Shown here: one piece after another, positions 1 through 64,000 of the stretch
Position numbering within the stretch: the first letter of the stretch is position 1
Layout of the letters: the number at the start of each line of letters is the position of its first letter
Assembly: GCA_033220425.1 (NCBI GenBank)
Contig: CM065653.1
Coordinates: forward strand, 1,674,001 to 1,738,000
Origin: Lepraria neglecta
Taxonomy: Eukaryota; Ascomycota; Lecanoromycetes; Lecanorales; Stereocaulaceae
Length of the DNA stretch: 64,000 nt
Reading direction: 5' to 3'
The notes under the pieces: generated by a model
What the model was told of the DNA's origin: nothing
Database searches by the model: none
Seen by the model: the letters and a program-made list of their open reading frames with translations, nothing else
Made by a program: the position numbers and the translations under genes

Positions 1-265
1 TCGATTGCACAAGATCTGGCATGAAAATGAAGAGGCAAACCAAATGTATACTGGAAGGACAAAGATCGAGATTAGGCCACCAATATGGCTAGTGGTAACA
101 ACAGCCGATCTCCCGTGTATCAAAACGCTTCTCGATAAAGTGTGGGGAAGCTTTTGATACTATTTCAAAAACACTGTCTCTTTGGTGGATATCTTCTCTG
201 CCTGTATTTAATGCAGTAACCGTCTTCATCAACTCCGTCCCTTTGGTAGAATTGCAGATCCAAAA
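1..265. other. Upstream flank of the DUF4243 gene
   Basis: No coding region is supported here. The last 60 bases before the ATG at 266 are pyrimidine-rich, as expected for a fungal promoter and 5' UTR. Nothing else is visible. Confidence 0.5.
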
Positions 266-1546
266 ATGTTTTCTTCCTTTTCCTCGTTCTCTCTTCCCTT
301 CAGTATACCCCGCATTCTTGGAGGCAACCCGGGCTCAATCATAGATATCAAGTCTGTCGATATTCATGATGTCGAAACACAGCACGAGAAACGATCTCGA
401 ACGCTCAAGCACCTTCTTAAGCTCAACCACGCCAAACACGCAATCGTCTATCATAACCTCCAATTCCACAACCACATGCCCCACATACTCGGATCAGCCT
501 ACCTACTAGATGGTACTTCAGAACACCTCAACGACATATACGAGAAAGAGTCCAAAGAGCTAGATGCCTGGGAGGACTCCCCAGGCGAAGTCTCGGACTT
601 CGATTGGCGAGACTATCTGGGAGATCGACGGTATCAAAGAGCATATGTCGACTTCTTCGAAGACCAGCTCGTCCTCCACGGCTACAATTGGAAAGATGTC
701 TTGGAAACGTTCCTCTTCAAGGGCAAAGAGCCTCTAGTCAATTGTCTTGTTGCTGGGCTAGGCCATCCTCTCATCCACCTCGGCTACGCCTACGAGCTCT
801 CCTCCCGCGAACTAGCCATGGAAGCGCTCGCTCTAGCCACCACCTCCTACAACTTTCTCCACAAATACCTCGACGATGCTTCCTACACCAAGCCCTCTAC
901 CTACCGTACATCATCTCCAATCGAAATCCTACAAAGAGTTTCCGACGACAAGCGCTTTGACAACTTGTTCCACTACCCTGGCGCAGATAACATTGGACCG
1001 CTTTTTGAAGACCATGAAGAAGCAGTGCTGGAGCATTGGAATGCGTGGCACTTGCCTAATCCCACGAAACAATTTGAGGATAGCCAGCTTGCGGCTGTTG
1101 CTCTGTTGGTTGGTACGCACAAGAACTGCGAAGACTATGATTTCTTCCTTGTTCATCTCGTCACTACTAGCCACGCCGTCCGGATAATACTGCCTTTTAT
1201 TCCGGCAAAACATCACGTGAATTTTGTTAGACAGTGGTGGCTGATAACGCTGGCGGTATATATTGCGCAACTACGGCCAAAGATCGATGTGGAGAGTATT
1301 ACAGGATATGACCTGAAGGGTAAAGACTGGGCTTGGGTAGATAGGCAGGCTATTGTTGGGAAATGGTCATTGGATGCGCATTATGTGAAGGCTTTGAGAG
1401 CTATGAAAGAGTCGGCGAAGACTTGGGGGGATGAGGAGCAATATTATTTGAAAGCGGCGTGTAAATTTGGAGAGGAATTTGATGGATGGGGTGGGTTTGG
1501 AAATCTGGAAGAAGGGGCGAGGAGAGGGAGCGCCAGTGGGATCTGA
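266..1546 (+). CDS. Questin-oxidase-like protein (DUF4243 / AflY family)
   Basis: A single uninterrupted frame of 426 aa. The family signature is near residues 67-82 (HNHMPHILGSAYLL, preceded by HAIVYHNLQF), followed by WRDYLGDRRYQRAYVDFF and by GLGHPLIHLGYAYEL around residues 165-180. These match the questin oxidase / AflY (HypA) family, whose studied members perform Baeyer-Villiger-type ring cleavage of aromatic polyketides. The histidine-rich signature probably forms the active site. The N-terminal 20 residues are serine/phenylalanine-rich and not obviously a signal peptide. The length is close to the family norm and the ATG is the first in frame. No polyketide synthase or other tailoring gene lies nearby, so the substrate is unknown. 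Family assignment is confident; the reaction in this fungus is inferred. Confidence 0.88.
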   Translation: MFSSFSSFSLPFSIPRILGGNPGSIIDIKSVDIHDVETQHEKRSRTLKHLLKLNHAKHAIVYHNLQFHNHMPHILGSAYLLDGTSEHLNDIYEKESKELDAWEDSPGEVSDFDWRDYLGDRRYQRAYVDFFEDQLVLHGYNWKDVLETFLFKGKEPLVNCLVAGLGHPLIHLGYAYELSSRELAMEALALATTSYNFLHKYLDDASYTKPSTYRTSSPIEILQRVSDDKRFDNLFHYPGADNIGPLFEDHEEAVLEHWNAWHLPNPTKQFEDSQLAAVALLVGTHKNCEDYDFFLVHLVTTSHAVRIILPFIPAKHHVNFVRQWWLITLAVYIAQLRPKIDVESITGYDLKGKDWAWVDRQAIVGKWSLDAHYVKALRAMKESAKTWGDEEQYYLKAACKFGEEFDGWGGFGNLEEGARRGSASGI

Positions 1547-1699
1547 TGAGGTAGCATTATGTAAATCACGGTCAACTAATAGTCTGGAGAAAATTGTACA
1601 CATCTACCACCGCTCGTATTGCCAACCCCAACCGGTATGCCATAGAGTCCTGCCCTAGAACACCCCCACAAGATCTCACACCACAACCGTCAACTCAGT

Positions 1700-2010
1700 C
1701 TAACAGCTCAAAATCTCCACAGCGCTATCAGAAAGATCAAAGGAGCCGCAGAGGAACGTGTCAGGCTTGTTAGTCGTCCGTGTACATGAGCCTTTGGTGC
1801 CGGATTTCTTGCCGTCTGGACTTGTCCAATCTAAATCCCATTTTCCTCCGTTGGGTCACAGCGCTGTTTCATAGTCAGTCTCAACAGAGAAAGATGAATG
1901 GGTGTTGTTGATAGGTAGATAGGTAGGTACGTACTGATGTGACCTAATGCTTCACTAGTGACTGGGCCTGCAAACGTGGTTCCGTCGAAGAACTCGAAGC
2001 GTGTGATATC
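1700..2010 (-). CDS. Small unknown multi-exon gene, 3' part only
   Basis: Two exons can be supported on the minus strand. The first is 2010-1935, reading DITRFEFFDGTTFAGPVTSE, with a GTACGT donor. The second is 1845-1700, reading KWDLDWTSPDGKKSGTK, followed by a cysteine-containing tail ending in SAVEILSC and TAG. The phases fit: 76 nt ends one base into a codon, and 146 nt completes it. The protein-like composition, donor GTACGTACC and acceptor CGGAG support a real gene. No start codon could be placed: the obvious upstream donor (CTAG then GTGAGTT, near 2163) would put a stop in frame. I do not recognise the family. A 26-bp segment in the presumed intron at 2080-2105 is shared with an intron of the Sel1 gene. 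Boundaries are approximate. Confidence 0.45.
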
Positions 2011-2279
2011 CTACACATGCTGCCCCAGTCAGCGTGACTCTAGCTATCAAGATCTTCCACCGAATAAAACGAAAAAACGGATATTGAAAGGCTAGCGCGG
2101 AATGTTCATGCCATGACCGTAGAGCTCGCGACTGCATTAACACTACTAAGAAAATAACTCACCTAGATATTGGGGGGGATGGATTAGAAGTAGAGTGTTA
2201 CTATTTAGCATGCACCTTTATATTGGGCCGATGAGTTGTACTCAGAATGTAATACAAGTTTGTGATGGTATTTATCATT

Positions 2280-3306
2280 TTAATGTTCCCAGTCCAGCTC
2301 TTTTCTCGAGTTGAACCACTCCCAGAGCCCCTTGCCGTCACCGCAGAACGCCCAGTAATTCCCGTCCCTGCTGAAAATCTCCTTGTTGACAAACACCTGG
2401 GAATTGGTGCGCTTTGCGTCCGCGTCGCTGAGAGTAAGATGTTTAAGGCGAGGGCAGTTGCATAATATTGTCTTGATGCTGTCGATTGACAGCCACTGTG
2501 AAGTCTGGATTGTCGCCTTCTCGAGATAAGACAGCCGCATCGGCTGTTGTATGATTCCGTTTGTGCTGATGAGCTCGGTATCGGCACTTTGAGCGGTCCA
2601 GGATTTTGGAACGTCGGAGACGAAAACGAGATCCGAGAGAGCTGTGGGTGGGCAGGCGGCTGATCTGATCAAGAAGTCCTCTTCAAGGTATTCGATATGT
2701 AGATCTATTTGCCTGTTTAATGTGAGCATGTCAATGCGTAAGGGTAAGGGTCCGAGATGCAGACCTGATATTCTAGCATGCCGCGAGTACGTGGATGATT
2801 GTCCCTATCGGTACCCCATCATTTCCCTTGCTAAGGAAGTGATTGTGGAGCGGATGCTTGCCACCTTACGTCTTCCTTGCAGAGGCTAGTGCCCAACCAG
2901 GAGCAGGCTGCGCAGCGTATAACCCGGACATTATGTACTTCCACTCTCTCCAGGTGGCAAAGTCGGTCTCACCATTAGGGGTATCATCCAGCTGAAAGGT
3001 CCGTACCATGGCCGCATAGCCCTTACAATGTGAGACTGTGGTCACGAATTGAGCGAAGCGGTAGGTTGTAAGGAAGGATGGTTGCCGATAAAGTCGAACT
3101 GCAGCTGCTTCATGTAAGGCTGGGCATATGAATAACGAGCTGTGAAAGGTTTCTTGTGATAAATGCGAGAAGATCTCATCCTTCAATTCAGCGGGTAAGG
3201 ACTCAAGACTAGATGTAGATGGAGTACTCTCTGGCTTTGATACTTTTGATTTGAAGCGGTTTTTTTTTGGGAGACATGGTAGAAAGTTTTGTAACTTGAA
3301 AGGCAA
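2280..3306 (-). CDS. F-box domain protein with leucine-rich C-terminal part
   Basis: Two exons, 3306-2870 and 2712-2280, joined by a 157-nt intron (donor GTAAGG, acceptor AAACAG), give 289 aa with continuous phase. A basic N-terminal stretch of about 25 residues is followed by an F-box-like segment at residues 33-75 (LESLPAELKDEIFSHLSQ). The C-terminal half holds a leucine-rich repeat-like segment (IKTILCNCPRLKHLTLSD). F-box proteins are substrate adaptors of SCF ubiquitin ligases and bind Skp1 through the F-box; the target is unknown. The gene is divergent from the TFIIF beta gene, with 452 bp between the start codons. The intron is longer than the local norm, so a small additional exon cannot be excluded. 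Confidence 0.72.
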
Positions 3307-3758
3307 AGAACTGGAAGAAAGTAGGAAGAACGACAGGACTTCAGCCAGGAAATAGGTATTTTTGAAAGGGTCAGAGCGGTAAAATGGGCTTCTGAAACGG
3401 ATTTGAGCTTAGTAGTGTGTGCTTTTGAAAGGGCGAGAGCTGCAAGACGTGCAAATGTGGCGAAGGCTCCAGTGACTTACTGTAACTTGCGAGGATTTTT
3501 ACCATCTCCATACTTATTTACACAGCGGCAGTTTCAAAGTTTCCGTGTATATTATCTTTAGCGTATTACGGTCGACAGGGCTGAGGCTAGGGCTGAGGCT
3601 TGGCATAAGTGGCTTAACGCCGGCTGCATTCATTGTTCCTCAACCCAGAGCTTGACACTAACATGCGTTCCGGTGAGACTTGGCTGGGCAAACAGATCTA
3701 TGTCCGCAGGCTCTCGACAGAGCTCAAGAGTCCATGAGACTACCATACACGAATCACC
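3307..3758. other. Divergent intergenic region, F-box gene / TFIIF beta gene
   Basis: A 452-bp region between two start codons pointing away from each other, so it should hold both promoters. There is a direct repeat of the decamer GGCTGAGGCT around 3579-3600. No coding frame or RNA gene is supported. Confidence 0.5.
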
Positions 3759-5042
3759 ATGACAAGCATCAAGCCCGATCCAGGCCGACTCCAGGAGCCA
3801 CAGATCAAGCCTGACCCTGAATCCATAGGCGCGTCACCTGCTGCTCACACGGACGAGGACATCTACGAAGATGCTGGAGATCTCGAATTCGCGGACACAA
3901 AACAACCTCCCTTCTTCCTCACCCGGGTTCCCAAGTTTCTTTGGGAGAGCTGGTCCAAGCTCGACGACAACCAAGAGATTCAGATAGGCACTGTCAGGGT
4001 CGAGGGTGGGATCAACGATATCAAGAGGGTGAGTCTCTACCTACGAGCCGCTCAGGCAATCCGCGTTGTCACTTCTTTCGGACGTACGGTTGGCTTTGTT
4101 GCTGATGGTATGACGGTAGATGAGTCTTATGCTCTCCCACGATCTAGCACCAAACCGAGAGATTCCAAAAGAGTATAATATGCAAATCACCGACCCAGAT
4201 ACTGTCAACACTTTCATCTTCTCCGAGAAAGATCTCCCTGGCTACAGGAAGTATTCTCACGACAGAGCACCGCCTCGGTTCAAAGATCGAAGGAGGATTG
4301 AGAAGCCTAGAAACCCACAGGGAAACTTCCGTCGCGCTATACCAAGTGAGTGGCTTACAAGTGACTCCAGCAAGCTGAGACACTGATGGTTTGTGTTACA
4401 GAGCAGACAAACCTAGCAGGCCAAGTTAAAACCGAGGTCAACTGCCTTCCCGTTGAAAACCAAGAGCACCAGCAATACATGGAGAGTGTGACTTTCAAGG
4501 CGCTAGATACGAAGCCGAAAATTCGTATCTCTAATAACGCTCTTGCGGCAAGTGGGGGAAACTTGCTCAACCCCGGAGTTCTCGGACCAGCTGGCAACAT
4601 TGGTGGCTTCACTGTGAGCCTCCTTGCTCTATATACGTTCGTCGATATGATATGCTAACCTGAGCAGATCAATGCCAAATCACACAAAATAAAGAAACAG
4701 GAGAACAAGGCTATCAGGATGCCACAGGATCAGCTCCTGGACGCACTCTTCGATGCTTTCAAGGAGTACCAATACTGGGGACTGAAAGAGCTGAAAGCCA
4801 GGCTTGTACAGCCCGAGTCATATCTCAAAGAAACTCTCGACAAGATTGCTGTCCTCATCAAAGGCGGCACATACAATTTGACATATGCACTAAAACCCGA
4901 GGCCACTGAAGGACTGTACTTGGACTTTAACAATGTCAAAGCAGAAGCCGCCCCAGAGGTAGCCTCAGATGGACTTGGGTTTGACGGAGCGATGGATGAT
5001 GATGACGACAACGTCAAGATGGAAGACGTGGTTCTTGAATAA
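3759..5042 (+). CDS. tfg2: Transcription initiation factor TFIIF beta subunit (Tfg2/RAP30)
   Basis: Four exons, 3759-4028, 4120-4345, 4402-4613 and 4668-5042, give 360 aa with consistent phases. After an acidic N-terminus comes the TFIIF beta dimerisation region (TRVPKFLWESWSKLDDNQEI, residues 51-70). A middle linker contains PNREIPKEYNMQI and a charged RFKDRRRIEKPRNPQG segment. The C-terminal winged-helix DNA-binding domain (MPQDQLLDALFDAFKEYQYW to about residue 335) is followed by an acidic tail. With the alpha subunit, TFIIF delivers RNA polymerase II to the preinitiation complex and helps start-site selection. Length is slightly below yeast Tfg2, as usual for filamentous fungi. Identification is confident. 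Confidence 0.95.
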
Positions 5043-5429
5043 ACAGGCTTCTCATTTAGTCCATACTTGACGGACATTTGCATAGTTGGGGTCAATAGTT
5101 GATTTTAGCATAGCGATGGAGCTGGTTGGCCATACCCTCATAGTAACATGCCTAGATTATTTGTCTACAATTCGCACGCACAGCCATAGGATTTACACCC
5201 TCGGCTTCATGATTCACTTCAATACCCCATAGTAAAGGCAACAAGTCGTTCTTTCTCGGAAAATTGCCACCTTGGAATGGCTGTAGACAGACTAGCGTAT
5301 ACCTAGAATAGCTGCTGATCAATTCTTTGTCCTCCCACTTGTCAACTTTCCAACACTCTCCACGACACACTTTCAACAATTTGACCTGGCTAGAATCATA
5401 AGCAAGGAATACCTGACTCCTAACTCACA
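5043..5429. other. Intergenic region between TFIIF beta and CCCH genes
   Basis: 387 bp holding the terminator of the TFIIF beta gene and the promoter of the CCCH protein gene, which are in tandem. No repeat or coding frame is supported. Confidence 0.5.
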
Positions 5430-7091
5430 ATGTCGGAAGATCAGGCTCTCCTGGACAGGATAGGAAAGCTCGCCGGTAATGCAAGACTTACAATATCCAG
5501 TAACTCTGCTAACAAGGAAAGGCCGTATCAATCTCCATAGGACTCATGCACCTGCCGGACAGACTGAGCAGAATCATGCCTATCTACCTCCCCAACCTTG
5601 GAACAAGTTCATCGCAGGCTCGTCCAACAGCAGCCCGTCTTGGAGGTCAGCACGCGTTGCTCCCTATATTACTGGGAGAGGCCGAGCTGGCAGGATTGTG
5701 GCCAACCCACACCGGAACCGTACTTTGGTATTGAATAACAAGGCCGGCGTCAAGGAGCCCGGCTCAGACGCTGCCCAGCCAGGCCCGGAAGATGTCAAAG
5801 CCGAAAACGAAGGAAACGAGCCTACACAATCGCCTGCTGGATGGGTAACCAAGCGCGACCGACATATGCAACTCATCAACTCATCCATCTATGACAAAGA
5901 GACACAAGTTCGAAATAAAGCCATCGAAGAGACCCGACGACAAAAGACACTCAGAAGGGACGAGCGGGAGAAACAGAAGATACAGAGACATTTGAAGACG
6001 CTCAGTGCTCACCACAGTCAAAATATAGCTACACCTCCTGTCCACGAGCTCGCAATCAATGGGCTACGCTTCCAGGTTCTTGACCGTGGCAGCAAGCTTG
6101 CTCGGATCCGCAGTGAGGCCTCAAATGATAGTATACATCGACATCCAAGCTCACAACACACAGACGCAGCCGACTCTGCGAGTACAACCCCCAAGCAAGC
6201 CAACGTGGGTGGTGTGACTTTCCTACGAAGCAAGAACGGCAATCTCTACCGCTTGGGAATTGTGAAGGCGAAGAGGTAAGTCCACATACTCTGTCGATTT
6301 GCCTAGGAGACGTACCATTTCCTTCCGAAAGATCGCGCTGAGCTGACCGAAACAGGGCCTCGGGCAAGTTCAAGAAGATATCTGAACCATGCAAACGATT
6401 TACTCTGACCGGTACCCTTTTCTTGATCCTTTGAAGCAAAAGCCGAAAGCTCGTGTTGAGGCTAAGCTACTTCTACAATATCTGGGCAGCACTGACACGA
6501 ATACTTTCTGATGTAGGACAATGCCCGAAAGGCCCGCTCTGCCCTTACATCCACGATCCTGCCAAGGTCGCAATGTGCAAAGACTACCTTCAGACTGGAT
6601 CCTGTCCCACCGGTGACTCCTGCGACCTATCCCATGAGTCAATCCCCGAACGAACACCTGCGTGCTTACATTTCCTTCGTGGCAAATGCTCTAATCCTTC
6701 TTGTCGCTATGCACATGTTCGCGTCAACCCATCAGCTCAGGTCTGCAAAGACTTTGCTGTACTGGGCTACTGTAGCAAGGGAGCCGCTTGCCCAGAGCGT
6801 CATGTTCATGAGTGTCCCGATTACGCTAACACTGGAGTTTGCCGCAAGCCGAAGTGCCATTTGCCACACGTTGATAGAGCTGGGCAAATCAGAAAGCACG
6901 CTGCTAACAATACAGATTCTGCTACTGGTTCGAACGAGGAGGACGATAGTGACATAGTAAGTGATGACGATTACGACGAAATAGACAGCGATGATGTCGA
7001 CTCCGACGGTCTGGAGGAGGATTTGATGCAACTCTCGGATGATACGCCGTCTCATGCGCTATCTCAGCAACAAGACTTTGTGCAGTTCTAA
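5430..7091 (+). CDS. Five-finger CCCH zinc finger protein (Red5/ZC3H3-like)
   Basis: Four exons, 5430-5475, 5522-6275, 6356-6411 and 6517-7091, give 476 aa with continuous phase. The short first exon encodes MSEDQALLDRIGKLAG. The middle is basic and probably disordered. The C-terminal third holds five CCCH fingers in tandem at about residues 280-410. The first is C-X8-C-X5-C-X3-H and spans the exon 3/4 junction; later ones include CKDYLQTGSCPTGDSCDLSH and CKDFAVLGYCSKGAACPERH. A very acidic Asp/Glu tail follows. Five tandem CCCH fingers near the C-terminus is the layout of ZC3H3 and fission yeast Red5, which act in nuclear RNA surveillance and export with poly(A) machinery. The finger architecture is seen; orthology is inferred. 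Confidence 0.9.
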
Positions 7092-9157
7092 GGGCTTCTA
7101 GGATGCAATGGAAACGGGGGCCAGATCTCTCTGGGTGGCGTAGATCGCACGGCCATGCCGTTGGGCATGACAACGATTCCGGAGGCCCCCGGTTCCAGAT
7201 AGCAGAGGCAACTTTGGTCCCAGAGCATGCGAATGTTAGCAGCATTTTTGGGGGACCTTCAACGGTCTTCTATAGATCAGCATGAGGATTGTCACAGCTT
7301 GCATCCACTGCAAGCCGGCGAGGCATGGACAAAAGCAGTCGTTGAAGCAACTCATCGGAATATTCCGTGGCTTTCTTTCTCAGCGTGCGGCACTGTCCTT
7401 TACTTCATTGTCTGCATGACCTTGCATGGATGGCAGCCAACTCCTAGGTTCTCTAAATAGTGAACATCAATAGAAAAAACGTGCATGTTTTCATATTCCT
7501 GCAGCTATCTACCCGCTGCATGTATCCTTTCCCCCAGGTTGTCTGTCATGCGGCCTTCCGAGACGCAGCTATTGGGATGTCCCTGGAGAACTATAGATCG
7601 TTGTCCTGCTTCGGATCATGCACAATGACATCGAACTTTTTCGATATCAAGCGTGCAGCTACTGTTACAGCAGCCAGTTTTATTACAAGTCGAGGTTTTC
7701 ACAAGTCACGCCACAATTCGTTCGGCGAATTGCGACTTTTCGATCTACGCAGCACAAGAAGAATAGACATTCGCTAGACAACAAGGCACCCGGAAAGAGC
7801 GTTTAAGCCTCAGAGAGAAATATGTCACACGGATACTACTAATAAACGTATGGACGAGGGCATTAGGCGAGCCTGCGGCCCGAAAAGCAAACCAGCTGGA
7901 AAGAATAAGGATCTGTTTTTGACAGTCTCGATCTTTGAATCTATCAAAAGGATACTTTACACTTACAACTCCAAGTGTTTGCAGATCCTAGGTCCAGCCA
8001 GTTGAGGGAGAGAGCGAAGGCACATCTCGTATTTGCCACCAAATTCAGATGCCTTCACCAATACGAAATACAAGGCACATAGGCCAAACGAAGAGATAGC
8101 TGATGCTTGGGTCGCTATCGTAGCCTCGAAACAGAATTATAGCCAGATACGCGCGAATAATCTTTTCAAGATGTTGACAAAATTCAAGAAACAGCCTAGC
8201 TCATAATTGGGTGCCTTGGAATTTGTCGCTGGACTGACGGAAAGAGCAGACTTCAAGCCCAAATAAATGAAGTTTCAGGCAGTCTCGACCAACCGTCTCA
8301 TGTGTAATCAAGTTTAACATTGGATCCGGTCTGCCCTTAACATTCCACCCCACGGATGTTTGGTCAACTGTACCGGTCATGCAGCAGGCTATAGATGCAT
8401 GATCCACAGATGCGGGGTCGCAAAGCTGCTCAGCTGCTGCCTCCCGATACGCTGCTCTTCCTTTGCTTCCCTCCACTACTCCAGCCTTATGCAGGTGTAC
8501 CCAACCTAGTACGAACTTGTCGCAGTCTCGTAAGCAGTATATTTCTGCTCTACCAATAATAGTCCCCATATGGCTGTCAAGCTATCACAACAACGCGAGT
8601 ATTCTGCCCAACTTGCCTCCGCGGCACTACGCCATCACCTTGGGCCATTCCCTTTCATCCCTTCCGTTACCGCACCGAGAGCACCAGACCTTCCTCCCCA
8701 CGCTATGGCAAGCACCAGAGGAAGCATAGGATACAGACTGGTGCTTGGCTAACAATTTTCTAATCGATCATGTCCATCGCCTTGCTTGATCTCCAATACG
8801 CCGGTACGGATCGCCCTTCGCAAGCTCCCATCGCAGGCTTCGCATGCCCAGGTGGGAAGTGTGGGAAGTTTCTCGCTCCCACACGGAACGGTGCATGCGA
8901 CTAGTCATAAAGCTGCTGCTATCTTTCCTTTCCCCAGTCTCATTCTGGTGCGCACCTCTGTCAATCCTATCTATCATCATTATTAGTACTTTTCGCCTTC
9001 GCAGACACATTATCACCGTATCTATTTCAAGCAACTTGAACTACTGTTGAGCTTACGTGCAAGTCTTGATCTGGACTGGCGATCATCTAGTGGTGCATCC
9101 CCGCCCCCGCTCACCGCCTATTTCAGAGACGGAATTCTGAACTTTCAACTACAAGCA
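7092..9157. other. Long intergenic region upstream of the bZIP gene
   Basis: About 2.07 kb without a supportable gene. Several short open frames exist (for example 8201-8569 minus), but they lack family similarity and splice-supported extension. The last 700 bp are rich in CT and TC runs, typical of a long fungal promoter and 5' leader. Such a large upstream region is common for transcription factor genes. No transposon ends were found. Confidence 0.45.
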
Positions 9158-11073
9158 ATGGCCGGAGTGGCTCACAATCAACTTTACCACAACGAGCCTC
9201 AAGACCAAGTACATTGGCACAAGAGACTATTTGAAGGAGGAGAAGAAGACGTCGTCCTTGACGAAAACATCCTGGACTCTCAATCTCTCGAGATGGCGGC
9301 AGTCGACCACAATCAACGGCGAGAGTCTTTCGCCAGCAATCCTTCCCTCGTTTCGCCCACACAACAAACGTGGCCAGAATTCGCATACAGCGCTGAAGCT
9401 CCTTCGAATTACCCTCTAGGCCATCCACCGGGCCTCTTTCCCGAACACGGTGGCAATCACTTCCCCCATCCAGAGGCTCCTCAATACGCACCCTACGGCA
9501 ATCATGTCGCGCAATGGCAACCGCAAAGCAACCAAGGCCCCGAGCTCACCAATCCCGCTTTCCACACCTTCCCTTCGGATCTAGAGACCATCAAGCCTGA
9601 AGCGCCATACAATAATGAGGTCGTTCCCTCACAGCATCCAAATGTCTACGGAGGACTACCGGTGCAGATGGATTCTGAATACCCACCATACGCTGTGTCT
9701 GCCGCTTCGCCTCAGTGGTCGACCTCGTCCTCAGACAACGTGGAGAAGATACCGAGAAGCGGACATTTCCAAAGCCCAATGTACAACCTCAATCCGCCAC
9801 ATTTACGGCGCGATGGTGTGCGAAAGAAAAACGCTCGCTTCGACATACCTGAAGGACACAATCTCCAGACTATCGACAATTTAATCAATAGCACTAACCC
9901 GAATGATGAGGATACCATCAAGACGCTGAAACAGCAGAAGCGACTGTTAAGGAACCGGCAAGCAGCGTATGTACATCTCTACAATCAAACCCCAGTCATA
10001 CCCTTTACTGACATCTGTTCAGTCTCGACTCCCGATGCCGAAAGAAGCACCATACTGAGAAACTAGAAGAGGAGAAGAAACAATACCTTGCGATCATTGA
10101 CAGACTAGAGGACGAAGTGCAGAGTTTCAGGGTCAACGAGCAGCGGTGGATGCAAGAACGCCAGCAATGGCATCAATACTCAGAAGACCTCGTCAGGCAG
10201 AAGGAAGAGCTTGTTCGACAACACACTCTCGAAACTGCAGACCTGCGTCGAAAGAACACCTTCTTGACAGAGGAAGCTCAACGGCTTGAGAGTGTCTCAA
10301 TGTCTGCTCAACCAAGCTCTGCTGGAGTGTCTGCTGGATTCCCCGAGTTCGAGCATCTCACCATGGACAGCAGCCCATTCGACGACTTCTCTTTCATCGA
10401 AAATCCTATTATGGAACCACAGACCAAGCAAGAAAGCTCGCTCGTGGTATACCCAAAGAGAGAAAGTCCAACACCGACCAACACCGACGACAAGACAGCT
10501 GCTCCAGGTCTCCTTCTCATGTTGCTCCTCTGTGGTGCCTGGGTCGCATCAAAGAGCACCGCCTCAGCACCGGCCGCTATCCCACGCATGCCAGACGATG
10601 TCCGAGTGGCTTCCTCGGCAATCTTGGAGAATATCTATAACGATGCCGGTATTCAACCACATATTGTCCAACAAGCTAGTACCAAGAATGGCGCCATGTC
10701 AAGAGTCGGGGCTTACCAACCTCCAACCAGTACCGCTTTCTCCGACTCACATTTAGCCTCTCTCCACCGCGACCTCACCAAACCAACCGAGCAGCAACAG
10801 CGCGAGCAGCTCTTCTCCCTATCCGTCGACCAGTACAACCACATAACCTCCGATGAATGCTTCGATGAAGATTCCAAGCCAGCTCCCCAACCACGCAGAC
10901 GAAACCTAGGCGAGGCCCTAGCTGCTATGCGAGCAGAGCGAAAAGGCCCGGCAGCCGAAGTTTACACGAGGAGCCTGATGATGAACGAAGTGCCCGCTGA
11001 TGTGGTCCGGGACTTTGCAAGAATGATGGCAGACGCCAACGCCGCGAGGCATGGAGGCGATCCCATCTCTTGA
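9158..11073 (+). CDS. bZIP transcription factor with a hydrophobic segment
   Basis: Two exons, 9158-9966 and 10023-11073, give 619 aa. The intron splits the basic region, and the phase (GC plus T) restores RNRQAALDSRCRKKHHTEKL near residues 264-283. This has the N-X7-R spacing of a bZIP basic region and is followed by leucine zipper heptads (LEEEKKQYLAIIDRLEDEVQ). The N-terminal half is proline/glutamine-rich and likely disordered or activating. Near residues 429-446 is a strongly hydrophobic stretch, PGLLLMLLLCGAWVAS, long enough for a short membrane helix. The first in-frame ATG is at 9158; the open frame extends further upstream only through non-ATG codons. DNA-binding class is certain, the target genes unknown. 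The hydrophobic segment may be a conserved buried helix rather than a true membrane anchor. Confidence 0.9.
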
Positions 11074-11960
11074 GTGAATGCGTTTACGAAACGATATATA
11101 CGAATTTCCTTTGTCACACTTCACGATTACGATTACGAATTCAGAAAGACCAACACTGCGTTCAGCACGCACAGTACCCTGCGAAGGGGCGGTACTCGAC
11201 AGCTTTTTGATTTTTGGATGTTTTACATTTGATATTTGATTTGGACTTTTCTGCACAGATGTGAATGAGCGAACCAGCGAGCGAGCATGCGATATACCTT
11301 TCTACACGGGCATCTTTGATTGCTTTACCTTTTGTGATGTGAGATTGATGGATGGATGGGCGATTTAGCGAAGCGAGCTTTTTGTGATTGATTGATTGAT
11401 TGATTGACGGGTCTGGTAAACGCGATGAAGAGTTTGGTTAGGATGTCTATCACAGCTCAATTCTTGAGTTTCCTACCTTATGTATTCGGGTTTGGCTTTT
11501 TGGGCAAAGTCTTTTGGGGCTATCCGATATGTTGTGGGAAGGCAGCAATGGCTTGCATGAGTATCTATGAGCAACGCGATGAAATGGCTTTGACAAGCTT
11601 TTCGTTCTCCGCTTTTGATGGGGTTGGAAGCTGGGTGGGAGATGTGGAAGGGGCTCAGGTAGTGAATACATACTCTACCTACATATACTCGCCCTTCAAC
11701 GGATACATATTCAATTTTTCATTGAGGCTCTTCATTGAGTTTGCTCTAGATTGTTACTTTTGATATTTTGACTACATTTAGTTCCCCAGGCCATCTCCCA
11801 GTGCCTTTCCAACCCCCTGCCCAGCCACCCAACCATGGGATCCAATCCGTACCTGCATGTGTCATCCAAGCCCACCCACCCACACCCACAAACCCAACCC
11901 CAACCCCAGATACCGTACACCCCAAACCAAAACACAAAATACCAGCCGCCTTATGTGTCC
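11074..11960. other. Convergent intergenic region, bZIP / Sel1 genes
   Basis: 887 bp between two converging genes. It contains a GATT tetranucleotide microsatellite (11387-11406) and a run rich in CCCAC and CCAAC (about 11870-11925). An open frame at 11404-11763 on the plus strand has no recognisable features and is not called. Confidence 0.5.
11387..11406. repeat. (GATT)n microsatellite
   Basis: Five tandem GATT units in the 3' region after the bZIP gene, preceded by GATG/GATTGATG variants from 11341. An ordinary simple repeat. Confidence 0.9.
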
Positions 11961-13928
11961 CTAATTCGGCTCCTTCGGAACGGGCTTCGGATTATACTTG
12001 TCTTTCCAGATCCTGCGAGGGTAAAAATAGAACTGTTAGCCTAAGGTAGTCTGATTCCAGTGCCGACAGGATCACGAAAAGATCACGTTTTATACGAGCG
12101 ATCAGCGAAATACGCAACGTGCGACGGATCAACACAACGCAACCATGGTGAGAACAAGCAAAGTAAAGACCCGGCTATCGATAAGATATTGGTAGTGATG
12201 ATGATCTCGGCTGGGCTTTCCTGCTCACCGCCATATGGTAGTGTGTGATATGTGAAGATTCGGACAGTGGCTGAAAACTTTCTCCTTCAGGATTTTGATA
12301 GTGCATTTTGGGCGGGAAAGTGGGAGCCAATCATCCCACTCTTCCCGAAGAAGATGAAACTGATCGCCGAACGAGTTCAACGCGAAAATAGAGGTGCGAA
12401 TAGGAATACAAGCCAAGCGAGATGGAGGATAACGGGGAGACAGGATATTGAAAGGGGTAGCGCGGATGTGGACGTCTAGGTTCAGAGTTTTAGTGGTTGG
12501 CGGACTTACCAGGAGTTTCCGATGGTTTTGCTCCCGTTTTGTTCGGCGAGGCGGTAGTATTGCGCTGCTGTGTACTATACCAAAAGTTAGTGAGATGCGT
12601 TGATGCCCGATGTGATATGAAAGTAAGTTGGGGCCGGGTGTGATGAGGCGTGCTTTAGGGATTGGGGTTGGAGAGAGCTGGGGAAAGGGGGTGGGTAGGC
12701 TGCCTGAGGAAGGGAGTCATGCCCCGAAGGTGCAGCTCTCTCGGAGGTGGTTGTAAACGCTATCCTCACAGCCAGTGAAGCATATACTCGGACTTTGGGC
12801 ATGAATGATGAGGAATGAGGTCTGCGTGGGGGGACGCAGCGACGTTGAATTTCCAAGGCTCCTTGTGGGTGCGCTCAATGGATGGTACCGACTTACCCTG
12901 TCCTTCTTCCCACCATCTCCATTCTCGTAGCACCTCGCGACCTCATTCATCGCATCCGAGTCCCCGAGATTCGCAGCCGTCTCATAATACTTCCTTGCAG
13001 CAACCGGATCCCTTTCTACGCCCCACCCATTCCTGAAGCTATTCGCCAGCTCGTAAATCGCGAGCACCAGTTCTCCTTTAGCAGGCCCTCCCTTTTTCAT
13101 GCCAGATGCAAGCGCGTCTGACTCAATCTTAGCAGAGGAAGACGCCGCTGCTGAGAGATATTGTACAGCCAGTGCGGGATTCGGCGTTATACCCCAGCCA
13201 TGTCGTAATGCGAGCCCGAACATTATCTGTGCCATTGCATTGCCCTCTGCCAGCCTGCCGAACATGGCTGTTGAGTGTTCCAGATTCTCGGGACCACCGG
13301 CATCGTGAAGACGAATAGCTTCTTGGATGTTCTCGTCGCCCTGGGCGGAGCTGATGTTGCGGGTGCCTATGCTTGGACGTGAACGGTCGCCTAGATGTTG
13401 TGGACTTTGGCCTTGTAATCGCTCTTTCAGCATTCCATCGGGAGATACTGGTCTGGAGGAATGCTCGTGTTGGGATATAGGTCTTGAGTGTGGTTTGACT
13501 TTTGCTAGGATCGTAGCCCTTTCTTCCCAGCGTGCTTCCTTCTCTTCACCGTCGAGTGAGAGGTCTTGGATATCTGGGAGGTCTGCGGGGACATTGATGG
13601 AGCCTTGGCTGGAAGCTCGAGAGCCTGATCGTAGATGTAGTCGTTGTGACAGTCTTTTCTCGCCAGTAGTGTTGGACTTGTTCGAGGATGTAGATGTATT
13701 GGAGGCGCTTCGTAGACGAGAGAGCCGCTTTGTTATGGAGTGGTCATTTGAAGGAGGGGCGTTGTCGCTGGCGAACGTTGGGGGGCTTATGAGCTCTTGG
13801 GTGTTCGTATCGGAGCGCATGATGGTGAACTCCGGAGGTGTAGGGGGCCGATCTGGTGCGGGGACGACAGAGGGGGTGACATTGTCTCTAATCTTTTCTT
13901 TCTTCTTGAGAAGGTCTTTCAACGGCAT
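11961..13928 (-). CDS. Sel1-repeat protein (Nif1/Dsf2-like)
   Basis: Three exons on the minus strand, 13928-12897, 12574-12510 and 12012-11961, give 382 aa. Phases fit exactly: exon 1 ends on a codon, exon 2 ends two bases into the tryptophan of GNSW, and exon 3 completes it and ends KPVPKEPN. The N-terminal 170 residues are serine/proline-rich and basic. Residues 200-365 carry Sel1-like TPR repeats, such as AMAQIMFGLALRHGWGI, ARKYYETAANLGDSDAMNEV and AAQYYRLAEQNGSKTIGNSW. The repeat block ending in a GNSW...KDKYNP motif is typical of a fungal Sel1 family that includes fission yeast Nif1, a mitotic regulator, and yeast Dsf2; that link is inferred. The second intron is 497 nt, unusually long for this genome. 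Confidence 0.85.
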
Positions 13929-14701
13929 GTTGACTGTTGGAGAAGGAGCATTAACCAGCTGTGAAGAATTGGGTCAAGAGCTGAGTTTGGGGGATTCAGT
14001 AAGCTGATTAGGCTTCCCAATTTGTTCATTTGACTCGAAGGATGTCTGTGTAACTGCGTAGGCGGCCTCTAAGTATAGTACACGACATTGGGGCAGGACA
14101 AAGCATTTAGATGGCCAAGCCTCTCCGTTGTTGTTTGAGACTCAGCCTTGCCCGGTGAGCTGCTTGCACCGGGGTTTTGAGCTCCACCGTTTGTTTACTC
14201 TCCGGGGTTTACGAGCAAGGAAAGGTTTACTTTTTTGCTCTGCTTGAACAGTAAAACATTAATTCATCGCTCGCCTGGAGTAGGAGCAGTTCAATACCTA
14301 CAGGTTTCGCAGTTAATATTGCCTTTCGAGGGAATAAATTTGAGCCAAAAGTAGGACAAGAAAAGCTCTCTGGAAGCAGATTTTCTAGCAAAAGACGGGC
14401 CTCAAAAGCAGAGTATGGGGGGCAAAAGCCTATCTGGGAGCAGAACCTGTGCCAAAATATAGGTCTCGGGAGCAGTGAATGGACGAATTGGGGGCCATAG
14501 CCCTGAAAGCAGCACTTCTTCCGTGCTTTTCTGAGCTCGCATTCCTGGAATCGCTGCTCGCAGCATGCAAATCCACTACTCTCTGCACTACTTGAGTTGA
14601 ATCCTCGTCTCCTTAGGTTCTTCGCGAGCAGCAAAATTAACACGACCTCCGTTAACGACCTACAGACAGCAAGTATTGCTGCCCTTCGGAGACCAATCGC
14701 C
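13929..14701. other. Divergent intergenic region holding an introner-like repeat
   Basis: 773 bp between the Sel1 gene (minus) and the frame-broken IPPEIRN gene (plus). The middle is occupied by repeat copy A (14298-14590). The rest should contain the two promoters; a CT-rich stretch precedes the Sel1 start. Confidence 0.5.
14298..14590 (-). repeat. Introner-like repeat, copy A
   Basis: Read on the minus strand, it begins near TAGTGCA (14590) and ends AATATTAACTGCGAAACC followed by TGTAG (14298). Inside are alternating half-units of about 32 bp: one resembling CTCCCGAGAC...TTTTGGCAC and one resembling CTCCCAGA...CTTTTGCCCCCC. The same order and the same 3' end occur in copy C (52603-52920), and the internal and 3' parts also match copy B (21753-21976). 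No gene is recognised around this copy, so whether it is spliced is unknown. Confidence 0.65.
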
Positions 14702-15718
14702 ATGGACCCTCAACGGTAAGTCTCTCAACACTAGTATATCCGCTTGGGAAGCAGTCCTGATTGTCTCAATTATAGGAAAGACCCGACCTTCTTCAAGATC
14801 CCACCAGAGATACGCAATCGAATCTACACTCATCTGCTCGTCGACGAGGGCACATTCCGCCATGAAGGGTCTAAGCTCGTTCCCGTCAATTACGGCGGTA
14901 TACTCAAAAGAGGAGTCTGTCTACCCACCAGAATACAAGGCTGAATGGAAACGATCCTCAGACCTGACCCCAACTTCGAAGAAAAAGGATTGGAAGCCGG
15001 AACGAACGATACTCCTCGCACCCGGACATGGACCTTGAGCTTCAGGTATTCCAGATCTGCCGCCAAATATATGACGAAGCATCCTATGTGTTTTTACTCC
15101 AAAAACCGTTTCTACATCGAGGACATTACGGCTTTAGTTCCCTTCCTTCAGGATAGACCGATGCGCGCCAGAGGTGTGATCCAAAAAGTCTCGATCCCAA
15201 TGCCCTACGGCGCTCAAATGGATGACGATCTCGTCTTTCTCAGCAGGTACTACCAAGTCAACAACCCAACTTTTGGGCGTGCGTGCTTTCATCTGTCCAC
15301 CCATCCTGGACTCCTGCCCAACTTGAAACAACTCGACATTCGTTTCTGGGACTTTCTTGACATCTACTATGGAGGCGAGACCCCGGAGTCGGCCACAGTA
15401 AGAATGTCCATGACACGCGCAAAGCAGCTGGCTTGGGTTGCAGACTCTGACATTATGACAGTATCCTTAAGCGAATGGCATTGCTCCGCAGATACGGTGG
15501 ACGAACGTGAAATCAAGACTGTGTTCGAGGAATTGCCACATCGCATTCACAGAAAGGTGCAGCGACAGCGGAATGTGTTCGTGATGGGCGGTTTCAATCC
15601 ATGGTTTGACGAGAAACCCGCAGAGGATGAGCGTTGTGACACCTCCGACGATGACTGTAGCAACTGTAGCAGCTGTGCCCGGCAGTTTGACTGGGAGGAG
15701 CATGATAAACTAATTTAG
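14702..15718 (+). pseudogene. IPPEIRN-motif (2EXR/F-box-like) gene, frame-broken
   Basis: Exon 1 is 14702-14715 (MDPQ plus two bases) and is followed by a 60-nt intron. From 14776 the frame reads RKDPTFFKIPPEIRNRIYTH, the hallmark of a large, lineage-expanded family of fungal proteins of unknown function. After VNYGG (about 14893) the family-like sequence changes frame. HPDMDLELQVFQICRQIYDE lies at about 15020-15080 in a second frame. From a run of five T near 15089-15093 the coding returns to the first frame (YSKNRFYIEDITALVPFL and onward, to a TAG at 15716-15718). In the first frame there is also a TGA at 14942-14944. No single intron I could place restores continuity. It is either a recent pseudogene or carries base-call errors in homopolymers. 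A copy of the repeat family sits immediately upstream. Confidence 0.6.
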
Positions 15719-15994
15719 GGAGTGCTTTACTCCTCCGGGATAATGGCCGCTGGGCTCGGTTCCCGAACACATGGCACATATTCTTGGCTCAAATCCACAA
15801 CTTTGACCAAAGTTGCTCAAAATTGCTGGTGCAAGAGCTCAGGCTTTGCGGCAAAAGTCCCACGAGGTTCGGATAAATCATGGGATTTTGCGCTTACCTG
15901 GTAGCTGAACATGGATAAAGATTCCTCAAACATCATAATAGCCGGTTGCTTTCGCGGTCTGGAATCAGATAGATTTGCGGCTCTAGAAACAATC

Positions 15995-17677
15995 CTAGCT
16001 AAAGCTCCATAGCTTAACCACCAAACCATCCTCCTTCCCAGACCCTACCTCATGCTTCATGAATATCTTCTTGGGTATCTCATACTCAATCTCCGGAGCC
16101 TTTTTAATATCCTTCTCAAGCTCCGCGTCAAGCATAGTCCCATAACTGTGATCCAAAAAGTCCTCTAGCTTATACGCCTGCTTCGTGAACTGCTCGCTAA
16201 TAATCTTCGCTATCGTAGCAACACTAGGATGATAATGTGTCTGCAGCATGTGGATTTCCCAAAGACTGCTTTCAATGGCATGCGTCTCCATTGGATCACT
16301 CTCCCATATGCGGAATGGATCACCATGTCTTTCTGGCCTGCCCTGATCTTCGTCTTTGTCGAGCTCGCTGTTTCGGTGGATCATGAATGTGCAGCTGGGA
16401 TGGTTCTTGAGGAGGTTGTAAATCCATGGCACCACTACCACGATGCCTGAGGGCGGCGCATGCAGCGTTAATCGTGAGAGCCGCTTGATAAAGCTCGCCA
16501 CCAGAGCGGCGGGCAGATGTGTGGAAGCTAGGAAGGTGTCGAGGAGGCGGAAGAAGCGCGAGCGGTGTTTTGAGTGGAGAATCTGGGCGTCGAGGAGGGA
16601 GTAGAGCTTTTGGTAGAACTGGGGGTAGTCAAGATTTTTGTGCTGTATCAGGTAGAAGAGGCCTGATAGTGCCATTAAAGAGGTGGAGCCGCCAATGTTG
16701 AAGGAGTCGGTTAGAAAATCCAGTAGGAGTTCCGGTTTTAGGAACCAAGGTGCTATGCGGTGGGACATCAGGTTCAGGATTGATTTGCGCTGCGCTTTGG
16801 TGAGAGTGTGGCGGAGGAAGGCCATCCATGCTTTTTGAGCTTGTTTCTTGTGGGCTGTAAGGGAGTAGAGATCGTGTTTTGCTTTGCTTGGAGGGCCGAT
16901 GTAGAAGTCTTCGAGCTCGTCTTGCTGTTCTAGGATGGTTTCTACTGCGGACAGGATTGAGAGCGTGTTTTGCACGACCGGTTCGGGAAGGTCTTTGGAG
17001 GACATATCACTGGAAAATGGTCAATAATCATTCATTTCAAGTAATACCGATACATACGCCAATCGAGCAAAAGTGTAGTATCGAACATCGTCGTACTCCT
17101 CCACATATTTTTCAACGAACTCTGCCCTAGTGTCCGCGGCCATACCATCCTCAACCAGTGTTCGAAAAAGCTTTTCGAAGAGACCGTCTCGCCATATTGC
17201 CTCTTCAGATTTATTTAAATGTGTAGCTTCCTCCTTGACCAGTCGCATCAGCAGCGTCAAGGCAGTACTTCGTCTCCCAGCGTCTTCGTCCTTCAACAAT
17301 TTCAATAACCCATTTTCATAGTCTTGTAGTCTTTCTCTCAACCACTGTACAATCGTGGCCTCATTACTGGCTTTGTCTTGAGGTTTGTTCAGATTTCCGG
17401 CGGCCATAAGTCTGCAGAACACGCGGCACAGAGCCACTGCCGCAAGCATAGCTTTCTCCTCTGCGGACCCTCCCACGCGTATATGGTCTAGCAAGGTATG
17501 TATGCTGTTGTAGTTGGTGCGCGACCCAAGAATCTTCTGCTCGAGTCCAAGGACTTCCTCTTGTGGGTCCGGTTCCCGGGCTTTTGGAGCTGTCCGGCTT
17601 TTCTTTGAATTCCCGGATACCTCATCTTTCCTCTTTCTCTTCTTTCCAGGCTCCAGCCCACTAACAATTCCAGGCAT
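15995..17677 (-). CDS. NOC4: Nucleolar complex protein 4 (Noc4), ribosome biogenesis
   Basis: Two exons, 17677-17058 and 17009-15995, give 544 aa. The 48-nt intron has donor GTATGT and acceptor TTCCAG, and the phase is preserved (FARLA then DMSSKDLPEP). The N-terminus is lysine/arginine-rich (KKRKRKDE), consistent with nucleolar import. The N-terminal half is helical. The C-terminal half contains the CBF/Mak21-type domain, with MALSGLFYLIQHKNLDYPQF, FYQKLYSLLDAQ and VVPWIYNLLKNHPSC at about residues 315-425. Noc4 pairs with Nop14 in the small-subunit processome and is needed for 40S maturation and export. Length matches the family. The gene shares a 149-bp promoter with ATP4. Identification is confident. 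Confidence 0.94.
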
Positions 17678-17826
17678 TGTGTGTGCGGGTTTTTGGTCTG
17701 CTCTGAGCTCAGATTTTGAAGCTTTGATAATGCCAAGCCTCTAGTCTCCAGTTGGAAAGGTGCAATTTTGCTGCCAGAAACACCTCACATCCGCCGAGCT
17801 TTTAATCCACCACCACCACAACCACA
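17678..17826. promoter_or_regulatory. Bidirectional promoter of NOC4 and ATP4
   Basis: Only 149 bp separate the two start codons, which point away from each other. The segment must therefore hold both 5' leaders and both core promoters. It ends in an ACCACCACAACCACA run directly before the ATP4 ATG. Confidence 0.7.
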
Positions 17827-18739
17827 ATGGCGTCTCGATTGGCACGGAGCGCTGTCGGTAAGTTATATCGCCTACAGGAGCTCTATGTCGTTCGAGTTGA
17901 GCAGCCAGCTAACCAATTGAAGGCGCCACTCGACTCCGACCAGCTCTCCCCCTCCGCACCATCCCTGCTCTCTCCACATCCCTCACTTCGCACAGATACG
18001 CCTCCAATGTCCCCGCCGAAGAACCCGCCAAGAAGGCTCAATCGATCATCGACGCCCTCCCAGGCTCGTCATTGATCTCCAAGACTGCCATCCTCTCCGC
18101 CGGTGCCTCGCTTTCCGTATTCGCGATCAGCAATGAATTCTACGTCGTCAATGAGGAATCAATCGTCATGCTGGCGACTCTCAGTGTGTTCTGGGCCGTG
18201 TTCCATTATGGTGGACCTATGTATAAGGGGTGGGCAGAGGGCCAGGTGAATAAGATCAAGAGCATTTTGAACGCGGCGAGGGAGGATCATACGAGTGCTG
18301 TGAAGGCCAGGATTGACAATGTCAAGGAGCTGGGCAGTGTCATTGATGTCACGGAGCAGCTGTTTGAGGTCTCAAAGGTAAATCATAGCTACAGAACTTC
18401 GGGATACTTTACAATGGGTGCTAACTCGTACCAGGAAACCGCGAAGCTCGAGGCGGAGGCTTTCGAGCTAGAGCAGAAGACCGCGCTGGCTGCTGAAGCG
18501 AAGTCAGTGCTTGATTCATGGGTGCGATATGAGGGCCAGGTCAAGCAGAGGCAGCAGAAGGAGCTCGCTGAGAGCATCATCAACAAGATCACGAAGGAGC
18601 TGGAGAACCCGAAGACTCTACAGCAGATCCTGAACCAAAGTGTCTCGGATGTTGAGAGTGAGCTACATCCAACCCGTCAATGTGGAGAATTTTATGCTAA
18701 TCACTGGGTACAGAAATTGTGTCATCCAAAGCACAGTAG
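17827..18739 (+). CDS. ATP4: Mitochondrial F1Fo ATP synthase subunit 4 (subunit b)
   Basis: Four exons, 17827-17857, 17923-18377, 18435-18657 and 18714-18739, give 244 aa with exact phases. The N-terminus MASRLARSAVGATRLRPALP is basic, without acidic residues, and followed by serine-rich sequence, as in a mitochondrial targeting peptide. The hydrophobic part (ISKTAILSAGASLSVFAISN and IVMLATLSVFWAVFHYGGPM) forms the two membrane segments in the inner membrane. The rest is a long charged helix (EGQVNKIKSILNAAREDHTS onward), the peripheral stalk that joins Fo to F1. The last exon encodes only IVSSKAQ after a split lysine codon. The length is that of fungal Atp4. Identification is confident. Confidence 0.96.
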
Positions 18740-19070
18740 ATAGAGCTCTGTATTGTATTCTTTCCCACCAATAAATCATTCACCAAGCTTTAGAGGTCCA
18801 TGACAGGTTCAGGTGATACTATGCATGCCAAATCCAACACTTGCCAGCGGATTATGCATAAAGAGCGGATGTAGCGTAAAGACAGTGTTCTAGTAAATGG
18901 CCTTCAGCCTTATCAGATGCAGCTTTCACTTTCGTCGATCCTAGACGCAATACACAACCCTTCCCACATTTACCATATTACACTTAACTGACTACCTTCG
19001 AAAGAAGCTGCCTATTCCCAAAGGGATATTAAACCCCAAAATCGTCTTCAGAGCGAACAAATCCCCCACC
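18740..19070. other. Intergenic region ATP4 / CSN4
   Basis: 331 bp between two tandem plus-strand genes. It has a possible AATAAA-type polyadenylation signal at about 18769. Nothing else is recognised. Confidence 0.5.
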
Positions 19071-20345
19071 ATGGCAGCCTCAAAGGCATCCTCAGACATA
19101 ACCTCAGCACTCAGCAAGCTCGAAAGCTCCTCAACCTCAGACCGCCCCACCGGCTACCGAAAACTCCTTGAGCAAATAACATCCTCCCCCACCCCCGCCT
19201 CCAACCTCGCCGCCTTCATCGACTCCATCCTCTCCCCCGAGTCCGTCGGCATAGTCTCCGCCCGCCCCCTCCTAGCCTCAGCCGTCGAAGCAATCGGCGC
19301 CCTCCAAGACACAGAAGCCAAAATCGAAGTCGGCACCCACGCCCTCTCAATCCTCCAACCCCGCGTCGTCTCTTTCGAAGAACAAGATGCCGCGATCCGC
19401 GAAATCATAGCCGACGCCTACACCTCCCAAGACGACTTCATCGAAGCCGCCAAAATCCTAGGAGGGATACAACTCGAGTCTTCTCAGCGGAAAATCTCAG
19501 ATGACGCCAAAGTCAAGATTTGGATGCGCATCTGCCGCCTGTATCTCGAAGACGACGACACCACGAGCGCGGAGAGCTACTTGAACAGAGCGAAGAATTT
19601 ACTGTATAAAGTCGACGACCCAGAATTAAACCTTACCTTCCAGCTCTCCCAAGCCCGCATCCTCGACGCCCGCCGCCGCTTCCTGGACGCCTCCTCCGTT
19701 TTCCACAGCGTCAGTTTCGCGCCTACAATCGCTGAAGAAGAACGCTTGCACTGCCTTTCTGCGGCATTTACGTGTGCTGTGCTCGCCCCAGCGGGGCCCC
19801 AGCGTTCGAGGGTGTTGGCGAAGCTGTATAAAGATGAGCGAGCGCCGCAGGTGGCGGAGTTTGGGATTCTGGAGAAGATGTTTTTGGATCGGTTGTTGAC
19901 GAAGGGGGAGGTGGAGAAGTTTCGGGAGGGGTTGAAACCGCACCAGCTTGCGAAGACAAGTGATGGAAGCACTGTCCTGGCAAAAGCTGTGGTGGAACAT
20001 AATCTCCTCTCCGCCTCACGGCTTTACAACAACATCGGCGTCAACGAACTCGGCCTGTTACTCGATCTCGATGCTGAAAAAGCGGAACAATACGCAGCTA
20101 CTATGCTCGAGCAAGGCCGCTTAGCAGGACGCATCGATCAGATCGACGGTGTCATTTTCTTCGAAGGGGTAGAGGGGAGTGGGGAGAGGGTCGGAGTTGC
20201 CGGGAGAGGAGACAAAGTTGTAGGACGGGAGGTGAGGAAGTGGGATGAGAAGGTGAAGGGGATCGCGGAGGAGGTGGAACGGGTGGCGAGTTTGCTGCAG
20301 AGTCAGTATCCGGATTTTGCAAGTGCGAACATGGTTGGGGCTTGA
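19071..20345 (+). CDS. csnD: COP9 signalosome complex subunit 4
   Basis: A single intron-free frame of 424 aa. The N-terminal two-thirds are TPR-like helices (FEEQDAAIREIIADAYTSQD, KVKIWMRICRLYLEDDDTTS, YLNRAKNLL). The C-terminal part is the PCI/winged-helix domain (RLYNNIGVNELGLLLDLDAE, then MLEQGRLAGRIDQIDGVIFF at about residues 345-365). This is the order found in Csn4. The COP9 signalosome removes Nedd8 from cullins and so regulates SCF-type ubiquitin ligases; in filamentous fungi it controls development and secondary metabolism. The tail after the PCI domain is glycine/glutamate-rich. Codon use in the first 400 bp is strongly C-ended, which suggests good expression. Identification is confident. 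Confidence 0.93.
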   Translation: MAASKASSDITSALSKLESSSTSDRPTGYRKLLEQITSSPTPASNLAAFIDSILSPESVGIVSARPLLASAVEAIGALQDTEAKIEVGTHALSILQPRVVSFEEQDAAIREIIADAYTSQDDFIEAAKILGGIQLESSQRKISDDAKVKIWMRICRLYLEDDDTTSAESYLNRAKNLLYKVDDPELNLTFQLSQARILDARRRFLDASSVFHSVSFAPTIAEEERLHCLSAAFTCAVLAPAGPQRSRVLAKLYKDERAPQVAEFGILEKMFLDRLLTKGEVEKFREGLKPHQLAKTSDGSTVLAKAVVEHNLLSASRLYNNIGVNELGLLLDLDAEKAEQYAATMLEQGRLAGRIDQIDGVIFFEGVEGSGERVGVAGRGDKVVGREVRKWDEKVKGIAEEVERVASLLQSQYPDFASANMVGA

Positions 20346-20734
20346 GGCTTTGGGGTTTGAAGTATTGCATGGAAGGCGCTTGAGCGATTGCATAGATTGC
20401 AAGCATGGTGGCGATCGCCTATTTAAGATTATGAGAGAAGGATATCATGAGCTTGCATGTTAGAATGACCTAAATTCATCATAGACGCTATATCAACATT
20501 GAGTGCTTTCTGCCAATTAACGTGGGTCTTGAGTGGAAAGCTGAAAGGCTGGATGACAACGCCCGGCTGAAAGACTGCCCAGTATAGAGAGATAAGCATA
20601 AGATGCTGATGGCTCCTGTCCACATGAAATGACACGGAAAGAAGGTTATTGACCAAGACTCTGGCCAAAAGCTATAAAACCATGCCAACAGATCTCCCAA
20701 AAGCAAAGCTGTACAATAAATACAAACACCCTCC
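20346..20734. other. Convergent intergenic region, CSN4 / amine oxidase
   Basis: 389 bp between two converging 3' ends. No coding or repeat signal is recognised. Confidence 0.5.
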
Positions 20735-22658
20735 CTAATCCTCAAAATCCCCAACCTCCCTCTCAGGCAACAAAACATTCCTCGGCACACCCTCAAAACT
20801 CCGATCCCACTGCCACCTCTTCCTCTCTTCCTCCGCCAACTCGCCCTTAAGCATCTGGACCACATACTCGCCGATGATCGGAAGGAATTTCCAGCCCTTT
20901 GAGAAAAGCTATTAGTAAATGCGCTGAGAAGGGTGAAGTTTCAGAGAGTTATACTTACGTGAAAGGACCCTGCAGTGGCTATGTAGAGGTTCTGACAACG
21001 TGGGTGGGGGGTGATATACCTAAAGTAGGCGAAGGTTAGTGAATAGGCGCCGAGAGTGTGGGTGTAGGCCCGCAGGTGGTGAAATGGCTTGGGATGGGGC
21101 GCTTTGCAAGATGATATCTTTGGGATTCAAACTCCACCAGCCAGTATACCAGGGCTTATTATCCACCGCTTGGGTCGGACAAGTGCTATTTGTAGATGGA
21201 AAGGAGCTCCAAGCATGGATTTTGGAGTTTCGAACGTGCCAAAGTTGGAGTGTATTTCCAATTTCTCTTGTCATTTCGCGAGACAGTTGAGGTCCCAGCT
21301 TACCAATTATTGTCGGGTGTGACCCCATCCCTAAGCCCCAATCAGCACTAGATGAGCAAGCATGCCAAGGAGGTTACGGGTGAATACCAGCAAAACCGCA
21401 TATCATCAACTTTCAACCCCTCAATTTTCTTGCCATAGATACCTTTCATGACAGTGTCAATCTCCTTTTTGATGCTAGCTGGCATATTTTCTGGTGTGGT
21501 CCATTGGCTCCTATCCGTACTCGTGAACGGAATCGAGATCCTTTGACCAGAAGCAGGATGCTCGACCGTATGCTTGAAGGGCATATCACGGATGAATTTG
21601 AGTTGGTTTTTCGGCGTCGGTGGCATCGTCTCACCTTGGGTCTTATTCGCATCGAGTACGAAGGCTGGAGCATCCTTGAACTTCTCTACTTGCTCAGCGT
21701 TGAGGTTCACAGCTGCTTCGCAGACGCCACAAGCGGTGATTCTGTTGCCGACCTATGGATTTAGGAGTCAGCGTTACCCTGTGCGGGAAGAGGCTTGAGC
21801 TAGAAGTTGGGGCAGGAAAGGCTGGCTTGGAGCGGACTTCTGTCTAGAAGACAAGTCTCGGGAGTAGATAATAGGGCATAAATGTCTGTCATCGAGTATG
21901 GTTGGTGCTAAAAGACATATCTTAAGAGCCATAAATGGAGGGATTTGCTGGCAATGATCCAGCAAATTGCACTCACTTGCAATTCAGGCTGGGTCGGCGC
22001 ACTATCTGCTATAAGTTTCGCTGTGTATGCTCCCGTGCTCAAGATGGTCTTTTCCGCCGTAAAGGTCCTACCATCTTCAGTACGAATCCCCGTACAAGCC
22101 CCATCTTTTAGAATTAGATTTGCAACATTGGCGGTAATGCAATTGACACCGTTCTCCATGACAGCATCAAGTGTGTATTTCAATGCCGTTGCGGCTTCTG
22201 CCCAGCCTGACGATGGGTTCCAGAGGATGTTTTCCACATCAGTCAAGTCGGCATCGGCGTAGATTCCATTGAATCTGGTTTTCAGCTCTTCTGGCTTGAA
22301 TAACTCAGCTCCGACGTCAACTCCCAGCTCTTTGTAATTATCAAAGATCTTGTCGACTAGGTCTGCATGGTTGTCCGTTGCTTTTAGTAGGCCACTCTGA
22401 TGGTACCACATTTCGAACAACGGATCTGTTCGCCATCGTTCAAGCGCCTTCAAGCCTAATTTGCAGTAGAAAATATCCCCATAGTCTGAGCGAACTACTT
22501 TGTTGATATCATGTGAGGCAGCGATGGGGGCAGGGGTATGGAGCCCTGTCTACCAGTATGATCGTTGGTGCTGGTCTCTGCCGGGACAGATATAAGGCGG
22601 TGGAAGCCCCAAAGACCCCTGCACCAGTAATGATGTAGGATGATGCTAATGCGGGCAT
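20735..22658 (-). CDS. FAD-dependent amine oxidase (DAO fold; sarcosine / fructosyl amino acid oxidase-like)
   Basis: Exons on the minus strand: 22658-21977, 21752-21388, 21330-21304 (27 nt), 21019-20959 and 20896-20735. The N-terminus has the dinucleotide-binding motif ITGAGVFGASTALYLSRQ and an acidic strand end (IILVDRAPYP). Later blocks are DPLFEMWYHQSGLLKATDN, NPSSGWAEAATALKYTLDAV, TAEKTILSTGAYTAKLI, and the C-terminal DAO block TAGSFHGWKFLPIIGEYVVQ, which carries the flavin-contacting region. Such enzymes oxidise secondary amines such as sarcosine, pipecolate or fructosyl amino acids and release hydrogen peroxide. One extra base in a run of five C (plus-strand G at 22526-22530) shifts the frame between APYPCP and AASHDINK; exon 1 is 682 nt, one more than a phase-correct length. 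It is either a base-call error or a broken gene. The 224-nt first intron is a copy of the repeat family. Confidence 0.82.
21753..21976 (-). repeat. Introner-like repeat, copy B (occupies an intron exactly)
   Basis: The whole first intron of the amine oxidase gene, from donor GTGAGTGC to acceptor ATCCATAG. It starts with AGTGCAATTT, as copy C does. An 8-bp inverted repeat follows (TTTGCTGG at 44-51 and CCAGCAAA at 59-66 within 21900-21966, with a 7-nt loop). Next come the alternating half-units (ATATGTCTTTTAGCACCAAC; GACTTGTCTTCTAG) and the shared 3' end with a branch-like GCTGAC. Removing it leaves the flanking codons in phase 0 (PELQ / VGNRITACG). Confidence 0.75.
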
Positions 22659-23022
22659 GGTAAAGGTTGATCGATGATAGCATCTGTACAAAGGAGCTTT
22701 GTGCTCGTGTATGAGAGTGTTGCTGGTGATACTGCGGAGATCGACGTCATTTTTAAGGGTCTGCCCACTTTCCGAAACGCTTCTTGATGGTTAGGTTATC
22801 TCACGGGTGCCAAAAAGTTTCGGACGTCGCGGCGTTTCGAAGCCCCAGAATCCCTCGTAAGAAGCACTCATTGGTTGATTTTCTGTGGTTTATTCCCAAG
22901 AAACTGTCCAACTGGGACTCGTAGGCCCATTGCTTGTGCAATCGATGTTTGCGGCTGGAGTTGGCAAAGGCACTTTCTTGGGATGCTCATCCTGTCTTTT
23001 TTTGTAGAGTGTTGCGAAGATG
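22659..23022. other. Intergenic region, DUF2235 gene / amine oxidase
   Basis: About 360 bp between tandem minus-strand genes, holding the amine oxidase promoter. An in-frame upstream ATG at 22691 would add 11 residues to the oxidase. No other feature is seen. Confidence 0.45.
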
Positions 23023-25104
23023 TTACCGACGTTCTAAACTTCGTTCGGGATTACTTCTTTCGGGCTTCGCTCCTCCCAGGACGTAATCAGACATCTTAGG
23101 ACTCTCGCGGAGAAGTTCCTTTTCTAATTCACCATTAAAACGTGTACCAGTCACAGCTCAGAAAGCTTACCTATTTCCCAGAGCGGACTTTCTGGCAATT
23201 CGTGGAGGACTGCCTTTTTCCTGCGCGAGCGAGGTGCCCAGATGAAGGTAGCGCGCTTGTCGGCAGTCTCGTTCATAAGTCTCAACTTGTAAGGGTCGAG
23301 AGCTGGACATTCGTATATACCCTCATCTTCTGTACCTGGTCCTTCAAGCTTGATTCGTGATCTAGCTGATGGGTGGATATACTCATTCGTCTCTCGAAGT
23401 AGCTTCCCTGTTAAACGGCCAGTGTCTGGGTCCACTCGATAGTAGCCGCCCGGCGTCCTATTCAATCTTCCATCGAGCATGTAAATTCCTGTCATAGACC
23501 TGTAAATTTTTCCTGGTGCATAGTGTTAGTCTTGAGAAATTGAGAAACCAATGGAGAAAACGCACCAAAGCTCCATGGCCTCACTTTCTGGCCTGTCTGT
23601 TTGTAATGCTCCTCTGTTTGATCATATTGCTCGAGGATATAATCCACGTCAAAGTCAATGAAAGGCTGTACCTGAGACATCATCCAAGCTAATGTAATAT
23701 TTGCTTGCCCTTGATCGGAGTAGCCTTTTGAGGAAGGAAATTCAGCAGGAGCCCCAATCAACCTTTTTGGTATTTCACTCACCTCCGCCGATATTCTGAT
23801 GTACGCCTGGGAACCAGACTTGTCTCAGGTTCTCGACCAGTCAGCAAAGTCTACAAAAGGGCTCAGAGGATCTTCATACTGTCGTAACACCTCGTTTCTT
23901 CTCCCACACTGACGGGGTAAAGGCAGCCCTATGCTCATCCTATTACACAAATGTCCTCGTTAGTCTGAGCCTATTGGACCGTTCAGAGATTCGTACCAAG
24001 GCTAACGCCTGAAAAGCGTTCTCTATGTGATTGTTGAGACTGGTATCGTAGAACATATATTCTTTCGTAGATTTGTTCTGCAGTCGAAGCCTTTCCAGCC
24101 ATTCGATCCGAGGAATCCCTAAAGACCCTAGGTTTCTGTGGATCAGGACCAACGCCGCCAGTAAGCGAAAATGACGGTTTCTTACCAACGGTGTCCCAGA
24201 CTCCTACCACCTTGACGGGAATATCAAGTCTTGATAGATGGCGCTGATTCGTATAAGCGATTTGTTTTCAAAATTTATTATAAGTTTACGCACACTTTGA
24301 AGCTGTATCTTGTAGTTGGGGTCCAGAGCGCTTGGCTTGTCCGGGAAGGGTGTGTTGGGGTATTTGGGCCTGTAACGCGGGTTCTCGCGATTCTCGAAGT
24401 CCTTGAAGACCTCGGCGAGGTAATTCAACCCAGCCTTTGTCAACAGGCCGACTCCATCGATCAGGCCCGCAATCGACCGAGCAGTAAAGGCTTGGTCGAC
24501 ATGTCAGCCCAGTCTACGAAGGACTTTAGCGATTGAATATGCTCACCACCGCGGGAAAATCCAAAGAGAAAGATCTCGTCGCCGGACATATAGCTAGGTT
24601 ACGACTGTCAAATATGTAATCACGAAGTCATGAATCATTAGTACTGACTTGTTGGCGATGAACGAGTATGCACTTCTGATATTCTCACTCAATCCTTCGG
24701 CTGTAGCTCCACCAACTAGTCGATTTAGGGCGTTGCCGGTCGAGCCTATGCCTGCCTAGAAAGATTATGATGTCAGTCTCATAATAACATTCGAAGTGGG
24801 AAGCCTTATTGGCATTTCGCTGCAGCCTTATCGATCGAGTGGCATGTACCTGATAATATGTTACTTGCTCGATTCCATCCGAGCTCACTGGCTTGATAGC
24901 CTGGGATATACGCGTGACGTTGCTGGGTATTCGCAGCATATGGTTTTGAAAACTGCCAGCCGAGTCCAGCCAGGTTCCTGAAAAGATAGCTTAGTTGGCG
25001 ATTTTCATATATAGACAAATTTGTGTAAGAGGTTTATCTCAAGGGTCGGATCCATGCATACCATCGCAGCACACAATGAGCCTCTTCATGCTGCGCTGGG
25101 TCAT
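23023..25104 (-). CDS. DUF2235 alpha/beta-hydrolase family protein
   Basis: Twelve exons with fully consistent phases give 473 aa: 25104-25062, 24977-24850, 24755-24649, 24593-24547, 24490-24294, 24243-24186, 24127-23997, 23939-23880, 23831-23783, 23724-23566, 23512-23171 and 23123-23023. The N-terminal MKRLIVCCDGTWLDS is the DUF2235 signature strand. Next come NVTRISQAIKPVSSDG and YYQAGIGSTGN. The nucleophile elbow is FLFGFSRGGAFTARSIAG, where GFSRG is a GXSXG motif. Then come VKVVGVWDTVGSLGIPRIEW and WFPGVHQNIGGGYSDQGQAN, whose Asp and His complete a likely catalytic triad. The family includes bacterial type VI lipase effectors of the Tle1 class and many fungal proteins of unknown role. An enzyme acting on lipids or esters is plausible; the substrate is unknown. 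Confidence 0.92.
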
Positions 25105-25785
25105 ACTGTATTGCCCAGCTTTGGCTTCAAACCTGCGATTGCACCAGAGCGTCTTGTAGTTGATGCACTTCAAATATCTGAAAAGATGAAGAACGGAAGT
25201 TCGAGGTTATGTTCAGGCTTTGGTGGCAGCCTCCTGCTCGATCTTGACATGATCTAGAGAGTTTTCCTTTGTCTACTGACTTTTGTAGCACGCGAAGTGT
25301 GCGCGTGTCGTTTAATCGGTTGACCCGAGACGCCAAGAGTAAAGTTGAGGCTGAATCTACACAGTCCGAGCAGGACTCAACATAGTCCGGTATGAGTAGT
25401 AACAATATAATGTTGTCTTCCGGGAAAAGGAATAAGAAAGAGATCTTGTTGATGTTAACAGAGTATTACAAGCGCTTCGGCGATATCTAGTCTAGTGGCA
25501 GTTCGGGCGCGATCTACCTTTGTTGATCCCGCCGAGCCCGCCAAGGTTATCTATTTATGGGACATCACCACACATTTAGTATGCAACTCATGAGCAATAA
25601 TATCATTTGGCAATATTTAAGGATATTTCGGAACAGCCAATGAGGTCCCATAGATGCATACTGCCTCTGTCATGTGCTAATGTACAAGTGCCCGCCACGC
25701 CAGCACGAAACAGGAGTATTGATTTCATGACTGCACAAGTCTGTTCACATATCGACATACACAATGTCCTTTAGCACCTCAATCT
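25105..25785. other. Intergenic region, PEBP gene / DUF2235 gene
   Basis: 681 bp between two tandem minus-strand genes, with AT-rich patches. It contains the promoter of the DUF2235 gene. The short open frames have no recognisable features. Confidence 0.45.
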
Positions 25786-27167
25786 CTACTGTTTCTTGTT
25801 CTGCGCATAGAAGAAATTTGCTCCTGCGCTCAATCAGCCTCAGTCTGTGATTTCACTGCTGCTCTATGGCACGAAATTAAGAGAATTTAAAGATATCGAC
25901 AGAAGTAAAGAGTAGCGGTAGCGGCCTTACCAATGGCAACCAAGTGGTTTTCTTCCGCCCACTCTCTCACGCCTGCTCCAACTTTTCCATATCCCCAATG
26001 TGGCCTGTCCTTTGGCTTCTTCAGATGTCCCTGTGGCTCATCAATGGCTTTTGGCGCGAGTAAAACGAAGACGTAGCGGTGGTATCCTGTCTTCGGCGGT
26101 GGCGCTGGAGGTAAGTAAGGCATCAGCTCTTGAATACCGCTGCCTCCAGACTCCATTCTCATGTTGAATGGCGAAAGCGATGTAGGCACACCCGACATTT
26201 CTGCATCAACATGGTCCGCGGTGATGTTCGCGGCGATCCAGTCTAGTAATCCACTGGGTCAGAACTGCCTTTCCGAAGTCAAAGAGCTAGCTAAGGGAGC
26301 ATTTTCGAGGTCGTTTCGGAACAAATGCCCCCGAAACATGGGTCATAACCCAAACTGAAGTACACGTTGGGGAGAAATTAGCAGGAGAATAAGTAACTCA
26401 CGGCACATCTGCGCTTTGACAGGTTCGGCACGAGAGGTAGCATCCGGATCAGTGAGCACTAGAATGTAGGTAGAATTGCTTTTTATCGTCCGAGTTGGGG
26501 CAGTTCCCGAAGCATGGATGTTGAAGACAGGTTGGGACTGAACAGCTTTGGGTTTTAATTTGTTGCCGAGACCTACGGATTTGTGTTTCGCAGGATAAGA
26601 AAGAGTAATGGAGACCGATGGTTCAAAGTCATCGAGGACTGGCAACGATAAGTGTCAGTAAGTGTAAGATATGAAAGGAAGGCTGCTTGTAGAAAACGCA
26701 AGAGACGCTGTGCCTGAGGATGCAATAGCGAAGCAAAGGCATGCAAGGATATTCAATACATTCGGCTCGCGGATGAACACAAGAAGTTGGAATCAGGGTC
26801 GCTCCACCCGGTACTTGTGAAAAAACGAGACTCTCTAGTCAAGCTGCGTCACATCGGACTGACCAGGAGCTCAAAACATGAAATTCTATAGACTCAGCTG
26901 TACTGAACTTGACAAACTTGCAGTACAATTCCACAGGAGATGCTTACCATCTGGGATGACACCGGCCTTCTTGAGCCTAGCAATGGTTAGCAGCCTTTGC
27001 ATTCAAGCTGTAGATGTTGCGTACGCCTCGCGAGTGCTTTCGCTTGCGGTTTCCCCATAGTCATCAAAAGGCACTTGAGGGGAGTCGGCCCATGGTGTAA
27101 AGGCACCACATGACTGCTGCAAACCTGCAAAGAGCAGGAAAGTGAGATAGAAAGTCACGCAGTGCAT
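25786..27167 (-). CDS. Secreted phosphatidylethanolamine-binding family protein
   Basis: Five exons, 27167-27025, 26976-26948, 26638-26402, 26242-25931 and 25823-25786, give 252 aa with exact phases. The N-terminus MHCVTFYLTFLLFAGLQQSC is a clear signal peptide. The PEBP fold follows: VSITLSYPAKHKSV, YILVLTDPDATSRAE (the DPDxPxR motif, with alanine-threonine in place of the usual residues), CHWIAANIT (the conserved CHW, assembled across a splice), PPPKTGYHRYVFVLLAPK (GxHRYV) and the ending GANFFYAQNKKQ. PEBPs bind anionic ligands and include carboxypeptidase Y inhibitor and flowering-time regulators. This one should be secreted or vacuolar. The third intron-exon unit follows a 309-nt intron, much longer than its neighbours. 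Confidence 0.92.
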
Positions 27168-27627
27168 CGTTCAGTGAGTCTCGGCTTCAGTAGTGGCTTG
27201 CAAAAGTCTGCTTTAGTGTTCTCAGTCCACTTCCTTTCTGGATGAGGACTTTTGTTACACCAAGCACGACGCATGGCAATGTTTGGTTTCAATAATGCGG
27301 GGGAAGAAGAACGTCATCTTCAAATCCCGCAGGAAAATCCCTTTCGGGTATGACAAAACGGTAAACAGTAGATTGCTTGGCGGGCTTTGAACCTTGAACT
27401 TGGTCTTGGAGAGCAATTTTTGCACACGAGCCATAGAGCAGCGCCTTGACTTTGATCTTCGATTCCTGGCAAGTTTCGAATGTCTGATGACACCAGCGCT
27501 ACCTAGAAGGAGTACCTCGTATCTAGACACCGCGTGCGGAGAAGCCTGTGACTAGCAGGCGTGACGCGAACCTCTCCCTCCCCAACCCGACTCCCCGAGT
27601 GCCATCTTGTCGACAAGGGCAATCAAT
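27168..27627. other. Divergent intergenic region, PEBP / DNM1
   Basis: 460 bp between two start codons that point away from each other. It should contain both promoters. No other signal is seen. Confidence 0.5.
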
Positions 27628-30303
27628 ATGGCATCTCTCGGGGAGGAACTCCTTAACGTGGTCAACAAACTACAGGACCTCGTCTTCAACACCATTGGCA
27701 ATGACTCGCTGGATCTCCCTCAAATTGTAGGCCTCACCCTTCGTGCTTTTGGCGCATTGCGTAGCAGCTTTTACTGACTTTATACTAGGTCGTGGTAGGC
27801 TCGCAGTCGTCTGGAAAATCATCTGTCCTCGAGAATATTGTGGGGCGGGACTTCCTACCTCGGGGCAGCGGCATCGTAACCAGGCGGCCTTTGATCCTAC
27901 AACTCATCAACGTCCCAAGCGAACGAGATGACAAGCCTGACAGTGATGAAGTGCATGTCCCACATACTGCAGCAAGTGTCAGCGGGCAAGGAGAATGGGC
28001 AGAATTCCACCACATCCCAGGGCAAAAGTTCCGCGACTTCGGAGAGGTCAAGAGGGAGATAGAAAATGAAACAGCCAGGATAGCAGGGAGCAATAAGGGC
28101 ATCAACAGGCAGCCAATCAATCTCAAGATATACTCGCCGCATGTTCTCAGCTTGACTCTGGTTGATCTCCCTGGTTTGACGAAAGTGCCCATTGGAGATC
28201 AGCCGTCGGATATTGAGAAGCAGACCCGGAACCTCATCTCTGAATACATTGCGAAGCCAAATAGCATAATATTGGCAGTCTCACCTGCAAATGTCGATAT
28301 TGTCAACTCTGAAGCTTTGAAGCTGGCTCGTCATGTGGATCCAATAGGCCGACGAACAATAGGCGTGCTCACCAAAGTGGATCTCATGGATCATGGCACC
28401 AATGCGCTGGACATACTCTCTGGACGCGTATACCCTTTGAAGCTTGGTTTCATCGGGGTAGTCAATCGGTCACAGCAGGACATACAAGGGAACAAGTCTC
28501 TAGCAGATGCGCTGAAGGATGAGGCAGACTTCTTCAGACACAACCCTGCTTATCGGAATATGGCAAATCGATGTGGAACCCAGTTCCTTGCGAAAAGTCT
28601 CAACAACACTCTTATGGCCCACATCCGAGACCGATTACCGGATATCAAAGCAAGACTGAATACTTTGATGGGGCAAACACAGCAAGAGCTCGCGAGCTAC
28701 GGCAACATGCAATTCAGCGGCAAGGAGCATCGGGGCTCTCTGATATTACAGCTAATGACACGCTTCGCATCATCTTTCATCTCATCAATAGACGGTACAT
28801 CAATGGAGATCTCAACGAAAGAACTCTGTGGTGGTGCAAGAATATACTACATCTTCAACTCTGTCTTCGGCAACTCATTGGAAACGATCGACCCTACAAC
28901 CAATCTCTCAGTTCTCGACATCCGAACAGCAATTCGCAACTCCACCGGTCCTCGCCCTAGTCTCTTCGTCCCTGAGCTCGCCTTCGATCTCCTCGTCAAA
29001 CCACAAATCAAGATGCTTGAAACACCCAGCCAGCGGTGCGTCGAGCTGGTATATGAAGAGCTCATCAAAATCTGCCACACCTGCGGCTCAACTGAACTCT
29101 CCCGCTTCCCACGCCTGCAAGCAAAACTCATCGAAGTCGTTTCCGATCTTCTTCGCGAACGACTAGGTCCAGCATCCAGCTATGTCGAGTCTCTCATATC
29201 CATACAACGCGCCTACATCAACACCAATCACCCCAACTTCCTCGGCGCAGCAGCAGCAATGGAATCCGTCGTTCAGAATAAACGGGAAAAGGAGAAAAAA
29301 GCAGTCGCAGCAGAAGAGCGAAGAAAGCGGGAACAGCGGCGCATGAAAGAGCTGTCAGGCGGCATGAATGGTACCGAGACCCCCGAAGACGAAGAGGAAG
29401 CCGCAGACGAAGTCAAGAGCATACACACTCTCCCCCACCGAGGTCAGGCAACAAAAGGAAGCAGAAGCATATCCCCAGCCATTGGCCGAGGCGCAGAAAA
29501 CGGCCACCACAGCATCGCAGCAAACATGAACGGCCGACCAGGATCACCACCACGATTCGATCGTGGCGCAGGCGCAGGCAGCACGCGAGACTCCTTCCTC
29601 AACTACTTTTTCGGAAAAGAAGGCGGCTTGCCATCTGCTGGTGGACTCAACGCAGTAGGCGGAACAGCTGCGGCCGCTGCAGCAGGGAACCGCCATGTCA
29701 GCCATAACGCGGAGCCGAGCTTCAGCCAGAGCATACGGAGAGGAAATAATAGGCATAATGAGCGAAGCTCGCCAATGCAGCCGCAGTACAGTCAGGATGA
29801 ATACGATATGAATACAGGCAGAGACTACAACGACTACGATTCCCAATTTGTAAGTCTTTCCCCCTCTTCGCCTAACGTCTCAATTATCAGAACAAAGTGT
29901 TGACCACAAACCACAGCCCTCCTCCCAAGGTGACCCCGAACTCACCGAGCGCGAAGCCCTCGAAACAGAACTAATCCGCCGCCTCATCTCCTCCTACTTC
30001 AACATCGTGCGTGAATCCATCGCCGACCAAGTTCCTAAAGCTGTCATGCATCTCCTCGTCAACCACTCCAAAGACGTAGTGCAGAATCGATTGGTTAGTG
30101 AATTGTATAAGGAGGAGTATTTTGGCGATTTGCTGTATGAGGACGACGGCATCAAGGCTGAGAGGGAGAAGTGCGAGAAGTTGCTTAGTATGTGCTTTCT
30201 TTCTTTTTTGTTGTTCGTTGGGAGTGGGATTGTTGTGTGGCTAACTGGGATGGAAATAGGCACTTATAGGGAAGCTGCGAAGATTGTTGGGGAGGTGCTG
30301 TAG
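27628..30303 (+). CDS. DNM1: Dynamin-related GTPase Dnm1 (mitochondrial/peroxisomal fission)
   Basis: Four exons, 27628-27726, 27789-29849, 29917-30187 and 30260-30303, give 824 aa. The GTPase domain occupies residues 1-300: P-loop VVVGSQSSGKSSVLENIVGR, switch FLPRGSGIVTRRP, DLPGLTK and TKVDLMD. The middle (stalk) domain follows to about residue 520. A low-complexity, charged and Ser/Gly/Ala-rich insert at 530-710 replaces a PH domain. The C-terminal GED (TERE, then YFNIVRESIADQVPKAVMHL) ends at AAKIVGEVL. The N-terminus MASLGEELLNVVNKLQD is the Dnm1 type, not Vps1. Dnm1 assembles in rings on mitochondria and peroxisomes and constricts them, recruited through Fis1 and adaptors. Identification is confident. 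Confidence 0.96.
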
Positions 30304-30773
30304 GAGTGGGGTGGAGGCTGGCGCTGAAGAAGAGGTGTATTACTAAATGGGTCGCGTGCTCTTATAGAGTGTGATATACCATTGGCGTTGGTCTCCGCTT
30401 ATTATGGTGGTTGGCGGCTCACATTTATTGGAGCCGTCGACTCCTCTACTGATTTCTATACCTTGTAGCTTCGATTCGACCTACTCTTGGCCTAGGTTAC
30501 AATTACAATCAGATTTGAAACACCTTGTACATCCTACGTTGGTCTAAGATCGGTGTTCGAGAGTTTGAGAGCTTGATTTAATTGGGACTTTTCCAAATCT
30601 ACTCTATGTCTACGCATATTGGTTTTTTATCCCTAACACATCTGACGGGTGAGCTTCGTAGATGAGCGTAAAGATTAGGCTGTTCTTACCCGGGACACAC
30701 GCACCCGGGCGCAGCCTTCTCTTCGTTCACGCGTGGACAACGCCTCCTCCGGGTAATGATGCTCCTAACCTTC
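30304..30773. other. Convergent intergenic region, DNM1 / YEA4-like
   Basis: 470 bp between two converging 3' ends. Nothing beyond expected 3' UTR sequence is recognised. Confidence 0.5.
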
Positions 30774-32430
30774 TCATTCTCGTTTCGCAAGCAACTTCGA
30801 CTTTTGCTTAATCTCTTCTTTCTTCTTCCCCTCCTTCTCCCTGGCTGATATCCTCTGCCCCTCCCAAGCCCAAACGCCCGCACTGCTAAAAACAACCGCC
30901 GCACCGGCAACCACGCCCGGCGGTAATGTATTCCCAAAAAGCCAAATACTAGCAAACAAAGATACCAGCTTTCTCACATTCAGCACAATCGATACCCCAA
31001 GAGCTGTCGTCCTCGCGCCGAGCAGATTGACGCCGCGGATACATGCGTATTGCGTTAACGCGTTGAGGGCGAGCGTGAGGACATGCTTAGGTATTGTAAT
31101 TCCTGGAGTACCTGGCATGGAGAGTATAGGCGGGAGTTGGAATTCCTGTCCGGGTTCTTTTGCTGCTGAGTTGTGAAGGAGGAGGGAGGGGCTGTTGATA
31201 AAGGGGGTGAGTAGAATTGGTGGCGAAGAAAGTAGTTGTTTGAATTGATACAAGAGAGAGGGAAAAAAGGGGAGGAAGAGCGGGACGGAGAGGAAGTGAC
31301 TGTAGAAGAGGTTCTCGTGCCAGTGGGAACCATATTTGGCATAGGTGAGCTGCGTGTAGAGTCCCATTATTGCGGAGAGGAGTTGAGCGATGAAGAGGAT
31401 GGAGAGGCCGGTTATGAATTGCGGGTCGATCGTGAGGATGGATGAGGAAGAGGTTTTGCCCTGGTAAAGAGATTAGCTGCGTCGTTCGGAAAGACATAGA
31501 TGGCGAGGGATGGAGGTGCCTTTGATTGGGCATCGGCCATTGCAGCCGTGACGATGCCGATTGTGAGCATTGCCACGCTAAATACTGTATGTCGGTCAAT
31601 TGACTGTCTAGAATCCTGTTCTAGAGGAGCAAAAACTCACCTTGCAGGCCTGTATACCGTTTCCCCCAAACATATCCAACAAGCATAGTCATCACGCTAC
31701 CACCACTGCGCAGTATAATATGCACTGGGACCGAGATATTATAGCCAAAAGCGAAGTTGTTCAGTAAATTGACAGCGAAGAAGATGAGTATATTCGGCAC
31801 CCATCGCGCCAGTGGGACGTTCGGCGGCTTGAGGAAGAAGGGCGGCCGATTGATAGAGAAGTGCGTGGGCCATGTGAAGAGCGCGACAACGGCAAATTGG
31901 ATGAAGGTTATGAGGAGGCCTAAGGGTTTGTGAGCAGGCTTCATTCTATCCAACGGCGAGGGAGAAGGGCGTACCGCTATCAGGTTCTTCTCTGGGCGGG
32001 AGGCCTCAGCGAATGTAGAGAAGTCATGCGTCGGTCCTGTGTACTCACTTGATAATTGACTCTAAAGCATAAACCTAGGGCGTGTCAGAACGGCAGACTC
32101 GACGCCCTACGCTGGCCATGTACGAACATTCGAGCAGCATCCTCCAAATATCAAGCTGGTCATAACCACAAAGCCCATATATTTCGGCACAGTCATATGA
32201 ACCATTGCTGCCCCAACGCCCATAGCTCTTGCAAACGTCCATGGCCTGTCAGGTTCTGCTGGCTTCTCTTCTTGGACATTGGTAGTCTTGGTACCAGGTG
32301 GAGTCAGGGTGCCATTAGAGGCTTGCTTAGTATTGCGTTGGCGAGGCCCTTTCGCCTCTGTGGATCTAGACATTGTGGAGTTAGGACCTATAAAATTGTG
32401 AGCTTGCTGAGGTCCATTGCGTTTGCCCAT
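30774..32430 (-). CDS. YEA4: UDP-N-acetylglucosamine transporter (YEA4/SLC35B type)
   Basis: Six exons on the minus strand, 32430-32128, 32074-32049 (26 nt), 31991-31975 (17 nt), 31919-31641, 31584-31496 and 31460-30774, give 466 aa. Phases are exact and the two micro-exons rebuild SNVYALESIIKEEPDSGLLI, a conserved region of the family. About ten membrane helices are visible, for example VVMTSLIFGGCC, LLITFIQFAVVALFTW, ILIFFAVNLLNNFAFGYN, GGSVMTMLVGYVWGKRYTGL, GLSILFIAQLLSAIMGLYTQ and GVVAGAAVVFSSAGVWAW. The tail is lysine-rich (KKKEEIKQKSKLLAKRE), consistent with ER retention. Yea4 carries UDP-GlcNAc into the ER for chitin and glycan synthesis; substrate is inferred. The fifth intron (31495-31461) would be only 35 nt and deserves care. 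An in-frame ATG at 32373 is an alternative start. Confidence 0.88.
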
Positions 32431-33170
32431 GGTGGGGGGAGTGCTGTGATGTAGTTGCTAGCTGTTGCTGGATTTGTAACGGGGTAACAAGTAGAATACC
32501 TACCGGTGTAACCCTTTCACGCGGCCGACCGCAACTTCCATATTACCAATAGGTAGCCATGAGGCAAGGGAAAAGCGCGTCAAGTTAATTGTAGTCCTTG
32601 GAAGTTGGAGGTCATGCAGGAAGTAGATCTCCACGGGTGGCTTGAGATTCCCGTCTAACAGGCGATCTTGGATCTGCCGGTTCCTGACTTCTGCATGTCC
32701 TATTTTAGCTGTGCGTCTGCAGCAAAGTCAATAGGGGTGAAGTCTATACGTAGACCCCTTGACTTGGATCAAGTAGGCATAGAGGATAGAATAGGAGCCC
32801 TTTTACTTTTCAAGTTAAGATGGTACTTGGATAATGCTCTATCTACGAAGTCCTATGATTCCACCACCACCGCAGCCATGGCCTCCAATGAATCATTACC
32901 ACGCTGAAAAGGTTAAGTATATGGGAATGCATCAGTCATTCCCACGAACGTTTCATCCATGCCATCGTCACGTATGCCTCAGAATGCCGCCTTCTAACCT
33001 GGGTGGTTCACGTTCGTGTCTATCAGTCCTGGGACTGTTCGTGCCTACCCGGTTGAAATGATGTTCAGTGGTTCATCCACTAGAAGGATGATGGCAGTGT
33101 ACGCAGTAATGAAGAAATAAGTCTCTCGGCACATGTGCTTCGAGACCGGCTGTATGAACGCGGTGGTTGC
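32431..33170. other. Intergenic region, PP2A B55 / YEA4-like
   Basis: 740 bp between tandem minus-strand genes, containing the YEA4-like promoter. The short plus-strand frames at 32668-32907 and 32834-33061 show no family features and are not called. Confidence 0.45.
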
Positions 33171-35078
33171 TTACAATGCCGAGAAAACGAAAAGCTGTAA
33201 CCAAGTCAATAACCAGTACACAACACAAAGATCGGGGAGAGAAACATACATTATTCGTCGCTGCAATCGCTATGCTGTCTTCAAATGGATGCCAGCTCAT
33301 GTGTAGAATCTTCTTGTTGAAATCAATCTGGTCTGCATCCGTCTCTTTCTTCATGCGCCCTCCTTGGCCTCCTGCTCCTGCAGCTGGGCTGCCAGCTCTG
33401 GAGTTCCCCTTCTTGCCCCCTGGTCCGTTGGTTGGGCTGGTTGACGTGTTGATTGGGGTTGGCACACCAATCTTCTTCTGCTTGAAAGCCGACTTGTCGG
33501 CTTGAAGAACAACTTCCGTTTCCCTCTCCGGATCTGAAGGATATATCATGAAGTTATTGTTGTAGCTACCGGTCATGACATTTTTAGCGTCACCAGAGAA
33601 AACGACCTCGAACTTGTCGAAAATACTGTCGTTCTCATAAGTATCGCAAAGCCGAGGTCGCAGGTGCTCGTGTATGGGTATCGTCTTGACAGGCGTCCGC
33701 TCCATGTTAACATCCCAGATCTTGACCGTCAAGTAGTCGCGTGAGAGTATGTATCGGCCATCGTAGGAGAATCGTACGTCGGAGATGGAAGAGATGATCT
33801 CGGAGAAGAATGAACGCGCTGAAGGGTCTTCTTCTTGTTCGAATTCTGCATAGTTGCACATTAGCCTCAGTGTCGTGCAAGTATCAAAGGGAGGAGCTCA
33901 CGCTTAGCGTGTTGATCACAAAGGGCATTCTCTCGCATGTCTGCCAGCTTGATCGTGCCTTTGGAGCTCGCATACATAAACCAGTTGCAGCTTTGGGGGT
34001 GGAACTCAGCAGCGGTGACGACCTCGGTCAACTCCTCCATGTTCGTTGGTTTTATGTCGACAATGTTGAAGCTTTGGTCTTGGATGTTGAGGTTCCATAG
34101 ATTTATCCGGAGATCGTCACTGCTGATGAAGGTTTCCCCGTCGCTGTTGACGGAGATGCTGTTGATATGATAGGCGTGGGCGTTGGCATAATTTCGACGA
34201 GGGACGGCGGCCACAACGGTATCATGATGTGTTAGTCGTGGTAGTTTGAGTTGTGAAGCATCCTTGAAATGGACGTTAGGATTCGGTCGGGGGGGTCCTC
34301 CGCCGCCGCCAAGTGCACCACCAGGTGTGAGATCGTGGGATAGATTATTCTCCGCGACGACTTTCAGTGATTTCTCGAAGACCTTCCACAGCTTTATCGT
34401 CTTGTCGTTTGTTGAGAGCAGGTAGTGTGATGCATTCTGCCTCCGGCACCACTTGATCTTGTTGATTTTTTCTTCTATCTCGAGAGACTTGAGGTAGTCG
34501 AATTCGGGTTCGTGGGATTGGAACTCCGTGTGGAATTTGTACTCGCAAGTTTTCTTCTGCCAATGGTCAGCCCTCAAAGTCCGGATATGCGCAACCCTTA
34601 GAAGCTTTCCAGTGCAGGAGATCACCAACCGACTCATTTCTCTCGAACAATACCACCCGGCCTCCCTTGTCACCAGTGGCCAGATAGTTTCCGGTGTGAT
34701 CGAACTCAACAGTGGATATAATGTCCGCTAATGTTGGCACACCATGTCAGTAGTCTGCAGTTGAGATTTTGAGAGAGAAACACTAACCTTCTGTGATATC
34801 CTCGACATCGCCCTTGTCACCAAAACACCTAGATTCTCAATTTAGCCAGCGCCCCAACTCTGGGTTATGGGTCCATCAAGAGAGATGTCCTTCCCTTCAA
34901 GCAAGGGATACTCTATGGTTATAGGAATGTCGTGTTCCTGTAGTGACCGGACGCGTTGTAGAAAGTGAGGGAAGCTCCCCACTTCGACGCCCAGTGCTTC
35001 ACTTCGTTTGACACAGGGAAATGAGACTTACTGGGTGAATTTCCAGGTTGGCTGGGAGGGCTCTTCGGGAGCTACCAT
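33171..35078 (-). CDS. cdc55: PP2A regulatory subunit B55 (Cdc55-type WD40 protein)
   Basis: Six exons, 35078-35032, 34828-34788, 34727-34630, 34556-33902, 33845-33250 and 33194-33171, give 486 aa. The start [20 protein letters not shown] leads into [20 protein letters not shown], the first WD repeat. Later blocks include [98 protein letters not shown] and [20 protein letters not shown]. The last exon adds only LFVFSAL. This is a seven-bladed propeller of B55 type, which directs PP2A to substrates in mitosis, morphogenesis and stress. A Gly/Ser/Pro-rich insert at about residues 410-440 is typical for filamentous fungi. Identification is confident. Confidence 0.96.
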
Positions 35079-35968
35079 CTTCACTATTCTTCTTCACAAT
35101 ATCACCGCAGCTGTTATTCTTGCCGCTAGCTCCTCCAGCGCTGTGATTACCGGCTTATGTCACTTGAGCAGTGTGTTGATCCCAGGATATGACTGTGTGT
35201 TTGTGGTTTCGGAGCTTGTGCAGGCAGCGAGTAATGGATGGTCAGGAACGTGATGTAGATATATCGAGGCAAACGACCAGCGCGTGAACGGAGTGTTGAT
35301 TAGGCGGAAGCTGAGATCGATGGTTGCACTGTACAAAACTTCCTCGGGTAGATAGTGATGCAGCATTAGATTCCCAGCTCAGTCCATGCGTATTTGGAAG
35401 TGAGAATGGTAAGCAAGAATACGAGGTTGTCGAAAGGTACGGGAACGATGGCGCCAAGACTTTCGAGCTCCACAAATGCGCCTCTTAGATAATGCGTCAC
35501 TGTGCAGAGCCTCCTTCCCTTTCCAACACCACCCATCTTCATGTTTCACAATTTACAATTCTTTCTACTCCTCAGCCTCTGGTACTAGCGTACGACTTGT
35601 TTCCTAGGAAAATCTCCGCATGTTTTCCCATACGTGTACCCTTACACACCGCAATTTTGCATGGTTACAGTCCATACAAGGCCAAGGCCTTTGCTACGCT
35701 ATTTCATAGCCGTGGAGAATGGTATGGTTAAGCCCGCATTTGAGCCCAATACATCCATAGAGATCCGGAAAGAGATTTCTGGGGACACAATTTCAGCCTG
35801 GACTACCGGAACAGAGGCCCTATGTTTGTTTGCGCCATCCAAGCATCATTTTTTTAAACCTGCTGCATGATCTTAAGGGCTGCAGCTTGGCAATCTATAA
35901 TCCTTCTTCGTCCGTGACTTTATTTCCACAATCTCATAGACGAGCAGGTTGGAGAACAGGAGGTCGTT
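35079..35968. other. Divergent intergenic region, PP2A B55 / unknown protein
   Basis: 890 bp between divergent start codons. It is CT-rich on the plus strand after 35500. No coding frame with protein-like features was found. It probably holds both promoters and a long leader for one of the genes. Confidence 0.45.
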
Positions 35969-36976
35969 ATGAGTCAAAGGGGGAAGAACAAAGAGGCAGA
36001 GCTAGCTCAGGATCCCGGATCTAGCTCGAACGCGGAAGGCACATCATCGTTTGCTGGAAGAATTGGAGCCTCTGCTTCTGGCCTATTACAAAGCTCCTTC
36101 GGAAATCAATCACCAGGTGCTTTTACTGGAAGTTTAGCCTCGTTGACCGCGGACACAGCCAAAGGCGGGCCTTCCAACTCCCCGGGCACGGGTGAAACTT
36201 CTTCATCGTCACAGGCTGCCTCATACCGAGGGGATGACGATGCTCCAGGTCGGTCGCTGGCCGGCGAGTCATTCCGATCAGGACAAGGCAGAGGCGGCGT
36301 CAGCGCAGACTGCGGTCAGGCTGCGTTCAATGAATTCGCTGCAAGCCCTCAAGCGCTCCAGCCGGATCTCGAGCCCACACAGAAGCCTACTGCGTCAAGC
36401 GGGTGGCTGCCTATCCAATCATTTGCAACCTCAGATCAGAATAAGGACCCTATCGATACGTGGAGGGTCTCAGCTCGGAATGAAGAGCAGCCGACCAGCG
36501 GCAATGACGGCGCCGCAGTCGTTGCCTTGCTCTCTGATCCTACAGTCAATGTTGAAGAGGAGCCGACCAATTCTTGGGCCGCTGAGGCTACCACCAGGGA
36601 CCATGACAAGCTTGGAGACCCCAGAATAGAGCAACGGCCACGCAAGTCTGTAGATCCCTTAGCACCAGTGAGCCCCCTGGATCTCATGCCTGACTTCAAT
36701 TCGTCATGGGACTCGATGCAGGCGTCCAACGCTTTCCAGAATTCAACCTCGTATGAAGGACAGCGCTTCTCTGACCCATCTTTCGGCGACATCCAACCAT
36801 GGGTAGATATACTGAACAGATATCACAATGACGTGTGGGGAGACATGCTGCCTCTGGTACAAGAGGCTCGCGAAGAGGTCAAAGCAGCAGAAGCCAGTCC
36901 CGAAGGCGCTCTTCAAGACCGTCCAGCACTTCGAAGGCTGGGAATGCTTTTGAAGCACCTCAATCAGCCGATATGA
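35969..36976 (+). CDS. Uncharacterised Ser/Gly-rich protein
   Basis: An intron-free frame of 335 aa. I do not recognise the family. The N-terminal two-thirds are low-complexity, rich in Ser, Gly, Ala and Gln, and likely disordered; short patches such as CGQAAFNEFAASPQAL and NSWAAEATTRDHDKL may be binding motifs. The C-terminal 70 residues look folded and helical (QPWVDILNRYHNDVWGDMLP, then LVQEAREEVKAAEASPE and RPALRRLGMLLKHLNQ) and are probably the conserved part. There is no signal peptide or membrane segment. The ATG at 35969 is the first in frame. Overlapping frames on both strands are shadows of this composition. Confidence 0.7.
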   Translation: MSQRGKNKEAELAQDPGSSSNAEGTSSFAGRIGASASGLLQSSFGNQSPGAFTGSLASLTADTAKGGPSNSPGTGETSSSSQAASYRGDDDAPGRSLAGESFRSGQGRGGVSADCGQAAFNEFAASPQALQPDLEPTQKPTASSGWLPIQSFATSDQNKDPIDTWRVSARNEEQPTSGNDGAAVVALLSDPTVNVEEEPTNSWAAEATTRDHDKLGDPRIEQRPRKSVDPLAPVSPLDLMPDFNSSWDSMQASNAFQNSTSYEGQRFSDPSFGDIQPWVDILNRYHNDVWGDMLPLVQEAREEVKAAEASPEGALQDRPALRRLGMLLKHLNQPI

Positions 36977-37821
36977 TGCCACAACATGCTAGAAGAAATG
37001 ACGATGCAGCTAGATGGGCCTTGCGAGCCTACAATACGTCACGTCCAGACGATGGAACGGCAAATTGCACATGGCCAGAATCGTCTTCCGACAATGAGCG
37101 TCCCCATCCATTGGCTCTTGGTGCAGTGCATGTGATATCTGGACTTGAAAACGTCAACCCCACGATGAGATGAGATTGGAAAGATTTGAGTGAGTATTCA
37201 ACATAACGCGCTAGACCCAAAAAAGGTTCCTTTGACTGTCCATATCGGACGTCGTCGATGTTTTTCTGCTCCAGGACCCAGGAAAACAGAGAGCTTTTGC
37301 TCAAGATGATTACAGAGCCGTGAATATTCTACTTGGGCAGAGCTGGGAGCAGATGATTTCTTCCTGGAGAGGAGCAGGGAACTGGATCTTTCCAGCCCTT
37401 CGAACTAAAACGAAAAGAAAATTTTGATCAAGAAAAGCAACACCTCAAGGCAATTGGACTCAAGAGCCACCAAAAGTCACAACTTCAAAAGTCAAAGCCA
37501 GTGTTGCCAATGCCAATGCGAATGCGAATGCTTATGCCAGGATGCTTACATCTCAGCATCAGCTATCAACGCTACGCTCTTACCACCCCCAAACCTATGC
37601 TTTCCGCTCATTAGATCCGAAACTTGCAACTTGAAAAGACAGATCCCTCATTCTCACGACTTATGCTCTATCCTGTCACAATTTTCATAACCGCAAATCC
37701 AAATGGTCACGCATTACTTGACCATCTAGCCCATCTCGCACCGCAGTCTACCCTTGTCCGGCTCACCCACCCCCGTCCATCTCTCATCCTTCTTCAACCT
37801 GCCTCTCAAACTCTCAATCCT
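36977..37821. other. Convergent intergenic region between two unknown genes
   Basis: 845 bp between two converging 3' ends. It contains a short array of AATGCG/AATGCC hexamers (37507-37538). No gene is supported. Confidence 0.45.
37507..37538. repeat. AATGC(G/C) hexamer microsatellite
   Basis: About five imperfect tandem hexamers (CCAATG, CCAATG, CGAATG, CGAATG, CTTATG). A simple repeat in the 3' region of two convergent genes. Confidence 0.8.
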
Positions 37822-38976
37822 TCAATTCGGTTTACAAGCCCCCATCCCCTTCTTCATCCCCAAAGCGGCCCCAATAGCAAACATCAACCACCACCCCACA
37901 AAACTCACCAGAACCCATTTCCACCACGCCGCACCACACCACCTGCCCCACTTCCCTATTCTCGTCCTCTTCCACTCCCCTAGCGCTTCTTCATCCCTTG
38001 GATCGTCGATCGACATCTCTCCGGGAGTACTCGAAGTCGTCCGCACATGTCTATCCCTCGAATCGCCAAGTGATACCTCCCCAGCACTGTTGAGAGTTAT
38101 CTCCTCCAAGGAAGGAGGGGGAAACGGTAGTGTAAGTGGTAGCGTACGTATAGCCTCACGATTATTATCGAGCCTTTGACCAAAACGGATGTCGGTAAAT
38201 CGTGCATGCATCTCGGCTGGCGCTAGAGTGAACGCGCGACGTGACCGGTCCCAGTGAAGGACTTCACGAACTTGCTCACGAACGCGTTGCAGTCTCTCGG
38301 CTCTGCTGTTGGCAGCAGTGTATGTGGGAGGCGAAGTTTGAACTGGCGTGGGCTCCTCTGGTATATCCGTGAGAGTTCGCAACGGTGTAGTGAATGGATT
38401 CGTGGTCGCACTGTTCGAGGGAGTCGTATCTGCCTGCTTGGCTGGTACTGCTCGAAGTAGACCTTCCGCCGGTAGTCGATACGTCCTCTCCCCTTCCCCA
38501 CTCTCCTCCTCCTCCTCCCCTGCTTCGAACGAAGTCTGCGAGGAAGGCAACGACGCAGCGGATGCCAGGGAAGCGTTAATTAGCTCGGTTAACCTTCCCG
38601 GTCGTCCTGGTGTTATTAAAGTGGTCCACAAGTCGGCATCAAACCGTGCATCTGCCTCCCACCATAATCTCTCGACTTGATTCCTACTCTCTTTCAATAT
38701 CCTATCCAAGTCCTCCTCCTCAGACGAGGACAAAGATGACGCTCTGGACGCTTGAGACAGAGGCGAGGGTTCACGCGGCATGTAGTCGTGTGCTGCTCTG
38801 TCTGTTCTTGTGGGTCGCTCGTCTGAGGAGCGAGGCATGCCAAACGACTCTTGGGGTAGTCTTCTGCGCTGTAGAGATGTGCGTGAGGGTTGTGTTGGTG
38901 GTTTTTCGCTGGGGAGGCTCCAGTAGAAGGGGTTTGAACGATGGTGGTCGTCCTCCCAGGGGAGTTGAGTTGGCAT
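37822..38976 (-). CDS. Uncharacterised protein with one C-terminal membrane helix
   Basis: A single frame of 384 aa. I do not recognise the family. The N-terminus (MPTQLPWEDDHHRSNPFYWS) and much of the first 120 residues are polar and Ser/Arg-rich. A conserved-looking helical segment follows (LDRILKESRNQVERLWWEAD and ARFDADLWTTLITPGRPG, residues about 92-130), then an acidic EEEEESGEGE patch. The C-terminus has a tryptophan-rich hydrophobic helix (WWKWVLVSFVGWWLMFAIGA) only about 15 residues from the end, so this looks like a tail-anchored membrane protein facing the cytosol. The membrane is unknown (outer mitochondrial, ER or peroxisomal). Confidence 0.75.
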   Translation of the reverse strand: MPTQLPWEDDHHRSNPFYWSLPSEKPPTQPSRTSLQRRRLPQESFGMPRSSDERPTRTDRAAHDYMPREPSPLSQASRASSLSSSEEEDLDRILKESRNQVERLWWEADARFDADLWTTLITPGRPGRLTELINASLASAASLPSSQTSFEAGEEEEESGEGERTYRLPAEGLLRAVPAKQADTTPSNSATTNPFTTPLRTLTDIPEEPTPVQTSPPTYTAANSRAERLQRVREQVREVLHWDRSRRAFTLAPAEMHARFTDIRFGQRLDNNREAIRTLPLTLPFPPPSLEEITLNSAGEVSLGDSRDRHVRTTSSTPGEMSIDDPRDEEALGEWKRTRIGKWGRWCGAAWWKWVLVSFVGWWLMFAIGAALGMKKGMGACKPN

Positions 38977-39770
38977 GGTTGTGGGTGTGGGTGTGGAGGT
39001 TAGGGAAGGAGGCTAAGGCTATGAGGTGTGAGGTTTGAGGGGAGATAGGAGCAGAAGAAGCGACGGAGTTGTTGGGTAAGCGAGCTTGAAGAAGTTGTGA
39101 AGGAAGAACATGGTGCTTCAAGGTATTTCTATCTTGCAACTCATCTTCTAGTCCTCTCTGGACAGCAGAAGCAAGACAATCAGATCCGAGACATGGGGAC
39201 ACGCATAAAAAGCACAAAGCACACCTCTCCTGAACAGCGAACGCAGTCCTTTATATCTCAAGTATGCATGAAATGCATGAATCCCAGATCTAGGAGCCTG
39301 GAAAGGGATGTTTGCATATGTATGTCTTCAATTCTTCCATGAATGCCTAAGTAAGGGTGTTTCATTTCCATACACACCATCTTCCAAGAACAAAGAAAGC
39401 TCCAGCACTTGAGCTATCATGTTCTGTTCCCTTCCCTGCCGACTTTCAATGCCTTCCCTTAAATCATCCTCTAAAAACATGCAATTAAACGAGAGGACAG
39501 ACGCCTCAAGAGAAAGAACAGCGTCTCTCATAGACGCAACTAAGAAGCCCCAAATTGCCCGTGTACGCGTGTCCTAAGAGCCATCGTGCGAAAACAGCAA
39601 AACGCCCGCTTCCCAATTTGTATCATCAAAGAGTATGCTCGCTGTTGAACTAAAAGAGCCAAATATATGCTCGAAGCGCAAGAAATGAACGACCCAATGA
39701 CCTTGAGCGAAGTTCAAAAAATCAAGCACCCACAATGCAATGTTCCCCCAGATGACCGCGAAAATTGGAC
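38977..39770. other. Intergenic region between two unknown minus-strand genes
   Basis: 794 bp. A GGGTGTGGGTGTGGAGG tract lies at about 38982. The region contains the promoter of the tail-anchored protein gene. Nothing else is supported. Confidence 0.45.
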
Positions 39771-41711
39771 TCATATAGCCCAACTCCCCTTCCGAGCCCT
39801 AGCACCCCACCCACCCTCCACATCCTCAAAAGCCCCCATCTCAGGCTGCTGTCTCCCCCACTCCCTCACATAAAGCCTCAGCGCGCACCACCGCTCACAC
39901 TTCGTATCTCCATCCATAACGTCTCTGCAATCGGCCCCTGTCCCCTCCGGCGCCCCAACGTAGCCTTTCGCATTACATTTGTCGTCATCTTTCCTCAGGT
40001 CATCCATGGGCACTTTTGTAATCTTGCTGAGCTCAGGATCGAATTTACGTGCGAGGGATGGGTACCCAAGGGAGAGGTAGTTGTAGACTTGTGTGACGAA
40101 GGTGTCGCCGAGTTCTTGCTCTATGGAGCGTTCGCGGCGGATGACGCCGTCTAGTCGCGTGCACGCTTCTTGGGAATTGGCTGGGGAGGGAGGTAATTGG
40201 GTATTTCTGTAACCGCCCGTAGGTTCGAAGGGATCGTTGCGTTCGACTGCAGGAGTGAGAAGGCCTGTTTGCGTTGGTCTGGGCACAGCAAGAGCGTCTT
40301 GGTTTGCACCATTGCAGACACCATTCCATAAGCCGCTTTTTGAATTTTGACGACTGGCGCCACCGCCGGGCGTCCAGAGGCCGGTGTGCTGACGGGATTG
40401 TGTATCTGTAGATTTACTCTTGCCAGGGTATTGGTGCACGTCGAGGCGGGTGAGTTGCGGCGAGAGGCATTTGGGGAACTTGAGATTCTCGCCTGCCATG
40501 GGTGGATTTGCGGCATTCCGCATTGGCTTCATCTCGTTATCTTTCTGCCACCCTATAATTTCCTTAGGCGGAGAAGCAGGAGCACCAGCAACGCCCAATT
40601 CTGCGGCTTTCTGTGCGCCCTTGGCCTGTTGAAGAGCCGATCGTGTTGAACGCCGCCGACCGAGCTCTGATGGTGGCTGGGCCCATTGATCTCTCTTCTG
40701 ATCCTCCAACTTCTCTTGATGCTTCCGCATCTCAGCCAAGCCGAAGCCCGCATCTGAGTCTCTGTGCCTGTAGCCAGCAGGTTTTCGGTCAGCCACCCCC
40801 TCTGCAGGACCGCCCACCTGAAGGTTACCCACGCCCACCTCAACATCCGATTCCTCGGAGTCTCGGTCGATAGCGTAGTGATCCACTGGCTCATGCATAT
40901 GCTCATTAGGGTATGCAGCCATAGCCTGCTCCCTCAATTGCTTCTCTGCTGTCTTGGCTGCTAATTGAAGCAGATATCCTGACCATTGAGCATCTTCGCT
41001 CCGTGTTGGGGCACCGCTTTTCCGCTTTTTCTTCTTTTTTTTGCTGGTGGGTTCTGTTTGATCTGAGTCGCCGGAGGGCGAGGTGGATAGGGAGGGTACG
41101 CTCGAGTCATTTGACTCTTCTGTTTCAGATTGTGATGTGATGGCCGGGAGATCCGGTACGCGGAACGAATGCCTTCGTTCTGTCTTCTCGGCCAACTTCG
41201 AAGACGAGAATTTGGACTCGGGAACTTGAGGTATGGAATCCGAGCTGACGATGGGTGAATTGTCTGGAGGAATTGGTGTTGCAGTGGGTCGGAGTTGTCT
41301 CATGTGTCGAGGGAGATGATCTTGGGGGCCGGGTGTGTAGTCTGTCTTGTCTGTAGGCGTAACACAAGGTGTTGTATCTGTACTCTTTCGTCTTCGCCGT
41401 GACGTCTCAATCATCTGCGGAGCGAACTTCCGGGGGGTTGGCGACGGCGAATTGGAGTCCATTGGCTGCGGTGATGTGTTTTGGCTTGACGTAATCGCCT
41501 TCAGGGTATGATTATGCGACATTTCGGCCGTGGCCGGGGGCTTGGAATGCGTGGTGCTCGTCTCTACCGGTTGAGGGAGCTCCTCGCGTGGCTTTATTCC
41601 AGTTGCATCCGAGGGGCGATCTTTTCTGGGAGACGCTCGGTTGCTTCGTGTCGTTTCTTCTATGGGCTGAGGTAAGAACCTTCGAGGCGACGGCGGGGAA
41701 TGGGGGGCCAT
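39771..41711 (-). CDS. Uncharacterised protein with conserved C-terminal domain
   Basis: A single frame of 646 aa. The first 380 residues are Pro/Ser/Thr-rich and disordered, with a strong basic nuclear-localisation-type cluster at about residue 224 (SKKKKKKRKSG). The C-terminal part looks folded. It includes KFPKCLSPQLTRLDVHQYPG, TFVTQVYNYLSLGYPSLARK, FDPELSKITKVPMDDLRKDD and RWCALRLYVREWGRQQPEMG at about residues 415-630, with several cysteines and tryptophans. I recognise no named domain. The composition and basic cluster suggest a nuclear protein. The ATG at 41711 is the first in frame. No introns are required. Confidence 0.75.
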   Translation of the reverse strand: MAPHSPPSPRRFLPQPIEETTRSNRASPRKDRPSDATGIKPREELPQPVETSTTHSKPPATAEMSHNHTLKAITSSQNTSPQPMDSNSPSPTPRKFAPQMIETSRRRRKSTDTTPCVTPTDKTDYTPGPQDHLPRHMRQLRPTATPIPPDNSPIVSSDSIPQVPESKFSSSKLAEKTERRHSFRVPDLPAITSQSETEESNDSSVPSLSTSPSGDSDQTEPTSKKKKKKRKSGAPTRSEDAQWSGYLLQLAAKTAEKQLREQAMAAYPNEHMHEPVDHYAIDRDSEESDVEVGVGNLQVGGPAEGVADRKPAGYRHRDSDAGFGLAEMRKHQEKLEDQKRDQWAQPPSELGRRRSTRSALQQAKGAQKAAELGVAGAPASPPKEIIGWQKDNEMKPMRNAANPPMAGENLKFPKCLSPQLTRLDVHQYPGKSKSTDTQSRQHTGLWTPGGGASRQNSKSGLWNGVCNGANQDALAVPRPTQTGLLTPAVERNDPFEPTGGYRNTQLPPSPANSQEACTRLDGVIRRERSIEQELGDTFVTQVYNYLSLGYPSLARKFDPELSKITKVPMDDLRKDDDKCNAKGYVGAPEGTGADCRDVMDGDTKCERWCALRLYVREWGRQQPEMGAFEDVEGGWGARARKGSWAI

Positions 41712-42249
41712 GTTTTGCTAAGGCACCCTTCACTTCTTGGAATAGAGGTTGAGGAGTGAAGGGTCGAAGTGGATTTGTCAACGATAAAATTAGAGATCGA
41801 TAATCAAGGTAATCAAGCAGTGACATTCGTACCTAATTGCCATGGTGGGCCATGGTACGAAGTGACATGACGGAAGGTGCCCCTGTGATTGGCTTTCGGC
41901 AGCGAGGACCCCCACCAAGCTTAGCGATGTTAGCCAATCCTTCCTAATCGGGACTTAAGGAAATCCGGGGTAAGCTCGTTTTAGTGTACCGATGCATTTC
42001 TAGGTATGTAATCGGAGAATTGTGAAGGTCTTCTGGTCACATTCTGCATTATGCATTGTAAGGAACGTGCAGGAGGACAATTCCTTCTAGTCGTTACAGC
42101 CGAGTATAAAGAGCATAAGACAAAACAATGCCATAGCTAGACCCATATGATTTTCTAACATTCTCTTCGTCCCTTTTGTGCAAAATCAATCATACAGAAT
42201 GCCGCTATCCAAAACACAGGAAAACATTAAATGATTGCATAAATGGGTA
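41712..42249. other. Intergenic region between unknown gene and C2H2 gene
   Basis: 538 bp between tandem minus-strand genes, moderately AT-rich near 42120-42240. It contains the promoter of the preceding gene and the 3' end of the C2H2 gene. No other feature is seen. Confidence 0.45.
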
Positions 42250-43998
42250 TCATTCATAGTCGCCATCCGCGTCGTCGTCGTCCTCTTCCTCCTTCTTCAC
42301 TTGGGTGCGCTTCTTCTTCTTTCCCGTGTCCTTCAGCTTCCATCCTTGCCCTTTCCACTCTAGGTAGTCTTCTTCTCTCAGCCATTCCCTGAGTACCGGG
42401 TCCTCGATTCCCAGGGCCCTATCGATGTCGTTCTTCTCAAGGTGCTTTCCAACGTGCTCGGTCCTATCATCCCAAGTCTCAAAGGCAGGGTGGTCCGGGC
42501 AGAAAGGGCAAATGGTGTTTGCCGGTGGCTCCCGAAGTTTCCGATAGCATCGCTTCTGGGCGTCCTCGATACCAGCTTCAAAAGCTTGTTTCTCAGCTCG
42601 ATTGGCAGCTTGGGGAGGTGCATGCATGCGCTTCATGTGCTGCGTGAAAAGATCCTTTCGGTCAAAATCGTGGGTAGTAGTTGCTTCGGTGTCGAGCTGT
42701 CCCACTAGAGAAGAGACGCGATATGACGAGATGCGTCTACCATTCTGTTGGGGATCTTCAGGCACACCTGCAGGGGCTGCACAAGCGCCAATGTCGCATC
42801 GCCAAGTCTCCAGATGCATGTGCTGCACGTTGATGTGGCGTTTCCATTCATTCTTACTGCCAACTGTAGAGTCGCAGCCATAGTTGTGGAATGTACAAAT
42901 GAAAGGCCGGGTATGTGTAGCAAGTACATGTTTCTTAAGCTGGGAATCAGAGGGGAAGGCCAGGGAGCACTGATCACAGGGCTGGAGATTGGCTTTAATA
43001 GCGGCGGCGTGGGAAGCAACGGAGTTCTTGAAAGACTTTTTCTCAATCCTAGTAGGTCTTTGCGCCTGTTTGGTTGCTAGTTTTGGGGGTTGAGTCCGTT
43101 TGGGAGCACTAGGAGCGTTCTTCGACGCGGTGGATCTTCGAGACAAGCGATGTCCGTGGCCGTACTTCTCAACCTTAGGACTCCAGTCAACATCATCATC
43201 GTGCTCAGCATCCTCATCCATATCATCCTCGTCCTTGATCGAAACTGCCTGTGACTCCTCCGCCTTGATGGACTGGATGGAAGAGCCTATTCCTTCATCC
43301 TTTGGGCCGTACGGGTCAGGACGTCCACGTTGTTGATACAGGTCAGCATCCTCTGGATAATATTCTTGACCCGCCCCTATACCTTGTAGGTCCGTCCTTG
43401 GGGAAGGAGCGTCTAAGTAGTCATCCTGATGATGCTGGAGTTCCGAAGGTGAGATGACGGCCGCCGATGCTGGTGGGCAATGATAAGAGCCACTGGCATG
43501 GAATTCTGACGAGCCACCAAAGGGTATGTAAGTCATACTTGGTCGACGACATTCCCATGAAGACTGCTGCTGGTTGAGCATACCACCAACTTCGGAACGG
43601 CTATCGGATGTATGTGGGCTCCATGAGCCCACTCCAGAGCAGGAAGGTTCCTGGTCAAACGGCGTCCAGTTCGCGCGAGCAGTGGCGTTATGGGATACCT
43701 TGAGATCATATGGGAGACAGTCCTTTGGATGCCAATCTTGTGAGCCCATTTGCCAAGCGCGAGGCGCGTCGAGGAAACTGCAATGTTCGGAGGATTTGAA
43801 GCAGCTTTCCATTCCGAGGTCGTTATGAAACGGTTGTTTTCCTGATTCCTCTAGCCTGATGTTTGTGATGGCCTCGTCTAAGCTGAACTGGGAGTCCGAC
43901 GGAGACCAGTCAATGTCAGACTGCTCGCCAAAGACCAAGGTACGGTCGTAGAGATCAAAGTGATCGGAGACGTTTGGGAAAGGATTAACAGCTCCCAT
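42250..43998 (-). CDS. C2H2 zinc finger protein (GSKNEWKRH family), member 1
   Basis: A single frame of 582 aa. The N-terminal 240 residues are polar and disordered; an acidic cluster (DDMDEDAEHDDDVDW) is followed by basic sequence (RRSTASKNAPSAPKRTQPPK), probably a nuclear signal. Fingers begin at about residue 341: CDQCSLAFPSDSQLKKHVLATH, then CTFHNYGCDSTVGSKNEWKRH with its HINVQH end, then a degenerate finger WRCDIGACA to HMKRMH, and CPFCPDHPAFETWDDRTEHVGKH at about 497-520. The tail is lysine/acid-rich. A GSKN(D/E)WKRH finger plus a later WD-R-EH finger is the layout of a fungal C2H2 regulator family; members 2 and 3 lie within 18 kb. DNA binding is likely, targets unknown. Confidence 0.88.
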   Translation of the reverse strand: MGAVNPFPNVSDHFDLYDRTLVFGEQSDIDWSPSDSQFSLDEAITNIRLEESGKQPFHNDLGMESCFKSSEHCSFLDAPRAWQMGSQDWHPKDCLPYDLKVSHNATARANWTPFDQEPSCSGVGSWSPHTSDSRSEVGGMLNQQQSSWECRRPSMTYIPFGGSSEFHASGSYHCPPASAAVISPSELQHHQDDYLDAPSPRTDLQGIGAGQEYYPEDADLYQQRGRPDPYGPKDEGIGSSIQSIKAEESQAVSIKDEDDMDEDAEHDDDVDWSPKVEKYGHGHRLSRRSTASKNAPSAPKRTQPPKLATKQAQRPTRIEKKSFKNSVASHAAAIKANLQPCDQCSLAFPSDSQLKKHVLATHTRPFICTFHNYGCDSTVGSKNEWKRHINVQHMHLETWRCDIGACAAPAGVPEDPQQNGRRISSYRVSSLVGQLDTEATTTHDFDRKDLFTQHMKRMHAPPQAANRAEKQAFEAGIEDAQKRCYRKLREPPANTICPFCPDHPAFETWDDRTEHVGKHLEKNDIDRALGIEDPVLREWLREEDYLEWKGQGWKLKDTGKKKKRTQVKKEEEDDDDADGDYE

Positions 43999-46675
43999 AG
44001 CAATGATGTTCTAGGTGATATCCGGATGCTATGGAGAACGCAAGAATGACTCAAAGAAGCGTCGACTTATTATATTCTTCAGCTGAATGAAACAGATACT
44101 TTGAAATTGGCTGGTTTTCCTGGCTGAGTCTCCAGTGCTAAGAAGAGTAACCTGATAGGACCAATGTGAGTCAGGTTTGGCCGCGAAAACTGGACCGCGG
44201 CAAGCTGATGATTGGCTACTTTACCAATGGTTGTGCTAGATGTTAATCATACATGCATCGAGGTATGGGTATTGTATGGCTGTGATGGTTATATCAATGA
44301 GGCGAAGCAATAATGGCTTTACGTAGGGCATAAATATAAAATAATTTCAAGATTCCAATTGAGGCAGTGTGCTACAAGTATCATTTTATAGGGGACGTTA
44401 GAAACATTGCCTCCACAGGACGCGGACTAGGGTGCCAACCGCCAAAGAGCCGCGCAGGGGCCTGAGGGGGCATGAGTGTGGATTGATTTCGCGAACGTCG
44501 TCCCGTGGCCAGTGTAGATACTTCGTACCCAATCCTTGCACAATCTCTGCTTCTGTGCGCCATTAGTGCAGGAAAGGACTATGAAAAGGCGAATAGGGCA
44601 AAAAAGCGTGCATGAAAGGTCCCCGTGCGTCGTCTAGAAGGAATCGGGCGGAGATAGTGGCAGCTAAAGATCCTCGAGAGCATTGCTGGAATCAGCTAGG
44701 CTCCAGCCAGCGTTAGGGTGAGGAGTATGACTGCAGGAACGATGGCCGTCGCATGGCAGCATCGAAGGGCATCGAGTAACCCCACACCACCACGGCAGCC
44801 AGCCGCTTGGGAGAGCTGTGTCCCTGCCGTGGGGCAGACTATTTTGGTGATCCTGTCGAAGTCTGAGGAATTCCTGCCTTCAGCCCCAGCTGAATGTGAC
44901 GTTGCATCTGCAAACGGTTCGCGCCTTCTTTGTTTCCGTATCAGTTTCTCGGTGAGTAACAGCGCATGTAAGTGGTCTGGTAAAGTAATTAATGGTCAGC
45001 TCCTCTCGCAAACGTCCATTGTCCTATGTGCTAGGACGATGTAGACGCCCTTGTTTGGAATGATGCATGGCAGCCATCGCTAGTTCTGAGATACTTTTTC
45101 GGAGGACTTTCCCCCCCAAGCCGTGCTTGATCGAAGGCCTGGTTGAGGCTCTGCGAAGCGCTTGATGCTCGATGTAGTATGGTGCTGCATAAGCCCTCCA
45201 TGCGCCTTCCAAAATGTGACGCCCGATTTTGCCTGCCCCCAACTTTTAGCGCCTTTCGCAAAAACGTAAATGGTTCACCTTTCAAAGCCACTCGCTAGAA
45301 CCGGCGCAATTCACCAATGAGTGATATGATGCTAATCAATCCACTTTGGCATGCATTAATCGAAGATTGAAGATCCGTATTCCTTCACCGCGGTGGTACG
45401 TGGTCCAATTAGCGAGAACGAGATCCATCCATCGCGTCCGCTAAGCGCTGGCAAAGAGGTCCCTCTGCGGCTCCGCAACCCCCTTTTCGAACGTTGTTAC
45501 ATTTGGCGTTCCCAGGAAAAGGTCTCGGAACAAGAAGATTGTCACCCTCTCCCCTGACTTGGCACCATCTCCAACCCCACAGTAGGCTTGAATTGGATGC
45601 ACTTGCAGATTGTCCTTTCAGCTGGCTGGGGGCTGTTGGATTCTGCATATCCTGATTATTTGTCGGCCATCTGGAGCTGCGCAATGGGTAGATAGAGTCA
45701 TAACTTCAGTCATGGAAATGATTGAGCACATGATGGGGATGTAGGAGCTGAAGAAGTGTGGTAACGAGGGTGACTCCCCAGGGCAGATTTCTTTTGGCCG
45801 GTCATGCTAGCAAGCCCTGAATCTTCCCCAAGCCTGCCAAGCCCGCACCTTCCTGCACCCTTCGTGGCTGAGCACGACCCGATGCAATGGCAGGCACGGC
45901 CACGGTATTCTGCTATGCCACTTTGAGTGTGTGCTCTGCAAATGTTGACAACAGTTCTAGAGGGAGATGTTTGAGGCGATGAGAAGCTGCCCCCAGCGTG
46001 ATCGCTACACGCAACCTGTTTTAATGCTTTAGTGACCGTGGGGTCTACAAATGAGTTGGCAATGATCAGAGGGAGATGCTTGAGGCGATAAGGAACAGGC
46101 TTTCTTATGGCGGTTACTAGCATGCTAGCATTGATTTTGCACATCTACAAAGTACATGCGGATATATCGCAATGAAAAGATTCTTGCATTGCCTCGATGG
46201 CAAATAGATTAAGCCATGGTAGGCTTCTCAGTAGGCGCTGTTTCTATAGAACGAAAGTCGTACGCATTATTCAATGATTCACGTGTCGTTGAATGGCGTT
46301 GCCTGTCTATACGTTGGCATAACGCAATAAAGAAAGAACAATCGCACGGACTCGTCTTTTAGCTCAATATATGCGATGTCCAACAAGCTACAAGATACAA
46401 CGACTGTCAGCGGTCTTGAAGTCCCATGCTTCAGGTTTAACTCACTTTTCGCTCCTCGATCTGAAATCGGTTATTTCTGCTCGAGCCCATTCAGAATGCC
46501 CTCGAAATACAGACGAAGCGAGTTGGTTTAAGAGGGGTCTTCTTCTTCTTCTTGGAGAACAACTTCTGTCCGGCACACCTTGCACCTCGTATGGCTGCAT
46601 TGTTCCATCCAACAAGCCACATCGGTGTGCCAATTCAGAGGGGGGCCAGAGCACTTGCACTGTTCGGAGCTCGGA
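43999..46675. other. Gene-poor region between C2H2 members 1 and 2
   Basis: About 2.7 kb with no supportable gene. Frames such as 44718-45044 plus and 45710-46144 minus lack family features and codon bias. A pair of imperfect direct repeats spaced 111 bp apart lies at 45935-46101. This may be the long promoter of member 1. Confidence 0.45.
45935..46101. repeat. Imperfect direct repeat pair, 111-bp spacing
   Basis: Two copies of about 50 bp share AGAGGGAGATG(T/C)TTGAGGCGAT and the preceding TCT(G/A)CAAATG. The copies start near 45937 and 46044. They could be a local duplication or two regulatory sites. Confidence 0.7.
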
Positions 46676-49575
46676 TCAGTAGGAGATCATGCAACTATTG
46701 GGGAGGACAGGAGGATTTTTTTCCCTTACACAGAACCATTGGCGAACGAGCGTTCCGGGCCTTGGATGTCCTTGCGAAGGTGCTTCCCTATTCGCTGGCA
46801 CCTTCACAATCCTCAAGTTCTCACGCCCCTGAGAATTCCCAACCTGCATAAATACTCGTTGAGCGACCCCGTCTTCCTCGACATCAGGTCCGCTTTCTTC
46901 CCCGTCCTCAATATCAGTGGCACTCCTCTCGTTTTGATCTTCCACGTCGGATTCCGGCTGTGCCTTAAGGAGACCCTTGGGATACTCCTTATCCATTGGA
47001 TACCAATCCTCAACCCTCTCACCCTTATCATAATGATTCTGATCAATATGCGTGAAACGCTCATCCCAAGCCTCAAGACCCTTTTTCTCAAGCGTGATGA
47101 CGGTTTGGCAGAATCCACACCAGAATCCTCGCTGTCCGTTCCTGCCGACGCGGCGGAGCTTGCATTGTTCTTTGATGTGTTCTTCGTTGTTGATCTTGTG
47201 GTCTGAGCATAGATGTGCTTGGAATTGTTCGCGTCGGTAGAAGACTTTGCCGCATTGGTTCTTTGTCTTGCTGACGACGTTGGGCTTGCTGGTGCCATCA
47301 GTCTTTGGGACTATGCCGTTTGTGCTCGCAGTGCCGGTGGATGGAAGCTTAGCTTCAGCACATTTCCAAGCTTCGATCTGCCAATGCATGGTGTTCTCAT
47401 GACGTTTCCAGTCATTTTTGCTGCCGAAGCGGCGGGGGCAAGATGTGTGTGTGCAGCCGTAGGGCCTGGTGTGTCGCTTTTCGTGTTTCCTGTTTAGATC
47501 ACATGATTAGCCAGTAGTTCGATGTGGAACCAGGTGGGATGTGGGATCCAATTGAGTAGGTAAGGGAAGGTATACTTCAGATCACACTGAGTCTTCTTCA
47601 TCTTATGGCAATAAGTGCACTTGATACGTCCTTGTTCTGACATTGGCGAGCTCCGACCGGGTGAGTCTCCGTGGCTGCGCTTCCGAGCTTTGTTGGAATC
47701 CAGTAAGTTAGGACCATTGTTTTTGATGATTGATCGGATGGCCAATTCTATCTGTTCTCTGTTCTGTGCGGTCTTGCCCAGATGATCGGCGATAATTGAA
47801 GCTAAGGCCTGAGATACCTCGTCTGTTAAGAGTCCTGAAGGCTTTGAGCTATTGAGATCGCTCGCCTTGGTATTGGCCGAAAGCTTTCCAGAACCATTAG
47901 ATGAGTCTCCTTGGTGAATAATGATGGGCGGTGGCTTTAGCTGCGAAGTCGAGGCGGCTTTTGGAAGACGAGAACTTGTGTTGGCAGGCATTCTCTCGAT
48001 TGCCTGAGGGTGGGACTCTTTTTGTTGAGTCGTGCCGGGCTGCTGGTCAGTAAGGGCTGGATCTATCTCCATGAGGTGGGTCAAGTCTTGTCCTTGCATT
48101 ATATTATTGTTGTTGTATGTGGGCTCTTGAGACCCATTGACCGAATAAATGGGCACGGCATTACCTTGCGGATAGCCATTTATCTGAGAATCATTGTTCT
48201 GGCGCATAGCTAGATCTTGCGGGATGACCAAACAGGGGTGATTGTTCTGAATTAAATACTGTGGTTGCTCCTGCGATGACGGCTCCATGTAAGGGCCAAT
48301 TTCCTTTCCTTTAGAACATGCAAGGTCCCAAGACCTACGTCAACATCAACATCACTGTACCCTACTGCAGCAGCCTTGGGTAAATTACTGACTTGTCCAT
48401 GATTTCCTGGACATCTAGATCCGCATGTAAGCGCTTGATGTGTTGCCTGAAGTTATCTGCGCGAGGCCAGCGTTTGCCTTTCTTGGCGCAGTGAGGTGCA
48501 GCACACATCCAGGCTTTGGTTATGATACCGTGTTTACTGCTCTTATGTCGATCCAAATCATTCGAAGTTGGAAACCCCTTTGTCCAGGTGCAGCCATCTA
48601 CGTTACAACGGAATGGTTTTTTATGTCGGAGTTCATGCTTCCTATGGCTTTCTAGTTAAAAAGAGGGTGTCTTCACGTTCTCGGACAAGACTTACTTGAA
48701 ATCGGAGGGGTTTTTGGCCTCATGAGTGCAATCTGGTTCTTGGCATCTCATAGTCTCAAGCGGAGCATCGATCTGTTGCAAAGGAAAGGAGTACTGAGTG
48801 TCTGGTGACAGTTCTGGAAAGAGGAATTTGAACTGCGGCTCTTGAGGAATCGTCGTCTCTTCCATCCTTCCCGTCATGCTCTGGGCGTCATGATTCGAAG
48901 CTGGGTGCTCATAGCTCATGACCGATGCACCGCCGAGAGTTTGAGTACCATATCCTGAGTCTCTTTGATCCCTCGAAGTGATACTGCTATCGATTTCAGA
49001 TCGAGGAGATCGCCAATACGGAGCTGATACCGTGCCGTTTTGAAATATCCTGCCCTGATGAGCAGTGCGATTGTGAGTCATGATCGTTGGTGCCATCTGC
49101 CCGTGGATGGGGTCCCAGGGGTCTGACTGAGAATTGACATTGGGGGATGTCTCAGAAGCAGTCGGCCTCATCGACGGTGGCTGACCGTCCGGGAAGTAGC
49201 TCCCTAATTCTTGAATTTCCGCAGAGTAAGTTGCTCGCTGGTGAAGACCAGGAGATGGTAAGAACATGTGCGCCATTTCAGAGCTCGATGCCAGACGCAG
49301 ATTGCCCGGCTCAAAGTCAGAGTTGATGTGCATATTAGGGGGCGGAGGCCCCATCTGTCTTTGCATAGACCTTTGTGTGGGCTGATGCTGTCCAGCCTGG
49401 GTTGTGTTTCGCCTCTTCATGGCGGTCCGAAGTTCATAGTGGCTAAGCTAGAAATCCTGAGTCAGTTTGATGCCAATGACGATTGCTGAAAGTGGCATAG
49501 TCAAGATGAAAGGTCAAATACCTCTGACGGTACCTCAGCCTCCGAGCGTGGTCGCTTAGTGCCGGTTGACATCAT
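46676..49575 (-). CDS. C2H2 zinc finger protein (GSKNDWKRH family), member 2
   Basis: Five exons, 49575-49522, 49447-48696, 48647-48393, 48334-47576 and 47489-46676, give 877 aa with consistent phases. The start MMSTGTKRPRSEAEVPSE is basic. A first finger group spans exons 2 and 3: CQEPDCTHEAKNPSDFNHRKH, CNVDGCTWTKGFPTSNDLDRH and WMCAAPHCAKKGKRWPRADN with FRQHIKRLH. A second group spans exons 4 and 5: CTYCHKMKKTQCDLKKHEKRH, CTHTSCPRRFGSKNDWKRHE with its NTMH end, CGKVFYRREQFQAHLCSDH, and FWCGFC to WDERFTHIDQNH. Splicing falls inside two fingers, and in both cases restores the ligands, which supports the model. Between the groups the sequence is Asn/Ser/Gln-rich. The donor of intron 3 (GTCAGT) is less certain; a GTAATT donor just after it is possible. 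Confidence 0.86.
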
Positions 49576-51144
49576 GATCAAGAGCTAAGTTCAATAGCTA
49601 TATTATACCCCAAAGCTTCACGGTATACGAGAGCTTACTGCTCCCTGGGTGTGGTGCGCGCTGATCAGTGTGATGGGTGTGATAGCAGGCAGGAAGGTGC
49701 AGGCAGTGGAGACCTGAGCTGAAGTGTGGCAATGCGCAGATCTATCTACTTCAACGATGGAGGACCGTGGGGACTTTTACTTTCATGTTGCACAGCCGCC
49801 TCGTTAGTACCAATACAGCCAGAGAGCCGCATGCTGGATCACTGGGCCCTACACCAGCGCCCTGCTTTGCGCTAGATAATGAACAGAGCGGACTCGAGTC
49901 GTTACACAATATCAATGTTGGCAGGAAGTGTGCGACTAGAGAAACGTAACACCGGGAGGACATGATCGAGATGCAAAAGTGAAGCGTCCTAGGGGCTTAC
50001 CAAAGATGCGAGACGAGAGTGGTGTGGTGGCAGCCTGATTTGGTTGCCTAATTTTGTGGTGTTCGGTGAGGGATCCACTTAGGTCCTACTGCCCCTCACC
50101 GGCTTACTTACGCCCACCAATTGGCCGCTGGAGCTACTCTGACCGGCAGCCAACGTAGATTGACCGAGAAGCCCAAGATCATTTCCATGCACCTTCACGT
50201 ACGTCAACCCGATGATGCAATGTAATGCAAGTCATCATTGTGATTCTCATGGCTACTGGCGCGGGTACAACCCATCTTCTAAGTCTTAATTTCGTGGCAC
50301 GAGCCCCGGAGGGATGCACGGGAGGACGACGCCCGGAAAATGGGGTGGCAGTAATTGGCCGTAAACCCGAACCTATCAAGGAATAGCTTAGCTCTCCTAG
50401 CGTTGGCGAGGTTGGCTGCCAGGGCTGACTGCGATGGCAGTCTTAGATCACGTCCCCGGCTTTTTCTTGCGAAAGACAAACGACTCCACAATGAAAAGAT
50501 TTAGCAGAGAGTACTTGTTCTACGACTTACTAACATCTACGATTTTGTTGCCAAAAATCTGCAAAAGCCAACCTAAGGCTCTTTATTCTGGGGTATAAAC
50601 GTTCTCTAGTGCTCATTTGAAGTAATAGGGATTGCTACCATTAAGAAAAAGGAAGTTCCAGTGGCCAAATACCGCATACGAAGATAGAGCAGATTTGACA
50701 GAGAGAAAGAAGCCCTGAGAAGCAAGATTACATGAAATTGGGCGAGTTATTCGTTGCCCACGAATCAAAGTTTCCAAGAACAGAGGGAGCGAAGTGAGTG
50801 ATCAGAATGATATAGACCAGCGGACTGGATCTCTGAGTGCTAAATAGAGTTATGAGTCCATCAATCAGGGAGGCGGAGGGTATCAACCAACTCATTTGAA
50901 TGGCAATAAATGTGGAATGTTCCAGGCGTCAATTCATGTCCTAAGAGCCGCAAAATTTCTTCTCGACAGGCGTAGCGCAACTAAGAATCGAAACTGTAGC
51001 TGGCATGTCGGAAAAGATGCATGCCATAGAAAGATTTGGTGAGCTATCAAATCAGAACGTTGAAAAGATAAATGGAGCGATCTGGATCTTAAACTAGTGA
51101 TAGTCTGATCTTCAGATATTGAAACAAGCCATGGAGTATTAAGT

Positions 51145-51450
51145 GAAGCTGGCACCATACCAATGGCTTCTGTAGTGGCTCAGTGACACAGAATAACCGA
51201 AAGAGCTAGAGATACGCCAAATACAAACGACGAAGCAACGAATCGAATACTGGGAGGTTGAATGAAGCGACAAGTGCATCAGCCACCAGGTTTAGCAGAT
51301 TACGGATCATTTATCCTAATGATAAAGTGAAGCGACTGGTATGTCATCAATGAGTGTGAGCAGCGTGATAAGACAAGTCTTCCGGTATTAAGCGAAGCCA
51401 CCAATACGACTGTGATGAGTATGAGCAATGTTCGGGATCAAGCATCTAGT
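51145..51450. repeat. Degenerate 65-bp tandem array
   Basis: The word GAAGC(G/C)AC recurs at 51264, 51329 and 51394, spaced exactly 65 bp. Units 2 and 3 also share TGAGT(G/A)TGAGCA at the same offset. Weaker copies start at 51145 and 51232. The units are strongly diverged. Confidence 0.6.
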
Positions 51451-52602
51451 CGACGATGTGGAGTGGCATATCTGTAATTAACCGAGGTAGCAAGGGGGCA
51501 TTTTAAATATTTTTATAGGCAGTACTGATCTCAGACAGGCAATCTAAAGTCTCTTAGTAAGTTGAACGTAGTTTTGGTGATTGAAAGTAGAGCAGCAAGG
51601 GTACCAATAGAACAGAAGTAGAAAAAGATGGACTATAAAGAAGCAGCCGGGCGTCCGGAATTATCTGGAAGACAGCCTCTCGTAGATAATATTCAATGTA
51701 GCCAGTAAAGCGCAAAGACAAGGATCGACCACGTACTCGTAGCCGGGCACCATAGCGTGTTGTAGACGCGGCGTTGGAAACAGATCCAGCCAAGCATGAA
51801 AGCGAATGATTGAATTGATAAGCTTCGTCAACATGCCAGTGATGTTATCAAGAATAAATGTTTAACATAGCGCAAATTGTGTTTACCAATTGTTAGGCAC
51901 CCAATATCGTTGAAGCGAATGCGAACATACCGAAAGCACAAGCTAAACGCTGCTCCGAACTATCATAGCAATGTTTCCGCCTCCCATAAAGACTAATGAG
52001 ATGGCATCGTTGAACAATGGGTTGTTTTCTTTGTACATTTGTGTTCCATGGATCGACCTCGGATCGAGCCAATCCTTCCGCCGAGTTTCCACGCAAACCA
52101 GACTAGAAAATCTAGAAACTAACAGCCTTGTATATAGTGAGGCATCCGGCATGCAGAAAGATTCACTGTATTGGTCAAGAAATGTGATAGCGGGATCTAG
52201 CGTTCTGTTGACAAATCATGGCTCGCTGCATATGAGGATAGATCGAATATCACTCCAAGCAATTTTGGATAAGAGACGAGAGAAGGCAGTACGGCGAATA
52301 ACAGAGATATCCCTCGACACTTGAAATTGGACAGACAAGCTTCCAATAAAGCCGATAGAGCGCTAGCGATATAGCAATATTGCCAGGCCCCTGAATAGGC
52401 AAGACCAATGCATGTCATCTGGGAGGGAAAAAGGGTTGGAAAGTGTCGCTGAGGCATATTTTGAAGAGGTAGAGGCGCTCCAGATCTCCCGGGGTGTCGT
52501 TCAGCCTATGTACCAGTCAGCAACTCTCGTAAGGCCCAGCGTTCGGTTCAGGAGGTGACTTACTCTCGAAGAACGGTTCCCATCTCGCGGACGGCACGGC
52601 TA

Positions 52603-52920
52603 TAGTGCAATTTTCCAGTTCCATTGCTTCTCATTCCATCTTGTTACTGCTCCTGAGACATGTCTTTTGGCATTAATTCTGGCTCCCAGACAGCTTTAAA
52701 TCCCCATTCTCCACTCCTGAGACTTGTTTCTGCGCACGGACTATGCTTCAAGATGCACTTTTATCCCCCAAGGCCTACTCTCGAGAGATGTCTTTTGGCA
52801 CGAACCATGCCTCTGGACAGCTTTTTGTCTCCCGCCCTTTGCTCCCGGGACGGGTTTTATCGTCCATTTTTGGCCCAAATTCAGTTCAACGAAGGGTAAT
52901 ATTGACTTCGAAATTTACAG
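52603..52920 (+). repeat. Introner-like repeat, copy C
   Basis: Begins with TAGTGCAATTTT and ends TAATATTGACTTCGAAATTT followed by ACAG. Inside, the half-unit starting TCCTGAGAC / TCTCGAGAG / TCCCGGGAC recurs at 52651, 52715, 52779 and 52842 (64-bp period). It alternates with a second half-unit resembling CCAGACAGCTTT. Both ends match the other copies. The 3' end reads like a branch point (TATTGAC) and acceptor (TTTACAG), but no flanking gene is recognised. Confidence 0.7.
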
Positions 52921-53270
52921 GTGGAACATTTCGGTACCAACAGTGCACAGGCGTGCGCTTCGGTAGGCAGAATATCAGTGTATTTAGCCGTTCTCTGCCC
53001 GCTGTGTAAGCGTTTGGGAAGGCTTTGGCGCAGAGAGGAGCTCGATGCCGCTGGCCATTGGGGACGTGCATGGCAAGGGCGGCACCTTTGGGAGTGCTGT
53101 GCTTTGTGGCTGCGGTGATGCCGAATGGCTTGTAGAATCCAGAGAGAGCTGGAGCTTGCAGTGGTCGGGGGTAGTGGATGGAGAGCCATGAGAAGCCGGC
53201 TGGTGCAACTGGGCATGACGCAACAGTGGAGGCGTGTCAGTGCTGAAATTGTTCCCATCGTTAAGCAAGA

Positions 53271-53392
53271 GTTAGGGTTAGTACCTCCAAGAGATATCAG
53301 ACTCGCTGGCGCTCGTCAGTCGCTTCGCGAAAGATGGTACTGCTTCGCAGGAGATTGTTGATGACCGCTTCGCGGAGGATTGCTAATCCCAA
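53271..53392. repeat. Telomere-like word and short GCTTCGC repeats
   Basis: GTTAGGGTTAG at 53271-53281 contains one and a half TTAGGG units. It is followed by three copies of GCTTCGC at 53322, 53342 and 53367, each trailed by a purine-rich (A/G)GATTG-like word. Short and possibly coincidental. Confidence 0.45.
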
Positions 53393-54519
53393 TAGCGAAG
53401 GGTGGATCGAAAATTACGTTTAGCATTACTAGCCCCTTAAATCAAGGGCTGGGATGTGGCCTGCGCTGAGCCGTTGAGGCAAGGACTTGGCCAGTACAGT
53501 AATAACTCATGACAGGAACCCGAACTGTACCTATGTTGTCCTCGGTGCTATCGCCATCGGCGGCGAGGATGAAGATCCGTGAGATGAGATCCAGTAAGGA
53601 AAGATGTCCGAAAAGACAGTGATGCCCGAGACATGGCTGTTAGATGCAACGATTGATAGTTGAATCCGGACGACTTGAACCGGAACCGGAATCGAAATAT
53701 CAACTATGAGTCCCAAACAGCAGTCAAAAATAATGGCTGAAGAAGACCAGCTCGCAGAATTATCACCAGTATTATCCTGCAGGCTGTAGGCATGATGCAT
53801 TACCTATTCAGGAGAAAGCAGACAGCCTTCTAAGCCCCAAGCCGATCCGGATAGCGGTCTGCCACCAGGTATTAGCAGATATCTGAGAAGAACAGGCTTT
53901 CGCCACCACAGAAGGGCCGGGGATTAGGGCCATACCTAGAAACTTTGCCGATGGGTACATGCAAGACTTCTTCTGATCTTTCTCAGGTCTCTGTTCGCTA
54001 TTGAGTCTTTATTTCTATTTTTATATATGACTGGACTTTGTTCGAGAGATTGATTGGTTGGTAAAACGCTACCCAAATCTAGTCATTTGATCCCAGCGAT
54101 TCTTGACTTCAAAATTGATTGATACTCGAATGCTAGAGAATATTCAAAACGAACACTCATCACTTTTGGCATTATGCAGACTTTAACACATAAATCGTAG
54201 CATTAGAATTTATTGACGCAGACCGACGATGCTCAGAATCAGAGAAGCTTAAGCAGCCACCATTGTCCTATCGCGGCATTCACTCTAGATTGCGTTCAAG
54301 GTCGTGGGAGTAAGAATCGACGGAAGGAAGAACATATTGCAAAGCTGGAATTCAAGAAATAGTCTCTCGGCAATAGATTGAACTCCTTTGTCTGAGCAGG
54401 CTTCACATATTGCATCGATCTGCAAACCCTGTCCACGTGGGCTATTTGATGTAGCCAGGTGAAGAAATAAATCCTCACGTCGTAAAGTGGTGGCACACAC
54501 TTCACCAGACCATCTCCCC

Positions 54520-54946
54520 TCACTCCTTCGGTGATGTCGGTGGCCCCGACGAAGTTCCATTTCCACCATTTCCATCCTGCACATCACGCATCAGCGATCT
54601 CAAATCCATTATTCACTGCGCAGAAACTGGGCAGACTTACACAAGTACCATTGTCCGCATCACAACCCGCGTTATCGCAAGTTTCATAGACGAACCAGCA
54701 TTCACCGTTGCACTCGAGCCAGTACAGATGGTTAGTCTCGACGATATTGATAAGATATCGAAGGAATCATTAATGTAAACAGCCGATGCTACGTACAAGT
54801 TGCGTCCCAAATTTGACGCATTTCCAATCGCCTGCTTGAGCCGGTTTGCATTTGGCCCATGGGAAGAGATCGAAGGGGCTGGATAGGACGGTGGCGATGG
54901 GCGTGAAGAGGATGAGGAGGATGAGGTTGTGGAAGGAAAGCTGCAT
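54520..54946 (-). CDS. Small secreted cysteine-rich protein (effector-like)
   Basis: Three exons, 54946-54797, 54736-54641 and 54576-54520, all phase 0, give 100 aa. The N-terminus MQLSFHNLILLILFTPIATV is a clear signal peptide with a likely cleavage near SSP. The mature chain has seven cysteines: two in exon 1 (WAKCK, WKCVK) and five in exon 2 (LECNGECW, ETCDNAGC, NGTC). It ends in a Gly/Asn/Ser/Pro tail. The donors (GTACGT, GTAAGT) and acceptors (TCGAG, TGCAG) are good and no frame is open across the introns. Small size, secretion, cysteine richness and position in gene-poor, repeat-bearing DNA fit candidate effectors or defence-type peptides. An odd cysteine count means one may be unpaired. 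No family is recognised and the function is unknown. Confidence 0.75.
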
Positions 54947-55739
54947 TGTGGGACTGGACTTTGGTGGTGTGAGATATCGTGTGAGTTAGTCCAATTGAAA
55001 GCGGGGCTTGAGGGAGTCTTTATACAAGGGTTGAGGGCTCGCGAGCTTGTGACGTGAAGCAGCCGGCAAACTGCCTGGTCGTGAGCATTTTCAGATCGAC
55101 CAGTCTTGTCGGTGAGCCCCGCGTATCACCATGCTTCGTCCATCACAATGACGCCTGAGGCTCTTTTAAGTATGGCAATCGTCAAGATGCTTAACGCTGC
55201 AGACTGTAGGGAAGTGCGCAGCATCAGCAGTGTGGTCGTAAGCATTGCCTTATCAGGCATCGCGTTGGCTCAATGAGTTGTTCTGCCTTACTGACCACTG
55301 AGACTTTTGAAACATGGTGGCCGACTTGGCGGCCTCCAACAGTTGTAGCTGTAGCGCTAGACACGAACTGGCAGAGCAGTCTTGCGATAGAAGAGTTTCG
55401 GGTGCTATAGTGAGAGCGGTCAGCCAAAAGACATGCGGAGAGATCACACTCGGACTGTGACATCGTGAAAAGGCGAGCATACGCCCCAAGGGCCAGAGGC
55501 TTGGGCCTAGAATGCGGGAACGATTGGTAGGACTCAGCCAATTCAGACATTTTGGAATGCTTTAGTACCCTAGAGCTGTGAATGTGTGAGTAACCTCTAT
55601 TCATGACATAGGCTCTAACTGTACAGTAATAAATGGCATATTAAATTGCAAAAGCACAATCCCAAATTCATAAATAGACCGTCATATTGTATGCCATACC
55701 GTGCTTAGAAGAGATTGAATGATAGGGTATATACAACGA
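54947..55739. other. Intergenic region, C2H2 member 3 / small secreted protein
   Basis: 793 bp containing the promoter of the secreted protein gene and the 3' end of C2H2 member 3. A minus-strand frame of 126 codons at 55224-55604 has no recognisable features and is not called. Confidence 0.45.
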
Positions 55740-58700
55740 TCAACGCTGGCTAAAATTGAAAGTATGCTGTTGTTGCTGCTGCCGAGCGTATAACGACGGG
55801 TCGCCAGCCCCTTGAGAATAATCTTGCGTCTGGCCCATCTGAGATTGTCCCGTCTGATTGTATTGCATCGGCATTTGGCCGCTCACGCTCATTCTTTGCT
55901 GTTGGGAGTATGAGGTCGACGAAGGGCTCATTTGCGACTGCTGTTGCGGGAAGGACGTGGGGGGTGTAGTGCCTGGAGGATATGCCGATGAGGGTGGGCT
56001 CATTCGTTGTTGTGGGAACGATGTTGGGGGCGTCGTTCGCTGGGGAGGGTATGAGGATGTTGGAGGGCTCATGCGTTGCTGCTGCTGTGCGTATTGGGCA
56101 GGTGTTGATGTTTGCTGAGGGAATGACGCTGGCATCGGATTGCCGAACTGATATCCAACACCCTGGATGGGGCTGGCAAATGTCTGCTGCTGCTGAGGCA
56201 CGTATTGGAATCCGTTGTTCTCGTCGTAGGGCGATGCTCGTGGCTGCGAGGTGGGTACGCTTGGGGCCTGTATACCGCCGTACAAATTCTCAGGACTGGT
56301 GGTCGGAGGATGAGAGAAGCCTCTGTCACTGTTGATAGGGTTGAATTGAGGCCCTGGAGATGCGCTATATGAGCCGTAGTTGGACATTGGGTTCTGGGCC
56401 AGAGGACTCTGGCGATTAGGAGCGTAGTTTGCAGCCAGATGCTGTGAATGTCCTGGCGGAGGGTATGTAGCCGGAGAGACTCGTTGGTAGTTCATAGCTT
56501 GTACTTGTTCCGGTGTTCCAAAGTAGCCTGACTGCGGTTGAGAAAGTGGAGAAAAAGCACCAGGGGCTAACTCGGCGCTGCTCCCATTTGGCACACCAAA
56601 GGGAGAGAGTGAGGACGATTGGCCTGTTGCCGAGCGAGAGAACGCGCTCTGCGGGATAGGAGAGAGGCTCGTATGTTGAGAGGCTAGGCGTTGCTCAATC
56701 GGGCTGATAATGGTGTCGGCAGTGACCTCTTTTTGCTTGACAACGCCCAAGACAGGCATGCTTATTTGCTCCATGTGCTTAGCGAGATGTACCGTAAGCT
56801 TCTTCCAGCTGTTGCAGACATTACCACAGAATTTGCAGGCTTCATCTTTGGGGTTCTTCGGCGTCTCATGCCTGCAGTCCTCGACCAGCTTCCACACTTG
56901 GTCTATCTCATCTGGCGAGTCATCGTTCTCTTCTGAGTGCTTTATCCGAGCCTTTTGGCTGGAGGGACCTCGTACAGCAGGTTTGCCATTCTTGGCGGTC
57001 TTGACTTTGGGCTCAGGAAGCTTGTGTTCTCGGACTAAATGCTGAACGAAGTTGTCTTTGCGGTAGCATTTATGAGAGCAGTCATTCATATTGCACATCC
57101 ACCACTCCAACTGTCGATGTCTCTCGTTCTCATGCCTGACCCAATCTGCCTTGCGTTTGAAAGACTTGGGCTCGGCACATGTAGCGAACGTGCAAGTGAA
57201 TGGTTGGACGTCCTCGTGAACATGCTTCGACCAATCCGAGGGTTTGTGGAACTTCTTGACTTTGAAGCATAGGGGGCATTCGAATTCCGCTGGCAAGCGT
57301 TTGACAGGAGGCATAGGCACGCCAGGTGGGAATTGTGCCGGAGTCACAATGCCTTCCGCCAATACGTTCACGTCTTCGTCCGATTGTCCAAGACCGGCAA
57401 CCGAAAAGCCCGTGTGGGAGAGCTCAGGTTCTCTGCTATTCGACTTAGATGGCAAATAAGTGGGCTCGCCTCCCGATGCTAAGCAGTGCTTTCCAAAAGG
57501 GCACTTGCCCTGGCTGAGAGCCTGAACATGCTTGATCTTGAAATCCATGAGCTTCTTGAAGCGTCGGAGCTGCTCTTGCGCAATCCTGTCGAACATGAAA
57601 GGTGGAAGTCTTGGGTTGAGTTGTCGAATGTTCACTTTGAATCCGTCAAGCGTAGGAACAATGGAGTCAGGTCGAATAGACAGATCCATCTTGACACCAT
57701 GATCTTCCATAGCATCATCGTCATCATCATCTTCAGGATCAACCAAACTGTTAAATGGCTCTTCATTCTTAGAGGGCGCAGCAAGCGTTGGCATTGGAGG
57801 CCCCCCTTGCTTAATCCATAAGTCGGCTATACCGAGATTCGTGGCACTCGTACTTTGTCTCAGAGGGCCAGCACCATTCAGATCGCTGCGGCTTCTACCG
57901 CGCTTAATCTTCTGCCATCCGGTAGGGGAGGATGCTGCAGTCGCGCTAAGTGATCCACCTGCACCAAGAGCACCAGTCTGGAATGCGATTGCAGCTACAG
58001 CGCTTCCAGTATTGATTCGGGGAGACTTAGGCCGCTTGCCCAAGCTTGACATTCTCCGTAGACCTGTAGGCGAAGCTTGTGGGACCCCCAAGCTGTCTTT
58101 GCGGCCTCGTTGGTCGGCGAGCGTTTGATCTGGCAACGATAGACGGCCAGGCTGCTGTGGAAACTTTGGACTCTGGACCTTCGGACTCTCACTCCCCTTC
58201 CTCAAATTGCTACCACTCCTCTTAGGAACTAGCCTTGCAGCAGCCTGTTGAAGCAAACTACCAAGACTCTCTTTCCTATCCTGGCCACTGATCTTGGAGT
58301 CAACCGAGACGCGGTGGAACAAACTCTCAAGATCAGATTCGCTGCTACGACGCCGACTGCCACACGTGGCCGCACGAGAAAGTGTCTCAATATCCCCAGC
58401 TCGCTCGTGAAAGCGCATGATAGCGTCATTGGCGGTAGCTGGCTGCAGTTTGATACCTGGATCCGAACTACCGTATAACGGATCCTGCCATAACTTGGCA
58501 CGGTATAGTGGTGGCTGGTTGGGTAGTTCGTAATAATTACCGGGATTGGCCTCGCCAGGAATCTCATTGGCAGGTTCTCCGGTCACAGTCGGTAATGGTT
58601 CTTCGTCAATACTAGCTCCCTCGTTCTCGTCGTCATCCATCTCCTCGTCGCCGCTTTCCTCGTTGATGAGTACGCCGGGACCTGGTATATGCGAGTCTAT

Positions 58701-60023
58701 CGTCGTAGTTTGGAAGGTTACGAGGTTGGCGAAGGACAGACTTTGAGCTCCAGCGCTCCTGGCTCTGACCCGTCTGCTTATAGACGATGGTTTCTGGGGA
58801 ATGGCATCAACCCCGTCGTCGCTTGGTTCACTACGCTCAAGCCATTCCTCCACGTCTAATTTCTTTAAAGCTAGTTGAGCATGGTCTTCTTGCTCCTTGA
58901 AATTTGGGACTTCAGTATCGTTGACTAGAAGCCTCGCTTCAGGATCGAGGCCAATTCTGGGGCCCCCTTGACCTGACGCACCGCTGAAGTAGTCATTCCT
59001 ACCATCATCCTCATCCGATTCATCTTCTTCATGTACAGCGAGGTGCGACGAGTGGCTTCCCGACCGGCTACGCTTGCCTGTACTTCGAGGTGCCAACCCT
59101 GCGCCCCTGGCGGGAGAATCTCCTCGGCTATAACTCTCAAGACGTATGACAGGACTTGCGGCGCGGGCAATGTTGGGTGGGGGTGCAACTGCATTTGAAG
59201 GAATGTCGAGGCTTGGATTTTTTGAGCTATCCGTCTCAGTGGGCGTTATCTGGGTTGGTGGTGCGAGCAATGGGTCCATGTTCCCCTGAGCGACGTGGTG
59301 CAGCATTGGCGCAGCGAACGGTGGAGCACTCTCGCTCTTGACCAGGGTTGGTGGCCCCCGTGGACTGTTGGTGCCCTGCCGTGATGCTCGGTCTCCTGGG
59401 TCTGTCGCGACTGGGCTCATGAGATGTGAATCAAGTGTCGCGGTACCACTTGAATGACGAGCCCAATTCCCCTCCTCGTGAGGACTGTGGGTTTCAGCGC
59501 AGGGTTGCGGAGGCTGATTGTTCTGGAACGAAGCCTGCTCATTCGACTCGAAGTTCTGGTTCAGATCGGACAGTATGCCAAAGCTGTCTTCTAAGTAGAA
59601 CGCATTTTCACCATAGTCTGAAGTTGTGGTATTCTCGCTGGTCCCACTATAGCCATTGTCTGACATGTAGGCATTCGGGCTCAGGAAATCGTACGTGTCA
59701 CTGGTAGCCTCGTGCTCCCCGTCGGGATGTAAGGTGTGGAAGGCATTGCTCGAAGCGGTATGTGGCGGTGGTTGTGGGTGGTTGTGGCTGTCAGAAGAGG
59801 AAACAGATTTCTGCAGGTCGCCCTGACTCGTGTTCGTGGGGTGAGGAGGGGTCGGTGAATGATAGGATCGGTTGGCAGGCAAGTGGTCGTAGCTCTCTAT
59901 AGGCACGAGCTGCTCTTCGCTAGGGGACGAAGGGAAGAAGGGATCGTATGAGGTCTGTTCGTTGAAGCCGATAGGGTAAGAACGTTGCCCAGCGGGTGAA
60001 GGCGTTGAATGAACGGTTGACAT
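55740..60023 (-). CDS. Large C2H2 zinc finger protein, member 3
   Basis: A single uninterrupted frame of 1427 aa. The first 900 residues are Ser/Pro/Asp-rich and disordered, with acidic patches (DEEDESDEDDGRNDY-like and ESGDEEMDDDENEG). Zinc fingers occupy about residues 905-1010: FECPLCFKVKKFHKPSDWSK with HVHED, CTFATCAEPKSFKRKADWVRH, and MCNMNDCSHKCYRKDNFVQH with LVREH. A further finger at about 1058 is CKFCGNVCNSWKKLTVHLAKH. The last 250 residues are Gln/Pro/Ser-rich, ending in a poly-Gln HTFNFSQR tail, typical of an activation or prion-like domain. The K(A/N)DWVRHE-type finger relates it to members 1 and 2, though it is more distant. It is probably a nuclear transcription regulator; targets are unknown. 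Confidence 0.9.
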   Translation of the reverse strand: MSTVHSTPSPAGQRSYPIGFNEQTSYDPFFPSSPSEEQLVPIESYDHLPANRSYHSPTPPHPTNTSQGDLQKSVSSSDSHNHPQPPPHTASSNAFHTLHPDGEHEATSDTYDFLSPNAYMSDNGYSGTSENTTTSDYGENAFYLEDSFGILSDLNQNFESNEQASFQNNQPPQPCAETHSPHEEGNWARHSSGTATLDSHLMSPVATDPGDRASRQGTNSPRGPPTLVKSESAPPFAAPMLHHVAQGNMDPLLAPPTQITPTETDSSKNPSLDIPSNAVAPPPNIARAASPVIRLESYSRGDSPARGAGLAPRSTGKRSRSGSHSSHLAVHEEDESDEDDGRNDYFSGASGQGGPRIGLDPEARLLVNDTEVPNFKEQEDHAQLALKKLDVEEWLERSEPSDDGVDAIPQKPSSISRRVRARSAGAQSLSFANLVTFQTTTIDSHIPGPGVLINEESGDEEMDDDENEGASIDEEPLPTVTGEPANEIPGEANPGNYYELPNQPPLYRAKLWQDPLYGSSDPGIKLQPATANDAIMRFHERAGDIETLSRAATCGSRRRSSESDLESLFHRVSVDSKISGQDRKESLGSLLQQAAARLVPKRSGSNLRKGSESPKVQSPKFPQQPGRLSLPDQTLADQRGRKDSLGVPQASPTGLRRMSSLGKRPKSPRINTGSAVAAIAFQTGALGAGGSLSATAASSPTGWQKIKRGRSRSDLNGAGPLRQSTSATNLGIADLWIKQGGPPMPTLAAPSKNEEPFNSLVDPEDDDDDDAMEDHGVKMDLSIRPDSIVPTLDGFKVNIRQLNPRLPPFMFDRIAQEQLRRFKKLMDFKIKHVQALSQGKCPFGKHCLASGGEPTYLPSKSNSREPELSHTGFSVAGLGQSDEDVNVLAEGIVTPAQFPPGVPMPPVKRLPAEFECPLCFKVKKFHKPSDWSKHVHEDVQPFTCTFATCAEPKSFKRKADWVRHENERHRQLEWWMCNMNDCSHKCYRKDNFVQHLVREHKLPEPKVKTAKNGKPAVRGPSSQKARIKHSEENDDSPDEIDQVWKLVEDCRHETPKNPKDEACKFCGNVCNSWKKLTVHLAKHMEQISMPVLGVVKQKEVTADTIISPIEQRLASQHTSLSPIPQSAFSRSATGQSSSLSPFGVPNGSSAELAPGAFSPLSQPQSGYFGTPEQVQAMNYQRVSPATYPPPGHSQHLAANYAPNRQSPLAQNPMSNYGSYSASPGPQFNPINSDRGFSHPPTTSPENLYGGIQAPSVPTSQPRASPYDENNGFQYVPQQQQTFASPIQGVGYQFGNPMPASFPQQTSTPAQYAQQQQRMSPPTSSYPPQRTTPPTSFPQQRMSPPSSAYPPGTTPPTSFPQQQSQMSPSSTSYSQQQRMSVSGQMPMQYNQTGQSQMGQTQDYSQGAGDPSLYARQQQQQHTFNFSQR

Positions 60024-61472
60024 AATTGCTCAATGGTATGCCGATTAATATGGGCCTCAGTGGAAACCTTTTTTCGGTAGACTTTTGGGAGCAAACGTCC
60101 GCCACCAAACGAGGGTCCGGTTGGTGGGTTGAAGCGCGATACGATTGTCATCTATCAGGTTGTTGATCTTGACCGCATCTCGTGAAGAATGGCATGCGCT
60201 TTGGTGAGTAGTTGAACGAAGGACGGTATTAGAAGCGCCACAAGAAGCGCACAAGGCTGATTGATGGAGAGTGTCCAGGTGCAAGTCTGGCAGCAGAGCA
60301 GGACTTGATACAACCAACAGATCGTAGTGACCTAACAAGTCAGTGCAATGATGAAAGCGATTAGTCAAGTGTCAGGTACACATCTGCGAACCCTCGAGTA
60401 TCACTCTAGCGGGGTCCGCCGCTAAGGCTATTATACGCCGCAACCCCCTGCCTAAGAATTTTCCGACGCTCGGTCGACTAGAAAAGAGAGCATGAGGAAT
60501 TGTAAATGGTGTGTTCTTTGGGTTCCTTGCGCGTGTCGCAATAATCATCGATGATCTTTTGTCTCGGTTTTAAACTTTGGGCAATGCTTGTATTCAAGGC
60601 GCTGGAAAGTCGCCGTCCTATGGCTAAGTGGGGGGCTGAGGCTCTTGCACAGGCAGACCAGAGCAGCGAGGCTCAGCGTTTATCGCTCAAAGTCGTTTAG
60701 GGCTCTCTCGCGTAGGGCAAGGGCCAGCTCAGGGCAGACTGCAAAATCAGCCTACTACATACATCATATCTGGCCATATCTGGCCATAACTGGAAAATGT
60801 GAAACTATAAGTCCAACTCGAGTAACAGTGCAGTACTTTGAGACAGACTCGGCTCCGTTGGAAAAACTCAAGAAGTTACGTTTGACGTTACGTTCTTTTA
60901 AACGCAAAATAAGACAGAGCCACCACATGTTGACAGGCCATGGTTATGTATGTCGCAGAGTCGTTTCAGAGTGTATGAGTTAATTATTGGGTTCAATGCT
61001 TCAATGATCTCCGCCTAAATTCTCCGAGCTATATAATGACGACTCGGTCCACTCGGGAGCCAGGACCGTGCTCACGCGCCAACAGTATGCAGGAACAGGT
61101 AATGATGGGCGATTAACGAGAAGCCCATCCCGTCATCAATGATTATCCCTCTCCGCACTTGGGGGCGGTAGCGGCATTTTATATCATGTCCGTGCTGTTT
61201 CTGTATGTCTCGCTCCAGTATCTCTTCCATCTCCGCTTCTGCTCTCGTATCCTCAGGTGTTGTGATGGATCAACGGCTATATGGTGCTCGTATTTTTGCT
61301 AGCCAGGGTCAGTTTACGCATGGCTCTGTAAGGGCATTGATCTGGGTGGTCGATCCTCCTTGTTTTCATGTGCTCAATAACCCTCAATATGAACGGCTGC
61401 ATCGTTCCTGTCTTTGATGCTTAAAATCGAGTGGTGCATATAGCCATGGGCCATGGCTTGGCAAAATAAGCG
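60024..61472. other. Intergenic region between C2H2 member 3 and coiled-coil gene
   Basis: About 1.45 kb with no supported gene. It contains the promoter and leader of C2H2 member 3 and a short ATATCTGGCC duplication (60765-60793). A 131-codon plus frame at 60588-60983 has unlikely composition. Confidence 0.45.
60765..60793. repeat. Tandem ATATCTGGCC repeat
   Basis: Two perfect tandem decamers followed by a diverged third (ATAACTGG). A short simple repeat. Confidence 0.75.
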
Positions 61473-63485
61473 TTATTTGCCTTTGACATCGATGGTATCC
61501 GCAAATGCCTCTGTCAACTTCTGCAGCTTATTGTTCTGCTCATTCAGCGTCCTAGCCGTAGTTTTGAAGTCTGCAGTCGCTTTCTGGATCCTGAATTTAT
61601 CAGTATCCCAACCAGCTCTCAACGTCTCAATCTCTCTTTGCAACCTGAGGACGATGTCCTCCTGCTCAGTCCTGTTCTGCATCTGCGAGTATTGTCGCAA
61701 GATGTCGTCCTTTTCGCGCTGGAATCTGGCCGTGAGGGCTTTTTGCTGCTCTTCCGACGCCTTCTGCAGCATCGAGCACTCCTCGTCGAATCTGCGCCTC
61801 ATTGCATCACGCTCCTTCTCCCAACCTTCTCTGGCCTGCAAGCAAGAGCGCCTCTCTTCGTCAACCACTTTCTGCTTTGCTTCTAGCGTGTTATCCAGAT
61901 CCCTTTGAGCTTTAGTCTGTCTGTCTTCGAGCTCACGCCTCTGCTTCGTCCAATTGTTTTCCAGGTGTTGCATTTCCTCTTCGTGAGCCCTATTTGTCTC
62001 AGCGAGTCGATACACAAACGTAGCTTCTGTCTTTCGCATTTGTGCCTGTAGCTGTTCGTGCATCGCTCGCTGATTCGTCCTGTGTTCCGCTACCAACTTG
62101 TCCATTTCGTGAGAGAACCCTTTATTCAGCGCGGTCTTGTCCTCGGAGTGTCTCTTTTCTGCTTGCTTCTGCTCTGCACGCAAGCTCTCATTCGTTACCT
62201 GTAATGCGTCGCTGTGCTTCATCTCTACCGTCAACCTATCTTGCACGTCCTTACATCGCTTGTCCATGGTGCTAACCTCATGCTTTAGTTCATTAGTCTC
62301 AGCCGAGTGCTTGTTCAGGATAGATTCGAGGTCTTTCTCCAGCTGCGTAATCCGGGCACCTTGCTTTCGCTGATCGGCGACTCTCTGTGCTTCCATTTTA
62401 CGAATGTGGACTTCCTTGGCTTCCAGCAGACCGCACATGTCTTGGTACGAGTCCAAGAGAGTATGAAGATCGGGCATAGCGCAGTGGACACGATGGAGTA
62501 ATGCCATTGGGTTGTTGTCCTGTGCTCTGGGTTCAATGGCGGGAGGGTATTGCAAAAGCTGCGGTGGGGCCTGCCCTTGTGGGGCAGGGGGCCCATAGTC
62601 TGGATAGTAGAAGAGTCCTTGAGGTGGGATGTTTGGTGGGATGTTCGGTGGGCTCACAGATGGACCAGCTATTGGAGGCATATGAGCATATGTGAATTGA
62701 GGAGGAAGGCCCTGTTGGCCGGGAGGCGCCATTCCGTATGGGGGTGGTTGAACAGGAGCTGGAGTGCTGAAACTACTTGGTGGATCTAGCAATTCAGGTT
62801 GCTTGGTTTCCCGGTGATGAGGCTGCTTGTGCGGCTGATCCTGTTTGAGAGATGGTGGGGGACCTGTCCTGGAAGATGATCGACTCAAGGCGGTCTTGGT
62901 AGATTCAGCAGATGACTTTCGAACTGGTTTTGGTGTGGTGTTGTCTGAGACGGGAGGCTGAATAAGAGCTTTGGGACGGCTCTCCTTCATCTCACACTGC
63001 TCCTTCGTCTTCTCGGGTTTCGGTGTGAGTTGGGAGTCATTGGACATGGTTGGAAGGTCATCATCATCAGACTCAAGGAACGCTTGCATGTTAATAGGAA
63101 CACGTGCCAGGGTTGGTGATGTCACCGCAGTCGAGGTCGACACGTTGGAGATCGTTCGAAGCAAGGGTGAGCTTGATGTCGACGGCGAGTTTGGGTCTGA
63201 CTCTGGCAACTTAGGAAGTTGGTCCAGACTAGCGCTCGACGAAGTGTGTTCCAAGTGTTGCTTGGGCTCCTGAAGCTGCTGTGAAGAACATTCTGTTGGT
63301 AAAGGTGTTCGACTGCTTGAATCTGAAGAATCTCGATGCCTCCTACTACTGCTGCTTGAAATAATGCTCCGATTGTCTGAATCTTTACTCCTAGGTTTGA
63401 CGCGAGCAATGCGGCCGTGCTTGTCGTAGTCCAGTCCTCCAGGCATGATGGTGGTCTGCGTCAGGTCAACAACGAATTTCAACAT
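61473..63485 (-). CDS. Coiled-coil protein of unknown function
   Basis: A single frame of up to 670 aa. The first ATG is at 63485, but the next at 63446 gives MPGGLDYDKHGRIARVKPRS, which looks like a natural N-terminus and may be the true start (657 aa). Residues 20-310 are Ser/Pro/Gln-rich and disordered (PPFGMAPPGQQG-like runs). A short conserved-looking helix follows (ALLHRVHCAMPDLHTLLDSY, about 325-345). From about residue 350 to the end is one long coiled coil rich in Glu, Lys, Arg and Gln (for example AEHRTNQRAMHEQLQAQMRK). Such a layout suits a cytoskeletal, septal or vesicle-tethering scaffold, but I do not recognise the family. Confidence 0.8.
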   Translation of the reverse strand: MLKFVVDLTQTTIMPGGLDYDKHGRIARVKPRSKDSDNRSIISSSSSRRHRDSSDSSSRTPLPTECSSQQLQEPKQHLEHTSSSASLDQLPKLPESDPNSPSTSSSPLLRTISNVSTSTAVTSPTLARVPINMQAFLESDDDDLPTMSNDSQLTPKPEKTKEQCEMKESRPKALIQPPVSDNTTPKPVRKSSAESTKTALSRSSSRTGPPPSLKQDQPHKQPHHRETKQPELLDPPSSFSTPAPVQPPPYGMAPPGQQGLPPQFTYAHMPPIAGPSVSPPNIPPNIPPQGLFYYPDYGPPAPQGQAPPQLLQYPPAIEPRAQDNNPMALLHRVHCAMPDLHTLLDSYQDMCGLLEAKEVHIRKMEAQRVADQRKQGARITQLEKDLESILNKHSAETNELKHEVSTMDKRCKDVQDRLTVEMKHSDALQVTNESLRAEQKQAEKRHSEDKTALNKGFSHEMDKLVAEHRTNQRAMHEQLQAQMRKTEATFVYRLAETNRAHEEEMQHLENNWTKQRRELEDRQTKAQRDLDNTLEAKQKVVDEERRSCLQAREGWEKERDAMRRRFDEECSMLQKASEEQQKALTARFQREKDDILRQYSQMQNRTEQEDIVLRLQREIETLRAGWDTDKFRIQKATADFKTTARTLNEQNNKLQKLTEAFADTIDVKGK

Positions 63486-64000
63486 TGTAAGATGGCTGCC
63501 TCACTTTACTGTACAGATTCATAGGTTATTGATAAAGAAATACAAATATCGTTCGGAGCCTTGCATATGATACACATTCGCAGTAAGCAATGCCGTGTAT
63601 GAGATCTCAAATCAATAGCCCGATCTGGTCATGTGGCCGATATGTAAAGACCGTTGCACACTGCGAAGGCCCGAACCTTATCTGCGCACACCAGGCAGCG
63701 AAAAAGGCTTCAAAAACGTAGGCAAAGAATTGCGAAAAGGTAAAGTACGATAATGAGAGTATGAGTTGTCATAAAGAGTACGCGCCATTCTTTGGGTGAA
63801 GGGAAAGTAGACTCGACTGATAGAGTTATTACACGTATTCGGGCAAAAAGCAAACTGACCGAGCGAATCGCAAACCCGAAGCAGCAATTTCTTGGAGACA
63901 GCACAGTTGAGGAGCTTGAATTGCTCTCTATGGTTGATCAAAGAATGTTATGCCGTGTGCTTATGCAGAAGGCTCCTAAAATGGGACGGGGTGGTTTTGT
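63486..64000. other. Right edge of window, no gene seen
   Basis: 515 bp upstream of the coiled-coil gene. Short minus-strand frames at 63678-63941 have no recognisable features. It probably holds the promoter. Confidence 0.45.

Follow-up and report, generated by a model that had tools for sequence, protein, structure and literature searches.

The 224-nt intron of an amine oxidase gene in a lichen fungus (copy A) is almost certainly a member of an introner superfamily, that is, of spliceosomal introns that have copied themselves from GT to AG. It lies in the 64-kb window, as the whole stretch of DNA analysed is called here, and its features are collected in Table 1 with those of two related copies. 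The coordinates and splice sites assigned to it in a preliminary description of this DNA are right: the intron reads on the minus strand from GTGAGT at 21976 to TAG at 21753, and its predicted removal joins PELQ in frame to VGNRI within a conserved enzyme. The 8-bp inverted repeat TTTGCTGG/CCAGCAAA described near the donor is also present and pairs in the predicted fold. The CTGAC close to the acceptor is the presumed branch point, as it matches CTRAC, the fungal branch-point consensus. Tandem Repeats Finder called no array at the copy A intron; its two half-units are visible against the family consensus, to which they align over 21929–21856 and 21867–21808.

Table 1. Introner copies in the window and features of the amine oxidase intron and its host gene.
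Feature	Position	Strand	Basis
Introner copy A (subfamily I), 224-nt intron	21753..21976	minus	profile envelope and in-phase junction
5' splice site GTGAGT, start of element	21971..21976	minus	sequence
3' splice site TAG, end of element	21753..21755	minus	sequence, profile envelope
Family 3' core GCTGACTCCTAAAT (1 mismatch) with presumed branch point CTGAC	21759..21772	minus	
Pair of diverged half-units, ~64-nt tandem repeat	21808..21929	minus	aligned to family consensus
Local inverted repeat TTTGCTGG / CCAGCAAA near donor	21944..21966	minus	sequence; paired in predicted fold
Exon 5' of intron, FAD-dependent amine oxidase	21977..22549	minus	open frame 21908-22549, homologues, Pfam
Open frame 3' of intron, amine oxidase gene	21348..21752	minus	open frame
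Introner copy C (subfamily I), with acceptor but lacking a canonical donor by pattern	14298..14517	minus	profile
Introner copy B (subfamily I), with acceptor but lacking a canonical donor by pattern	52604..52920	plus	profile

The product of the host gene is an FAD-dependent oxidoreductase (Pfam DAO), and part of its homologues are named sarcosine or pipecolate oxidase. The best named homologues come from Alectoria sarmentosa (72%) and Lecanora helva (68%), and those of a second gene from Puttea exsequens, L. helva and Psora testacea. Alectoria and Puttea are classified in Lecanoromycetes, Lecanorales. The nearest named homologues are thus lichen fungi of the Lecanorales, which makes the host very likely a lichen-forming member of this order, and the Dothideomycete frame first given to the intron is not supported. 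The N-terminal part of the amine oxidase (approximately 22510–22658) is out of frame with the rest, with P0011-like relatives being continuous there; the break is either a frameshift or an assembly error.

Within the window, a blastn search with the intron matched the copy at 52.6 kb (copy B, E = 2e-5). A profile HMM, made from 10 copies outside the window to avoid circularity, gave four matches at three places: 14517–14298 (copy C, E = 4e-39), copy A (envelope 21976–21753, E = 3e-28) and two pieces within 52603–52920 (copy B, E = 7e-28 and 4e-20), with zero profile matches in 20 first-order Markov control windows. The envelope of copy A equals the intron base for base, in agreement with the original claim that the ends of the element are the splice sites. 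The words said to link the three copies held in part: AGTGCAATTT is exact in copy A and the 52.6-kb copy only, the 14.3-kb copy having AGTGCT there, and the internal words TGTCTTTTAGCAC and GAGACTTGTCTTCT are exact only in copy A, with near versions in the other copies. The 14-nt 3' core taken alone is not significant in the window (five matches vs. 2.5 expected, and 11 of 100 shuffled windows reach five), and Rfam matched neither the window nor any of six loci. Copies B and C both lie outside identified coding exons. A same-strand gene that is Sel1-like by eye lies downstream of copy C, with its ATG some 370 nt from the end of the copy; copy C may be a relic or an intron of a 5' UTR.

The genome searched comprised 42.0 Mb in 11 contigs. 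The 224-nt intron used directly as a query matched itself only. The core RGYAAYRYTRACTCCGAAAT, allowing up to two mismatches, gave 188 matches vs. 4 for the reversed pattern (places were taken for the first 100 listed), the 3' pattern RGYRAYRYTRACTYCGAAATCTGCAG with up to three mismatches gave 71 vs. 0, and the core RYTRACTCCGAAAT gave 87 vs. 3. A consensus of five copies produced 54 matches at 38 candidate places, a lower bound because copy A is not among them. Copy A belongs, as had been proposed, to an introner family with further intronic copies in the genome. These searches showed its family to be one branch of a larger group, in which at least five subfamilies were distinguished. Members of subfamily I are bounded by GTAAGTGCA...CTGCAG and differ in how many ~64-nt units they contain. 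Subfamily II is ~147 nt long, from GTACGTATTTTCGGAGTC to GACTCCGAAATCTTTATCTAG, with 28 matches from 18 places and up to 96% identity between two genes, and subfamily III is ~157 nt long, from GTACGTACATTTCGGAGTC to GACTCCGAAATGTGCGCAG, with 26 matches. Introns similar over their whole length, lodged in several unrelated genes, the defining property of introners, are found in the alignments of II (17 copies) and III; alignments A3 and A4 each comprise 15 of 17 copies. Of the 87 RYTRACTCCGAAAT core matches, 39 fall by position in subfamilies I–III and 48 outside. A second sample of 11 stretches holding 12 of these 48 matches had donor and acceptor, chosen by eye, in all 12. Two of its copies (L094, L103) resemble subfamily III, four form subfamily IV (GTACGTTATCC...CATTCAG and close forms), two of 113 nt form subfamily V (GTAAGGCAC...GTGCTAG or GTTCTAG), and four were placed in no subfamily.

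The consensus 3' ends match one another in a three-sequence comparison (I–II and I–III, E = 2e-6; II–III, E = 7e-4), and similarity among the three consensus forms is weaker away from the 3' ends. The internal tandem architecture, offered in the preliminary description as a possible mark of the whole family, is restricted to subfamily I, the interior of II and III being inverted and forming a hairpin. A GACATGT word close to the palindrome AGACATGTCT occurs in all three consensus interiors; it belongs to a long inverted repeat in II and III and to direct tandem units in I, a difference that looks like the outcome of a rearrangement between the two forms. Beside the main copy, several additional subfamily I pieces were seen at L039 (3861–4344) and L047 (2386–3716), with the extra pieces of L039 oriented opposite to the intron copy.

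Canonical donor and acceptor sites are present in 42 of the 50 examined copies of subfamilies I–III. The eight copies in which a splice site was missed by pattern are L078, L088, L036, L049, L055, L059 and copies B and C; L036 was taken by hand with a GAG acceptor. When the best pairs of flanking open frames of the 42 copies were compared, the in-phase pair was longer than the out-of-phase pair in 25, tied in 8 and shorter in 9, and 25/42 exceeds the one third expected by chance (p = 4e-4). By subfamily, the in-phase frame was longer in 7/10 copies of I, 7/16 of II and 11/16 of III, the excess in II by itself being weak; the second sample gave 10/12. Among 19 predicted spliced proteins (from 18 of the 42 copies, plus L036), a Pfam domain spans the junction in 15, including two below the Pfam cut-off (L066, L062) and one that crosses it by a few residues only (L047). 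The Pfam match of L065 ends at the junction, and L061, L036 and L067 matched no Pfam family. The hosts include a helicase (L090), an M49 peptidase (L085), a sirtuin (L087), a multicopper oxidase (L073), an enoyl-CoA hydratase (L068), a CRAL/TRIO protein (L038) and MFS transporters (L093, L066). From their appearance by eye, L061 is presumably a Bre2/Ash2-like protein, and L102 one that we take to resemble cryptochrome. In 23 clear cases, phases 0, 1 and 2 are represented by 11, 5 and 7 introns, and the lengths modulo 3 are distributed 9/7/7. At two loci, a pair of family introns flanks one open frame (L081, 408–564 and 773–928 on the minus strand; L098, 214–348 and 757–911), and each of these loci probably represents a single gene.

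The history of three insertions was followed through homologues, where intron absence was judged from open frames in protein records. For copy A, 120 of 141 homologues were listed: 114 are continuous across the junction, four read into the intron and two end earlier. The four are 96, 90, 84 and 84% identical; P0011 has VSAISWVIASKSLHLRLLRYVF where the window has VSAICWIIASKSLHLWLLRYVF and therefore carries the same intron, and the inspected sequence of P0034 likewise reads into copy A. With the intron absent from 114 of the 120 listed homologues, the notion of an old shared intron is refuted. In a 50-row tree built from the exon 5' of the intron, which takes in the window together with 49 of the 120 homologues listed, a single change accounts for the presence of the intron; support for the five-row clade is 94/44 only and for the inner three rows 99/94. 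The subfamily II copy L062 is absent from all 120 homologues listed. The subfamily III copy L085 is absent from 119 listed homologues (one of them truncated before the junction) and present in one, P0359, which is 96% identical and reads into the intron, with 15 residues equal to the translation of the intron start. Judged by these comparisons, all three insertions are gains, two of them common to near relatives only and that of L062 to no listed homologue.

In the amine oxidase, most near relatives end the open frame at TQG, codon 269 (TQG|ETMPP), which suggests that they carry an intron there. The window gene is continuous at codon 269, 120 nt downstream of the gained intron within the open frame 21348–21752. 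The same gene therefore combines one gain with one apparent loss, and a cDNA recombined into the gene would give both together. Loss of a neighbouring intron was considered as a general rule and rejected: the amine oxidase shows it, and L085 is not clear. Two relatives of the L085 host, P0275 and P0317, both stop at peptidase query codon 144. This points to an intron at that position, lacking in the present genome and perhaps gained by the relatives themselves.

The ends of the elements are sharply defined in subfamilies II and III, with homology ending at GT and AG and the exon flanks unrelated. A near-terminal inverted repeat (TTTCGGAGTC/GACTCCGAAA) forms the outer stem in most copies of both subfamilies, matching at 16/19 positions by eye in III, and their interior is palindromic. 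Compared with 60 shuffles of each intron, the mean folding z was −4.35 in II (16 introns), −3.13 in III (16) and −0.41 in I (10), with z ≤ −2 reached by 14/16, 13/16 and 0/10 introns, respectively. The z of copy A was 0.00; it is a diverged subfamily I member that folds no better than shuffled sequence. The stable structure that the preliminary description mentions for introner-like elements of Dothideomycetes is thus predicted for most introns of II and III and for none of I. The two ends of the 50 copies pair with a mean of −13.9 kcal/mol vs. −8.7 for shuffled ends and −12.8 for a random partner end (p = 0.0014), a partner end from the same subfamily being as good as the own one (p = 0.29). 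When five subfamily-matched consensus end pairs were permuted, the true arrangement ranked first among 120. Pairing of ends in subfamily IV showed no excess over shuffled ends, and copies of subfamily I, copy A among them, have a weak stem. For subfamily II, 5' ends paired more strongly with the 3' ends of other subfamilies (−13.5) than with their own (−10.7), and in subfamily I own and foreign pairings are about equal. The case for co-evolution of the two ends is only suggestive.

Compensatory changes were rejected as a sign that the RNA structure is maintained, such changes being seen in just 1/17 predicted pairs in II and 5/22 in III, and in the outer stem once in II and never in III. The outer stem is nearly invariant across copies, and most departures from it disrupt a pair; it may be needed for spread and not retained after insertion. 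Target-site duplications were sought under three models, six lengths and four groupings (72 cells): three cells fell below 0.05, all from one nested comparison in II, and none is convincing. AG precedes the donor in 3/42 copies, and there is therefore no proto-splice-site preference. The exon sites of II and III appear free of bias. Subfamily I prefers G, T and G after the insertion (9, 7 and 7 of 10), a pattern that allows a possible 2-bp GT duplication indistinguishable from site preference.

The most likely route of spread runs through RNA, by reverse splicing of the excised intron, a reading that we hold to be probable by a modest measure. The presumed branch point and the two splice sites all lie inside the element, so that each new copy can be removed by splicing and the protein is left unchanged. 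In the best-preserved subfamilies, the near-terminal stem (UUUCGGAGUC with GACUCCGAAA) would tie the ends of the excised intron RNA together; reverse splicing would then put this RNA into another transcript, which would be reverse transcribed and recombined into the gene. The comparisons above establish the family and its boundaries, the excess of in-phase junctions, the gains and the complementarity near the ends; from them we infer splicing, an RNA intermediate and a part for the stem in spread. The RNA route is favoured because the elements are whole introns with exact ends that leave the protein unchanged and no clear duplication, and it is supported by near-terminal pairing in excess of shuffled ends and by the hairpins of II and III; the codon-269 intron missing from the window amine oxidase adds, as one case, a hint of cDNA. 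Against it speak the few compensatory changes, the stem being weak in I and without excess in IV, the fact that inverted repeats are also typical of DNA transposons, and the 2-bp GT duplication that subfamily I may hold; copies B and C, lacking a canonical donor, also count against it. Reverse splicing is expected to favour AG|G exon sites, and the absence of an exon preference in II and III is thus neutral or slightly unfavourable to it.

Movement as DNA, by non-autonomous TIR transposons (MITE-like introners) that a transposase would mobilise with no or a 2-bp duplication, is rather unlikely. It would account for the inverted repeats near both ends and the palindromic interior of II and III, for copies B and C outside identified coding exons, and for the GTG that follows subfamily I copies, which could mask a 2-bp GT duplication; according to the available part of a survey, most non-ascomycete introner families have TSDs or TIRs (PMC9860276). 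Opposed to this are the internal position of both splice sites, with homology ending at GT and AG, and the absence of a duplication in II and III save one weak nested signal in II (3/72 cells). Capture at chromosome breaks, where the intact RNA of the excised intron, or DNA copied from it, would be joined into the break, is improbable. The model was proposed for Xylariales twin introns (PMC12403724, as far as its available part goes), whose near-terminal stem resembles the present one, and it fits the apparently unbiased exon sites of II and III; however, the insertions appear exact at the three sites for which homologues were compared, and break repair would presumably often add or lose bases. 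That copy A is an ordinary intron resembling the repeats by chance is scarcely credible: the insignificance of the core in the window (5 vs. 2.5 expected, reached by 11/100 shuffles) and the direct genome search matching only itself would agree with it, but not the outside-copy profile match (E = 3e-28) at the exact intron boundaries or the 188 vs. 4 core matches in the genome.

Introner-like elements (ILEs) of Dothideomycetes were reportedly described by van der Burgt et al. in 2012. As far as the accessible portion of PMC4457414 describes those ILEs, the present introns share three traits with them: spliceosomal introns of similar sequence recur in unrelated genes within a single ascomycete genome, they form several families of unequal age, and there are recent gains at intron-less positions. 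They differ from them, going by the descriptions in the same portion, in belonging to another fungal class and in having near-terminal inverted repeats and, in subfamily I, a tandem-unit interior.

A closer parallel is found in the near-terminally symmetrical [D1,2] sister stwintrons of Hypoxylaceae and Xylariaceae, i.e., Xylariales twin introns for which the parts available of PMC8469720 and PMC12403724 report 10-nt near-terminal repeats, absence of duplications, unbiased sites and what their authors regard as circumstantial evidence for an RNA intermediate. Within the limits of these sources, the likeness extends to near-terminal inverted repeats of ~10 nt that could hold the intron RNA closed (here in II and III), to exact insertion with neither duplications nor exon bias (in II and III), and to the absence of phase bias (11/5/7 in the 23 clear cases here). 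On the same partial basis, the two differ in the repeat itself, which is UUUCGGAGUC/GACUCCGAAA here and GUAUAAAAAC with its partner there (PMC12403724, by eye), and in its place, the 3' repeat overlapping the presumed branch point here and lying between branch point and acceptor there; moreover, the introns described here appear canonical rather than nested, the aligned copies starting with an intact donor. Transposon-type introners with TIRs and/or TSDs, to judge from the available part of the survey by Gozashti et al. (2022; PMC9860276), have in common with the present ones near-end inverted repeats and intronic copies in many genes, and are unlike them in that no convincing duplication, and no splice site derived from one, was found here. 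That same part of the survey argues that most introners move as DNA and treats the ascomycete introner families as the outlier, with neither terminal repeats (TIRs) nor duplications (TSDs).

The near-terminal inverted repeat and hairpin fold of most subfamily II and III introners are new here. The nearest published match for such repeats in the literature found is that of the Xylariales twin introns, in the parts of those papers available, and a search by title and abstract, with most subscription papers outside its coverage, returned no report of introners in lichen fungi. Intron gain in fungi is an unsolved question, and repeats near introner ends may bear on its mechanism. We tentatively suggest, with somewhat more doubt than confidence, that a near-terminal repeat closing the intron is a convergent hallmark, with separate origins in the twin introns of Xylariales and the canonical introns of this lichen fungus: it would stay complementary across diverging, spreading subfamilies, decay once inserted and make an ordinary intron mobile via an RNA copy. 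In the lichen fungus, several introner subfamilies of unequal age show repeats near their ends but no duplication that convinces, and individual copies are present in some relatives and absent from others. This provides empty sites, an age series and a testable structural hypothesis.
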